Assembly (NCBI GenBank): GCA_905116865.2
Contig: CAJHNH020002042.1
Coordinates: 20,001-84,000 of the forward strand
Reading direction: 5' to 3'
Source: Candidula unifasciata
Lineage: Eukaryota > Mollusca > Gastropoda > Stylommatophora > Geomitridae
DNA length: 64,000 nt
Below are positions 1 to 64,000 of the stretch, piece by piece. Position 1 is the stretch's first letter; each line of letters begins with the position of its first letter. Position numbers and translations under genes: made by a program. The notes under the pieces were generated by a model, which did not search any database, was not told the DNA's origin, and was given only the letters and a program-made list of their open reading frames with translations.

Positions 1-120
1 GTTGCCGGTACTCACCACAATGTGTTTATTACAGTAATTCTTTGAAAAAAAAAATGATGCCTCTAAAAAGGTGCCGACACTGCATACGGTTGCGTACCAT
101 CAGAAAATTATTTTAAAAAA
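1..120. repeat. Dispersed repeat, copy 1 (pairs with 38268-38395)
   Basis: gccggtactcaccacaa and a gcgtaccat(t/c)... core recur at 38268-38395 in the same order. Family unknown; two copies here. Confidence 0.5.
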
Positions 121-157
121 CCCTACCTAGCCATTATTTGCTCGATGTCCTTATTCA

Positions 158-497
158 GGTAAACCACGACCGGCTCCAGCTGACGGGCCGTGCTGCTGAC
201 GTCACCGGGTCGGGCTAACGATGCGTTAACGCAGCATTTCTCAAACTGGGTGCTGAGGCAGACTGGGGTGTCCTGAGCGTATGCCAGGGTTGCCGCGTAA
301 TAAAGAAAAGTCGGCTAAAAATGTGAAATAATGAAGAAGGCATGTAGATACTTAAAGATAAAATTTAAGTTGTCTTTCCTTGCCACTGTCGAAAATAGTT
401 TATATCTTGTTTTAGAACCGCTGCGTTACCGCATCGTTAGCCTGACGCGGTGACGTCAGCAGCACGGCCCGTCAGCTGGAGCTGGTCATGGGTAAAC
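158..497. mobile_element. hAT-like non-autonomous foldback element
   Basis: Inverted arms at 165-235 and 420-490 (71 bp each, few mismatches; shared core gctccagctgacgggcc) enclose about 184 bp. GGTAAAC flanks both sides (158-164, 491-497), extending to 8 bp with one mismatch. The interior has no ORF. Confidence 0.75.
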
Positions 498-689
498 AGT
501 ATCCTACACTTACTGTAGACGATGAAATACATGAAATTTGTGCAGGGGATATTTTTTACCTTCACCGTTGATTTCATTAGCATCTTCTGCGTTCGCCCTT
601 ACAAGGGTGGTTGGTATGTTGCCTTGTGGTTAATGGCTAGGCTGAGATCAGAAAATACATAACAAATTTGGAAGGAATATTACTAACCC

Positions 690-860
<171 letters not shown>

Positions 861-1054
861 CCTCCTCTTTCTCCTTATTATGCTACTACTGCTTATTCTT
901 CCGCTTTCGCTGTTAAAAGTATGTTTGGTATGTTGCGTTGTGATATGTAGCTAGGCTGTGATATCTGCGCCGTTCAGCCCAGCGCATACGACTTTAAAAA
1001 AAAAAAAGGAAATTAGTACATACGACTTTAGTAAACGTGTAATTAGTTGCGTTT

Positions 1055-1105
1055 TACGTCATGTTTGTTAAGGAGCACTGAGTCGCCCCCTAGAACCCAC
1101 ACAGG
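1055..1105 (-). repeat. Fragment of repeat family A
   Basis: catgtttgttaagg then ccctagaacccacacaggca match the outer end of family A (best copies 28385-28675 and 59240-59525). Confidence 0.4.
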
Positions 1106-1929
1106 CAGTAAATTACCAACCTGTTTCTAATCTCAGTCGATATGTGGAGTGTTGAATCTCGACCTGATTACAATCGTCTTCAGAAAGGACTGAAATCTCT
1201 ATCACAGCCACCGCACGGTGTCTTATTAGCTATTATCTCTTATGCAACGCCGTCTCTAATCGAGGGACTCCATTCTTGCACAAGAACGGGAATCCCCGTT
1301 GACCTGTTTGGCGTATAAATAGAGAAGGCCGTGCCCTTGTGTATCTGCCAGCTCAAGCGCAGCACATGAAAAGATCTGATGGGAAATCAAGAGGTCGCCC
1401 TAGGAGAATATATGGATTGATGACATTAAGGAGCTTCTACATCGACACGGAACGACACGAATCTTATCTCATTGTCTTCCTCTGTATCTCTTTCCATCAA
1501 AATCTGTTGCTCCGTAAAATTATGCGGGGAGGTGGAGAGGGGCTCAATGTGCTCAAGAGCCCAGGTTCTGGCGCCTATGGCTTCCATGTCTTCCGGTCTG
1601 CTGGTTTTCTGCCCATGGTATCTCAAGTCAGTTTACACTTCTTCATTTCCCTTTCTACTGTTCCTCAGATTTCTTTAAGCTGTCCATATCTCCTGTTTTC
1701 CTCTTCTGTCCACTGGGCACTATTTGCATCCAACACAACACGAAGATGTGAAATTCCACTTCTGGTCTTTCTCACTGATATTATGGGATTGGAGAAGGGA
1801 AGCGAGCTCTGTAAGACGGTTCCCTTATGGGTGGTTCTCTGGAATGGGTCGGGAGGAAATCTGTTTATCAGCATCGTTCCGAAAGACAAAAGTGTCCCCC
1901 CCCCCTCCTTTTTTTTCTTCGGGCTGTGG

Positions 1930-3120
1930 TAACCTGAACAGAGTACAGCGGGAGTAAGTGATGGCTTGGACTGTGTTCAAAACGCCGAGAAAAAGACATG
2001 TGTACTTGTAATCAGGTGCAACTGGCACTATCCGTGTGGGAACTTATCTTTGGCTATGGAGGTGGGGGGTTAGGTCACGTGTGGGGAAGCCCCGAGTACA
2101 GAAATGTCAGTTCTTCGATTTATTTGATTCATGCATTCACCCATTCAACAGAATGCACCAGACTTGAGAGATGACACTTGATTTGACATACCTGTTCACA
2201 CGCAACAATAACTTGTTTGTCTTCCTAACTACAAATCTATTCAACTGCATTAGTGGTTTCCAACATTTAATGAAAGTGTGGAGATACGGGTTTTGGTCAG
2301 AATGTGTTATTGATCTCTAATAAATGCACGTGTTATCCTATTCATTACATGTTTAACTGTAGATGCACAGACTGCTCATGAAAACAAAATCATTCTTTTT
2401 GTGTTTTGTGTGTGTGTGTTTTTTGTTTTATAGTTAACACAAATATTTTATGTATAATTAAACTGGGGGAAAGGAGAAAAAAAAAAGGGGGGGGGGGGGG
2501 GTAAACAGATTATTATAAGCACACAAAAACTCAATTTCAGAATTGTTTAGCGCCTTTCACCCCCCCCCCCCCGATACTCCCTTGCGTCCCTAGGTTGAAT
2601 AATACTGAACTACATGCATACCTACCTATCGACTTACCTACCTATCGACTTACCTACCTTTCGTATGTAATAAACAAATATACATACACTGATTAGCACT
2701 TACCGAAAGAAATATAGAGATAGGGCACACCAGATGATGTAAATATCGAAAGTTATGTTATCATACCGGGAATGGAACCTGACACCGCCATTACCTACCT
2801 GTCACGCTACTTTCCTTTCTTTCTTTCCTTTTTTTTACTGTCATCAGACAGGAGCACGCAGAAGATAGTACGACGGTGTGGAAGGAGAAGGAAGAAAGAA
2901 ATAGGAGGAAGAGACGAATTATGGCGTGTATGCTGACAACTTTCCAAGACAGCACAGAAAGCTGCCAAGAATCTGATCTCATTGTCTTCCTCTGGATGTC
3001 TTTCCATACAAATTTGCACGGATAATACACCTACCTACATTCACCGTGTGGTATCTCCGTTCTGGGAAACAGAACAGTCCCAATACTCCCTAAACAAACA
3101 GGTCGTGAAAGGCGATTAAT
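1930..3120. other. No gene recognised
   Basis: AT-rich sequence with an A-run followed by a G-run near 2478-2502, a C-run near 2561-2573 and a short (cctacctatcgactta) repeat around 2620-2660. No coding signal or recognised repeat family. Confidence 0.5.
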
Positions 3121-3124
3121 TAGA

Positions 3125-3450
3125 AATTTGCCGGTGGGGGGCTGCGTGGTCTCTAGGCATGATGACCGCCACGAATACTAGAGGTTCCGGGTTCAATCCC
3201 CGGTAAGGGCTGGGATTTTTTTTTTTCATGTGGACTTGGACTTCTAGTAATTGCCCCTTGTCTCTGGGTAGTGGGATCGGACACCCGTGTGAATTGTTGC
3301 GCACGTAAAAAAATCCCTTGGCAGTTAGAAATCAAAGAGTAGCTAACGGCGCTGACCGGGTAAGATTTTGAGTTAAAAATCTACCCTGAGTATTTCAGGA
3401 GCCTGTGCACTGCGCTGAGCTTCTTCGAACTCAGATTTGAGTTAGAAGAA
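3125..3450 (+). mobile_element. tRNA-derived SINE (family SINE-1)
   Basis: The head has a pol III B-box-like gttccgggttcaatcccc near 3186. The body continues through catgtggacttgga and aatcccttggcag, ending in gaagaagaac. Related copies are at 11075-11355 (+) and 48965-49300 (-). Confidence 0.8.
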
Positions 3451-3499
3451 GAACGGAAAACTTATGGGTTTCAGTGTGCCATTATGTTTTTATAATTTG

Positions 3500-3562
3500 C
3501 CGAATTTGGATGTGTTGGGCCAAAAAACGTAGATATCGCAGTCGAGCTGTAAACCACAGTAC
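3500..3562 (+). repeat. Repeat family F fragment
   Basis: gtgttgggccaaaaaacgta then tatcgcagtcgagctgtaaa recurs at 7000-7060, 34275-34335 and 60573-60632, often ending in gaagaagaag. Confidence 0.55.
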
Positions 3563-4189
3563 AGTACGTTCAACTGCCCTTTTCAGGGTGAATATATAAG
3601 TGCACATACGCACATGAAACACAAATAACGTGACGGCTAACCGAATTTAGTTTTTTCCACATCACGATAATGGAATCTACGATGTGTGTACCGGTTCTTG
3701 TGTTGCCTGAATCCGCCACTATGACGGTTACCACATCAACATCATTACGCAACTACAACAGCAGAAGCTGATATCCATAAAACTAGAAATTTTTGAGTCC
3801 TAGCCAAGAAAGTGCTGTCACTCGAAGGCATTTCTGTATTCGTTTCCTCAAACCCCCCTTCCCCAACCACCTTGTTGTTGCACGCACATCCTTACACGAC
3901 CTCAGGTAATGTGACCTCGAACCAAAAGGGCACAGCACGTGTAGCCGGCGTGTTTATTTACATCACGTGGTGTTGATAGCGCTGATAGCGCTGCTCTGAG
4001 TGAGTGAGTGACTTTTTTCCCTCGTTCCGTTGACACAACGTACAAGCTCAGACATTTGGCCATTTTTACCAGATTGCGGCCCCTCAACGCTGGGGCTAAC
4101 TGGCTAAAGATTGCTTTAACCTAAAGAAGCTATTTATAGCTAGTAAAAGTAGCTAAAATAGCTGAAGTGTTTATGGCCGGACTATTGTA

Positions 4190-4470
4190 GTGCGGAGGCA
4201 GTGGTGTGTGGAGTCGATAGTAACTAGGGAGGGAGCAGTCAGTGGAGTAGCTGGGGAGGCGTAGCAGAGTAGCTAGGGGTTGAGTAGTAGACAGGGAGGG
4301 GGATTAAAAACAAAAGGGAGTAGCTGCAGTGGAGTAGCTAGGAAGCAGCGGAGAAGCTAGAGAGGAAGCAGTGGAGCAGTTAGGGAGGGAGTAGCGTGTG
4401 TATCTAGGGAGGGAGAAATGAAGCAGCGAGGGAGCTAGTTATAGAGCAGCTAGGGAGAAGAATAGCAGAG
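4190..4470. repeat. Degenerate tandem repeat (gtagctagggagggag-type)
   Basis: Irregular repeats of agtagctaggga and ggagcagtggag words, purine-rich. No fixed period. Confidence 0.6.
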
Positions 4471-4794
4471 CGCGGTTTATTCGATGTTCATTTCACCCTA
4501 AAACCCTTATCCTATTAGACTTCCCGGGAAATCCCCAGGAAATTTCGAAGTGCCCGAGATGGGGTGAAATACAAGAAAAGAACCCATTTTAAAAATAATA
4601 AAACCGAAGAACTTACATTAGACTCACAAAGGTTGCTTTCTTAAGTTGTGTGTGTGTGGGAAAAAAAAAAGGGGGGGGGGGTAAACTGATATTTCACACA
4701 TTTTAATTTGCTTGAGCTTGCCGTGGGGATCAAGGAACAACCAAACATAATGCACCAGCCTCCAGAACGAGGCAGCAAGCCATACTTTTTAGGT

Positions 4795-5045
4795 ACTTTT
4801 TTTTTGTTTACCCGATCTCGGAGATTCCGAGATTTCGTGTAGAGTTCCTGACAAAATTTTCGTATTATAGTTGGGGTGGGGAGGTGGGTGGGGTGGGGAG
4901 GTGGGGGGGGGGTGTTAAGGTTAGGATAATGTTTGTTAGTCGGTGTTCATTTGACACCCTAACACACCTATACTATTGAACTTTTACCGGTAACTCCCAA
5001 TGAAATCTCGGAGTCACCGAGATGGGGTGAACAAAAAGAAAAAGA
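4795..5045. mobile_element. Inverted-repeat element (MITE-like) with internal palindromes
   Basis: Arms at 4795-4840 and 5002-5045 are reverse complements with a few mismatches. Each carries a palindromic core (atctcgga...tccgagat in the left arm). A related half copy is at 4470-4570. Target duplication unclear. The G-rich tract 4873-4916 lies inside. Confidence 0.6.
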
Positions 5046-5359
5046 CGATTCTTTAGTCCTCTCTTGCGACTTGCTTGAGAAAAATTACAATTCCACCCTT
5101 AGTGGAAAAAAAACATGATTAGTAGTGTAAAATAGACAACTTTATTGCATCATGTTTTATCTTACCTGTTCTAGTCTTTCTCCATAGTTTGGCTGACCAT
5201 CTGCTGAGGCCATCGCATACAGCACAAACTCCATAGCAATAGCAACAACCCCAGGTCCTGTCCCTACATAATTTCACTCAAAGACTAAGTGGAACCGTTT
5301 CAAATACCACCACTTAACCTTCAGGGTATTGTGGTTTAGGGGAGGAGGGAATGGCTGGT

Positions 5360-5518
5360 GAACAGGCAGACAGACAGACAAGGAGACATGCAGATAGAGA
5401 GACAGGGAGATATGAAGAGAAACAGACAGGGAGATAGACAGGCAGACAGGGATATACAGACATATGACAGACAGGTAGATAGACAGATAGAAAATAGGGA
5501 TACACACACACACACACA

Positions 5519-5592
<74 letters not shown>

Positions 5593-5755
5593 GAGAGATA
5601 GACAGACAGGTAGATATACATACAGATGACAGACTAGGAGATAGACAGATGACAGACAGGGAGAAAGACAGACAGGTAGATAGACAGACAGAAATAGGGA
5701 TACACACACACACATATATATATATATATAAAGAGAGAGCGAGAGACAGTCATTC
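5360..5755. repeat. Compound microsatellite (gaca/gata/ca/ta)
   Basis: Tracts of agacagac and gatagaca flank (ca)n and (ta)n (5522-5588) and a shorter (ta)n at 5714-5731. It lies about 80 bp before the zinc-finger exon. ORFs in several frames are artefacts. Confidence 0.95.
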
Positions 5756-5833
5756 GTAGGCACACACACAAACATATTTATGTGCGTATACAGTTGCTAT
5801 TTGTTTCATCAGTTGCCATGTTTGTTTCTGCAG

Positions 5834-5934
5834 GACAGCGAGGATACATTCTTCAAGTGCACATGGAGAGGTTGTAACCAGGCCAGTGCCACTAGGAATG
5901 CCATCGAGAGACACATCAGGAGAGCCCACTTTGA
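5834..5934 (+). CDS. ZNF704-like gene: C2H2 zinc-finger exon
   Basis: The acceptor is tttctgcag before 5834 and the donor is GTAAGA at 5935. The 101-nt exon starts at a codon boundary (GAC) and ends after two bases of a codon (GA). It encodes the whole C2H2 finger: Cys residues in FKCTWRGC and His residues in ERHIRRAH. Confidence 0.93.
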
Positions 5935-8900
5935 GTAAGAATTTTTAGCTCATATATTGACTATTTGGGTCGCAAACATGGACTTTCGGATGACAGACCA
6001 TTTTTCTATGCCTTGGGTTAGGTTAATTGCGTATCCTTTACAGGACATTGCAAACCAACCCCAACAGCCCCTGGCTGTTGTGTGGTTTTTCTAGGCATAT
6101 TTATGTCCAGTAGTTTGCTATTTCTTTCTGGACAGTCGGCTTTCTTGATACCTCTGTCAAAACCAAAGCAAGGCGCATGGCCCGCAGCTGGGACTGAATC
6201 CGGCATCCCGGCATTACGAAGCGTTCGCATCGACTTAGCCACAGAGCCGACCTCTGCCTTGGGACAGGGCATAAAAAAAACTTAACGAATGTATGCGCAG
6301 GCTTCATCTACGTAGTACACCGCTGTTGTGTGCCTTATGCATTTGATGCGTGTAAGTTTTATTTACCTTATAAAACTGCAGCCTGTTTCTATTTTTTTTT
6401 CCACAATGTACAATGATGGGCTTTCTGTGTCGTTATTTTTTTTTCTGGCACCGGAACACAGCAGCTATAGGGTGACCTGTCTGTCATGAGGGTGGGACTG
6501 CAATTAATTGATTAACTATTGAGTTGAGTCAAGAATTGACATCACAGCACTCGGGGCATTCACGTGTATTCTCCGTCCTCATCTTCAGCAGCCAGCGCAG
6601 AGTTCCAATACTGATGGTACCGGTCACAATCTAGTTAAATGTCCGTCTTGCCTTTTCACTGAGTGTAGTGAGCCGGCCAGACCCTCTGGTTACACCCAGC
6701 TGCCTCATTCTCTCAAGGCCATATTAATCTTAATAATGGTTAACTCTTATATCTAAAGTAAATTAAGGACATGCCACTGGTGCATCAGGAATATGCTTCT
6801 AGACTCATATTGTTATAGACCAGTTGGCGCTCAGTTGGCGCTCAGTTGGTGCTCAGTTGGGGATGTGGTCAACTTTAGGCCACTTTTTTGTTGACTATCA
6901 TTTAATTGTTAACTGTATATAAAATAGCAGAAAGAAAATGTCTTGATTGGATGTGGAAGACCGGGAAGGCTAACCGGGTCAACAAATGCTTGCAGAAGTC
7001 GAATGTGTTATCAGAAAGGTGCAAATATCGCAGCCATGCTGTAAACGGACACAACGCTATTACATCTTCGGATGAACGCAGAAGAAGAAGATGTGAAAAT
7101 CTGCACACCTTTTAAATGTTGAATGTACATTATAGCTGGGAATATTTATTATTACATTGTTATTTTCTTTACAGTCGAGATAGTGACCTTGAGCTGACAG
7201 ACAATGAGGAAGACTTTCATTACATCGAAGTGGACGAGGGAACTCAGTCCATCAACACAATGACTCAGTATTTTGCTGCAATGCAGACGTCATCGCCAGG
7301 TGAAGGTCACAGAAGTAGGCATGATAGTGAAGACAGTCAGCCATTAAATCTTTCCAACAAAGCTGCCGATGCTGTCTCACATAATGTGAGTGACGATACT
7401 GTAGCAGATAGCCTCGCTAATGGAAATGGCATGTGCGATCATGACTACCAGAGAAAGGTAGGCATGAGTTGGTTGAGGCGTTTTGCTTGTAGTATTTGCT
7501 ACTTATGTTCATGTATTCACATTGGCATTTCAGAGGATAAAAAGTTCCTTGCAATCTATCTTTGTCAATGGTGAGAATGAGAGTTCTTAAGAACTATATA
7601 TCTCCTTCTACATGTAGAAAGATGAAATAACTGATAGAGATATTAAAATTAGAATACAAAAGACAAGAGGAGCTTACATAGCAATAGGGAATTTGTGGTC
7701 AAAAGAAATTAAAAGGAATACTAAACTTAAAATGTTTAATTCTAATGTCAAATCAGTACTTTAGAATGGAGCAGAAACATGTAGAACAACTAAGGCAATT
7801 ACTAATAAATTACAGACATTCATTAACTGGTGCCTGTGCAGAGTGGAGGGAATTCAATGGTATGGTAGAATCACTAATGTAAAGCATTGGGAGAGAACTA
7901 AGCAATTTCTAGTGGACCAAGAGGTAAAGAAAAGACTCTGGTGTTGGATAAGGCACACATTGAGAAAACCAGTGAACAATATAACTAGAATGTCTTTGCA
8001 ATGGAAACCCACAGGGACATAGGAATAAAGGAAGGCAAAAAAACAAATGGAATGTAATGTATGAATAAACGTATCTTCATTTCTTTCTTCTTAAGAGTCC
8101 ATGCCGTGCGGTGTTGGTAGTCATGTCTATCCACAACCTTTTGTCTCGTGTACTTGCAGACAACTCTGACACAGATGATCTTCCATGCCATAATGTCAGA
8201 CTGTCCAGCATCTGTTCTCTCAGTCTTCCTCTGCCTCTCCTCCAACTTTCCTATTATCACGATGTACTCCAGTTTTCTCCTTTTCATCACATGACCAAAG
8301 AAAGTAGACTGTCTTTTTCTGATGTGAGCAATCAGTTCTCTTCGTGAGCCAGTTTTTTTTTTTCGAGACGTCTTCATTACTCTTTATCTGTCCAGGGTAT
8401 TCTCATCACTCGTCTATAAAACCACATCTCCGCAGCTTCCAAATAAGTTTTCACTAATTTACTAACCGTCCATGATTTACACCTGTATATCAATATAGGA
8501 TTTATATAGCTTTTTAGAATTCTCTTTTTCGTTTCATTTGACAAAGAAAGATTGAGTAAAATATCGCATTTCCCACACTTCATTTAAAAAAAAAAAACCT
8601 GATTTAAAGAAAACTTTAAATGCTATTTGTAGTCTTCACATCGTGACCTCATAAATGTGTGCGCAGGTGTGAACACAGCCAGTAGCATTAACTATATATA
8701 TCTTGTAAATTGGTCACTATAGACAAGTCAGAAAAGTAACATTTGTGAGGAATTAGCCCTAACTAGAAGTGCCAGTTTTTCAGATTGTCAAGATGACAAG
8801 GTTAGAAAAACCTGCATCAGTGATATTTCAGATCTTTAGTTGAGCATGCAAATGAACTAGCCAATGAAGTACAATGGTTCCCAGGGCTCATATTGCTATC

Positions 8901-10280
8901 TCAAAATCATTTCAGATGTTGAAGCACAGTCAGGCCAGCTCAGTGCCTGCAACTGGAACGCTTCTGACCCAGGGGCAGGCAGCAAGCCTGCCGATCGCCA
9001 TTGATGGAGGACAGATCCAGCGATCACTGTCCTGGCACATTCATTCCTCCCCCACTGGGAGTCTGGTAAGTGTATTCTTTGTCTTTTCAGTCATCCTCTT
9101 TTTCTTCTTCTTATTTTTATGTGATCACCTTTAAAAGAGCTGTTGACATGTCATATTGTGGTCACAGCTAAGCTGTCAACCTGCACCTGTCAGCCTGCAC
9201 CTGTCAACCTGCACCTGTCAGCCTGCACCTGTCAGCCTGCACCTGTCAGCCTAACACATCCTTCTTCTTCTCCATGCTGTAAATTGCGACAGCAAGTCCT
9301 TGTTGTTTGTCCATTTCTGGACTTTGGTCTTTTTCAAAGATGTGTGCACATCCATTTTACCAATTTGACTTATTTGTTTGCAGATTGTTGGTTCCTCACG
9401 CTGAGACAGTCGTACTCCAGCTTTGAATGAAACGTGATACTAGCTAGTTTGGCCAGGTCCCCATTTTGGAATCTGTTTCTAAGATGACTGCAGAGAGGTG
9501 AAGATAAGTCTCATGCTTGTGAGCCCTAGTTCTGCCATGTCTTGTTCAGCACCGCCGCATCCTCAGCACATCCGATTTCAGCAGACTGCTAACTAGTTGC
9601 CTTTTATGACATGCTTGTTAGGGGGCAGAGGGTCTATCCCCCCACCCCTTGGGGCTGTGGAAGTCATATGGGGAGTTTTAAATTAAACTTCTTGAGAAAG
9701 AACAAGTGAAAGTAATAATTATTGCTAATCTGCTATTTCTTTTATAAACTGCATCTGTAGAAATGTCAGTTTCTGTGGTAAATGCATTGTGAATATGCTT
9801 CATAATGCTGAGGTGCCGGGTTCGATCCCAGCCGAGTGCAATTTGGCAGCGAACCATCTTGCATTAACAGCGGCATCAAGATCCGATCATTCAGAAAGCA
9901 GTGGCAAACTACTGAACATAACATTAGCCTAGAAAAACCACCACAAAAAATGCTGGGGTTGGTTCTTGCTTTTCCTTTAAAGGATACGCAACTAACTAAC
10001 TCGTAGAAATATAATTTGTTTCTGACTGTTGAAACATTGTTATCTTCCCCAGGTGTCTCCTCCACAGAGGTCAAATAAACTGACCCCACAAGAACGTCTG
10101 TACCAGCACCAGGCTCAGTCTCCTAAATCCAGTATTGCATCCTCAACGTTTAAAGTTTCTCAGCACCGAAGAGCTCGAAGTGAAGTCAGAAAGTGCCGGA
10201 AAGTTTATGGCATGGAAAATCGAGATCAATGGTGCACTCAGTGCAAGTGGAAAAAAGCATGCACAAGATTCATTGATTAA
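5834..10280 (+). CDS. ZNF704/ZNF395/SLC2A4RG-family transcription factor, last four coding exons (5' part outside window)
   Basis: Coding exons are 5834-5934, 7175-7457, 8916-9065 and 10053-10280. Every junction has AG/GT borders, and the exons join in one frame to a TAA stop at 10278-10280. Domains in order: one C2H2 finger (C-x4-C-x12-H-x4-H) ending in RRAHF; an acidic stretch [23 protein letters not shown], which fits the CtBP-binding PxDLS type; a Ser/Gln linker; and a basic C-terminus with [14 protein letters not shown] followed by C-x2-C-x5-C spacing (C-clamp). In this family the finger plus C-clamp is known for GC-rich DNA binding in the nucleus. The first exon visible opens at a splice acceptor, so the N-terminal exons lie upstream. 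About 219 C-terminal residues are encoded here. Introns carry SINE and LINE debris but the exons are intact. Family assignment is strong; which paralogue is equivalent is not decidable. Confidence 0.93.
6020..6285 (-). mobile_element. tRNA-derived SINE (family SINE-2), in intron
   Basis: On the minus strand, tggctaagtcg (A box) and ggattcagtccc (B box) are about 40 bp apart, followed by a body with agtagttt-type and gttggtttgcaatgtcc motifs. A plus-strand relative is at 9775-10010. Confidence 0.75.
6525..6735 (+). repeat. Repeat family B copy, in intron
   Basis: attgacatcacagcactc, catcttcagcagccagcg and ctctggttacaccca are shared with copies at 25270, 26450, 52400 and 53010, and in reverse at 61845. 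Confidence 0.75.
6815..7100. repeat. 13-bp tandem (ctcagttggcg) followed by repeat family F copy
   Basis: Four ctcagttgg(c/t)g units lie at 6828-6862, at the position of a SINE-C end. Then ggaaggctaaccgggtcaac ... cagccatgctgtaaac: this is an unexpanded family F copy, the single-unit counterpart of the array at 24390-25185. Confidence 0.65.
7175..7457 (+). CDS. ZNF704-like gene: acidic and CtBP-motif exon
   Basis: The acceptor is tttctttacag and the donor is GTAGGC at 7458. The first base T completes GAT (Asp). The remaining 282 nt encode 94 residues, including [15 protein letters not shown] and SQPLNLSNK. The exon ends on a full codon (AAG). Confidence 0.92.
7615..8060 (+). mobile_element. 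LINE fragment (reverse transcriptase C-terminal region)
   Basis: The frame gives [33 protein letters not shown] and [17 protein letters not shown]...[12 protein letters not shown], the tail typical of RTE/Nimb-like LINE ORFs. Stops and frameshifts are present. A close relative is at 60180-60560. Confidence 0.8.
8090..8585 (-). mobile_element. LINE 3' fragment
   Basis: The minus strand codes [20 protein letters not shown] and [14 protein letters not shown], the usual C-terminus of LINE reverse transcriptases. Broken into two frames. Relatives at 14092-14375 and 42423-43126. Confidence 0.8.
8916..9065 (+). CDS. ZNF704-like gene: Ser/Gln-rich linker exon
   Basis: The acceptor is atcatttcag and the donor GTAAGT starts at 9066. 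Exactly 50 codons are in phase with both neighbours, starting MLKHSQASS and ending HSSPTGSL. The ATG at the start is an internal Met, not the translation start. Confidence 0.88.
9179..9255. repeat. 14-bp minisatellite (cctgcacctgtcag), about 5 copies
   Basis: Near-perfect tandem copies directly next to a family A element, in the last ZNF704-like intron. Confidence 0.9.
9255..9430 (-). repeat. Repeat family A copy, in intron
   Basis: cttcttcttc, then gtccatttctggactttggt and cagattgttggttcctc, in family order. A further piece of the same family lies at 9580-9680. Confidence 0.75.
9775..10010 (+). mobile_element. tRNA-derived SINE (family SINE-2), in last intron
   Basis: B box gggttcgatccc at about 9820, then gtggcaaactactgaac and ggttggttcttgc. 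It ends about 40 bp before the acceptor of the terminal ZNF704-like exon. Confidence 0.8.
10053..10280 (+). CDS. ZNF704-like gene: terminal C-clamp exon
   Basis: The acceptor is tatcttccccag. The exon holds 75 codons plus TAA. It reads [17 protein letters not shown], then a basic [16 protein letters not shown] segment, then the Cys cluster ending CTRFID. The Cys-rich tail is the most diagnostic part of this family. Confidence 0.95.
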
Positions 10281-11074
10281 AATGATCTCCTTCTAATGAT
10301 GGCCGCCACAGAATATAAATGGAAATATAGTAAACAACATCACACTGAGAAAGTTATCCTTGTCCTGTGTTAACAGGGAAGGTTACATGGCAAATGTTTA
10401 TTCTGCTCAGAAATTACAATGTATGATGGGATTTGTCTGATGAGAAAAGAAACATTTGCCAAAATGTGAAGTATGTTTTGCTGTAAAACTGTACAGCCAA
10501 TTGCCAAGTCAGTTTTCTAAATAAGATGCCTTGTTTGTCACTGCTGTGCATTCATGGTTTGAAGAAAGACTCCCCAGTGTCCAGAATTTATTTTGCTCAA
10601 GCTAAATAATTCAAGCCAAAATGTTTAAAAAAATATGAGAAAATGGATAAAGTGGTTCTATTTTGTAACAAAGAGGAACACATTCCATATAATCAACTCA
10701 GTAGGAAAGAGTGTTAGATGCAAATGAATTTACTAGTCAAACTTAAGCTAGGCTAATATATGTGGCCAATCAGGCATTGAGTTGTAGTAAAAACTGTGAC
10801 CAGTGTAAAGAGGGTATTTTGAAATGCTCCAAATATTCCAGGGATGTGCGAGTGAACATTTCATTGAACGGCATTCAGCAAGCTAAATTTACTTCATAAA
10901 GGAGTATTCATTGTCTGTCAACGCATGAAAGTTAAGGGTCATGGAAGCATAGGTGCTAGACACACAGCTGCTGGCCTGGAAGTAAAGTGTTCAGATCAGT
11001 ATTGAGGTGGATTTGTTTAAATAAGTGACCTTGTCTCCAGGTTGGTATCCTTGTCTACACATGACAGGGAGAGA

Positions 11075-11355
11075 GGGGGGCTGCCTGGTCTCAAGGCATG
11101 GCGTCCACCTAGAGTCCTGGAGGTCTCAGGTTCAGGCCACAGTGAAGGCTGGGATTTTTTCATGTGGATTTCTAGTAATTTCCCCTGGTCTCTAGGTAGT
11201 AAGATCGGACGCCTGTGTGTATGTGTTGCGCATGCAAAAGAATCCCTTGACATTTGGAAATCGAAAAGAGTTAATGGTGCTGCCCTGGCAAAATTTGGAG
11301 TTTAAAATCTAACCAGAGTATTTCAGGACCCTCACCGGTGCTACGGAGTTCATTG
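11075..11355 (+). mobile_element. SINE-1 copy
   Basis: ggctgcctggtctcaaggca, caggttcaggcc and catgtggatttctagtaatt match 3125-3450 in order, with about 15-20% differences by eye. Confidence 0.75.
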
Positions 11356-11357
11356 AA

Positions 11358-11520
11358 TGACAAGGAACCAACAGTCTGCATACAAATAAGCCAGATCTGT
11401 AGAATGAATGCATATGCAAAACTCAGATTCTGAAAGAAGACTAAAGTTCAGAAGTGGATGAACAACCAGCACTTTCCACCGGAGTTTACAGCCAGTTGAT
11501 GTCAAGAAGGTGATAAAGAA
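11358..11520 (+). repeat. Repeat family A copy
   Basis: ggaaccaacagtctgcatac, aagccagatctgtagaatg and tttccaccggagtttacagc, in family order. It follows the SINE-1 copy directly. Confidence 0.8.
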
Positions 11521-11529
11521 AATTAAAGA

Positions 11530-11710
11530 CAATACACTGTGGTAAACCCAGGTCGACCCAGCCTTGAGTGGGTACCGGGTGCAGTCCCGGGAAGTAAAGG
11601 CAGTCAGAATGATGCTGGCCTCATCACTCATCTTGTGCCGATTGGTCTATAAAAATATAGGTCTAGCCCTATATGCCTAAAGGCGTGGAAAATGACCCTT
11701 ACTTACTGTG
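11530..11710 (+). repeat. SINE-C 3' part
   Basis: cgacccagccttgagtgggt, gggaagtaaaggcag and ttggtctataaaaatatagg recur at 15262-15425 and, more diverged, at 35640-35820 and 47565-47720. Confidence 0.7.
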
Positions 11711-12192
11711 GGAAAACTACTTAAAGGCCAGTAGTATTTCTTTTAAGTGTAAAGAAACTTCCAATCATGTAACAGTAAAAAAGACAAAAAAATATGGCCA
11801 AAAACCCCGTTGAATGCTGACTGATCTATAGATCTCTTGGGGCTAGCACAATATGCACAGTGTGCTTCAATGCACCAAAATGGATCCTTTATTTTATTTT
11901 ACCTACAACAAAATGGTTTTCTTCTAAGACAATAACAACAAAACGTTCTACATGATGACTCTTTACTGTAACATGGACACAAACAAATGTGGTAACATAA
12001 AAGTACAGTCGATGAAGTAATACAAATGTGAACCTGCTTAGAGTATTAAAGGAAAAGATTTATGGATCCAGAATTGCAGATGACTTAAAAATTAATAAGA
12101 TACAACATCACAAAGTTAGCCAGTTCAGAAAGATGTAATTGTTATTTTACCATCTGAAGAAAAAAAAAAACACAGTATGTAGAATTGTTTCA

Positions 12193-12332
12193 ATAACTCT
12201 TTGAGTCCCAGGAAGTTTAGCATCACAGGCCCAAGGGGTAGTCAAGAGAGATGTAAAATCGGCGCATCATGCGTTCATTCTAGGTAGGAATCTATGAACA
12301 TATGATGCGTTCCTTGGGACTCAAAGAGTTAA
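12193..12332. mobile_element. piggyBac-like MITE, copy 1
   Basis: Termini ctctttgagtccca and tgggactcaaagag are perfect inverted repeats. They are flanked by ATAA (mutated) and TTAA, the piggyBac target site. Length 140 bp. Copy 2 is at 15429-15574. Confidence 0.8.
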
Positions 12333-12360
12333 ATTAAACAAGAGCACAGTAAAATTGTAC

Positions 12361-12366
12361 AATAAA
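12361..12366 (+). promoter_or_regulatory. Candidate polyadenylation signal AATAAA
   Basis: A clear hexamer lies about 2.08 kb after the ZNF704-like stop codon, in AT-rich sequence. Its use is not shown by sequence alone. Confidence 0.35.
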
Positions 12367-12630
12367 ATTTTTATGTACATTACATCTGTAAGCAGCTATA
12401 ATGTAAATATACTATATGCAATTAATACATGAACTGTATAAATATTATACTTTGTATGTTTATTTGTATGATTTCAGTTCATGTTTTATTTCCCTTTTTA
12501 AAGCACCACGTAAGGTTAATAATAATGAAATGCATGTGTGAAAATGTATTTACGGCAAATATTCAAGACTACAAAGTCTCATTTTCTCCTACACCTTGAG
12601 ATAGAAGAAAAATGACAGAAAAATATAGTT

Positions 12631-12750
12631 TATATGAATTTATGAAGTCCTATGTGAATTTATGAAGTCCTATGTGAATTTATGAAGTTCTATGTGAATT
12701 TATGAAGTCCTATGTGAATTTATGAAGTCCTATCTGAATTTATGAAGCCG
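12631..12750. repeat. 20-bp minisatellite (gaatttatgaagtcctatgt), about 6 copies
   Basis: Near-perfect tandem units. Confidence 0.9.
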
Positions 12751-13819
12751 TGGTAGTCTGGTAGGTTTTCTCCCACTCTGGGTTTGCAGGCTTAGGATCA
12801 ACATCTCAATGTAGAGAATGAAACAGATAAAAATCCTGGAAACCCTGCAAAATAGTTACAAAGTAACCTTTAGTCCAGTGTGGGCTTGTGTATTGTCACG
12901 AGTTTGAATTCTCACCGAGGCTGGAATTTTTACCTGAATGCACAGGTTGATTGATAACCAGGCACCTTTCTGTCTTTCCAGACAACAGTGTTATACAGTC
13001 TTATATTGTTTAATGAGGAGGCATGGGAGTCCATAGCACAAAGCCTGGGCAGTATTTTAGAGACCATATGTTGCCTATGCATTATGATCCCTCTCTCGAC
13101 CTGGCTTGTTTACTTCAGAGGAAAGGTAACATCAGTACGTTTGGAACAAAGCAGGCTGCAGAAGCTGCTGGATCAGAAGAGCAGTGCTCTATCTGTCCGC
13201 CTGTCGGAGTTTCCCTCCTAGACCAGCTGCCAGCCAGGGCTAAGGCCCTGCCCTGCCCTGCCATAACATAAGGTTTTCAGGTTGCATTTCTGACGTACAG
13301 GTTGACAGCCCAGACTAATATGGATACCAAAAGATGTTCATGTACACAAAGGTAGCAGCATGACAGTGACATCATGACCAATTAGGTGCCAACTGGTCTG
13401 TTAGAATTTGGGACTAGCACTGTATACTCAGTCGACTTCAGGAAATGATCACTGTTCCCAGGTCAGTTAGTGGTAACTTTATATGAAATCAGAGTTAATT
13501 CCCTTGCCACATCCAAAGCTACGGTTGTGTGGTGTTGAAAATACTCTTAGGATAGGACAAAGTAAGTCAATGCATTACAGTCTGAAAATAGTTGGATAAT
13601 AACACTGATTTGCAGTTACGATACGAGTGCACAAAATTTGAAATGTTCATTTCTAGTTCTCTGGTAGACTTCTTAACATACAAGTTTACCCAAAAGGACT
13701 GGTGAAAAGGCTGTGGTGTGATTTATCAGTAAGTTGGCTAAACATTCATTTCCTGTGATTTACTTTTGTATAAAGTATGTGTATTCTAGTGCTTCAGGTT
13801 TAAAAGTATTAATCTTTAT

Positions 13820-14095
13820 TTAGTATTTGTTTCCTAGGACATTTTGGTGTACTTGGTAAGGAGCAGGCTGATAGATTAGCTGCTGCCGCCCATCTGGGTA
13901 GTGAGCTGTTTTATGAGAAAGCAGATGTTGTGAGGGCTCTTTGAGATCAAGTAATTGGTGCAGCAGAACAGACACAGTATTCACAAATGAAGTGAATGAT
14001 TCAGCCAGGAATAAGCAGAGGTTCTGGACAATTTTCTCCCTGCAAGGGAAGTACAGGCCAATTTTTAGTCGGGCTGCAATTGGTACCATCTTCTT
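13820..14095 (+). mobile_element. LINE fragment (RNase H domain end)
   Basis: GHFGVLGKEQADRLAAAA matches the GHxGxxGNExADxLA motif of LINE RNase H domains. An in-frame stop follows (RAL*DQ). Decayed. Confidence 0.7.
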
Positions 14096-14375
14096 CTTAA
14101 AGTCTGTGCTGTGTGGCATTGGTAGTCATGTCTATCCACAACCTTCTGTCTCGTGTACTTTCAATCAACTCTGACATAAAAGATCTTCCATGCCATGATG
14201 TCAGACTGTCCAGCATCTGTTTTCTCAGTCTCCTTCTGCCTCCCCCCCCTTCCCTTCCAACTTTCCAATTGTCACGATGTACTCCAGTTTTCTCGTTCTC
14301 ATCACATGACCAAACAATGTAGATTGTCTCTTTCTGATGTGGGCAATCAGTGTTCTCTTCATAAGAGTTCTTCAA
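14092..14375 (-). mobile_element. LINE 3' fragment
   Basis: DNA closely matches 8090-8350, e.g. ggtagtcatgtctatccaca and gtgggcaatcagt. 5'-truncated and frameshifted. Confidence 0.8.
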
Positions 14376-14379
14376 AATT

Positions 14380-14560
14380 GGAGTGCATCTGCCTAAGAAC
14401 CAACAGTTTTGCATACAAAAAAGCCAGATCTGTAACACAGATGGACATGCAAAACTCAAGTTCTGGGTCAAGACTGAAGTCCAGGAGTGGAAAAACAACT
14501 AGAACTTTCTACTGGAGTTTACAGCCAGTGAACGCTAATTTGAAGGACATTTCTTTCTCT
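14380..14560 (+). repeat. Repeat family A copy
   Basis: gagtgcatctgcctaagaac, caacagttttgcatac and actttctactggagtttaca. Confidence 0.75.
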
Positions 14561-15261
14561 TAGCTTGTTCCTCCAGTACCCTGCCATATGCCATAGTAAA
14601 GTATAAACAGCAGGACAATTACCTTTTTGTATGCACTGACTACAAGATTTCTCATGGCTCTTCTACGCATTCTTTACATGATTTGAAGCCCCTCTTTCTA
14701 GGTCTGTATCAATGTTCACCGCGTTATACTGTCTTTGGCAACCAAGCGCACTGGTATAACCATTTCACATGTTGCTTTATGAAGAAATCTGGTGCAGCTA
14801 CAACCTTTATTTTATTTCTGACTGAATCATTTCTGATCTTCTTTCTCCTCGAAATGTCTATTACTCTTTTTAGGAATCACATCTTAGTAATACTCTTTAA
14901 ACACTCTTGTGTTGGAAAATTAACGACAGGAAATAATGTCCAAAACTGATAAACATGCAGTGTCCGAACTATTGGATGTCTGAAATAATATGTCTAAAGA
15001 TTGGTTACATGAAATAATTTGTATGAAAATCTTATGCTTTGTATAATGTGTATTAGAAGTCTGGTACTTGACATAATGTATACAAGGTAAAATATATATA
15101 TATATATATATTTGTGTGTGTGTGCCCAGAGCTTCCAGATAGATAAATATAGTATTAGTTTTATCGTGTTATTGCCGTGTTTATCTTCTGAAACTATTAT
15201 TATGTTTTGCATTTCTTGTAGCAAATTAGGAATCTAGATTTTATACTGGCAAATCTGTGTG

Positions 15262-15425
15262 TTCCCAGGTCAACCCAGCCTTGAGTGGGTACCAGATGCA
15301 GTTCTGGGAAGTAAAGGCAGCCGGTATGATGCTGACCACATCACCCATCTTGTACCATTTGTCTATAAAATGTTGGTCTAGCCCTATACTCTCAATACGC
15401 CTGAACGGTGTGGACAAGTTTCCTT
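15262..15425 (+). repeat. SINE-C 3' part
   Basis: tcaacccagccttgagtggg and gtctataaaatgttggtcta match 11530-11710. It abuts a piggyBac-like MITE. Confidence 0.7.
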
Positions 15426-15428
15426 TCC

Positions 15429-15574
15429 TTAACTCTTTGAGTCCCAGGGGGTTTAGCATCACAGGCCCAAGGGGTAGTCAAAAGAGATGTAAAATCGGCG
15501 CATCTTGCGTTCATTGGGCTTCTAGGTAGAAATCTATGAACATATGATGCGTTCCTTGGGACTCAAAGTGTTAA
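15429..15574. mobile_element. piggyBac-like MITE, copy 2
   Basis: TTAA|ctctttgagtcccag at the left; ggactcaaagtg|TTAA at the right. The interior (ggcccaaggggtagtcaa, atctatgaacatatgatgcg) matches copy 1 closely. Confidence 0.85.
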
Positions 15575-15599
15575 AATCTGTGTGTGGGTTTCAGAGACC

Positions 15600-15860
15600 C
15601 ACTGTGGAGAAGTATAGACCCACTGCCCCCTAGCAAACATGAGAGAGGACTAATCAGGGGTGTTTTTTTTTTTAAAAGTCGGAGTACATTTGCCTGAGAG
15701 GCGAGGAACCAACAGTCTGCAAACAGAAAGCCAGATTTGTAAAATGGATGTGCATGCAAAACTCAGGTTCTGGAACAAGACTAAAGTCCAGAAGTTAATG
15801 AACAACAAGAACTTTCCGTCGGAGTTTACAGCTGGTGAACACAAAGAAGAAGAAGAAATA
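15600..15860 (+). repeat. Repeat family A copy
   Basis: Nearly full length: gacccactgccccctagcaa at the start, cgaggaaccaacagtctgca in the middle, gaagaagaag tail. Confidence 0.8.
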
Positions 15861-16255
15861 CTGGCAATTAACTTGTTCTTAAAAATGGGAGCATATTGTC
15901 CAATTAATTGTAGATCATCATCATCATGTGCCAGCGCAGTATTACAGGGCACATGTGCTGTGGTCCTGCATAAATATCTATCACCTGTGTTACTGATAAG
16001 TTACAACACTAATTATATTCTGAGCCACTCTGGAATTCTAACTTAAAATTTTCTTCTTCTGTCTCTGATGCAGTGAATCTTCCCAGGTGTCATGATCTAT
16101 TCAATGTTCTCATTTCTCATAATGTAACCACAAAATGGCAGCTGTTTTATCCTTATGTGGGTAAGCAAGTAATTTTTGTGGATGTTTCTCCTGCAGAACA
16201 TGGATGTGAAACAAATAGCGTAGCTAAAGCTAGAACAATTACTAGTAGTAAACCA

Positions 16256-16600
16256 TTAGGGTAGACGATAGAGGTATCCCCATAAACTAGGATAGAAGAG
16301 TACTGTGTAAGTTACATCCGTAAACAATAATATATCAGGATAAACTAAGTAGTCTACCTCTACACACAAAAACAGAATAGGATAACTATGTGAGGTACCT
16401 CCACACAATAATAGAAGAGGGTAACTATGTGAAGTACCTCCACACAATAATAGAAGAGGGTATCTATGTGAGGTACCTCTGCACACAGTAGCTGAAGAGG
16501 GTAGACTATAGAAGTACTTCCATAAACTAGGATAGAAAAGGATAAAAGTGGTGAGGCATCTCCACATATGATAACAAAAAACAGTAGACTCTGAGAAGTA
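16256..16600. repeat. Degenerate 39-bp minisatellite, about 8 copies
   Basis: gtacctccacacaataatag and agagggtaactatgtga recur every 39 bp in the centre and decay at the edges. The 192-aa minus-strand ORF over it is the repeat read through. Confidence 0.75.
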
Positions 16601-17770
16601 CCTTGAAACACAGACACTGCGAGATACTTTTACAAACAAACGACTGAAAAATGGATGACTGAGTGCATAGCACACAGTAAAAAATATATGGCAATATAAA
16701 CTTCTGCTTCTGCAGGAACCCACAGAAAATGGCTGCATTGAAGGTGATATTAAAAGTAGTTTTCCTCTGTTATGTTTTCCATATGCAGGGGTGAACATAA
16801 TAAATAATAAACAGATAGGAACACTAAATGCCATTTACCATGACAGAAAAGCCCAGTTTTAGCCATTAAAATTAGCACAAGAAAAATAGTCCACAATTAT
16901 AACCAAAAGATCCTTCGGCAAAGGAGCTGGTTGAACGTAGACAGATTTTTTTTTTAACTACACCAGCCAACCAGTTTTGTATTCCAGTTATTAAAAAAAC
17001 AATGACCAGTTTCTACAAAATAATCTGAGCTGAGTATATGAGGCTAGAAGTATATATTTAAAAATCAATTGCCACTTGATGTGATCAGTATCACAGCAGC
17101 TTTCTTTACTTCCCAGAACATTTCCTGGTAGCCATTTTGAGGCTGGGTGAGCCTGGGTCATTCAATAAAAGAATTTAACAGTTATATTATCCTCCGAATA
17201 ATTTTTGTTTTAAACATTCAATAAATAATTTCTTGGTTTTGACTATACCAACAGAATTAGCATATTTTGCCAGTTTGTACTATTGTACATATTATTATCC
17301 GGTGATGTAATTTGTTGACTAAAAAATGAGAAGTAAAAAAAAAATGGCTACAAATGTGACTACATTAGACAAATATGAAAATAAAATGCAGTGCTGAATT
17401 GTATATATAAATATATATGGATGCATGAATTATAATAAATTTGACTGACAATTCTTGCTGGGAGAAGAACTGGCCAGTTTAAAAAGTAGAAAAATTACAG
17501 CAGCACAATATGTACATAATGTGTCATTTTTGAATTCTCATCATAATTCATGTGAGATTTGTATTTGCTGTAAATTACCAATGTAATATATGTGTGATCT
17601 TGTATATACTACAGTTTCCTGGCATACGTTAAACTTTATGTATGTACTATAAATTCCCACCATAATACGTATGTAATGTGTACACATTAAAAATTATCCA
17701 CAAATGACATTTTCTGTCTATTTACTGAACAATTGTGTGTGCCTCCTTCTTATTTGAAGATGTGACTGGG
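16600..17770. other. AT-rich sequence, no gene recognised
   Basis: Very AT-rich. One SINE-C-like fragment at about 17085-17165 (minus). Nothing else recognised. Confidence 0.5.
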
Positions 17771-17774
17771 AGTA

Positions 17775-20700
17775 GTTAAACAGTGGGGAAACTGGTTGCA
17801 GTTAAACAGTGGGGAAACTGGTGGAAGTTAAACAGTGGGGAAACTGATGGCAGTTAAACAGTGGGGAAACTAGTGGTAGTTAAACAGTGGGGAAACTGGT
17901 GGCAGTTAAACAGTGGGGAAACTGATGGCAGTTAAACAGTGGGGAAACTGGTGGAAGTTAAACAGTGGGGAAACTGGTGGAAGTTAAACAGTGGGGAAAC
18001 TGGTGGAAGTTAAACAGTGGGGAAACTGATCGCAGTTAAACAGTGGGGAAACTAGTGGTAGTTAAACAGTGGGGAATCTAGTGGCAGTTAAACAGTGGGG
18101 AAACTGGTGGCAGTTAAACAGTGGAGAAACTGATGGCAGTTAAACAGTGGGGAAACTGGTGGAAGTTAAACAGTGGAGAAACTGATGGCAGTTAAACAGT
18201 GGGGAAACTGGTGGAAGTTAAACAGTGGGGAAACTGGTGGAAGTTAAACAGTGGGGAAACTGATGACAGTTAAACAGTGGGGAAACTAGTGGTAGTTAAA
18301 CAGTGGGAAAAATGGTGGCAGTTAAACAGTGGGGAAACTTATGGCAGTTAAACAGTGGGGAAACTGGTGGAAGTTAAACAGTGTGGAAACTGGTGGAAGT
18401 TAAACAGTGGGGAAACTGGTGGAAGTTAAACAGTGGGGAAACTGATGGCAGTTAAACAGTGGGGAAACTAGTGGTAGTTAAACAGTGGGGAATCTAGCGG
18501 CAGTTAAACAGTGGGGAAACTGGTGGCAGTTAAACAGTGGGGAAAATGGTGGCAGTTAAACAGTGGAGAAACTGATGGCAGTTAAACAGTGGGGAAACTG
18601 GTGGAAGTTAAACAGTGGGGAAACTGGTGGCAGTTAAACAGTGGGGAAACTGGTGGCAGTTAAACAGTGGGGAAACTGATTGCAGTTAAACAGTGGGAAA
18701 ACTAGTGGCAGTTAAACAGTGGGGAAACTGGTGGAAGTTAAACAGTGGGGAAACTGGTGGCAGTTAAACAGTGGGGAAACTGATGGCAGTTAAACAGTGG
18801 GGAAACTGGTGGAAGTTAAACAGTGGGGAAACTGGTGGAAGTTAAACAGTGGGGAAACTGGTGGTAGTTAAACAGTGGGGAAACTGGTGGCAGTTAAACA
18901 GTGGGGAAACTGGTGGCAGTTAAACAGTGGGGAAACTGGTGGAAGTTAAACAGTGGGCAAACTGGTGACAGTTAAACAGTGGGGAAACTAGTGGCAGTTA
19001 AACAGTGGGGAAACTGGTGGAAGATAAACAGTGGGGAAACTGGTGGAAGATAAACAGTGGGCAAACAGGTGGCAGTTAAACAGTTGGGAAACTGATGGCA
19101 GTTAAACAGTGGGGAAACTGGTGGCAGTTAAACAGTGGGGAAACTGGTGGCAGTTAAACAGTGGGGAAACTGGTGGCAGTTAAACAGTGGGGAAACTGGT
19201 GGCAGTTAAACAGTGGGGAAACTGGTGGCAGTTAAACAGTGGGGAAACTGATGGCAGTTAAACAGTGGGGAAACTAGTGGAAGTTAAACAGTGGGGAAAC
19301 TGGTGGAAGTTAAACAGTGGGGAAACTGGTGGAAGATAAACAGTGGGGAAACTGGTGGAAGATAAACAGTGGGCAAACAGGTGGCAGTTAAACAGTTGGG
19401 AAACTGATGGCAGTTAAACAGTGGGGAAACTGGTGGCAGTTAAACAGTGGGGAAACTGGTGGCAGTTAAACAGTGGGGAAACTGATGGCAGTTAAACAGT
19501 GGGGAAACTGGTGGCAGTTAAACAGTGGGGAAACTGATGGCAGTTAAACAGTGGGGAAACTAGTGGAAGTTAAACAGTGGGGAAACTGGTGGAAGTTAAA
19601 CAGTGGGGAAACTGGTGGCAGTTAAACAGTGGGGAAACTAGTGGCAGTTAAACAGTGGGGAAACTGGTGGAAGTTAAACAGTTGGAAAACTGGTGGCAGT
19701 TAAACAGTGGGGAAACTGATGGCAGTTAAACAGTGGGGAAACTGGTGGAAGTTAAACAGTGGGGAAACTAGTGGCAGTTAAACAGTGGTGAAACTGGTGG
19801 CAGTTAAACAGTGGGGAAACTGGTGGCAGTTAAACAGTGGAGAAACTGATGGCAGTTAAACAGTGGGGAAACTGGTGGAAGTTAAACAGTGGGGAAACTG
19901 GTGGCAGTTAAACAGTGGGGAAACTGGTGGCAGTTAAACAGTGGGGAAACTGATTGCAGTTAAACAGTGGGGAAACTAGTGGCAGTTAAACAGTGGGGAA
20001 ACTGGTGGAAGTTAAACAGTGGGGAAAACTGCAGTTAAACAGTGGCAGTTAAACAGTGGGGAAACTGGTGGAAGTTAAACAGTGGGGAAACTGGTGGCAG
20101 TTAAACAGTGGGGAAACTGGTGGCAGTTAAACAGTGGGGAAACTGGTGGAAGTTAAACAGTGGGGAAACTGGTGGCAGTTAAACAGTGGGGAAACTGGTG
20201 GCAGTTAAACAGTGGGGAAACTGGTGGCAGTTAAACAGTGGGGAAACTGGTGGCAGTTAAACAGTGGGGAAACTGGTGGAAGTTAAACAGTGGGGAAACT
20301 GGTGGAAGTTAAACAGTGGGGAAACTGGTGGCAGTTAAACAGTGGGGAAACTGGTGGAAGTTAAACAGTGGTGGAAAACAGTGGGGAAACTGGTGGCAGT
20401 TAAACAGTGGGGAAACTGGTGGCAGTTAAACAGTGGGGAAACTGGTGGCAGTTAAACAGTGGGGAAACTGGTGGCAGTTAAACAGTGGGGAAACTGGTGG
20501 CAGTTAAACAGTGGGGAAAACTGGTGGCAGTTAAACAGTGGGGAAACTGGTGGCAGTTAAACAGTGGGGAAACTGGTGGCAGTTAAACAGTGGGGAAACT
20601 GGTGGCAGTTAAACAGTGGGGTGGAAGTTAAACAGTGGGGGAAACTGGTGGCAGTTAAACAGTGGGGAAACTGGTGGCAGTTAAACAGTGGGGAAACTAG

Positions 20701-22584
20701 TGGCAGTTAAACAGTGGGGAAACTGGTGGAAGTTAAACAGTGGGGAAACTGGTGGCAGTTAAACAGTGGGGAAACTGATGGCAGTTAAACAGTGGGGAAA
20801 CTGGTGGCAGTTAAACAGTGGGGAAACTGGTGGCAGTTAAACAGTGGGGAAACTGGTGGCAGTTAAACAGTGGGGAAACTGGTGGCAGTTAAACAGTGGG
20901 GGTGGCAGTTAAACAGTGGGGAAACTGGTGGCAGTTAAACAGTGGGGAAACTGGTGGAAGTTAAACAGTGGGGAAACTGGCAGTTAAACAGTGGGGAACT
21001 GGTGGCAGTTAAACAGTGGGGAAACTGGTGGCAGTTAAACAGTGGGGAAACTGGTGGCAGTTAAACAGTGGGGAAACTGATGGCAGTTAAACAGTGGGGA
21101 AACTGGTGGCAGTTAAACAGTGGGAAAACTGATGGCAGTTAAACAGTGGGGAAACTAGTGGTGGAAGTTAAACAGTGGGGAAACTGGTGGCAGTTAAACA
21201 GTGGGGAAACTGATGGCAGTTAAACAGTGGGGAAACTGGTGGCAGTTAAACAGTGGGGAAACTGGTGGCAGTTAAACAGTGGGGAAACTGGTGGAAGTTA
21301 AACAGTGGGGAAACTGGTGGCAGTTAAACAGTGGGGAAACTGGTGGCAGTTAAACAGTGGGGAAACTGGTGGCAGTTAAACAGTGGGGAAACTGGTGGCA
21401 GTTTAAACAGTGGGGAAAACTGGTGGCAGTTAAAACAGTGGGGAAACTGGTGGCAGTTAAACGGTGGGGAAACTGGTGGCAGTTAAACAGTGGGGAAACT
21501 GGTGGCAGTTAAACAGTGGGGAAACTGGTGGCAGTTAAACAGTGGGGAAACTAGTGGCAGTTAAACAGTGGGGAAACTGGTGGCAGTTAAACAGTGGGGA
21601 AACTGGTGGCAGTTAAACAGTGGGGAAACTGGTGGCAGTTAAACAGTGGGGGTGGCAGTTAAACAGTGGGAAACTGGTGGCAGTTAAACAGTTAGTTAAA
21701 CAGTGGGGAAACTGGTGGCAGTTAAACAGTGGGGAAACTGGTGGCAGTTAAACAGTGGGGAAACTGGTGGCAGTTAAACAGTGGAAGTGGCAGTTTTAAA
21801 CAGTGGGGAAACTGGTGGCAGTTAAACAGTGGGGAAACTGGTGGCAGTTAAACAGTGGGGAAACTGGTGGCAGTTTAAACAGGCAGTTAAACAGTGGGGA
21901 AACTGGTGGCAGTTAAACAGTGGGGAAACTGGTGGCAGTTAAACAGTGGGGAAAACTGGTGGAAGTTAAACAGTGGGGAAACTGGTGGCAGTTAAACAGT
22001 GGGGAAACTGGTGGAAGTTAAACAGTGGGGAAACTGGTGGAAGTTAAACAGTGGGGAAACTGGTGGCAGTTAAACAGTGGGGAAACTGGTGGCAGTTAAA
22101 CAGTGGGGAAACAGTGGCAGTTAAACAGTGGGGAAACTGGTGGCAGTTAAACAGTGGGGAAACTGGTGGCAGTTAAACAGTGGGGAAACTGGTGGCAGTT
22201 AAACAGTGGGGAAACTGGTGGTAGTTAAACAGTGGGGGAAACTGGTGGCAGTTAAACAGTGGGGAAAAATGGTGGCAGTTAAACAGTGGGGAAACTGGTG
22301 GAAGTTAAACAGTGGGGAAACTGGTGGCAGTTAAACAGTGGGGAAACTGGTGGCAGTTAAACAGTGGGGAAACTGGTGGAAGTTAAACAGTGGGGAAAAC
22401 TGGTGGAAGATAAACAGTGGGGAAACTGGTGGCAGTTAAACAGTGGGGAAACTGATGGCAGTTAAAACAGTGGGGAAACTGGTGGCAGTTAAACAGTGGG
22501 GAAAACTGAATGGTGGCAGTTAAACAGTGGGGAAAACTGATGGCAGTTAAACAGTGGGGGGAAACTGGTGGCAGTTAAACAGTG
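17775..22584. repeat. 26-bp satellite array, about 185 copies
   Basis: The unit gttaaacagtggggaaactg plus gtggca or variants is 26 bp. Monomer classes differ at the last six positions (ggtgga, ggtggc, gatggc, agtggt). The first about 2.25 kb keeps strict 26-bp register; from about 20028 insertions, deletions and truncated units are frequent. No long ORF. Located between the two genes. Confidence 0.97.
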
Positions 22585-22969
22585 CCTGGTACCAGTGACT
22601 TCTTCAATCCATCTGCTTTTTGCTCATCCCTACCTCCTGGGGAAACTAGTCTATTTAAACAGTGGGTTTACACTCTAATTTTTTGGCATTACTGGATTCA
22701 TTCTCATTAAATGGTCAAACTAATTCAGTCTTTGTTTTTCAATTAAATTAATTGTAGACTTTGTTGCAATACTTCTTGTAATTTCTTTGTTTTTCACACA
22801 ATCCTACTGGTTTTGTTCACAGTCTTTCTGAAACATCTCATTTCGCGCATGGTTAGTTTTCATTTGTGGACAAAGAATAATAAGTCCTCACTGTGACAAA
22901 AATTGTGTTAGTTTTAACTGAGAGTTCTTCTTAAGCAAGTTTGTTCTAACCAGGATTTACTGTAACATG

Positions 22970-23260
22970 TCTTCTTCTTCTTCTTCTTGGTGTTCTTCTC
23001 TGTCAACTCTGGCAAAAAGTTCTGGTTATTCGTCCACCTCAGGACATTTGTCCTTTTCCAGAACCTGTTTATTGTGTGCACATTCATTTTACAGATCTGA
23101 CTTATTTGTATGCAGATTGTTGGTTCCCTGCCTCTTAGGCAGTTGTACTCCGACTTCAAAGGAAGCCCCTAGTTAGTTGACTCTTACGACATGCTTGTTG
23201 GGAAGGCAGTAGGTTCTTTCTTATTCTTCCCAAAATGGGATGCTAGAACGCACACAGGGA
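22970..23260 (-). repeat. Repeat family A copy
   Basis: cttcttcttcttcttgg, gttattcgtccacctcagg, cagattgttggttccctgcc and acgacatgcttgttggg in family order. Confidence 0.8.
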
Positions 23261-23334
23261 GCTGTAATAAGTAAGTAAACAAACTTTTGGAAAACTGTGG
23301 TATACTGGGCATATGATGCTTAGCTCATATTTGT

Positions 23335-23930
23335 TTGGTCCAGTTGGCAGTTGATTAGTGACATAGTCAGCATCATGCCAGTTGCCTTTACTTTTATGGT
23401 GTTAACCTGGCACTCATTTTAGGCTGGATCAATCTGGGACCCAAGGTCATTTTAGGCTGGATCAATCTGGGACCCAAGGTCATTTTAGGCTAGATCAATC
23501 TGGGACCCAAGGTCATTTTAGGCTGGATCAATCTGGGACCCAAGGTCATTTTAGGCTGGATCAGTCTGGGACCCAAGGTCATTTTAGGCTGGATCAATCT
23601 GGGACCCAAGGTCATTTTAGGCTGGATCAATCTGGGACCCAAGGTCATTTTAGGCTGGATCAATCTGGGACCCAAGGTCATTTTAGGCTGGATCAATCTG
23701 GGACCCAAGGTCATTTTAGGCTGGATCAGTCTGGGACCCAAGGTCATTTTAGGCTGGATCAATCTGGGACCCAAGGTCATTTTAGGCTGGATCAATCTGG
23801 GACCCAAGGTCATTTTAGGCTGGATCAATCTGGGACCCAAGGTCATTTTTGGGGGGAAAATAAAATAATACTTGATGCAGATTCTAACCTAAGACTGGTG
23901 GGCACTGAACCACTAAACTACCGTGGCTCC
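23335..23930 (-). mobile_element. SINE-C copy with an internal 33-bp expansion
   Basis: Minus strand: tagtttagtggttcagtg (A box) and aggttagaatctgca (B box) near 23890-23930 form a tRNA-like head; ccagttggcag... at 23340 is the other end. The middle is replaced by a tandem array. Compare the unexpanded copy at 26190-26375. Confidence 0.7.
23414..23849. repeat. 33-bp minisatellite, about 13 copies
   Basis: Unit attttaggctggatcaatct plus gggacccaaggtc, almost identical throughout. The length is a multiple of 3, so an 11-residue repeat ORF appears on the minus strand; this is not a gene. Confidence 0.95.
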
Positions 23931-24029
23931 TGAAACTAATAAGACTTAACAAAAACATCTGGACAAAGAGCTTAAGAAAAGCTCTCACAGTATCCAGTTG
24001 TTGACCTTCTATTCTCATCATAGTGTTGA

Positions 24030-24240
24030 CTGACTGACTGACTTTCTACCCCACCAGGACATCACACAAGCGATAAACACGCGCTGACACAAAGTGCCAC
24101 CATGTGGATGAGGATCACCGTGGAGACGTCCCAGAAACCGCCTTCAGCCATATTTATGGCCTGGCTATATTGCAGCCCCCGGCAAGAGCCAGGGTGTGGC
24201 TTCAAATAAAGAAAAATTTCATCCTAAAAAAGGATGGGGA
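24030..24240 (+). repeat. Repeat family E copy
   Basis: ctaccccaccaggacatcac, acaaagtgccaccatgtgg and gccagggtgtggcttcaaat. Reverse copies at 37490-37720 and 58010-58205. Confidence 0.75.
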
Positions 24241-24389
24241 ATGACTTATCAAAGTGTTACACCCAACTTTTTGTCATCAGTGGAAGTGCTGAGCATAAAC
24301 TAAACACATAGTTCTGGCTTCCATCAGAAAAGTGTATGCTATATAATACAAGGAGAATCCCATCAATTTCTGGAACGTCAAATTATAAA

Positions 24390-25185
24390 CCAGCCTGGGA
24401 AGGCTAACCTAGGCAACAAATGCCTGCGAAGGCTAACCTAGGCAACAAATGCCTGCGAAGGCTAACCTAGGCAACAAATGCCTGCGAAGGCTAACCTAGG
24501 CAACAAATGCCTGCGAAGGCTAACCTAGGCAACAAATGCCTGGGAAGGCTAACCTAGGCAACAAATGCCTGGGAAGGCTAGCCTAGGCAACAAATGCCTG
24601 GGAAGGCTAACCTAGGCAACAAATGCCTGGGAAGGCTAGCCTAGGCAACAAATGCCTGGGAAGGCTAGCCTAGGCAACAAATGCATGGGAAGGCTAGCCT
24701 AGGCAACAAATGCCTGCGAAGGCTAACCTAGGCAACAAATGCCTGCGAAGGCTAACCTAGGCAACAAATGCCTGCAAAGGCTAACCTAGGCAACAAATGC
24801 CTGCGAAGGCTAACCTAGGCAACAAATGCCTGGGAAGGCTAACCTAGGCAACAAATGCCTGGGAAGGCTAGCCTAGGCAACAAAATGCCTGGGAAGGCTT
24901 AACCTAGGCAACAAATGCCTGGGGAAGGCTAGCCTAGGCAACAAATGCCTGGGAAGGCTAACCTAGGCAACAAATGCCTGCGAAGGCTAACCTAGGCAAC
25001 AAATGCCTGGGAAGGCTAACCTAGGCAACAAATGCCTGGGAAGGCTAACCTAGGCAACAAATGCCTGCGAAGGCTAACCTAGGCAACAAATGCCTGGGAA
25101 GGCTAGCCTAGGCAACAAATGCCTGGAAAGGCTAGCCTAGGCAACAAATGCCTGGGAAAGCCACACATTTTGCAGCCATGTTGTA
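24390..25185. repeat. 29-bp minisatellite, about 26 copies, inside a family F repeat
   Basis: Unit ggctaacctaggcaacaaat plus gcctgcgaa or gcctgggaa. Flanked on the right by cagccatgttgtaaatt, the normal continuation of family F (see 6950-7060). Confidence 0.95.
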
Positions 25186-25269
25186 AATTGATTTCCACTT
25201 TAATGCAAACCTTCCTTAGTTGTCTCTCATGACATGTAAGAGGTGACTATTAATTAGTTACTTCCCTCA

Positions 25270-25700
25270 TAGGACCTTATTAAGTTCACAACCAACATCC
25301 AGCATTCGGAACATTCCCATTCTCCATCCTCATCTTCAGCAGCCAGAGAAGAGTTCCAGTTCCAATGCTGCCAGTAGCAGTTTTATTATGTGTCCATCTT
25401 GCCTTTCCTCTGAGTGTAGAATGTCGACTAGATCTCCTGGTCACTTCCCGCTGTACCATTCTCTACAGGCCATAATTGTGCCCCACATTGTTCACTTACT
25501 CACAAGACCCCGAGACCCTATCTTGCTTGTCATGCATCAATTCATCACCCAGGCAGTCTGTCCCCTTGTTTTTTTCCCAGCACACTTGCATACCCTGGAG
25601 AAAATATCCAAAGGATGCTGACTACACTGGACCTCTGAAGTAATGCTTGCCACTCTGCACAGAACATGCCTGTCTCCACCTTATTCATCATGGGCTTTGG
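25270..25700 (+). repeat. Repeat family B copy (long form)
   Basis: catcttcagcagccagagaa, then caattcatcacccaggcag, ggagaaaatatccaaaggat and gcttgccactctgcac, collinear with 26450-26920 and 52400-52830. Confidence 0.75.
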
Positions 25701-25759
25701 TAAAACACAAGTGCCAAACATTTTCCCAATACATAAACAAATGCACAATCTAATAATAC

Positions 25760-26130
25760 ATGCATGTTAACACAACACATTACTGATATATAAAAAGTGA
25801 CACAATTTACTATTGCACAAAAATACACACAATTTACTAATCATGAACATTAATATAATTTACCAATACATAAACAATCACATTAATTAATAACACATTC
25901 ATGTTCACACAATGTGTTAATACATAAATGTTTACACAATGTGATAAAACATAACTGCTCACATAATCTGTTAATACATAAATGTTCACACAATGAATCA
26001 ATACATAAATATTCACACAATGTAGTAATACATAAATATTCACACAATGTAGTAATACATAAATATTCACACAATGTAGTAATACATAAATATTCACACA
26101 ATATAGTAATACATAAACGTTTGCTCAATT
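25760..26130. repeat. 27-bp minisatellite, degenerate, about 12 copies
   Basis: Unit acataaatattcacacaatg plus tagtaat. Four near-identical units at 26010-26110, older units outside. Overlapping ORFs are artefacts. Confidence 0.9.
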
Positions 26131-26189
26131 AAAACATAATGACTCAATTTACTGATAAAGAAACTTATAGATCTAAATTTTTTTTAGAC

Positions 26190-26375
26190 CAATCGGCATT
26201 CAACTGGTGATGTGGTCAGCATTTTTAACTCCCAGGACATTAGCTGGTACTCATTTTAAGTTGGGTCAACGAGGTCAATTTCGAAGGGGGAAAACCCACC
26301 TCAATGCAGATTTGAATCATTAACCTTTGGGCCGGCAGGTGAGCGACTAGCCACTGCACTGCTACCGACCCAAAG
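26190..26375 (-). mobile_element. tRNA-derived SINE (SINE-C), unexpanded copy
   Basis: Minus strand: agtggctagtcgctcacc (A box) and gattcaaatctgcattgagg (B box), then gacccaacttaaaatgagta and gccgattggtct. Confidence 0.75.
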
Positions 26376-26449
26376 ATAAAATTAACTTATACATAAACCT
26401 TCCCAGAATTTATTAATAGAAAAAACAATCCACAAACAGATAATTTAAG

Positions 26450-26920
26450 TTGAGCTGAGTCAAGAATTGACATCACAGCACTCAGGGCATTCCCATGTAT
26501 GCTTCGTCCTGATCTTCAGCAGCCAGCGCAGAGTTCCAATACTGATGGTACCGGTCACAATCTGGTTATATGTCTGTCTTGCTTTTTCTCTGAGTGTATT
26601 GAGCCAGCCAGACCCTCTGGTTACACCCAGGTGACTCATTCTCTCCAGGCCATAATAATCTTCTTTCTCAACTGATTCTGTTGCTTGTTCCTAAAGGGCC
26701 TTGACCACATCTGCCTTGTCATGTATCAATTCACCACCCAGTGGTGCAGATCCAGCCAATCTGTCTGCTTGTTCATCACCCACCACTCCGGCTTAGCCTG
26801 GAGAAAAGATCCAGAGTATGCTCACTACTCATGACCTTCCCAGTGAAGCTTGCCACTCTGCTCAAAGCATCCCTGTCTTCACCTTTCTCAGCATGCCTTC
26901 AGAGTCTGTTACAATTACGA
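26450..26920 (+). repeat. Repeat family B copy (long form)
   Basis: ttgacatcacagcactcagg, ggtaccggtcacaatctggt and tgtatcaattcaccaccca, collinear with 25270-25700. Confidence 0.75.
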
Positions 26921-27219
26921 CATATGCATGTATTTTGTTTTCTCTACAAACAGATAGATGATCACACAATGATTAATACACGCATTTACACAAATTACTA
27001 ATATAAACAATCACTCATCATCACCAACCAATCAGCAGGTCCTTTACAGAATATCACTCTCGGTTCGGCACACCTGAAAGTCTCACTCGCTTTCATTGCC
27101 CGATTCTACAGACCTGTGTGCTTTCATTGCCAATGCATCTTCAATGCCTTGATCAACTTTTATAGAGGTCTACCTCTGCCTCGTGACATTTAACAGGGTC
27201 AAAATACCTCAACTTTTGG

Positions 27220-28095
27220 ATGCTCAATGCACAGATCATGTAGGAAGTCCATATTTTCTTCCTCTTGGACAACAGTACTCAAAGAATATTTCTGTAGCAT
27301 TCATGCTGTTTAGTTGTGCACTGCTAAAGCAAGTCTTTTTTTTCTGACCTTTATTGTGCAGTTGCCTTTATAGCTGTTTACTTGTGAGCCTGAATATTTG
27401 AAATCTTAGACATTTTCAATTTGGTCATTATCGATTATAAAATGTGAGTGGTGTGTTGTATTCAATGCGAACAATATTTTTTGTTATCTTTTCGAATTCA
27501 GAAAAATATGTTTTTCTTTAATGGTCTTTTTGACTGCCTAAATTAAATCTTCTAGGCCCTGTTGAAAAGGAGAACTGTGTGGTCTGCACATTAGAGTTCT
27601 GGGATAGATTTGCCTCCAACTATGAGTGAATCAAAGTTATCATAGGTCTCAACATTAATTGCATTTCTCATATTTTCAGCATATATGTTAAAAATGGATG
27701 GACAATGAATGCAGCCCTGTCTCACTCCTCTCTGCACCTCAAACCTCAAAATGTTTCCCCAGCTACTCTGACTGCTGCTTGTTGTTCATGGTAAAAGGAT
27801 TCAATTAGATTTACCAAGTGTGTTGGGAACCCCATGCACCTCATTATATGTCTGAGTTTTCTATGAACTCAGACAAAAGTCTTGCACAGTCTATGAAGCA
27901 TGTATCTTGTACTCTCTACATTTCTCAAGGATGATTCTCATTCCCGTGTTCCTCTGCTGTATTTTAAACCTGCTTGTGCTTCTTGTAATTTACATTCTTC
28001 AATCCTCTTCAGGATGATTTGCTGGCATGGCCGATCAGAGCTACGGTACAATAACTTGTACATCATTTTCGATTCAATTTTTTTCAGGAGAGGAA
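27220..28095 (-). mobile_element. LINE reverse transcriptase fragment, decayed
   Basis: Minus strand, across frameshifts: FNIYAENMRNAINVETYDN, SLIVGGKSIPEL, then CADHTVLLF where an active enzyme would have YADDT. Loss of one catalytic Asp and stop codons show that it is dead. Confidence 0.8.
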
Positions 28096-28317
28096 TTTAG
28101 ACCAGTGTTTTCCAAACTTTTCTTAGTCGCAGCGCCTTTTTTTCAATAACAAATTTTCCACGCGCCCTAGCTTAAGCAAAAGTATGACTATTCGTATGTA
28201 AGAGATAGAAAAAAAAAGAAAAAAACTGTATCTTTGAATATTTTGCGGCGCCTCTGTGAAGAGGTCACAGCTCCCCGGGGCACCACGGCGCGCAGTTTGG
28301 GAATTACTGATTTAAAC
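28095..28317. mobile_element. hAT MITE (Charlie-like) with 8-bp target duplication
   Basis: The element 28103-28309 starts cagtgttttccaaac and ends gtttgggaattactg (inverted repeat with mismatches). Flanks ATTTAGAC (28095-28102) and ATTTAAAC (28310-28317) match at 7 of 8 bases. 207 bp, GC-rich interior. Confidence 0.88.
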
Positions 28318-28384
28318 TGTTCTTTTCTACACTTTGTGCCAGTCAGCACTGTTCCAGATTTTCACACATACAGGGCATGATATA

Positions 28385-28675
28385 CACTTCTTCTTCTTGT
28401 GTTCACCAACTGTAAAATCTGGCGGAAAGTTCTGATTGTTCATCCACTTCTGGACTGCAGTCCTGTTCCAAAACCTGAGTGTTGTGTGTGCATCCATTTT
28501 ACAGATTTGACTCATTTGTATGCAGACTGTTGGTTCCTTGACTCTCAGGCAGATGCACTCCGACTTCGAAAGAAGTTTCCAATTAGTGGACTCTTACGAC
28601 ATGCTTTTGGGTAAGCAATGGGTCTATTCTTGTTTTCCCTATAATAGGGCCCTGGGACCCATACGGGGAATGATA
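28385..28675 (-). repeat. Repeat family A copy (reference copy)
   Basis: cttcttcttcttgtgttcac, tccacttctggactgcagtc, cagactgttggttccttgac, gactcttacgacatgctttt and ataatagggccctgggaccc. Near full length, about 290 bp. Confidence 0.85.
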
Positions 28676-28837
28676 TACACTGAAACTGGCTTCTCCCCCT
28701 GCTTGTTTCAACATTGCATTTATGCCTTTACATCCTGGAAATTTTCCTTCTTACTTTTTAAAATTTTGTATTGCTGCTCTTACTTCCTCTAATAAGTAGT
28801 GCTCAGGTTCTTTCTCTTCAACTTCAACCGTACTATC

Positions 28838-28984
28838 TGTCCTCTTTGTTGCATCTCTGTCCTCTTTGTTGTATCTCTGTCCTTTTTGTAGCATCTCTGT
28901 CCTCTTTGTTGCATCTCTGTCCTCTTTGTTGTATCTCTGTCCTCTTTGTTGTACCTCTGTCCTCTTTGTTGCATCTCTGTCCTC
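28838..28984. repeat. 20-bp minisatellite (cctctttgttgcatctctgt), left part
   Basis: About 7 units. The array continues at 30112-30255 after the LTR insertion. Confidence 0.92.
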
Positions 28985-30111
28985 TGTTGTGTGCTAAATT
29001 GAGTCAGCACACTACCAAGTGTCTAGCAGGTACTCTTCAGCTTCCTTTCTTAACAAGACAACTCGACGACGATGACACCGTCATATAAGTTTATTTAACA
29101 GGATACATGACACAAATGCAGAGACGTAGTTATTGATCACAGCTGACAGTCGCACATCGTTCATTTGTCCTCACAGCTCTCTATCTCTTAATGTGTAGTG
29201 ACCTCTCCTGGACTACTGCAGATACCAGGATGACGGCGTCCCACTCTCTGGACGCGTCGTACAGCTGAACAGGACGACTTCTCCCATTCACTGGACCTTG
29301 ATATTAATTCAGCATACAACACGGCTGACTGGAGACGGCCTCCTCTTGCCGTACTCCGAAACCAGGCACTACTGGCCTTCCGTCCCCTGGACTTACTTTG
29401 CCAGCGGGACCATATTTTCCATACCGCAATCCCGACACTTACTCAGACCTAAATGCCTGATAGTCGTACGGTATTCTAGTCGGTTAGACAGTCGTACGGT
29501 ATTCTAGTCGGTTAGACTCCAATGACCGACAGGACTTCTACCATAAGTCCTCTCATACTTTTGACATGTACCGCAATCTCGACACTTACTCGGACCTAAA
29601 TGCCCGATAGTCGTACGGTATGTTTGTCCGTTAGACTCGAGAGATTACCTGGACCCTGACTTGGTCTCTGACTCTCGTTTTCTCTCTCTTCTCGCTTCTG
29701 CTTCGACTGACAGCGCAGCCCAATTTATATATATCGAGTCCGTGTAGGTAGATGGTGATTACACGAGTGTGGGCGTTCTCGTGAATCATGATCTTGTGGG
29801 CGTTCTCGGGACTCGCTCATGTGAGCGTTCCCGAGGATCACGCTTATGTGGGTGGCTGATGTTACCCGAGAATCACGCTGTCACTTAATTCCCACTTTAT
29901 CTCGTTATCCACGCTTTCAGCCCACCACACAGACCCCCACGCGTCCACTTTCCCCCGTGCATGCACGCCTTGCTCATGAATAGACATTTTCACTGGTCTC
30001 CTCTTAATACTCAGCCCTGTTGACACTCTTCCCCCGTGAACTTCCAGGAAGTACAGTCATACCATTGCCCCTTCCCACAATATCACACTTTACCCAAATC
30101 AGCGCGCAACA
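28985..30111 (-). mobile_element. Solo LTR of an LTR retrotransposon
   Basis: Ends are TGTTG and CAACA. A 4-bp duplication CCTC flanks it (28981-28984, 30112-30115). Read on the minus strand it has a TATA-like atatatataaat at 29734-29723 and AATAAA at 29095-29090, about 105 bp before its end, the usual U3-R-U5 order. No coding region. It has an internal tandem duplication near 29430-29640 (tagtcgtacggtat). Confidence 0.8.
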
Positions 30112-30255
30112 CCTCTTTGTTGCATCTCTGTCCTCTTTGTTGTATATCTGTCCTCTTTGTTGCATCTCTGTCCTCTTTGTTGTATCTCTGTCCTCTTTGT
30201 TGCATCTCTGTCCTCTTTGTTGCATCTCTGTCCTCTTTGTTGCATCTCTGAACAT
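30112..30255. repeat. 20-bp minisatellite, right part
   Basis: Same unit as 28838-28984, resuming after the LTR. A C-rich tract follows at 30265-30289. Confidence 0.92.
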
Positions 30256-30723
30256 TTCTCTGTTCCCCCCCCCCCTCCCCCCCCCCCCTGTTGTTGAAGA
30301 AGCTCTACTTTGTTACATGTCTTGATTACAAATAGTTTCTTGTCTTCTCTAATTGCATTGCTCACTTTTGTCATTTGGCTTTTGTCAGAATTGTTTCTTG
30401 TCTTCTTTGATTGCATTTCACACTTTCGTCACTTGGCTTTGTTAGAATTGTTTTTTTTTTGTCTTCTCTGATTGCATTTCTTACTTTCTGTATGTTGCTT
30501 TTGTGCATTGTGATATTATTTCTGCATTTGTTTACTTTCATTAGGTGACATCTCATGCTGAACTGCCTTCAGTTTTTCAGACTTATGTTTCCCTCTTGTA
30601 TTGTACTCAGATGGTATGGGACATACATCAAAACGAATTGGGTGTGTTCGTTTTGTAAAAAAAAAAAAAGTTTTATACACTCACACAAAAGTAAAACATG
30701 AATTTACACATTTAACCACCCAT

Positions 30724-31122
30724 TTAGCAACAGAAGAGAGCTTCTGTGTTCTCCAGGCTTAAAAGAGTTTCTATATGTGTAAGGCACTTCTCTTTAAGTT
30801 GAGATAAGCTTTGGTTCTCCAATGCCAGATTATGAACATTTTCTGAATAAAATGTATTTAATGTTGTCACTAACCAATCCAAATCTGTATAATTCAGATG
30901 AAGAGAAATGGACACCACATGCCCTTTCTCAATGTTTATCTCAGTGTTTAATGTGCAAACATGTCCTCGGAATTCATGCCCTGAAAATGTTCGATGAAGT
31001 GAAAACTTTGGTGTCTTCCCATATATCCAGTTCCAGGACTTCAGTCGGCTTAGAATATCTTTGATGCCAGGGAATTCTGCTTCATTTATTGGGTTGATGA
31101 AATGAGCATTTTGAGGAGTCAT
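30724..31122 (-). CDS. LIPT1: LIPT1 terminal coding exon
   Basis: The acceptor is tcctgaacag, followed by 132 codons and TAA at 30726-30724. FINPINEAEFPGI and WIYGKTPKFS are typical of the lipoate-ligase C-terminal accessory domain. The internal ATG at 31122 is only the first codon of the exon. Confidence 0.95.
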   Translation of the reverse strand: MTPQNAHFINPINEAEFPGIKDILSRLKSWNWIYGKTPKFSLHRTFSGHEFRGHVCTLNTEINIEKGHVVSISLHLNYTDLDWLVTTLNTFYSENVHNLALENQSLSQLKEKCLTHIETLLSLENTEALFCC

Positions 31123-34100
31123 CTGTTCAGGAGATAGGAGAAATATAAAATTATGTATATATAAAAAAATATTTAAAAAATTGGTGCTTGTGTGTGTGTG
31201 TGTCCAAAAAATGAATACAACATAACCACTTGACATTCATCTGCTTGTCTAACCTCTATTACTGACATGTTGGTCTACACAACAGCCAGTCTATCACTCA
31301 CATACTGGTCTAGTCTATGGTTATTCTATCACACACATGCTGGTCTACTCTACAACCAGTCTATCATACTCACATGCTGGTCTAACTCTACTGAAAGTCT
31401 ATCAGACTTATTTGCTGGTCTAAACTACAGCCACTCTATCACACTCACATGCTGGTCTATTCTACAGTGATTCTCTCACACACTCACATGCTGACCTACT
31501 CTACAGTCAATCTATCACACACTCACATGCTAGTCTATTCTACAGTCAGTCTATCACACACTCACATGCTAGTCTATTCTACAGTCAATCTATCACACAC
31601 TCACATGCTAGTCTATTCTACAGTCAGTCTATCACACACTCACATGCTGGTCTATTCTACAGTCATTCTATCACACACTCACATGCTAGTCTAAACTACA
31701 GCCAGTCTATCATACACTCACATGCTGACCTACTCTACAGTCATTCTATCACACACTCACATGCTGACCTCTAAAGCCAGTCTATCACACTCACATGCTA
31801 GTCTAAACCACAGCCAAGAAAAGGTATAAACCCAAACGAAAAGTATATTAGCAAGCTTCACAATATAACAAATACAAACAAAACGTGAACCTTGCGGCTA
31901 TTGAGCCTTCATCAGAACATACACATTAAACTACAGCCAGTCTATCACACTCACCTGCTGGTCTATCTGCTGCAGAAACCTCTGACCTATGACATCCACC
32001 AGGAGTTCAAAGGTCATATCCAGGGCTTTCTCTTTCAAATTTAGCACAGAAGAAGGGACACTTTTGGTGGCTTTGCTATCCACACCATGCTAGCAGACAA
32101 AGCACAGTCAAGTATTTATTACAGTAAAGAATGTTAAAAAAAAAACAGTAAAGATCTCTTTATACACCTGTGGCAAATCAGGCATATAAGGCTAGACATA
32201 TGTGTATAGACCAGTCGGTTCTTGATGGATGATGTGGACATCATGTCAATTACAGTACAGTAGGACATCCGGCATGGTGAATTGCAGACTGCAAGATGTC
32301 CAGGTAGGCCTCAACTACAGTATAAAAATCTATGCATATAGGACATGAATGAACAGGTATTGAGCTAGATTTGTGGGAACAGAATGACATGAACTGTGTT
32401 GCATTAAGGGGGTACATTAGAAAGGGAGTAGGAAGTATGGAGAAAAATGACTGCAGACAGGTTAACAGCTGAGCATCTCAGAACAGAGAAGAAGCACATT
32501 AAACGCATGGAGTCGCAACAATGTTCCTGAAATTCCCTGGTATAACTGTGGAAGACTATTTTTAATGTGAGCGGGTCTTGCTAGTCGTGCTCACCATTAC
32601 CATGGGCAGTGATTCTCATGCTCCCCTATAGAACAAAGTAACACTATCATCTGGAAAGATGGAAAGGTGCCAGCAAGCTAGCAAGTAAATAAATGATTCT
32701 TTACATAGTCTGTAAAAACAAAAAAAATGTACCCATTTGAGTGCTGGTTACAGTACTGGACCTGGGGGTTACTCCCTGATGATCTCCACAGGGTGCAGCA
32801 TGTGACAATTCCTTGGAGGAGCCCAGGAGCAGAGTGTCATCTGTCAGCTCTTTTATGGAAGCCTCCTTAGATGGCAGAGAATGCCCATGATCTGCCCCTG
32901 TCTTCCCCTGAGGAGTCTACACAAGGTTACCCTAGATGGGTTCTTTAGAAGAACACAAGTAGATAAAGGGATAGAGAGGACATTACACAAATTAGGTCAC
33001 ATCATGTTTCCAGGAAACAAAGTTGGATATGTCAACCAAGGCCATCTCCAGGATGGGCCAAGACGCTCTTCCAGTCAGCTTTGAATCAAGGGCGAACAAA
33101 AAGTGTAGTTTTTCCGAGTGAAGTGGACCTGTCATTTTTACATGTGTAGTTAGTTACCTTGCTTTCAATTTACATTTTCAGAAGAAAAAAAAAAACTGCT
33201 GTAAGTTGTTAAGTGTTATTGTACTAGCTCTTGCTCATGCACAAGCAACATAGACTGTTGTCTAGGAGTCAGGTTCACAGATCAGGTGAGGTAGACTTCT
33301 CTTCTGACAAACTACCAAACGTCTCCAAATGACAGTCGACGGGGGTTAGCTTCAATTCCATATTTATTCACAACACCACATAAGTGACAAGAATTAACAT
33401 TACAGCCTAACACTTACGCCATCCAGGCAGTGAGAAGGACACCTTTATTGTCCTCAGCTGTACTTCAATATGGTTGTGCTACAACCACTTCACAGCTTTC
33501 ACTCCTTGCCATTCAGTATCAACGTTCACTCCATTTTACCCTGGATTAACTTTCATTCTTATCTCTCTGGGGTCCTGTCAAAGAATGACTTCCTAGTCAG
33601 CTGTTCCCCCCAGACCTCAATTTCCCAGGTGAGCTCACACAATTTGGTGTTTCGCCATTCTCAAGTCGACTTTATGCCTCTCAATCTAGAGACTTACCCA
33701 GTTCTGCCAACCAGTCAAACCCCTTACACTATATCTATTTTTAGCATCACTACAGTTATTAACTTTACCTGTGAAGGGTTCAGTACCTCAAATTATTGAA
33801 TTATGATACTTGCAGTGGATATATGTTAAGAGAAAAAATGGCTAAAATCAGTTTCAATGAAAAATAGGACACCTGGAAAAACCAGTGCAGTTTGCGTGAA
33901 ACATTTTCTTACGTCTGATTTAGTCAGTCCCCACTTCACACCCATCCCTCTAACAAAAATTCCAGAATTTATTATTATTACTTTTAATGAAGGAACTAAT
34001 ACATTTTAGGAAGATAAGATTATAAAAGCCTATTAACTATATACATCATACTAATTAATTAAAATGTTTTTCTCTGGTTTTTCTTTTTAGTTTGTATATG

Positions 34101-37100
34101 TGTATATACCTCGAGCTTATTTTTATAAATTTATGTGTGATGATCACTCATGCGACCGCCGGGAACACACAAAAAAAAAAAACCAGGACTGTCAGAGTGA
34201 AAATGGGAGGTATCGTTAGCCCAGTGGTGACATCACATCAAGCTGATCTCATCAGCCCCACAGTCCATGTTGGAAACAGCATTGTGTTGGCTGAAGGGTG
34301 CAAACATCGCAGTTTTCTATAAACCGGCATAATGCAATTAAATTATGTCAGTCGGACAAATGAAATGAAGAAAAAGATGAGGGAAACTCATATCAGTTTG
34401 CAGAGTAAGCTAAGGAAACTGGAGATTAGAACAACACTGGTTCCAGACTGTTGCATGAGCTCCTACCACGAGTTTCGTGTGTCTTTTTCAAGATATTTGA
34501 AAAATGTAATACCATAGGAGAATCCAAAAGTCTGCTCAGTCGGGATGTATCCACATCAAACAACAAAGTGAAGTGGTGAAAACTCTGGGTCCGCCCCAGT
34601 TTGGCTGCTGTTCCTGAGACCTGGTGAAAGAAAGAACCATCAATGAACACACTGAATAACTAATAAATAAAGCGCTAGAACAGAAAATAACTACATGTGA
34701 AATGCATTGTCTTTGCAAGGTCACTAACAACACAGAAAGAGACATGGTTACAAATGACAGCATCAGGGAGACAGTTGGAATAAGACCATGTCTGGTTTAT
34801 ATTGATAGACAAAGAATAAAATGGTTTGGCCATCTAGTGAGAATGCAGCCAAGCCAGACTGCATATGAGACTTTTCCCAGCAGAATATCTGGCAGGAAGG
34901 CAAGAGGGAGACCAAGAAAGATATATGGTGAGGCTGATACCTGCAAAAAGATGAATTAATCCATCACTCAAGCCACCTGAGAAGCGCAAGAGCCACGTCA
35001 CTGGGCTACAACAGAGTCAGTGAGACAACAAAAGAAGAAGAAGTGGATAACTCTCTTGGCAACAGAAAGAAAATTGTGTACACAAGAGACTGCTATATCC
35101 ACACACATGGTAGTGCACCAGGATCACGGCTTATACTGCCTAAGATCTATCTGAATATCTCTGGGGTTATCCTAGAAAAATAGGTTTTGAACCAGGTATC
35201 TGGCCAACTTAGATAGGATCAACGTTTCCAGAGCACATCTGCCTGCGTCAATGAACCAACAGTCTGCACACAAAGAAGTCAGATCTGTAAAATAGATGTG
35301 CATACAAAACCTAAGTCTTGGAACAAAACCAAAGTCCAGAAGTGAATGAACAACCAGAACTTTCTGTCAGAGTTAACAGCCAGTGAGCCCAACCAGCAAG
35401 AAAATAGCACAACTAAACACTAGCAAGAATTTATAAGTATACAAAAAGGGGCCAAGTTAGCACAGTCAATAGGAGACTCGCTTTCAAATCCAGCTGTGAC
35501 TCGCTGCAGCCCACAGCCAGTGTTTGAAACCGGGTGGTTCCCGGGTTCACCCAGCCTCTAGGAAATAGGTTGTGTCCGTGGTTTAGGAGTCCAACTCGTA
35601 ATTTAAACGTACTGCAGTCAAAACCTATTGCTGGCTGCATGGATTTTTATCATGGTATGGGGCGTACCCAGCCTAAAATTGTTACCAGGATGTATGTCCT
35701 GGGGAAGTAAAGACGGCTGGCGTTATGCTGATCAGATTACCCACCTAGTGCCAATTAGTCTGTAAAAATATAGGTGCTCTTCCCATTCACCCAATTCGCC
35801 TGAAAGGCATGAAAAGGGATCTTATTATTCTATATTTTTCTAGGAAATGGGTACCAGAGTTAACGTTTTGGGGAAATGGAGGAACGTCGCTGCAGCTACA
35901 GAGTTGTAGACAGTTTCTTATCGGCTGTCCATACTGGTGGCAGAGCACTTATGATTTACAACCGTGTGCAGTGACGCTGGTTCACATCTCCCGACTTTAT
36001 CTAAGAATATAAGACAACTCTCGACTATGCGCAAGAAATGGAAATTTAATAACAAATCCAAATTTAGTTTACTGAGAAGTTTCAGGCTGCTTGTTCTTCT
36101 GCATAGATTCAAATGCTGGATACAGAGTTGGAAAAACAAAAGACACATAGCTGGGCTGTAGACGTGGAAAAAAAATCTTTGTGAAAGGAGAGATGAAAAA
36201 ACATTTCTGACTTGTGCCCACCATTGGCAGTTCTGCCCCTGCCTCTCTTTCCTAAATTAAAGCCTCCATTACTGGGTTTTTTCCTCCAAGTTTTTGGGTG
36301 TTATTTCAACAGTGTGTTGAAGAAAAGATTGTTTCTCTCTCTCCTCTGATTTTTGTTCCATTCAACAATTCTCTCCCCACCAATGCATAAACTGTCATTC
36401 ACCATGAATAATACAGCTTTTCCCCCTGTCTTTTCTAATGTAAACAATCTTTACTTACTTTATAGAAATGGTCCAACAAGATATCATCACGATCGTTAAC
36501 GATCAAATCCAGATCCCACCTTGTCTTCACAGCATCCACGACAAGGTGAAGGTTTTCCTTCCGATTGTACCGGAGACGGGATTTCAGAAAAGACAAATTG
36601 AGATTTCCTTCATCATGGTAGACTGTTCCCCCTCCACTACATCTGTTTTTAAAAAAAGATGTTGATGGGTTTAAAAATGAGAGGATCGACTTCATTACTT
36701 AATCGCTTCTCTTCTACCATGGCGTGCAGAGGTTTCCCTGAGAGCTCATCAGACTTTTCTCTCTCTCTGCCTTTTTTTGTTTGGCTCTGCTCCATTCCAG
36801 TCCTCTGTCAGTCATGGACTGTTGGATGTTGTCTTTCCAGCGGACACTAGGTCACCCTGGAATTTTAGTTCCCTGGTTCTTGGCCTCCCATGTGCGCTGT
36901 GCTGGCCAGTTCTCTCCCATCATGCATACATGTCCAAACCATCATAACTGAGACTGATCCACTTGTAACTCAACTTCATTACACTGGGTTTTATCACAAA
37001 TGACTCAGTCTCTCTCAGCAGTGTGTCTGGCCACCAGCTGAGGATGCCACCCAAAGCACAAACTCTGTAGCTTTAGTGACAATCACTAAGAATCTATGTA

Positions 37101-39273
37101 AAACTGCCCAAAAACAAATCCATGACCTTTAGAATCTGAGGCAAATAGCCTGACACTTCGCCATGGAGATCCCCAAGTTTAAAAAAAAAAATCTGATTTC
37201 CTGCTTCATTGTTAACAGTTTTGATTTCTACAAGATTTCACAAAAACAGTCAGAATTCCTGTTATCTCTATGTAAAGATGATCTGCAGTAAAGTGTCGTT
37301 AGTGCATTAAGTTAACAGGTCAGTGATCATAGTTCAACAGGGCAGGATTCACTGTTCCAGTCAGTATAGCTCTGAGGTCAACTCAGGGTTAAACAAAATA
37401 GTTACCACATAATTTCAGAATTGCATGGAATCCTTCTTCTTCTTCTTCTGCACAAGTCCTCTTTTTTATAATCGTCATCCCCATGTGGGATGCAATTTTT
37501 GTGTTATTTGAAGCCCCACCCTGGCTTCTTCCCAGGGCCCTGAATATAGCCAGGGCATAGATATGGCCTAGCCATAGATATGGCCCAACAGCTGAATGGG
37601 GTTTCTGGGACCTCTCCATGGTGATTCTCATCCGCATGGTGGCACTTTGTGTCACCAGGTGTTTATCACTTGGGTGATGTCCTGGTGGGGTACAACTACC
37701 TACCTTCCTAGTCTTGTTCTGCCTGTCAGCATCAGAAGAGAGCCTTAGTATGTGCTCCGTAGAGGCTGGTATTTATGGCCTCAGATATCCATCTATCCAA
37801 CTCTGATTCTAATGTGTCTAAGTGACAGGGCTCTCAGTAGTGGTAGTCTTGATGCATGTCTGAACCATTCGATTACTAAATTTTTATGGAAAGGAAAAGG
37901 CGATGTGGAATGGCACTCACCACCTTACAGGCCTAACATATTCACACAGAAATTAAAATATCTGCCTTGGGATGTCTTTATCTTTTCCACATTGGATCTC
38001 AAAAACTTTCTATCTCTGGCTCTCAGAGCATATACTGACAGACTGTTGTCTGACCTCTTGAAGTTACTGAGCCACTTGTATCATAGTCTACTTCTTGCTT
38101 AAGTGTCTTCAAAATGGATTTCACAAGAATGTCATGTCCTTTAATAAGCTCAATATATTTTATGGTCTCTTGATTCTTCCATCCACTCTCTTTTCATTCC
38201 CCAGGACTGGATTTACAAGAATGCACGCTGGTGATTGCTTTACCGAGGGCTTTTACTCTAGAATTTAAAAGTGCCGGTACTCATCACAAAGCATCTATTA
38301 CAACTTTACTGAAAAAAATTATGTCTGGAAAATGGTGGCAGTACTGCGTACCATTGCGTCCTGCCAGAAAAGATTCCTGGCTCCACCTTGGTTTCTGTCA
38401 TTACATATATATATATAAAGTGTGTGTGTGTGTGTGTATTTGATTTTCCTAAATCTCAATTTATCATTTATCTTCTTCATCCTCCTCTTCTTCTGAGTTA
38501 ACTCAAAAAAAAAGCCAAAAAAAAAAAAAGAGTGGTTTGCAAGTTGTGTTCTAGTTTACAGCCAGGAAACGATATCCGCACCTTTCAGCCCAATACATCC
38601 AATTTCAAACACTTAATTTGTCGTCTCAACATGTTTGCTGGGAGCAGTGGGTATATTCTGTTTTTTGTTTCTTTTTTTCGCCCATGTGGTAATATTAACT
38701 ATCTTTCTCAATGTATATTTTTCATGTTGTTCAATGCATTTGTTGACACTGTTAGTTTCTACTTTTTTGTTTTCGTTTTGTTTGAGCTTGTGTAATACAA
38801 TGTGTTACTGATGACAGCTTGTGAACAATATGTGTTTATACATGACAGTGTTTGCAATATCACAGTGTGTGTAAAAACATAATGAAATAAAGCAATAGCA
38901 AAAACATTCCAGACAACAAAAGTACTGTCAATCAGATGATAAACAAAATTCCCCACTCTTACCTTCTGGCTATATCCACACCATCCGTGGATGCCAAAGG
39001 GATATTGACTTCTAGCCATGGATTCTGATGTCGGCCAAAAACAACTGCTGGTTTATTTCTCCACATCAACAGATAATCTGTGTCGGAGAAATCTGTCTTC
39101 TCGTACATCCACTCCTCCAGTGCTAAGTTCTCGTAAATACTGTCTGAAGTTGAGATCAGCACGACTCTATTGGCTGCACGTGAAGCACTTGTTGAACTTG
39201 CCCACCTGAAGTAGCAGCTCTTTGTAAACCTTCTAAAGTTCGTACAGCCCCATGAGGATTTTATCAAATACAT
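30724..39273 (-). CDS. LIPT1: Lipoyltransferase 1, mitochondrial (lipoyl amidotransferase), complete five-exon gene
   Basis: LIPT1 moves lipoyl groups onto the E2 subunits of mitochondrial 2-oxoacid dehydrogenases. Coding exons on the minus strand are 39273-38963, 36642-36459, 34620-34513, 32089-31955 and 31122-30724. All junctions are GT-AG and in phase, giving 378 codons plus TAA, close to the family's usual 370-odd residues. The start is ATG at 39273; the open frame continues upstream only through a TTG codon. Residues 1-35 are Arg/Ser/Lys-rich and lack acidic residues, as expected for mitochondrial import. Motifs in order: SIYENLALEEW (46-56), VVFGRHQNPW (77-86), ARRCSGGGTVYHD (102-114; lipoate-binding loop), K165-VSGTAAKLGR (substrate lysine region) and WIYGKTPKF (about 278-286). 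No frameshift or internal stop is present. Intron 4 contains a minisatellite built from the exon 4 donor. Identification is firm. Confidence 0.96.
31260..31960. repeat. 39-bp minisatellite in LIPT1 intron 4 derived from the exon 4 donor
   Basis: The plus-strand unit is ctattctacagtcagtctat plus cacacactcacatgctagt. The right end of the array runs into the true exon 4 / intron 4 junction, whose plus-strand sequence (cagtctatcacactcac|ctg...) is the unit itself. About 15 units. Confidence 0.92.
31812..31930. repeat. Repeat family H, inside the intron 4 minisatellite
   Basis: ggtataaacccaaacgaaaa, caagcttcacaatataac and gagccttcatcagaacatac. A related copy is at 48105-48215. It splits the unit nearest the real splice donor. 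Confidence 0.7.
31955..32089 (-). CDS. LIPT1: LIPT1 coding exon 4
   Basis: This 45-codon exon starts HGVDSKATKSVPSS and ends IDQQ. The acceptor is gtctgctag and the donor is a perfect CAG|GTGAGT. It matches the family's S-x-A-T-x-S-V-P segment after the lysine motif. The last 12 nt of the exon recur in the minisatellite downstream. Confidence 0.92.
32205..32345 (-). repeat. SINE-C-like fragment, in LIPT1 intron 3
   Basis: gtatagaccagtcggttctt and gatgtggacatcatgtcaa resemble the SINE-C 3' end. Confidence 0.5.
33256..33800 (-). mobile_element. Possible second LTR, far end not found
   Basis: tgttgtctaggagtcagg at 33256 resembles the terminus of the LTR at 28985, and a minus-strand AATAAA lies at a similar distance inside (33368-33363). 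No matching end or target duplication was found, so this is tentative. Confidence 0.3.
34513..34620 (-). CDS. LIPT1: LIPT1 coding exon 3
   Basis: The acceptor is ctttcaccag and the donor is GTATTA. The 36 codons start VSGTAAKLGR, the conserved KxSGTAxKxGR motif once joined to the Lys ending exon 2, and end LLDSPM. Confidence 0.94.
34690..35040 (+). mobile_element. LINE C-terminal fragment, in LIPT1 intron 2
   Basis: RQRIKWFGHLVRMQPSQTAY and GRKARGRPRKIYGE are typical of LINE ORF ends; the tail is gaagaagaag. Confidence 0.8.
35225..35410 (+). repeat. Repeat family A copy
   Basis: gaaccaacagtctgcacaca and aagtccagaagtgaatgaac. Confidence 0.8.
35445..35820 (+). mobile_element. tRNA-derived SINE, with SINE-C 3' half
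   Basis: The head aagttagcacagtcaatagg and gctttcaaatccag are tRNA-like. The tail ggggaagtaaagacggctgg and gtctgtaaaaatataggtg matches SINE-C. Confidence 0.65.
36459..36642 (-). CDS. LIPT1: LIPT1 coding exon 2
   Basis: The acceptor is ttaaaaacag. The first base A completes AGA (Arg), giving RRCSGGGTVYHDEGN. It ends ...DHFYK with donor GTAAGT. Length is 184 nt. Confidence 0.94.
37490..37720 (-). repeat. Repeat family E copy, in LIPT1 intron 1
   Basis: gtgttatttgaagccccacc, ggtggcactttgtgtcacc and gtcctggtggggtacaac: reverse complement of 24030-24240. The preceding cttcttcttct suggests a LINE or SINE tail. Confidence 0.75.
37725..37880 (+). repeat. Dispersed repeat pair with 59040-59230
   Basis: tatgtgctccgtagaggctg, tatttatgg and gacagggctctcagt recur in order at 59070-59200. 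Confidence 0.55.
38268..38395. repeat. Dispersed repeat, copy 2 (pairs with 1-120)
   Basis: gtgccggtactcatcacaaa and gtactgcgtaccattgcg match the start of the window. Confidence 0.5.
38963..39273 (-). CDS. LIPT1: LIPT1 coding exon 1
   Basis: Begins at ATG MYLIKSSWG and ends AG|GTAAGA, leaving two bases of an Arg codon. It codes the presequence and the conserved NLALEEW and FGRHQNPW segments (103 codons plus 2 nt). Confidence 0.93.
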
Positions 39274-39364
39274 TCTTCTTAGAGTAGAGGAATCATCTTG
39301 GCTGTACAACTAGATTATAAATGTGCTGCCAGTTCTGAAACCGACACAGTGATAAAGAGAATGA

Positions 39365-40030
39365 ATGAATGAATGAATCAATGAAAGAATGGTGCATCAG
39401 AAGTGACATCACTGCCCTTGGGAACTCCCTGTACTTCTTAGTCCCTTTCTTCAGTAGCCAACAAAGTGTCAACATGCTAACAGTAGCCAACAAAGTGTCA
39501 ACATGCTAACAGTAGCCAACAAAGTGTCAACATGCTAACAGTAGCCAACAAAGTGTCAACATGCTAACAGTAGCCAGCAAAGTGTCAACATGCAAACAGT
39601 AGCCAACAAAGTGTCAACATGCTAACAGTAGGCAACAAAGTGTCAACATGTTAACAGTAGCCAACAAAGTGTCAACATGCTAACAGTAGCCAACAAAGTG
39701 TCAACATGCAAACAGTAGCCAACAAAGTGTCAACGTGCTAACAGTAGCCAACAAAGTGTCAACATGCAAACAGTAGCCAACAAAGTGTCAACATGCAAAC
39801 AGTAGCCAACAAAGTGTCAACATGCAAACAGTAGCCAACAAAGTGTCAATATGCAAACAGTAGCCAACAAAGTGTCAACATGCTAACAGTAGCTAACAAA
39901 GTGTCAACATGCAAACAGTAGCTAACAAAGTGTCAACATGCAAACAGAAACCAACAAAGTGTCAACATGCAAACAGTACCAGTTGTTGTAACCTGATTAA
40001 AAGTCCACCTATTTTTCAGCCTTAGTGTTG
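39365..40030 (+). repeat. Repeat family B copy with an internal 29-bp array
   Basis: gtgacatcactgcccttggg and tcttcagtagccaa on the left, cagtaccagttgttgtaacc and gattaaaagtcc on the right, as in the copy at 53010-53215. Confidence 0.65.
39455..39976. repeat. 29-bp minisatellite, about 18 copies, upstream of LIPT1
   Basis: Unit agtagccaacaaagtgtcaa plus catgctaac or catgcaaac. It begins about 180 bp 5' of the LIPT1 start codon. Confidence 0.95.
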
Positions 40031-40379
40031 AATATCTTCGGGACCTTTAACCCCCCCCCCCCCTCCCCCACGCCCTTTACCATGTTAAATTAGTCTTTTA
40101 ATGTATGGATTCTCTGTCTTTCTATTGTGCTGTCCATTTCAATCCAAGAGACCTTCACCATAGCCGCTTTACCACAAAGTAGCTCACTGTCCAGAGGAGT
40201 GGCAGTAGCTAATTCTATCAGCCTGCACATCACCTCGTACACACCTGCACATCACCTCGTACACACCTGCACATAATCTTGTACACACCTGAAGGTCCTG
40301 GATAGAAATTCCATGATATGCTCCTTATCTGAGTCTTATCAAGTGACCCAAGACATTGGGAGCAGAGAATGCCAGTTTC

Positions 40380-40650
40380 AATTTTTCAAAGCATGTCGGA
40401 CCGAGCTGCTCTCAAGCCATCAGAGAGCTGCCATTACTGCATCAACCTCTATTCTCTTAGCGGATGTAGTAATGTTGAAAGTGAGTCTCTCTTTTTTCAA
40501 ACAGTGTTCATTCACCTTTGACATAAAATCCCAATCATTCTTCTTATCTCTAGCTTCAGAACTATCTGCATATATAATGACATCCCCTGGGCATGAATTT
40601 TCATTGATCAGCTCTTCCACCACTGACTCTTTCACCCATTCCAACTTACT
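40380..40650 (-). mobile_element. LINE RNase H-domain fragment
   Basis: Minus strand: GDVIIYADSSEARDKKNDWD and NITTSAKRIEVDAVMAAL follow the pattern of LINE RNase H (YTDGS..., TxS...EIxAv). 'YADS' replaces YTDG. Confidence 0.65.
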
Positions 40651-41199
40651 CTACTCATCCATTCACAGCATCCTCAATTCAAAGTAACTATCACTCTTTG
40701 CAATGGTTGTTTTGCTGGACAACACTGTGATCCATTCCTCATCATATGCTATCTTGTCAGTAGCATTCCTCATCATATGCTATCTTGTCAGCAGCACAAA
40801 CATTTCTTTTAGTTACTTCTGCTTGACCATCCAAGAGCCACCTCTTTTCAGTTGATGTCCCTTGCTATCCCCTTAGGCCTCAAGCAGAAGGTATCCATTG
40901 TCTGTTGTGATTCTAAGGTATATTTTCACCTGTAAAGCTTTGAATCTTTCATATATAGATGGCAATACAAGCATATGCTGCATGTACACGATTGGCACAT
41001 CCCAAAATGACTAGTATGGCCTAATTGTGCATGTGTTTCAACTTCTCTGAGTATAAGATAATGCTAACAGTCCCAGAATATACTCCATCATGGAAACAAT
41101 CAGCTGCTGGTAAAGTGTGTACAGCATTTTCTGTTTCATATCCATGTGCCAGTAAAAGAAGGGGGGGGGGGGGGGGGGGGTGAGGATCTTCTGTTTGCT

Positions 41200-41440
41200 C
41201 TTTCTAATGTGTTGTATACACTGATCTTCCTTTATTTTGTTCCAGAACCTGAGTTTGTGTTGCATGCATATCCGTTTAACAGATCTGATTTAACTGTATG
41301 TATATTGTTGGTTCCTTGCCTCTCAGGCAAATGCACTCTTCAAAGAAATCTCCAAATTAATCGACTCTTTTGACATGCTTGTTGCGCAGGCAGTGGGTCT
41401 ATTCTTGTTTGTCCCCACAATGGGGCCCTAGAACCCACAT
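41200..41440 (-). repeat. Repeat family A copy
   Basis: gttccagaacctgagtttgt, ttgttggttccttgcctctc and gacatgcttgttgcgcaggc. Its right part is included in the tandem duplication. Confidence 0.8.
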
Positions 41441-42047
41441 GGGATGAAGAGAAGCTATTTAAATTAGAATCCAACAACTACAAATCCCAGAAAACAAATT
41501 CAACCCCATCTGTCTGTATTTAGTGCCTGTACTTACCAACTGTGGCAGCCTGAGGTTTTAGGGCCACATGGATTTTTATGTTTGCCCTAATAGAAAAATA
41601 CTCCATACCTGATCGAGGATTGAACAAGGGTTTCCAGCATGACAGCACGGGGCACTATATCCGTTTAACAGATCTGATTTAACTGTATGTATATTGTTGG
41701 TTCCTTGCCTCTCAGGCAAATGCACTCTTCAAAGAAATCTCCAAATTAATCGACTCTTTTGACATGCTTGTTGCGCAGGCAGTGGGTCTATTCTTGTTTG
41801 TCCCCACAATGGGGCCCTAGAACCCACATGGGATGAAGAGAAGCTATTTAAATTAGAATCCAACAACTACAAATCCCAGAAAACAAATTCAACCCCATCT
41901 GTCTGTATTTAGTGCCTGTACTTACCAACTGTGGCAGCCTGAGGTTTTAGGGCCACATGGATTTTTATGTTTGCCCTAATAGAAAAATACTCCATACCTG
42001 ATCGAGGATTGAACAAGGGTTTCCAGCATGACAGCACGGGGCACTAT
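41268..42047. repeat. Tandem duplication of 389 bp, two copies with no difference seen
   Basis: Every landmark checked (tccgtttaac at 41271 and 41660; ggcactat at 41651 and 42040) is shifted by exactly 389 bp, and the lines between read the same. The copies meet at a short ata/tat microhomology. Confidence 0.93.
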
Positions 42048-42410
42048 CCACTCCTTATTCAATCATAAAACAGTTATATTAGGGCAGATGGACAGTGTCG
42101 AAGTAACCTGTAGTTCAGTGCAGGTGGGTTTCTGTATGCTTTCATCAGGTTTATTTCATCTCATAAGATGATCTGATAATCTCAACTGTCTTCAACTAAT
42201 TTACTGAATAATTTAATAAGTTTAGTTTTTATCTGATTTCTTGACAGATAGCCTCGTCTACTGTTCTTCTAATCTGTGATATTCTTTGGATCTTACTCTA
42301 ATTTTTGCTGGATATAATAATATTAATAACAGTCATTAGGGCTGTACTGAATAGTGATTTGTCACTATTCAGGCGAATACCAATTGCGGGACCAACTTTT
42401 CGGCCGAATA

Positions 42411-43138
42411 CGAATAGTGTATCTTCATCATCAGGTGCCTAGCTGAGGGGCATGGGCGATTATGTCTAGCCACAATCTGTGATCTCCTGCAGCATGTATT
42501 AGTTCGTGTGCTGACACACCTCCATGCCATGCAACAAGACTGTCAATAATCTTTTCTCATTGTCTTACTCTATCCCTCCTTTTACAAATCTTTCCAATGG
42601 TCACCACATGTTCCATTTTCCCTCTTCTCATAACATGGCCGAAAAATGAGGACTGTCTCCTTCTGATGTCTATGATTAGTTGTCTTCGGTCTTCCGCCTC
42701 ATTCAAAAAGTCTTGGTTGCCTTTTCTGGCTGTCAAATGTATTTTAAGCATTGTTCTGTAAAACCACATCTCTGAGGCCTCAAGAAATTGTTTGGCCTGC
42801 CTACCGATTGTCCAGGACTCACAGCCATATGTTAAAACTGGATGGATGTAGCAAGCAAGCTTTTTCTAACCTTCAATGACAAAGATATATTGCATAAGAT
42901 GTTCTTCATTTTATAAAGTGCAGTTTTTGCCTGTCCTTTTCTGTTTCTTATTTCAGTAATGCATCTTCTATCTGATGTTATCCAAGTGCCCAGATACTTA
43001 AATTTCTGTACTTGTCCCCAAATAACACGACTGAATTTATTACACATTTAGGTATAATTTTTTTCTTTGATACCACCATTACTTCTGTCTTTCTACTATT
43101 CAAACTGAGGACCATCCTTCCACTTTCGAATAGTGTAT
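42411..43138 (-). mobile_element. 5'-truncated LINE nested in the hAT element, with 12-bp target duplication
   Basis: CGAATAGTGTAT occurs at 42411-42422 and 43127-43138, both hAT sequence. Between them the minus strand codes WGQVQKFKYLGTWITSDRRC and IRRRQSSFFGHVMRRGKMEH, the end of a LINE reverse transcriptase. Short tail tcatcatca (plus strand). Confidence 0.9.
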
Positions 43139-43348
43139 GTTGTATAAAATAGATCTAAAAAAACATTCATAATGTCAAATGTACGCTGAAATTTTACTTC
43201 ACAAAATGTAGTACGGAATAGTAAACATAAACATTTTATGTTTGGCATCCTTCAGTCAGTCAGTCTATGGTAACTAATAACTAGGAATGAAAGTATTCTT
43301 AGTTTTATAACAAGTAACTAAACTTGTAAAATGTCACTGACAGCTTAG

Positions 43349-43543
43349 TTAATGCATGAAAGCGGCATTAGCTTTCAACAAAACTAATCGTTCCATGTTG
43401 TCAGCATTAAGGCAGCTTCTCATCTCACTGAAGATATTTCCAGCTGTACTAAATAGACACTTGGTACGCTCGAAGGTCGTGCACAAAGATAAAGCTTGAC
43501 AGTATGAACTAAGGTGGGAAATCTTGACATGTTTATTTTCCAC
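43349..43543 (-). pseudogene. hAT transposase C-terminal (dimerisation) fragment
   Basis: FSTAGNIFSEMRSCLNADN followed by MERLVLL fits the conserved C-terminus of hAT transposases (S-T/V-AG-I...R..L...N...L). About 64 residues remain; the catalytic domain is absent. Confidence 0.8.
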
Positions 43544-43959
43544 CAGTCCAGTGGGTCAGTGTCTATGGGATAGAGGGCTGTGTTTCATTGATAACTCGAA
43601 TGTCGCTATTCTGTACCTTCTGCACCTATTGTGTTAATGAGAGTTATTTCAGTACATCGCAGTGTATGCAGAAATAGGTGTAAGGTAACCACTATTCGTA
43701 TTCGGCCCAACCGCAACTATTCGGCCGAATACCGAATAGTTATTAGGTCCACTATTTGGCCCCGAAGTGAATACAAAGCGAATCTTCGGTACAGCCCTAA
43801 CAGTAATACACAAATACTAATTTTTTTTTCATTTTGTAGGATTATCATCTCATGTGATACTATTAATAAAACAGCTCGGTACAAGTCCCACCAGAAACCC
43901 AGTTCAACGGTTAAACTGAGATGCCCTACGGTTACAAAACAACCTGCAGTGCAATTGGG

Positions 43960-44160
43960 ATGGGTGATACTTCTTCTTCTTCTTTCGTTCGCATGAAATA
44001 AATTGTCTATATCTGCAAAGCTGTCTCTAGTATGAATTTCACTGTCTTTTGTAATTCACTAAGCGGCCCGTAAAGTTTGACTTCCACAAGTGTCTCTTTT
44101 GGCCAAAGGTTTTGCCTGAAAGCGTTGAATCTGGGACAGTCTTGAAGGATGTGTGATACT
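43960..44160 (-). mobile_element. LINE 3' end
   Basis: Minus strand: SHILQDCPRFNAFRQNLWP and KLYGPLSELQKTVKFILET, then a gcgaacgaaagaagaag tail. It follows the hAT element within about 150 bp. Confidence 0.8.
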
Positions 44161-44262
44161 GTTATGGACTATTTACTGTGCTAACATTTACTGGGGACTA
44201 GACACTCCCCACTAAGTGGTATTGACTATTGTGAGTGTACTGACTGTACTATATTATTATTA

Positions 44263-44691
44263 GGGGTTTCGGCTCTCCTTTCAACTACGGCCGGTAGACA
44301 ACAGCAGACGGACGGTTAGTCGCAGTTCTGTCCCCTGGCTACAGAATTACGGACTGGAGAAGGCACGAATGTGGGTTAGGTTTAGGGTTAGGTTCAGGGT
44401 TAGGGTTTGGGTTGCTACTTTGAGTTTGTGCGAAGACGAGATGCGGCGACACTAACCGTAACCCTAACCCTAAACCTAACCCACACCCTACCCCCAACCC
44501 AAACCGTCTGATCATAGCAGGGCAGTGCACGCTGCCTATCGCCAACACACAGTAATTATGTCATTTGTTTCGTTTCCTCCTGTCCAGTCCGTAATAGCAC
44601 TGCAGCCAGGGGACAGAACTGCGACTAACCGGCCGTCTGCTGTTGTCTACCGGCCGTAGTTGAATGAAAGTGAAAGGAGAGCCGGGGTTTC
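44263..44691. mobile_element. Foldback DNA element with 8-bp TSD and telomere-like interior
   Basis: GGGGTTTC flanks both ends perfectly (44263-44270, 44684-44691). Long arms start at 44271 (ggctctcctttc) and end at 44683 (gaaaggagagcc), sharing cggccggtagacaacagcag. The right arm has about 10 extra bases. The interior holds degenerate TTAGGG words at 44375-44415 and CCCTAA words at 44455-44510, in mirror orientation. Confidence 0.88.
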
Positions 44692-45004
44692 AATTAATAT
44701 TACTTATTAATAATCAGCATACCATTAGATATTACCAGACAGGAACAAAAAATATCTTAAGGATCAGCCAGCGTCTTTGAGCTTGCAGCATCTGCTACTG
44801 TCACGTTATCATTGTTTATTGTCTACTTTACGCGAAATGCAGTGCTCTGTTTACAAACCTCGGAGACTCGTGAGAGAAAACGAAAGTTCCAAGTGTGACC
44901 TTGGCATTATTTTCAGTTATTTCCGGGTGGTTTAGTAAAAAATTAGAACTCGGATTTGTTGTGTTAACGAAAAGAGTTGTAAAGCGTCCGTTCGTCCGTC
45001 CTTT

Positions 45005-45230
45005 TGAGAAAAAGCTAAAAACTCAACCATGTTATCAAGACTGTTGGACGATGAAACAGCTGCATTTTCGGCGACTGGGTCGCCCATTGGCTGTCCGGGG
45101 GACGATTTCGTCGCTGGTCTGGACAGTATTTGGGTATGTCTACTTTGAAAGCATCAACACTGCGTCCTTTTCAGGGCTCTTGGTGGCGCACATAACCTAG
45201 CCACAATTATAACCTTTGAAGTTCTGAGCA
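45005..45230 (+). repeat. Repeat family G, copy 1
   Basis: gtctggacagtatttgggta, gcatcaacactgcgtc and cttttcagggctcttggtgg recur at 46460-46640 (+) and 56425-56640 (-). One frame from ATG at 45029 reads MLSRLLDDETAAF to DSIW before a GTATGT, so a lost or real first exon cannot be excluded. Confidence 0.6.
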
Positions 45231-45874
45231 AAGCATTTGAAACGGCTGCATCTTTCTTTTACGATAAAAAAAAAAGTTTTTCCTCTCCAGAATTGCAGTC
45301 CGTAGGATGAATTTCTCAAGGATACGAATATAGCCCGTACAAATGTAGAAAACCCCATTCAAACCTTGAAACCTATAGCCATACAACATAGCTATACTGA
45401 GGCACCACACAAATGACCTCGACGTGACATGTAGTCCTGTGTGGGTGGGTGTTAATGTCCTTAGTAGAAGACAAGAGCACAACCTCAACATTCCTCACCG
45501 TCTAAGCAGGCTGCAGAAGTGTAGATCCCATACATGGTGGCCTGGTCAAGGGCTCACACAATGAGTCGTTGTGTCCTATATATGCTCGCTCAATCTCACA
45601 GCAATCAAGAAATAACGTGGTTTTTTTTTTAAATATAGTATCTAAGCCTGTTATAACTGGAGTATCTATTGCAAAGCAGAAAGAAGAGGATAAAAACGGG
45701 GGGGGGGGAGGTGGAGCTTAAGCGTTTTTGGCGAAAGTGATATTATTAGAGGCATATATTTTCATGAATTATTATGATCAACATCTTGTTGTGCCATTAT
45801 ACGTCCTATAGGGCTAACAGTCTAGCCCTCCATTTCGTTCTATCGTGTTCAATTCTTTCCATTCCCTAGTTGGG

Positions 45875-46145
45875 TTTGAGGGCCCAATGTCGGGGAAAAC
45901 AAGATTAGACTCACTGCCTTCTCTAACAAGCATGTCGTAGGATTCGACTAATTGCAGGCTTCCTTTGGAGGGCATCTGCCTAAGAGGCAAGGAACCAACA
46001 ATCTGCAGTTAAGTCAGGTCTGTTAGACGGATGTGCACGCAACATTTAGATTCTAAAAAAAAAAGGCTGAAGTCCAGAGGTGGACAAACAACCAGAACTT
46101 TCCGCTGGAGTTTACAACGGATGAACGCGAGGAAGAAGAAAAATA
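45875..46145 (+). repeat. Repeat family A copy
   Basis: caagcatgtcgtaggattcg, ggcaaggaaccaacaatctg and tttccgctggagtttaca, ending gaagaagaa. Confidence 0.8.
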
Positions 46146-46187
46146 AGAAAAAGAATTCTTTCAATATCATGGAGGAATCCAGTCCAG

Positions 46188-46386
46188 CGCTACTGGACTC
46201 TCATCAAGGTTTAGTCTTTGGGGCTGTCTTAGGCGTTCTCCCTTCCACAGTCGCGCTATTGGACTCTCATCAAGGTTTAGTCTTTGGGGCTGTCTTAGGC
46301 GTTCTCCCTTCCACAGTCCCGCTATTGGACTCTCATCAAGGTTTAGTCTTTGGGGCTGTCTTAGGCGTTCTCCCTTCCACAGTCCC
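46188..46386. repeat. 65-bp tandem repeat, 3 copies
   Basis: ctggactctcatcaaggttt and gttctcccttccacagtc(c/g)c repeat three times almost without change. Confidence 0.93.
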
Positions 46387-46459
46387 CTAGTTTCACGCCT
46401 GTTTGGGATTCCCTACCCTTTTCCCCGTGATTCGCCGAGAGTAATGTGATATGCAGTCA

Positions 46460-46850
46460 TTACTTACGGCCATCGGCAACCGGGTCACCCACTGGCTCGC
46501 CGGTAGACGAATACATCAACGGTCGGGACAGTATTTGGGTCTGTCTTCTTCGATCGCAACAACACTGCAAGAGTCCTTTTCAGCGCTACTTGGTGGCGAA
46601 CAACACTAAGTCGTTTTTGTATGGCGTAAATAACCTGTTTCGTGACGAGATAAAGTTTTACGGAAAAAAAGAGGGGGGGGGGTGGTCCCACTCTTTAACC
46701 CCCAACCTGGAGGACCAACTGAAGAGAGAAGGCAAACCAGAGAGATAAATGGCGGTGGATGATATCTGCAGTAATGAACCTCAAGGGCTCGGAATGCTGA
46801 AAAAGAAGAAGATAATAACCTAGTAACAATTATAGCCATTCAGGGATCCT
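46460..46850 (+). repeat. Repeat family G, copy 2 (with about 170-200 bp extra)
   Basis: gacagtatttgggtctgtct and gtccttttcagcgctacttg as in copy 1; aataacctag and caattata resume at 46812 after unrelated sequence. Confidence 0.55.
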
Positions 46851-47564
46851 GGCTTAACGTGACGTTTTTTTTTTCTCTAGAGAAAAGCAACAAATGACTT
46901 ACGGCCAATATTTTCTTTCTTGCATTCCATCTGTTCAGATATGGCACTCACCCACACGAAAGAACCTGCACAACAGAACTAACAAAAACTATAGAAATAA
47001 CAGGAGGGTGAAAACAATAGGGGGAAAAACATAATCCACAACATATAAAAAAAAAAAAATACAAAGGAAAAAAAAAAGGGAATTTAAAAAAAAAAAAAAA
47101 ATCCCCTCCCCACTAGCAGAAAAAAACCTATTAAAAAAGAGTATATTCAAAAATCTTGTTTAGAAATAACATGGGTGTTATATTTTAGCTTCGTGTATAG
47201 TAATGTGATATTTATTGCACCACCGAGAGTAGGTTAGTTCCACAAAAATGCAGTTTCAACATGTGGATGTGAATAATTAATAACTTTAGACCGGCAAAGA
47301 CATCTACAGATGCCAGAAGAATCGATACCATTGCACCGGATTTTATCCCATACGGGTCGAGTTCTCTCTGTAAAACGGCTAGCCTCCTGATGAGAATGTT
47401 GCACAAAGCAAGAACCCCATAGCTCCAGCGACAATAACCACATATTTCCCTAAAGACTGCACTCATTAATTGAAAGTTGCTTCAACGAAACGAACCAGTG
47501 ACTTTAGAACACGATGGAAACGGCTTGACCACTTCGGCACGGTAGCCTCAAAGGGAAAGCATGC

Positions 47565-47720
47565 AATGACCTAGATTTCCATGCAGATCCAGCCTAAAAT
47601 AGTTGTCATAAGATGTTCTCAGGGGTAAAAAAGGCAGCCGGCATGGTATTATCCCAGTGAGTGCCTGGAGGTCTATAGACATATAGGGCTGGCACCAGAT
47701 ATCCCGAATGGTCGTGGAAA
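47565..47720 (+). repeat. SINE-C 3' half
   Basis: gcagatccagcctaaaatag, aaaggcagccggcatg and ggtctatagacatataggg. Confidence 0.65.
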
Positions 47721-47864
47721 TGAGTCCTTTACTTGTTTATATCTGCGATGTCCAAACTTCCAGTGACAGTGAACAAAAACAAAATAGAATTATGAGCTTA
47801 CAATTATTGGCACTCAAAGCAGAGGTTGACAGTGTAATGAGATATTTACAGAATGTAGCTGAGG

Positions 47865-48000
47865 ACATAATTGCTAGTCTTCTTCTTCTTCTTCTTCTTC
47901 TTCTTCTTCTTCAGCGATCCTTCTATCGGATAGAAAACATAATTGCTAGTCTTCTTCTTCTTCAGCGATCCTTCTATCGGAAAGAAAACATACAAGAAGT
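47865..48000. repeat. Direct duplication containing (CTT)n
   Basis: cataattgctagtcttcttc ... cagcgatccttctatcgga occurs twice; the CTT run is longer in the first copy. Confidence 0.9.
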
Positions 48001-48104
48001 CTAGTAGCCTTGATGAAAGCCACAATGCAGTAAAAAATCAGCCGGATACAGTTTACTGTGTTGGAAAATGCTTAGCATTTTCAAGAACCAAACTATCATG
48101 GAAA

Positions 48105-48215
48105 GATATAAAACCGAAGGAAAAGTAGATTTAGCGAGCTTCAGAATATAACAAAACAAACGAAAGTGAACATTGTGCAACAGAGCCTTCATCAGCACAT
48201 ACACAAATCAACAAA
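48105..48215. repeat. Repeat family H, copy 2
   Basis: gatataaaaccgaaggaaaa, gagcttcagaatataac and gagccttcatcagcacatac match 31812-31930. Confidence 0.7.
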
Positions 48216-48429
48216 CTCATACGAATACACAAAATCACGTAACTGATGTATCTCGAAGCAGCCACGATGATGTCTTGTTAGTGCAATGAAGAAACACGAG
48301 TAATCCAAAATTAAATAGCCCGGGAATGCCAAGGGCGGCAACTCAAGAAACAAAGTATCAAACCGCATACATCTCTGTGTTTGCTACACCAGAAACGTTA
48401 ACATATTTTGGGGAAGTCTGTGATATCCT

Positions 48430-48890
48430 GACCCTAGTCTAAAGATTTCTTTTTTTTGTCCTCCCTGACGGGGGTTTTCAGATGAGACGGCCACAGGCCT
48501 CTATGGGGGTTGTGGTGCGATGTACGTCCTCCACTGATCCAAACAGCTGGGTTTCCACTGAAATTCAGCTGTCCAAATCTTGAATCTTGAATGCAGAAAG
48601 CACTCAAGATAAAAAAGCAAATACTCAGTGTTCGAGGGTGCCTGCCCACATGGGCAAAGTTCTTTGTCCCCATTCTTGACATTCCTGTACATATGGCTGT
48701 TCATAATCTAATTACAATGGTATGTTGCTTTTGTTTGAACAAGGCGACTGGATCTTCTGGACTGTGTTCTCGATGGAAAGTGTTCCAATGGATTTTAGTG
48801 GACGCCCTTGATTCAAGTTATATTTTCCTCATAACCACATCCTGCATCTGGCTGTTCTGTATTGCTCCCAATTTTTGCTAAGAAGTCTGC
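48430..48890 (-). mobile_element. LINE C-terminal fragment
   Basis: Minus strand: NGDKELCPCGQAPSNTEYLL, then in another frame the GSVEDVHRT pattern typical of LINE C-termini (CxCG...H.L...GSxEDLxRT). Frameshifted. Confidence 0.7.
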
Positions 48891-48964
48891 TCTTTCATTG
48901 CCCATTAGTTTAATTTAGTTTAGTCGACGGATCAACATCATGGAACACAGATACAACCCATAAA

Positions 48965-49300
48965 TGCTCCGTTCTACTTCTAACTCAAACTTGAGTCTGA
49001 AAAACTAAGCTCAGTGCACGAACTTCGTTGCACTGACGAGGATTCTGAAATAATTTTGGATAGATTTTTAACTCCAAATTTTGCCCGGGCAGCGCCGTTA
49101 GGCTACTCTTTTCGATTTCCAAGGGATTTGTTACGTGCGCAACAATACACACGGTCGTCCGGTCTTAACAACCCAGATACCGGGGGAAATTACTAGAAGT
49201 CCATGTGAAAAACTTCTAGCCTCCACAGAGATTTGAACCCGGGACTCCAGCTCTTGAGGCGGACACAGTACCTCGAGACCACTCAGTCCTCATCCATTAG
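48965..49300 (-). mobile_element. SINE-1 copy
   Basis: Reverse complement of the 3125-3450 type: caagggatttgttacgtgcg, ctagaagtccatgtg and atttgaacccgggactcc (B box on the minus strand). Confidence 0.8.
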
Positions 49301-49494
49301 AGAACCATCTGCCTGGTCAGCTGACCCAGTTTGACTCCACAGAGATCTAAGCTTGTTGAAGTGTAGTTGCTTACCTGGGGATACAATACACTGCTAGTGA
49401 GTTATGGACACATGTTCCAGGGCTGATCAAATTGAGAAGAGAGCAATGAGAGGTGAAGACACCGATTAGAGGTGAAGAGAGATGAAGACAGTGA

Positions 49495-50775
49495 TCTACA
49501 GCACAGCTTTGGAGACACTAGGACCGGTCACGAGAAAACACCAGAATTGGTTTGACGAGAACAAAGAAGGACTCCAGTAATATTCGAAAAACTGTTCAAA
49601 CCAAACTTCGACAGATACGAGACTTTGGCTAAGCAATAAAACAGATGAGATTCAGCGTTTTTTGTACAGGCATGATATGAAAAATTTATATGATGCTTTA
49701 AGAACTGTAAATGGACCTAAGCCACCACAATCCTGTCCCATTCTCAGCAAAGATGGAACTACACTACTCACTGATAATGATGCAATCCTAAAACGTTGGA
49801 CTGAACACTTCAATGACATCCTGAACCTGCAGTCATCCATAAACGAAGAAGCTGTAAACGGTTTGCCCCAGGTCACTATGAATGCAGCCATATATCTCCT
49901 GGAGACCATAACAAGCCATTGATCAGCTGTCTAGTGGCGAAGCTCCTGGTCTTGATGCGATACCCGCAGAGGTTTTTGAAGAAGGTAGTGATATCGTCAC
50001 TGAGAAATTACACGAAATATTCCAACTTATATGGTAGCAAGAAATACTGCCACTTTAATCTCAAAGATCGGCAGAAAGTTCGGCAGACTTTATACCAGCA
50101 TCTGGAGTGGTATCTCCCTAATGACCAAGCTTAAAGCTGTAAAAGAGCTGTAATTCTTCCAGTACTACTCTAAGCTTGTGAAACGTGGACGGTGTATCAG
50201 CGCCATGCTAAAAAGTTGAATCAGTTTCAGATAACATGCCTCAGAAAGCTGCTCAAAATCAAATGGCAAGAGAAGGATCCTAAATACTGGGGTTCTTGAT
50301 AGGGAAAACCTGCTTAGCATCCATAAAATACTGAAGAATTATTAGCTGCGTTGGGCTGGTCACCTAGCCCGCATGCCAGACTATTGCCACCCAAAAAAGA
50401 GTATTTTATGGTGAGCTTCAGCTATGAAGCGGTCCCAGGGAGGACAGAAAAAGTGCTATAAGGACACTCATACAACTGCTCTCAACTCTTTTGGCATCAA
50501 CATTGGTGGCTGCTGCACAAGACTGTTCTGGATGGCCTACATCCCTCAGGCATGATGCCTCAGCCTGCCAGGCAGCAGAGGTTGCACAGGGAGAGAAACG
50601 GAAGTGGACTAAGAAAGAACCATATCGCTAATCCCACACCTACTGCAGTTTTAACCTGTTGTCCGCACTGCTCAGAAACTTTACAGGTTGATATTGGACT
50701 AATCAGCCACCCTTATACTCATAATAATTGATCATTACTACTTTGGATGAGAAGTGGTCTTCATCTATTGTGATT
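49495..50775 (+). mobile_element. Internally deleted LINE at the edge of a 19-bp minisatellite
   Basis: LYDALRTVNGPKPPQS and TEHFNDILNLQSSINEEAVN, then SSGEAPGLDAIPAEVFEEGS (start of the RT domain). A jump follows to the C-terminus with LRWAGHLARMPDY and the CCPHCSETLQVDIGLISHP zinc-finger tail. The RT catalytic core is missing. Minisatellite-type words (agaggtgaagac) lie on both sides. Confidence 0.85.
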
Positions 50776-50789
50776 TACAAACAATACAA

Positions 50790-51545
50790 GAGGTGAAGAC
50801 TGATAACAGGTGAGGATAGCACTGAGAGATGAAGACAATTATAGAGGTGAAGATAGTGATGAGGTGAAGACAGTGATGAGAGGTGAAGACTGATAAGAGG
50901 TGAGGATAGCACTGAGAGATGAAGACAATTATTGAGGTGAAGATAGTGATGAGAGGTGAAAACAGTGATGACAGGTGAAGACAGTGATAAGAGGTGAAGA
51001 CAGTGATGAGAGGTGAGGACAGTGATGAGAGGTGAAGACAGTGATGAGAGGTGAAGACAGTGATGAGAGGTGAAGACAGTGATGATAGGTGAAGATAGTG
51101 ATGATAGGTGAAGACAGTGATGAGAGGTGAGGACAGTGATGATAGGTGAGGACAGTGATGATAGGTGAAGATAGTGATGATAGATGAAGACAGTGATGAT
51201 AGGTGAAGACAGTGATGAGAGGTGAAGACAGTGATGAGAGGTGAAGATAGTGATGATAGGTGAGGACAGTGATGATAGGTGAAGAACAGTGATGAGAGGT
51301 GAAGACAGTGATGAGAGGTGAAGATAGTGATGATAGGTGAAGACAGTGATGATAGGTGAAGACAGTGATGATAAGTGAAGACAGTGATGAGAGGTGAAGA
51401 CAGTGATGAGAGGTGAGGACAGTGATGATAGGTGAAGACAGTGATGAGAGGTGAGGACAGTGATGATAGGTGAAGACAGTGATGAGAGGTGAGGACAGTG
51501 AAAAAAGGTGAACACAGTGATGAGAGGTGAACACATTGAAGAGAT
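50790..51545. repeat. 19-bp minisatellite, about 40 copies
   Basis: Unit gatgagaggtgaagacagt with a/g and ag/ta variants. The 250-aa ORFs on the minus strand are repeat translations in two frames and not genes. Confidence 0.95.
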
Positions 51546-51549
51546 CTGA

Positions 51550-52400
51550 AGGCAGCAATAAGAAATGAAGACAGTAATAAAGGATGATGAGAGTGAGATC
51601 TGAAGTCAGCAAAGAGAAGTAAAGACAGTAATGAGAATTACAGTGCAAGTATGCATTTCTCCAGATGGTATCAAACAACATACTCGGCGTTACCTGACTG
51701 AAGCATCATGACCGGTGGCAATTTTAAAAAAAACAAAATCAGAAAGAACAAAACATACAGTATATATATATATTACTATGATTTAATTCAATATGACTGA
51801 TTCACAAAAACAATATAGCAGAACTAGAGTATTGTCATAACAGAAGAATCTCAAGACAGAAAGAATAAACCAATCCAAGATGGATATCTACAAACAAACA
51901 AAATGGCAGCAGTATGCAATATACAAATAAATGTATGAAATCAAATGGAAGACACAATAGCTATGCTAGCATACAAACTGTAAATTTGCAGACATAGCAT
52001 GCTCTACAAGCGTACATATGTACGAGATCCATTTGTAAATTGAACACAGAATATCTGCAGTCATGTATTTAAAAAAATGCAGTAGTCAAACTGTGTATAT
52101 AAATGTATATGATAATGTTATCAGTTAATGTTAGAACTTCACAAAAAATGGGTCAATCCATATTTGCTCCATTCCCGTCCTAGTCTCACATACACACAAA
52201 ATGCTCATCGATCTCATAAGAAAATGTCAAACAGCAGTTCCAGTGAAATACTACAGCCTGCACATTTATTAAATGCATAAGTCAGTGATCAGAGGTGCCA
52301 ACACCCACAGTCTGTCATTAGAACTACAGTTCACAGTTAATGGAAGCTATAATCACAGGAAACCAGCGTGTATATCAATAGTTAATTAATCAGTTAGAAT
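51550..52400. other. AT-rich, no gene recognised
   Basis: No coding signal, no recognised repeat; a short (ta)n near 51761-51772. Confidence 0.45.
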
Positions 52401-52830
52401 GTTGAGTGTTGAATTAAGAATTGACATCACAGCAATCGGGACACTCCCATAAGCACTCCGTACTTCAGCAGCAAGTGAAGAGTTCCAAATCTGAAGGCAC
52501 CAGTACCTGTCTGATTGTATATCTGTCTTATCCTTCCCCTGGTAACTCCTCGCAGCGTCATTTTCCTCAGACTATAATGATTTACCTGCGCTTCTGCACT
52601 GTTCACTCATTCCCAAAGGGCCCTCACAATATCAAGCTTGTCATACATGATGGTGCACAGCCGGTAGTCTATCTGAGTGCTCATTTCCCACCAGCATAAC
52701 CTGGAGAAAATATCCAAAGGATGCTAACTACCTGGGACCTCTGAAGTGATGCTTGCCACTCTGCACGAAGCATGCTTGTCTTTAACTTTCTCAACATGCT
52801 CTGTGAGTCAGTTACAATCACAGCATGTGT
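52400..52830 (+). repeat. Repeat family B copy (long form)
   Basis: gaattgacatcacagcaatc, ggagaaaatatccaaaggat and gatgcttgccactctgcac. Confidence 0.75.
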
Positions 52831-53009
52831 GTACAGCTGATTCTCAGGCCAGTGGAAGGCAGCAGAGATAGCTAGTTAGTTAAAGTATTCACATCCCCTC
52901 CTCAGTACAACCTCTAGCATGTAATGGCCAACACCAATTCTGTACTGGTTTATTCTTCTTCTTTGGCTTCCTGCATTATGCTGGTCTTGTCTCAACATTT
53001 GTCATTGCA

Positions 53010-53215
53010 TATCAATGAATGAATGACTCAAGAACTGACACTACTGGTCTCAGGGCATTCTCACAATTGCTCTGTCATCTTTTTCAGTAGCCAAATGAAG
53101 AGTTCCCATACTGATATGCCAGGTGTAAACCGATTAAAAGTCTCCTGATCTTCTCCCTCAAAGACCAAGTAGACCCTTTGCTCACTCTCAGCTGAATCAG
53201 TCTCTCAAGGTATTC
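53010..53215 (+). repeat. Repeat family B copy (short form)
   Basis: gaactgacactactggtctc, ttttcagtagccaaatgaag and gtaaaccgattaaaagtctc. It is the closest unexpanded relative of 39365-40030. Confidence 0.7.
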
Positions 53216-53225
53216 TATATCAGTG

Positions 53226-53327
<102 letters not shown>

Positions 53328-53339
53328 CACTTTGAGAAA

Positions 53340-54320
53340 CAGGCAATGTCTGGTGTGTGGTAGGCTCTTTGCTGTGAGTCCCAAACACCAAATAAGACGT
53401 TCTTGTTCCTTTTAACTTTGGTTAGACTACACCTGCTGACTAAACTAATAGACTACACCTACAGGTATCTGGTTTCTTTACTGAACATTTATCCCCTTCA
53501 AAAGGCTTGCACTTGTAAGAACAGTGCCTTACCCAAAATAGAATGCAGGGGAAACTACTAGTTGCAGCTGTCAAAGGTGCCCTATTTATGACTTCCTTAA
53601 AGGCTGAACAGGGTATGTGAATTCCATCTTATTGGATTACCATCAAGGATGCAACTTTTGAAATCACAGGGGTGGTCGGATCATCAGGTAGAAACTTGGA
53701 GAAGGAAAAACAGAGAGACAGGCATTCATTGATTTATCATAGCACTTCTTCACTTCCCCCAGTCCCACATCCGTCCACCCACCCTCACCCATATATGCAT
53801 ACACACGCCTGCAGTGACAATTATGTGGTTGAAACAGTAAACATGTTAAAATATTTAATTACCAAAAAAAAAAAAAAAAAAAAAAGGAAAATGCATAATT
53901 AACCACAAATAATGCATGATAAAGAATAAGTAACATAACACTATTATGTAATATAAACAGAAATATACAAAAAAAAGTAATACATGAAATTATACATAAG
54001 AAATAAAATATTTCTAAAACATAATACAATGCATATTACCAACAAACATGGTATTTTCCGTAAAACAGGTGGTATATAACAAACAACAAATTGTATAATA
54101 AAAAAAAAAATTTATACCATGGTAAATTACATACACAGAAACATGAAATACATAATAAATATTAAAAACAACAAAAACAAAGGAATACACAACGTATGTA
54201 ATAAGTATGTAATATATAATAGAGTAGCATTGTAGTCCTGGGTCCAAAACCTCTCAAAGTGGGATTTGTGAATACATGGCTCTGAGGTCAATCCATCATT
54301 GTAGCATTTTCTGGAAGAAC
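53340..54320. other. No gene recognised
   Basis: Unique-looking sequence, then an AT-rich part with an A-run at 53865-53885. No coding signal. Confidence 0.45.
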
Positions 54321-54329
54321 TATGATCAT

Positions 54330-54840
54330 TCTAAAGCTTCTTCTTCTCTTCTTCCTGTTCTCTGGCTCTAAACTCCAGCCCAAAGTTATGGTTGTTCATG
54401 CACCTCTGAACTTAAGTTGTTCAGGAACTTGAATGTTGCATGTACATCTGTTTTACAAATCTAGCTTAACTGTTCAGCACCCCTTTTTTTGTGAGAAAGA
54501 AGCAACTGACTGCATTAAGGTATGTTCTGAGCCAACAAAGTCAAAATAGAACAGGAAATATGTAGTACATAATATATTACAGAAAATTATATATTTCTGG
54601 TTTTATGTCGGCCCTGTTGGTTGTTTAATTAGCCTGTTGTTAAGTCAGTTAATTAAAAAGTGCTTGAAACATTAGGCTGTGTTTTTGCCTGCCTTTTCCT
54701 TTCCCTCCAATAAGCTCTCCAGTCATATTCAAGTTGATTCTCCAGTCTCCCCATGCGGGTTCCAGGGCCCTGTTTTGGAAGGAACAAGAATAAACCCACT
54801 GCTCCTTTACAAGTCTGTCGTAAAAGGGGACTAATGAAAG
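54330..54840. repeat. Repeat family A pieces (two, opposite orientation)
   Basis: 54335-54480 matches the tail half on the minus strand (cttcttctcttcttcc, atctgttttacaaatc). 54740-54835 matches the outer half on the plus strand (gggttccagggccctgtttt, aataaacccactgc). Confidence 0.6.
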
Positions 54841-56420
54841 TTTTGCTAACACTTGATGTTTTGGGAGAGAAAGGCATAGATACTGCAGCTTTGCTGTAAA
54901 ACAATATAACATACCAACCACCATTTTAAGGGTGAGCAACAAAAACAGCAACACAAAAATAAAAGAATACCTGCTCACTAAAGAAATAGATATTATTCCA
55001 AGAAACACTCAGGTATAATATTAACTTTATGCAATACAGACCTGTTCTTCACACTTTCTCAGTCTGATCTAGGTCAGAGGAGTGTCATGTTGTACTGCTT
55101 TCTTCGAAAAGAGTCTCTCGTGTGACCTAGGTTGTGATAAGGGGTGGGGGGTGGGGGGGGGGGGGGGGTTGTTTAGGGCCAGTTTTACATGTTCTAGAGT
55201 CATTTTAAACTATGTCGTCATGTAGTATAGAATATGTGACATCAGAGCTGATGTAACTGAAGGGAGGACAATGTGACATCCCTCTGAAGAAGAAGAGTCT
55301 GAGAAAGCATGAATAAAAGGTCAGGTAGTGTATACATGGGCCTGGAAATGTGAACAGGACACACAATACTTATTGATAACATGTGTTTACAAAGGCGTAA
55401 AGTTTTTTAACATTATAATAGCTTCATGTTATGAGGTGACCATTTCACTTCATCATTACCTTTACTTCCTGAGCTTTAAGTTTAGGCACAGCATCCAAAA
55501 ATGTGTATAGTAAATATAACATATGACTCACAAATAAATCGTCACCATAAATCATGAAATAACTAATTAGCAGAAATGAAGACAGAGATTTGCATGGGTG
55601 CATCATATCAAGAAACTGCCTGAGAACTCTTTCTGTCCCGGAACGCTAAAAGAGTGGGTCATCAATCTGTGGGAATTATGGAACAAATTCATTGTTACTG
55701 TGAGTCACTTACTCCATGTTCTTTCCTTTTTGCTTGAATCACTTCATTTTCTAATTCCCTTCTCTAATTTTTTTTTGGGGGGGGCTACTGTTATTCTTGA
55801 CCCTGTGGGTTCCAGTGCAAAATCATCCTACTTAAAGGTTTCTAGTTTTCTTAAGGTACATCATATCCATCACCAGCATCTTTTCCTCACCTCCTGACTC
55901 ACTGGAATTTGTTTATTGGTAGTTCTCTCCCAAAGTTCTAGAAAAGTGTTTATGTCAAAATTCCCTATTCTCACAGGCACCAGTTATTAAATGTTCAACA
56001 TCAAGATGCAACAATAGCTTCAGCAACATATTTTGAAGACCTTTGGATGCTGAGAAACTTTCAAAATATCTATATGTTTTTTAATGTTAAGTGATCATGA
56101 AAACAATATAGTATTTTAAAAGTTAGTTGGTTAGTTGATTAGTCAACAGATCATCCTCACTGCACATTGAGACAGTCCATAAGTGCCCCAAACCCCTCTT
56201 CCGTAGATCCCACAGTTGTTGAGGACACAAGTTTTATAATGATGTATTTTATTTTCTTTGGCTACTTGCAAAGCACTCTTTGTCTGCCTACACCCCTTTT
56301 TAAACTGTTTTTTTTTCAGTCTGAACTTGGCCACAGATGTGCAGTCATATTTTCAAAGTAGCAACATGTTCACAGTGTACAGGTGCTTCTCCAACAAATT
56401 ACCACGTTCAGCCAGCATCC
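54840..56420. other. No gene recognised
   Basis: AT-rich with a G-run at about 55143-55169. No coding signal on either strand. Confidence 0.45.
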
Positions 56421-56424
56421 CTAA

Positions 56425-56640
56425 AGGGGGAGCTTTAAGTTATAATTGTGACCTGGTTATGTGTGCCATATAAAATGACTTAGCACTGCACGCCACCAAG
56501 AGCCCTGAAAAGGACCCCTTTAGTGTTGATGCGATCAAAGGAGACAGATCCAAATACTGTCCTGACTGGCGACAAAGTCATCTACCAGCGAGACAATTGA
56601 TGACCTGGTCGCAGATCTTGATGTCCAGAACATGTTCAGA
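56425..56640 (-). repeat. Repeat family G, copy 3
   Basis: ccaccaagagccctgaaaag and ccaaatactgtcctgactgg are the reverse complement of copies 1 and 2. Confidence 0.6.
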
Positions 56641-56689
56641 TATTTAAAAACAAAACGATACTTTTATAATCCTCTTCTATTTCTACTTT

Positions 56690-56920
56690 ATCAGGGTCAC
56701 CTGCTGTAAACTACAGCTGAAAGTTCTGGTTGTTCATCTACCTTTGGACTTTTACCTAGTTCCAGATCTGGAGTTTTGTGTGCACAGCCATCTTACAAAT
56801 CTGGCTTATGAGTGTGAAGACTGTTAGTTCCCGGCTTCTCAGGTAAATACACTCTAATATCAATGGAAACATCCCTACCGACTTTTACAACATGCTTGTT
56901 CAGGGTTCTAGAACCCACAG
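56690..56920 (-). repeat. Repeat family A copy
   Basis: ctggttgttcatctaccttt and gactgttagttcccggcttc in family order. Confidence 0.75.
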
Positions 56921-57102
56921 TGGAAACCTTTATAATTAAACCAAAAATGAATGAATACGTAGTTATATTTTTCATGTAAAATTACTTCTGCAACATCAAA
57001 TTTAAAATGTAAAGAAAATGGTCACCTAAAATGGCATTTAAAAAAAAAAAAGTGAAGACCTTTCTACAATGTAAAGTAATTCAAAATAATATTTTCCTTA
57101 CG

Positions 57103-57408
57103 CAAATTTAAATAATGAGGACACAATCAATACATTGCACAATTTATTGCCTGGTATGTTTTGTTGCATCTCATCAGGTGCATTAATACAGATTTAAATC
57201 AGGATATAATGAAACATAAAAATGAAACTTTTTCTGCTTCAATACATAAATGACAGTGTAATTAATATATTTCAGTGCAAATTTTTCATTTTTATGCTTT
57301 ATTATATGCTGATTTAAACCTGTAGTTAAAACACCTGAGGAGATACAAAAATATGCCAGGCAATAAATTGTGCAATGCATTGACTGTGTTAGCACTATTT
57401 AAATGTAA
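57103..57408. repeat. Large imperfect inverted repeat (arms about 125 bp, loop about 45 bp)
   Basis: Left arm 57103-57230 (cattgcacaatttattgcct, gatttaaatcaggatataat) pairs with right arm 57276-57408 (aggcaataaattgtgcaatg, attatatgctgatttaaa). AT-rich, no ORF. Could be a foldback element or form a long hairpin RNA. Confidence 0.85.
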
Positions 57409-57794
57409 AGTAACTTACAAGTAAGTAAAGTAAAGAACATAACATGTCTGCATGTAATGATATTTTCATGCAAAAAACACTCCTGAATTCAAAGTGCAGA
57501 CAAGATATACAGACAATTTCACACGAAAACATATTTTTATTGTAAAGATTACAATGTAAGGCTACTAGAAAAGTGTAAAGAACTGTCGATATCTCAAGGT
57601 ATTTTACATGTCATGAACATTTTTATGCCATATTATAACTGTAAAGAAACTGCCCACATTACGTATTTTTAAAAGAAAATAAATCTCCAGATGTCAAAAC
57701 ATTTTACATGGAAAAAATATTGTTATTATGATATTCTAAATGTAAATAAAATACGCTGATAAAATATTTTAAATAAAAAGAGAATACTGAGATG

Positions 57795-58010
57795 TCAAGA
57801 TTTTGTCAATGTAAAGATAATATGCAGATCATCATCAATGTGTTGTGCCATTACATAGGTCACATATATCAATCTGGTGAAGTCTCCACAGTAAAGGTTG
57901 ACCGCAATGGATCTCCACCATGCTCTGTCTCTTATCCTTGTTGCACACTCTCTCAGACTTCTGCCCATCCATCTGCTAATGTTGTCCTCAATCTTTCCCT
58001 CCAGTATGGT
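57795..58010 (-). mobile_element. LINE C-terminal fragment
   Basis: Minus strand: EGKIEDNISRWMGRSLRECA and RDRAWWRSIAVNLYCGDFTR is the usual LINE end. A family E repeat interrupts it upstream. Confidence 0.7.
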
Positions 58011-58205
58011 TTTAAGTCTTTCATTATTTGAAGTCTCACCCTGGCTTTTGCCGGGGACCCTGAATATAACCGGGCCATAAATATAGCCTACAAGCTGAAA
58101 GGGGGTTCTGGGACCTCTCCACGGATGATCTTCATCCGTATGGTGGTACTTTGTGTCATGGATGTTTATCGCTTGTGTGATGTCGTGGTGGGGTACAACA
58201 AGAGA
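58010..58205 (-). repeat. Repeat family E copy
   Basis: tatttgaagtctcaccctgg, atggtggtactttgtgtcat and gtggtggggtacaac. Confidence 0.75.
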
Positions 58206-58589
58206 GAAAGAGTGATCCTCTCTCTGTCCACTACTCCTCCACACATATTACCATCATCTTTGTCTTATAACTGTTGGTAACAGACATATACTTAACCTAC
58301 ATTGTGCAGATCATTTAAGTAACATTTTCCTGTAAGTCTCAGTGATACAGGTCACATTTTTTATAATGTATTCTACATAATGCTGCATTCGTTTTCAAGC
58401 GAACGAAAGAAGAAGAAGAAGCTTCATTCTGCTCATGTTTACTGATTACTCTTATTATATATTTTTGTAAATACAAAAAAGTAACATACAATTTTTTTTT
58501 AAAACAATTTTATTAGTGACCCGCATAAACTTGAATTTAAAGGATTTGTTTCGAGAAATCCCAAGGGACTATGACTTATTTGTTTTAGC

Positions 58590-58665
58590 ATTAACAGGAT
58601 GAAAGGGTTAAGCCTGTCAGGATACTTTCTGCACCTCTATAGAACTCTGAATCCTCATGCTCCTC
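58590..58665. repeat. Dispersed repeat pair with 62020-62095
   Basis: gatgaaagggttaagcctgt, caggatactttct and atgctcctc are shared almost exactly. Confidence 0.75.
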
Positions 58666-59039
58666 GTGTCTAGTGTATTTGCATCAACAATGTCAATAAT
58701 ACATTTGTCAGAAACTGTCAGGATGATGGTGTACATCTACTTCTGCCTTTCATCCTTCACTGGAGCACAGGCCTGCAAGCAACTCATCCTGTCCTTTGCT
58801 AGCAGTTCACTCTTTGTTCTCCCAAAATTATTTCTGTCTCCAATTTTCTTCTCAATGTCTTACTGGGCTGCTCTTTTTCTCTCTGTTGCCCTGTGGGTTC
58901 CACTGCAAGAGCTTCTTGGTAAGTTATTATCAGTTTTTCTCAATGCATGGCCTAACCCATGTAAACACTTCTTTATTCACTTAGAAATTTTTTAGTTCTT
59001 CTTTTTTCTTATTCTTGCTCTGTAGTCCTGTGTTGCCTT

Positions 59040-59230
59040 TCAGCATCAGATTTTGAAGAGGCATCGGGTATGTGCTACGTAGGTGCTCGTATTTATGGTT
59101 TCAACTATTTTTCTACCCATCTCTTGTGTAGTCGACCTCTGGCTCCGCTTCCATTATGTTTAACTGACAGGGCTCTCAGTCTTGCATTGTCTGGTGGTGG
59201 TCTTGACATACATCCAAACAACTTTATCTG
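59040..59230 (+). repeat. Dispersed repeat pair with 37725-37880
   Basis: tatgtgctacgtaggtgctc, tatttatggtttca and tgacagggctctcagt. Confidence 0.55.
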
Positions 59231-59239
59231 TTGTCTCTT

Positions 59240-59525
59240 GATCTTCTTCTTCGCATTCACCAGCTGTAAACTCTGGAGGAAAGTTCTGGTTGTTCATCCA
59301 CTTCTGGACTGCAGTCCTGTTCCAGAACCTGAGTGTTGCGTGCGCATCCATTTTACAGACCTGATTCATCTGTATGCAGACTGCTGGTTCCTTGCCTCTC
59401 AGGCAGATGCACACCGACTTTAAAGGAAGCTCGCAATTAGTCGACTCTTGACCACATACTTTTGGGTAGGCAGTGGGTCTGTTCTTGTTTTCCCTATAAT
59501 AGGGCCCCGAAACCCACACAGGGAT
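59240..59525 (-). repeat. Repeat family A copy, near full length
   Basis: tccacttctggactgcagtc, cagactgctggttccttgcc and ataatagggccccgaaaccc. Very close to 28385-28675. Confidence 0.85.
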
Positions 59526-59610
59526 TGTCTCTTGGTGAATACTTCTTACCCTATAAATTCTCCATTAGTGATTCTGTCCTACCCTTTTATTGCTTCTATT
59601 TGAACCAGCA

Positions 59611-60031
59611 CTAAAATATTGTCCCACCGGTTGGTTGGGTTACATGTCTCTGATTGCCAATATCTCCAGGCGGCTGCAGTCTGTGCCTCTCCTCAGCATG
59701 TAGTCTTCTCATAACCATATACCCTTGGTCTTGACCTTTCAACTGGCCCTGCTCTGGCACATAAACCTGCTGAGAGCCCAAATTACAAGCATTTTGCTGT
59801 TGTAGTTGGTTTGCCATCTGTTGCTGTCGCTGCTGTGTTATACAGAATCTGCGGTCTGTGGTGTGGTTTGAGGGTTGGCCAGGTCGTGGCTGGGACTGAT
59901 TCATGCTCCACGTGTGTTCTGGAGCTCTGAGTTCTTGGAAGCACTTCTGAAGATCGCCCGTGGGAGTGCCAGACCTCTCCGATGAGGTGCAGGATGTGTT
60001 GTGAGGTTCACATGATGAACTGGATCCAGTC
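59611..60031 (-). CDS. Probable terminal exon of an unidentified gene with a Gln-rich C-terminus
   Basis: On the minus strand a good acceptor (ctgtctcgcag) precedes 60031. From there one frame stays open for 139 residues to TAG at 59613-59611. The protein is Ser/Thr-rich first (TGSSSSCEPHN), then Gln-rich (RQQQMANQLQQQN), and ends with RRLHAEERHRLQPPGD. Composition and the open frame look like real coding sequence and not repeat debris, and the segment does not resemble the dispersed repeats around it. Gln-rich tails of this kind occur in transcription factors such as bHLH-PAS proteins, but I do not recognise the family. Upstream exons would lie beyond 64000; only LINE and mariner sequence is seen between. 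Confidence 0.55.
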
Positions 60032-60179
60032 CTGCGAGACAGAACAAATATCAGTTAGTGCCCAGGTTAGACAGTGCCTACACATTACACATTATTCCAA
60101 AGTACCCAAGTTTGAGTTCCAGGGTCCCACAGTTCCTCTAACAATTATGTCAAAAAGTGACTAATTAAGCATTTGGTGA

Positions 60180-60560
60180 AATGTGTTGTTCATTAACTTG
60201 TGCCTGCACAGAATAGAGGGAATTAAATGGGATGATAGAATCACTAATGTAGAGCTTTGGGAGAGAACTAAGCAAGCTCCAGTGGACCAAGAGGTGAAGA
60301 AAAGACGCTGACGTTGGATAGGACACACACTGAGAAAACGGGAGAACAATAAAACTATAATGTTTTTGAACTGGAACCCACAGGGACATAGGAATAAAGG
60401 AAGGCAAAAAAAAAAAAAACACACACATAAAGAAGGTAGCTGGAGAATGAAGTTATAAAGATGGGGAGGACATGGGGAGAGCTGCATAAGATAGCAAAAC
60501 ATAGAATGACTTGGCGTGAGTTGGTTGAGGGCCTATGCTCCTTTGGGGGCTAGAAAGGCA
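60180..60560 (+). mobile_element. LINE C-terminal fragment
   Basis: RIEGIKWDDRITNVELWERT and HTLRKRENNKT, closely related to 7615-8060 at DNA level (agaatcactaatgta, ccaagaggt(g/a)aagaaaaga). Confidence 0.8.
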
Positions 60561-60572
60561 GAAGAAGAAGAA

Positions 60573-60632
60573 ATGTGTTGGGTCAAAAGCGCAGATATTG
60601 CAGTCTAGTGGTAAACCACAGAAGAAGAAGAA
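60573..60632 (+). repeat. Repeat family F fragment
   Basis: aaatgtgttgggtcaaaagc and gcagatattgcagtctag, ending in gaagaagaag. Confidence 0.55.
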
Positions 60633-60794
60633 GAATTCTAATGTACTTGTAAAAGTAGATTCCACAGTGCCATTGTGGTGTAGAATGTTAACTCTTTTAT
60701 TATCAGGCAACTTAAGATGTGTTTACAGGGTAACTGAAAATCAAATGCATTTCTGAACTACTGTTTCATTCTTCCATTTTAAGAACTGCCTGCA

Positions 60795-61245
60795 ATGGAC
60801 ATTCATAAGGAAACACTTCTTCCTGTTTATACTGACACATGTTTATCCCGTAAAGTTCTATCAATGCTTCATGATGCAATTTGAAGAAAACTTCCAGCCT
60901 CCAGGCCTGCTGATTAAAGGAGTACTGCTCCTTCATGACAATGCCAGATCACATACAGCTCGGTTAACTAATGAGAAAATTAACCATCTAGGGTGGGAAC
61001 TTCTTGAACATCCAACTTGCAACCCCGACTCAGCCCCTGGTGATTTCCACCTTTTTGGTCCACTGAAAACCCACCTTGGCTGGACACATTTCGTGAATGA
61101 TGCAGAAGTTGAATATGAAGTGAAAATGTGGTTTAGAAAATAGAGCACGCAGTTCTATGCAGCAGGTTTGGGAGGACTGATAAAACAATGGGACAAGTGC
61201 ATCAATGTTTGTGGAAATTATGTTGACAAACAAAGTGATAGTGTA
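60795..61245 (+). pseudogene. mariner transposase C-terminal fragment
   Basis: GVLLLHDNARSHTARLTNEK carries the second catalytic Asp (HDNA). LGWELLEHPTCNPDSAPGDF carries the third-Asp region (SPDLAPSDF in active copies). VEYEVKMWFRK then stops, and the frame continues with QFYAAGLGGLIKQWDKC. The first catalytic Asp and N-terminal DNA-binding half are missing. Confidence 0.9.
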
Positions 61246-61369
61246 TGTGTAAAAACAAACAGTTTTCTAGTTGTTATTTTCTTTAGTTTTTTTTTTTCTT
61301 TTTCAAAACATCCTTTGTGACTTACTTATTGACTTCCCCAAGTCTTGGTAAGAAAGATTTTTAATTATT

Positions 61370-61570
61370 ATGCTGCCGTGGCTCTATACAATTCTCATAG
61401 TGACCTAAGGTCTCATCTTGCAACTTATTAGTAACCATAATTATTAAAATGTAAGGTAATGCCAGGTTTCACCTTATAATTGACTTGCAAATTACATTTT
61501 TATTGAAATATAAGGTAATGTAGGCTCTTATCTTGTAACTGACCAAACTTACATTAATTTTATTAATTAT
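61370..61570. repeat. Degenerate repeat related to the LINE tails at 62470 and 63655
   Basis: aaatgtaaggtaat, ctcatcttg and caacttattag or ttacattaat words repeat every 60-90 bp. Confidence 0.65.
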
Positions 61571-61676
61571 TTAAATTCAATAGGCATCTGGGAACAACAT
61601 TCATAAAGAAGGGAAAATGGATGAAGAAGTTAACATCTGATGTAGTGAAGCAAACCAAGTATTGGGACATTTTGAC

Positions 61677-61785
<109 letters not shown>

Positions 61786-61844
61786 CATAGGATGATTCTG
61801 ATCAGCACAAAGAAACATCTCACAAAAAGCATAGAATGCTACTG

Positions 61845-61950
61845 GCACCATTAGTATCGGAACTCTTCGCTGGCTGCTGAAGATGGGGTCGGAGCACTTA
61901 TAGGAATGCCCTGAGTGCTGTGATGTCGGTTCTTGAATCAAATCAAATCA
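61845..61950 (-). repeat. Repeat family B fragment
   Basis: ctggctgctgaagatgg and cctgagtgctgtgatgtc are the reverse complement of family B; the end is (aatca)n-like. Confidence 0.75.
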
Positions 61951-62469
61951 AATCAGAAAGCATATTCATTCTCATTCTGTGCTACCAGAGCCAGACATGG
62001 TCACTCACAAAAGCCTTCCCGGGATGAAAGGGTTAAGCCTGTCAGGATACTTTCTCCACCTCTATAGAACTCTGAATCCTCATGCTCCTCATGAAAAGAA
62101 AAGAAATTAGTAACCATGGAAATGAGATTCTAAAAAAGGGCTGCAGGAGTGAAAAGAAGAGATAAGGTCAAGAATGAGGTCATAGGAGAAAAAGCCGGCA
62201 CTCAACCAATTCTAAATTACATACAAAGACACCAAATCAAATGGTCTGCTCACTAAAAGAGAATGCCATGTGATGCTGTACCATAAAAGACAAACACCAA
62301 CAGAGTTGAAAGATGAAGAACACAAGATGGAAAGATAACAGCAGAGAACTTCTACAACAACATGATGTTTCAATGGCTGAGGCAGCCAGAACAGCAAGAA
62401 GCAGAACCTTATATCTCCCTTAACATCTGAAGCGGTAGAAATGAGAAGTGAAGAAAAAGAAGAATTATT

Positions 62470-62720
62470 TAAATGTAATGTACTATTAGGTCTCATTCTG
62501 TTACTGACTCACAACTTAAATTATTGTCATTATTTATTCAAATGTACGATGATTTGTAACTGACTCACAACTTACATTATTTCATTATTATTTTTATAAT
62601 GTACGATAATCTTGTAACTGACTCACAACTTACATTAACCTCATTATTCATTCACATGTTCGATGATCTTGTAACTGGTTCACAACTTACATTAATGTCT
62701 TCCTTCATTTAAGTAATCGA
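62470..62720. repeat. LINE-tail tandem repeat
   Basis: cttgtaactgactcacaact and tacatta..t.attatt, about 60-bp period, 4 units. Confidence 0.75.
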
Positions 62721-62739
62721 TAGACAAGTATTATAGAAA

Positions 62740-63650
62740 GTTATGGCTCGATATGGAGCAAGCGATCACCCCATCTAAGTGTACAAAGGTTTATACTAGG
62801 ATTGAGGAAGTTTAGTTATAATAAACCAGGGAACATCTAAACCATTCACAGGGATATCTGAAGTAAGACAGGGATATGTTTTATGACCACTGCTGTTTAT
62901 CACCTACATTGACAGTTTTTGCAAGGTTGCCCAGAATGAAAATACTGATGACCAGGTCTTTATAATAGATTCAGCCATGAAAATGCAATAGCATCTAACA
63001 TTTATGAATAAGGAATGTAAAAAAAAAAAAAACAATTCTATAAGAATAAACACCAAAATGACAGAAGAAATGACAAGAGAAAATAAGAAGCAGAACCTTA
63101 ATATAGAAGTAGAGTACAAAGGGATTAAACAGGCAACTGCGTTTTAATTTCTGGGAACAACACTCCTTGAAGATGGAAAATTAAATGAAGAAATTAACAT
63201 CAGATGGTAAAGCTAACCAAGTAATCAACATATTCTACAAAGTATATTCATTCTCACTCCTCGCCACCTATGCCAGATAAGATCACACCCAACAAACCAA
63301 AAAAAGGAAATTAGCAATCATAGGTATGAAAAGTGTGAGAAGGGCAGCATGAGAGATTAAATCAAAAATAAGGTCATTAGAGAAATCATCAGCAGTAAAT
63401 CATTGATAGAATACATACACAGACAACCAAATTAAATGGTTTGCCCATTTAGGCATTGTGACACCATACCACACAGAGCATACTAAGAAGGGAGAATGGC
63501 GTACAGTGTATGGTAGACCATTAATATGGGAAGATAACATCACAGAAACTCTACAACAGCACAATGTGTCTATGGTCGATGCGGCCAAGAGGTAGAACCT
63601 AATATCTTCCCTGACACTTGAAATGGTAAAAGATGAAGGGAAGAAGAAGA
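62740..63650 (+). mobile_element. LINE 3' fragment
   Basis: FLGTTLLEDGKLNEEINIRW, EIISSKSLIEYIHRQPN and TTAQCVYGRCGQEVEP in broken frames. Its reverse-transcriptase part (62870-62960) is badly decayed. Confidence 0.75.
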
Positions 63651-63654
63651 ATAA

Positions 63655-64000
63655 TTATTTAAATGTAAGGTAATATTAGATTTCATTTGTTACTGACTCA
63701 GCTTACATTAATGTAATTTTTTTTTTTAATGTAAGACTCACAATATAATTAATTGTCTATATTTAAATGTAAAGAGCCCTAATGTCTCATCCTGTATCTG
63801 ACTACCAACCTACATTAATGTTTTTTTGTTCAAATGTAAGCTGATCTTGTAACTGACTCACAACGTACATTAAAGTCTTTATTTAAATGTAAGGAGACCC
63901 AACAGGGCACTTATGGGGGTGTCCCGAGTGCTGTGATGTTGATTCTTAATTCAACATTTAAATGTAAAGAGCCCTAATGTCTCTTGTAACCGACTCACAA
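63655..64000. repeat. LINE-tail tandem repeat with a family B fragment
   Basis: Same words as 62470-62720 (aaatgtaag, tgactcacaa, ttacattaatg). A reverse family B fragment at 63897-63955 (gtcccgagtgctgtgatg) interrupts it. It runs off the window end. Confidence 0.7.

Follow-up and report, generated by a model that had tools for sequence, protein, structure and literature searches.

Intron 4 of the LIPT1 gene of Candidula unifasciata contains a minisatellite that most likely grew out of the exon 4/intron 4 junction. We therefore read the array as a splice-donor 'mirage' seeded from this junction, and consider it probable that it is a neutral by-product of a minisatellite-dense genome and, most likely, harmless. 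The window, i.e. the whole 64-kb stretch of DNA that was analysed, corresponds to G000:C2041:20001-84000 in a Candidula unifasciata assembly of 1.34 Gb, and the coordinates of its relevant features are collected in Table 1.

Table 1. Features of LIPT1, its intron 4 array and the SINE-like element; positions are those of the window, and a slash marks the exon/intron boundary.
Feature	Position	Strand	Remark
LIPT1 exon 1 (coding)	38963..39273	-	five-exon model
LIPT1 exon 2	36459..36642	-	five-exon model
LIPT1 exon 3	34513..34620	-	five-exon model
LIPT1 exon 4, 135 nt, starting and ending in phase 0	31955..32089	-	gene model; protein identical to P0001
LIPT1 intron 4, 832 bp	31954-31123	-	
LIPT1 exon 5, acceptor cut 31123/31122	30724..31122	-	
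True 5' splice site CAG/GTGAGT, cut 31955/31954	31949..31957	-	
Unit 0, junction copy, 12 exon + 28 intron bases	31927..31966	-	38/40 identical to unit 10; 95% over 40 in whole-genome search
Minisatellite array, units 34-39 bp, 12 GTGAGT decoys	31295..31805	-	degenerate tail to ~31250
SINE-like dispersed insert, 111 bp, 5'-truncated	31816..31926	-	recurs genome-wide at 90-100% identity
Target-site duplication, exon-side copy GGCTGTAGTTTA	31927..31938	-	
Target-site duplication, array-side copy GGCTGTGGTTTA	31804..31815	-	11/12 matching
SINE-like element, second window copy	48102..48205	-	83% identical

The five-exon model of LIPT1 encodes a protein of 378 aa that shows 100% identity to the public Candidula protein P0001, and the closest solved relatives of this protein are lipoyltransferase 1 and lipoate-protein ligases. 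The public annotated protein joins exon 4 at the true donor. RNA-seq introns and transcripts went into the published Candidula annotation (PMC8496239). At the 3' end of the gene the annotated protein ends in ENTEALFCC, while by eye an alternative frame from ~30740 (30720-30745, minus strand) reads LSSVAKWVVKCVN and resembles the Bradybaena C-terminus LSFAQWVIKCVD; there is thus an apparent one-base frame difference, which is either genuine or an assembly error.

On the minus strand exon 4 ends in ATAGACCAGCAG, followed by GTGAGTGTG in the intron (in a longer reading of the intron side, GTGAGTGTGATAGACTGGCTGTAGTTTA); the last exon base is 31955 and the first intron base 31954. These last 12 exon bases are the codons I D Q Q and form the exon half of unit 0. 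TRF assigned to the array a period of 39 and 13.5 copies. The first bases of its 12 GTGAGT motifs lie at 31794, 31760, 31721, 31682, 31643, 31604, 31565, 31526, 31487, 31448, 31373, and 31301, and the motif is preceded by CAT in 11 cases and by TAT in one. When the 15 units downstream of the true junction were aligned at the donor position, GTGAGT was kept in 12, and position -1 was occupied by T in 14 copies, by A in one and by G in none. The alignment thus bears out the original prediction of roughly a dozen successive donor-like sites in which T has replaced the -1 G.

The junction itself is identical to unit 10 at 38 of 40 bases, to the other units at between 29/38 and 36/40, and to the last, degenerate unit at 13/16. 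Unit 1 and units 10-12 have the short form of the junction, and units 2-9 carry two extra bases. A search of the 1.34-Gb genome with the array found one full copy of it in the assembly; the best non-self match was its own junction (95% over 40 bases, E 2.8e-8), and two further, weaker matches were obtained on contigs C73 (74%) and C1760 (68%). E-values are inflated in tandem-on-tandem matches, and common descent of the C73 and LIPT1 arrays is not claimed. Sliding a 37-mer without gaps over the window gave 36/37 at the junction and at most 22/37 elsewhere outside the array; since this 37-mer was composed from array units, the pairwise figure of 38/40 is less circular. A 39-mer scored the junction no better (24/39) than another place (24/39), because the junction unit is two bases shorter. 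The derivation of the array from the junction, which the original prediction had proposed and for which it had suggested an alignment of unit and junction, is supported by this likeness. A dispersed repeat family was considered as the source of the unit and rejected, since apart from itself and its own junction the array has matches only on C73 and C1760, both of them weak; the C1760 repeat (L004) was in turn discarded as a relative, being a repeat of another sort.

The original prediction overlooked that the junction unit is separated from unit 1 by a SINE-like insertion. When the insert is left out, the distance from the true donor to the first decoy is exactly 37 nt, i.e. one unit, and the array must therefore formerly have been unbroken up to the exon. 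A first look at the genome gave 1988 candidate copies of the insert, and scoring of the best 40 resulted in 41 matches with 90-100% identity, self included. At the 29 insert loci read, the matches stop within a few bases of one 3' point, and a 5' continuation is common to most flanks. Because of this common 3' end and the shared 5' continuation at other loci, the LIPT1 insert looks like a 5'-truncated SINE. The SINE-like element (L006-L034; window 31816-31926) also carries CTGATGAAGGC...GCC, which is reminiscent of a hammerhead-ribozyme core; Rfam at gathering cut-offs gave 0 matches over the window.

Tandem repeats over exon-intron boundaries, called mirages, are known from the amphioxus genes for Adh3, troponin C, globins, and PGBD5, with units of 10-72 bp in Adh3 and 150-160 bp in the globins, and the two reports discuss them as a lancelet feature (PMC3087553, PMC3902484). 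Amphioxus mirages and LIPT1 have in common repeats that span the boundary, units of tens of bases, splice signals within the copies, and use of the outermost copy. With the SINE-like insert left out, the outermost LIPT1 unit spans the exon-intron boundary; many, though not all, units keep the splice signal (GTGAGT in 12/15); and the unit of 39 bp, like those of 40, 45, 49, and 57 bp at the other loci described below, lies within the unit range reported for amphioxus. On the other hand, the snail cases come from a mollusc and not from a cephalochordate, and those read are on the donor side only, while LIPT1 further differs from the amphioxus mirages by decoys that lack the -1 G and by an array divided by a SINE-like insert. 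For earthworm metallothionein, minisatellites are described in the first intron, with no link to a junction in the text seen (PMC12783039). Our search of the literature on minisatellites, introns, and splice junctions, including molluscs, gastropods, and snails, found no mollusc mirage in a coverage of mainly open-access papers. The LIPT1 array thus appears to belong to the mirage type and would, as far as the literature was searched, be new for a mollusc.

Two further systems bear some likeness to LIPT1. Judging by its title, a paper from 1995 reportedly describes a human minisatellite as the source of multiple splice donors in 6-16 (IFI6), a transcript induced by interferon. The likeness suggested by the title lies in the repeated splice donors; however, the donors of the 6-16 repeat are, again by the title, in use, whereas the LIPT1 decoys are putative ones. 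Introns are also said to be gained through tandem genomic duplication of AGGT. There, as in LIPT1, a tandem duplication copies a splice signal, but in LIPT1 the intron was pre-existing, and no new acceptor or intron was seen.

The strength of the decoys was assessed with a matrix of donor base frequencies and with U1 duplexes computed by ViennaRNA. With this matrix the true site scored 13.0 bits, 11 decoys 8.9 bits and the remaining decoy 6.7 bits, and the other real donors of LIPT1 reached 10.2, 7.9 (exon 2), and 0.7 bits (exon 3). Duplexes with the 5' end of U1 had energies of -11.7 kcal/mol for the true site and of -5.1 or -5.0 kcal/mol for the decoys. The decoys are therefore weaker than their competitor but, seen against the gene's own donors of 7.9 and 0.7 bits, not weak in general. 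If exon 4 is run on into the intron, it reads VSVIDWL and then a stop, i.e. seven codons, before any decoy is reached. As the stop precedes every decoy, the use of any of them would be expected to have the same damaging effect. No acceptor-like pyrimidine tract that could support micro-exons was seen by eye in the LIPT1 unit.

It could be argued that the ladder is functional, with decoys that compete for U1 and a number of units that sets how LIPT1 is spliced, so that part of the message would be truncated or degraded. The 12 GTGAGT sites would fit such a role, as would the fact that, with the donor matrix, only three of the 389 other GT sites tested in the LIPT1 introns reach the score of the decoys. 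We nevertheless regard a functional ladder as unlikely: the true donor comes first and is stronger, the RNA-seq-informed annotation uses it, the GTGAGT columns of the unit alignment are kept no better than several other columns, and other genes of this genome have ladders with an intact -1 G. Moreover, amphioxus mirages are reported as leaving splicing undisturbed (PMC3087553, PMC3902484). Most likely, then, the decoys would be near-silent passengers.

Junction-anchored arrays recur in other genes of the same genome, which the original prediction did not mention. The genome was scanned for three AGGTGAGT at 20-50 bp spacing, and this gave at least 100 places, comprising by eye ~20 arrays, on contigs up to C126. 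The upstream flanks were read for 10 of the ~20 arrays among the matches listed, and three of the 10, C45, C66, and C76, were anchored to an exon by homology; this is no rate, because C45, C66, C76, and C117 had been picked for coding-looking units. It should also be noted that the search pattern behind C45, C66, and C76 itself required AG/GTGAGT. No evident exon was found in the upstream flank of the arrays on C21, C25, C36, C44, and C117, and the flank on C6 was ambiguous. By their sequences, genes for UDP-glucose dehydrogenase (C66), a mitochondrial carrier (C76), and a UPF0020-type methylase (C45) appear to have junction-anchored arrays like that of LIPT1, and a kinesin gene (C73) probably has the same arrangement. 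On C45, C76, and C73 the listed array starts with the donor of the exon itself.

The exon on C66 that ends in NLPEVAAYWQQ matches UDP-glucose 6-dehydrogenase (2.7e-16, 30 of 32 residues identical), with a Pfam score just below the cut-off. Its 57-bp units consist of ~43 exon and 14 intron bases, and the true 9-mer CAGGTGAGT is repeated exactly in six of the nine downstream donors seen. The unit length of this array (L074:627-1201) is a multiple of three, and one frame reads as ~19-residue repeats VSDVCECLNLPEVAVYWQQ over several units; this frame is not kept across the initial spacings, which are 62 and 59. On C76, the exon ending in SMPVDIAKTR matches the mitochondrial carrier family just below the Pfam cut-off (E 1.4e-4, profile positions 5-32, 22.0 bits against 22.3 bits), its tail is repeated in a 45-bp unit, and another carrier exon (profile 48-94) follows ~3 kb downstream on the same strand. 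On C45, an exon-like frame ending in GPTTLRATICYNMLR is followed by a 49-bp array. For this exon no PDB match was obtained at E up to 1, and Pfam gave only an unrelated sub-threshold POX match (E 0.18); the assignment therefore rests on the sole PF01170 (UPF0020) match that the genome search found, which lies ~370 bp beyond the last listed unit. The C73 locus, which is also the weak match to the LIPT1 array, has a 40-bp donor array (L003, L035), and its first donor closes PAGFTTSEGSMDISEEFFSASDNNGVCVTNP, an open frame that looks like an exon and lies ~12 kb past the motor exons of a KIF6-like gene. This frame had no Pfam match and is absent from Bradybaena P0121. In 13 of the 27 units on C73, A replaces T at +2, a decay on the intron side.

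The -1 G was kept in each consecutive unit seen at these loci (10/10 on C66, 10/10 on C76, 5/5 on C45, and 26/26 on C73). The CAG to CAT change is therefore not needed for a ladder to exist or to be tolerated. It does set the decoys apart in LIPT1, as originally predicted, but not at the other four loci, and CAT before the donor seems to be peculiar to LIPT1 among the arrays compared.

Arrays with a period of 10-200 are dense in this genome: 30 were found in the 64-kb window, of which they cover 10.3 kb, while a 93-kb stretch of C73 contained 45. The fraction of points that lie inside the unit at one given array edge was 1.2% in both stretches, or 0.85% (window) and 0.78% (C73 stretch) for arrays of at least three copies. 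At such a density many donors would be caught by chance. The genome has ~125,000 introns, taken as 147,783 CDS pieces minus 22,464 genes from the genome description (PMC8496239). Chance placement alone would put ~1,000-1,500 donors in an edge unit, and for the four introns of LIPT1 the chance is 3-5%, with a null that comes from the two stretches and ignores any bar to arrays in exons. A search of the genome for the donor pattern in threes gave 4782 matches, against 4310 for the pattern read backwards, the matches being overlapping and dominated by large arrays.

Alternatively, arrays might start preferentially at donors, seeded there by R-loops, U1 binding or the purine-rich donor sequence. 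Four genes with junction-anchored arrays after little searching are in line with such targeting, yet the sample was picked by donor content, many cases are already expected from the array density, and the 4782 matches, overlapping and mostly from large arrays, are no clear excess over the 4310 backwards. We thus find targeted seeding improbable. In view of the density expectation and the lack of a clear pattern excess, a neutral by-product is the simplest view.

The direction of change was assessed by an alignment of LIPT1 proteins from 15 gastropods. The IDQQ columns are filled without a gap in Bradybaena (VDQQ), Arion (VGAQ), Physella, Lymnaea, Elysia, and Biomphalaria, and gaps of 1-4 residues in this region occur in seven of the 15, namely Aplysia, Babylonia, Nucella, Littorina, Gigantopelta, Haliotis, and Patella. 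Because of these gaps, conservation of the exon 4 end is limited to the nearer species. In them the exon half of the unit appears to have been coding for a long time, which makes the junction the most likely source of the array. The reverse, in which a pre-existing array reached the exon and its edge became coding sequence, would agree with the position of the junction at the array edge; however, Candidula has no additional codons relative to Bradybaena, Arion, Physella, Lymnaea, Elysia, and Biomphalaria, and no other strong match to the unit came up in the genome search, which makes such a capture very improbable. A chance likeness between the junction and an unrelated repeat, although some shared letters come from the donor consensus and the weak matches on C73 (74%) and C1760 (68%) show that such arrays can resemble each other, is ruled out for practical purposes by the 38/40 match to unit 10, which falls into register with the period once the insert is omitted, and by the E of 2.8e-8 in the genome search.

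For the LIPT1 array, seeding from the junction probably proceeded as follows. A tandem duplication of ~37 bp, comprising the last 12 bases of the exon and the first 25 bases of intron 4, would have been the seed, and growth would have taken place towards the intron, which tolerates extra copies. Since the exon half of the outermost copy is coding, this copy would have remained the donor in use. The expanding copies presumably carried the -1 G to T change, a founder effect, and two additional bases may have turned the inner units into units of 39 bp. The inner copies may later have been homogenised, which fits the two extra bases in units 2-9. The SINE-like element would then have inserted into the first repeat, moving the remaining units 123 bp away from the real donor. 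Near-silence of the decoys is probable, since the real site exceeds them in strength, precedes them and, together with the upstream acceptor, defines the exon; whichever decoy was used, the message would meet one and the same stop after seven intron codons. The recurrence of junction-anchored arrays in this genome would follow from its high density of minisatellites.

Mirages in at least four genes of one snail suggest that minisatellite-rich genomes may produce such arrays routinely. It is conceivable, and we put this forward tentatively, that donor mirages are pervasive in land-snail genomes, with hundreds to more than 1,000 in each, many of them with decoys as strong as the true donor and with splicing intact. 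If this is true, this genome would be a natural large-scale test of the fidelity of the spliceosome to the first donor of an exon. With perfect decoys directly behind the true donor, such arrays would be suited without further preparation to tests of how donors are chosen, of cryptic splicing, and of the growth of introns. In annotation, exon ends that are repeated in an array are likely to give rise to spurious exons and spurious alternative donors.

Some other repeats were observed along the way. Towards the C-terminus of the predicted LIPT1 of Nucella lapillus (P0011), SSGTHSLQE is repeated in tandem and in frame, which perhaps reflects another minisatellite inside or beside an exon. In the window, a 4.8-kb array at 17774-22584 has a 26-bp unit in more than 180 copies, and a 389-bp sequence at 41268-42047 is present in two tandem copies with 100% identity, being either a very recent duplication or an assembly artefact. 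Telomere-like repeats, GGGTTA (44373-44413) and CTAACC (44452-44505), face each other within the contig over a span of 44373-44505.
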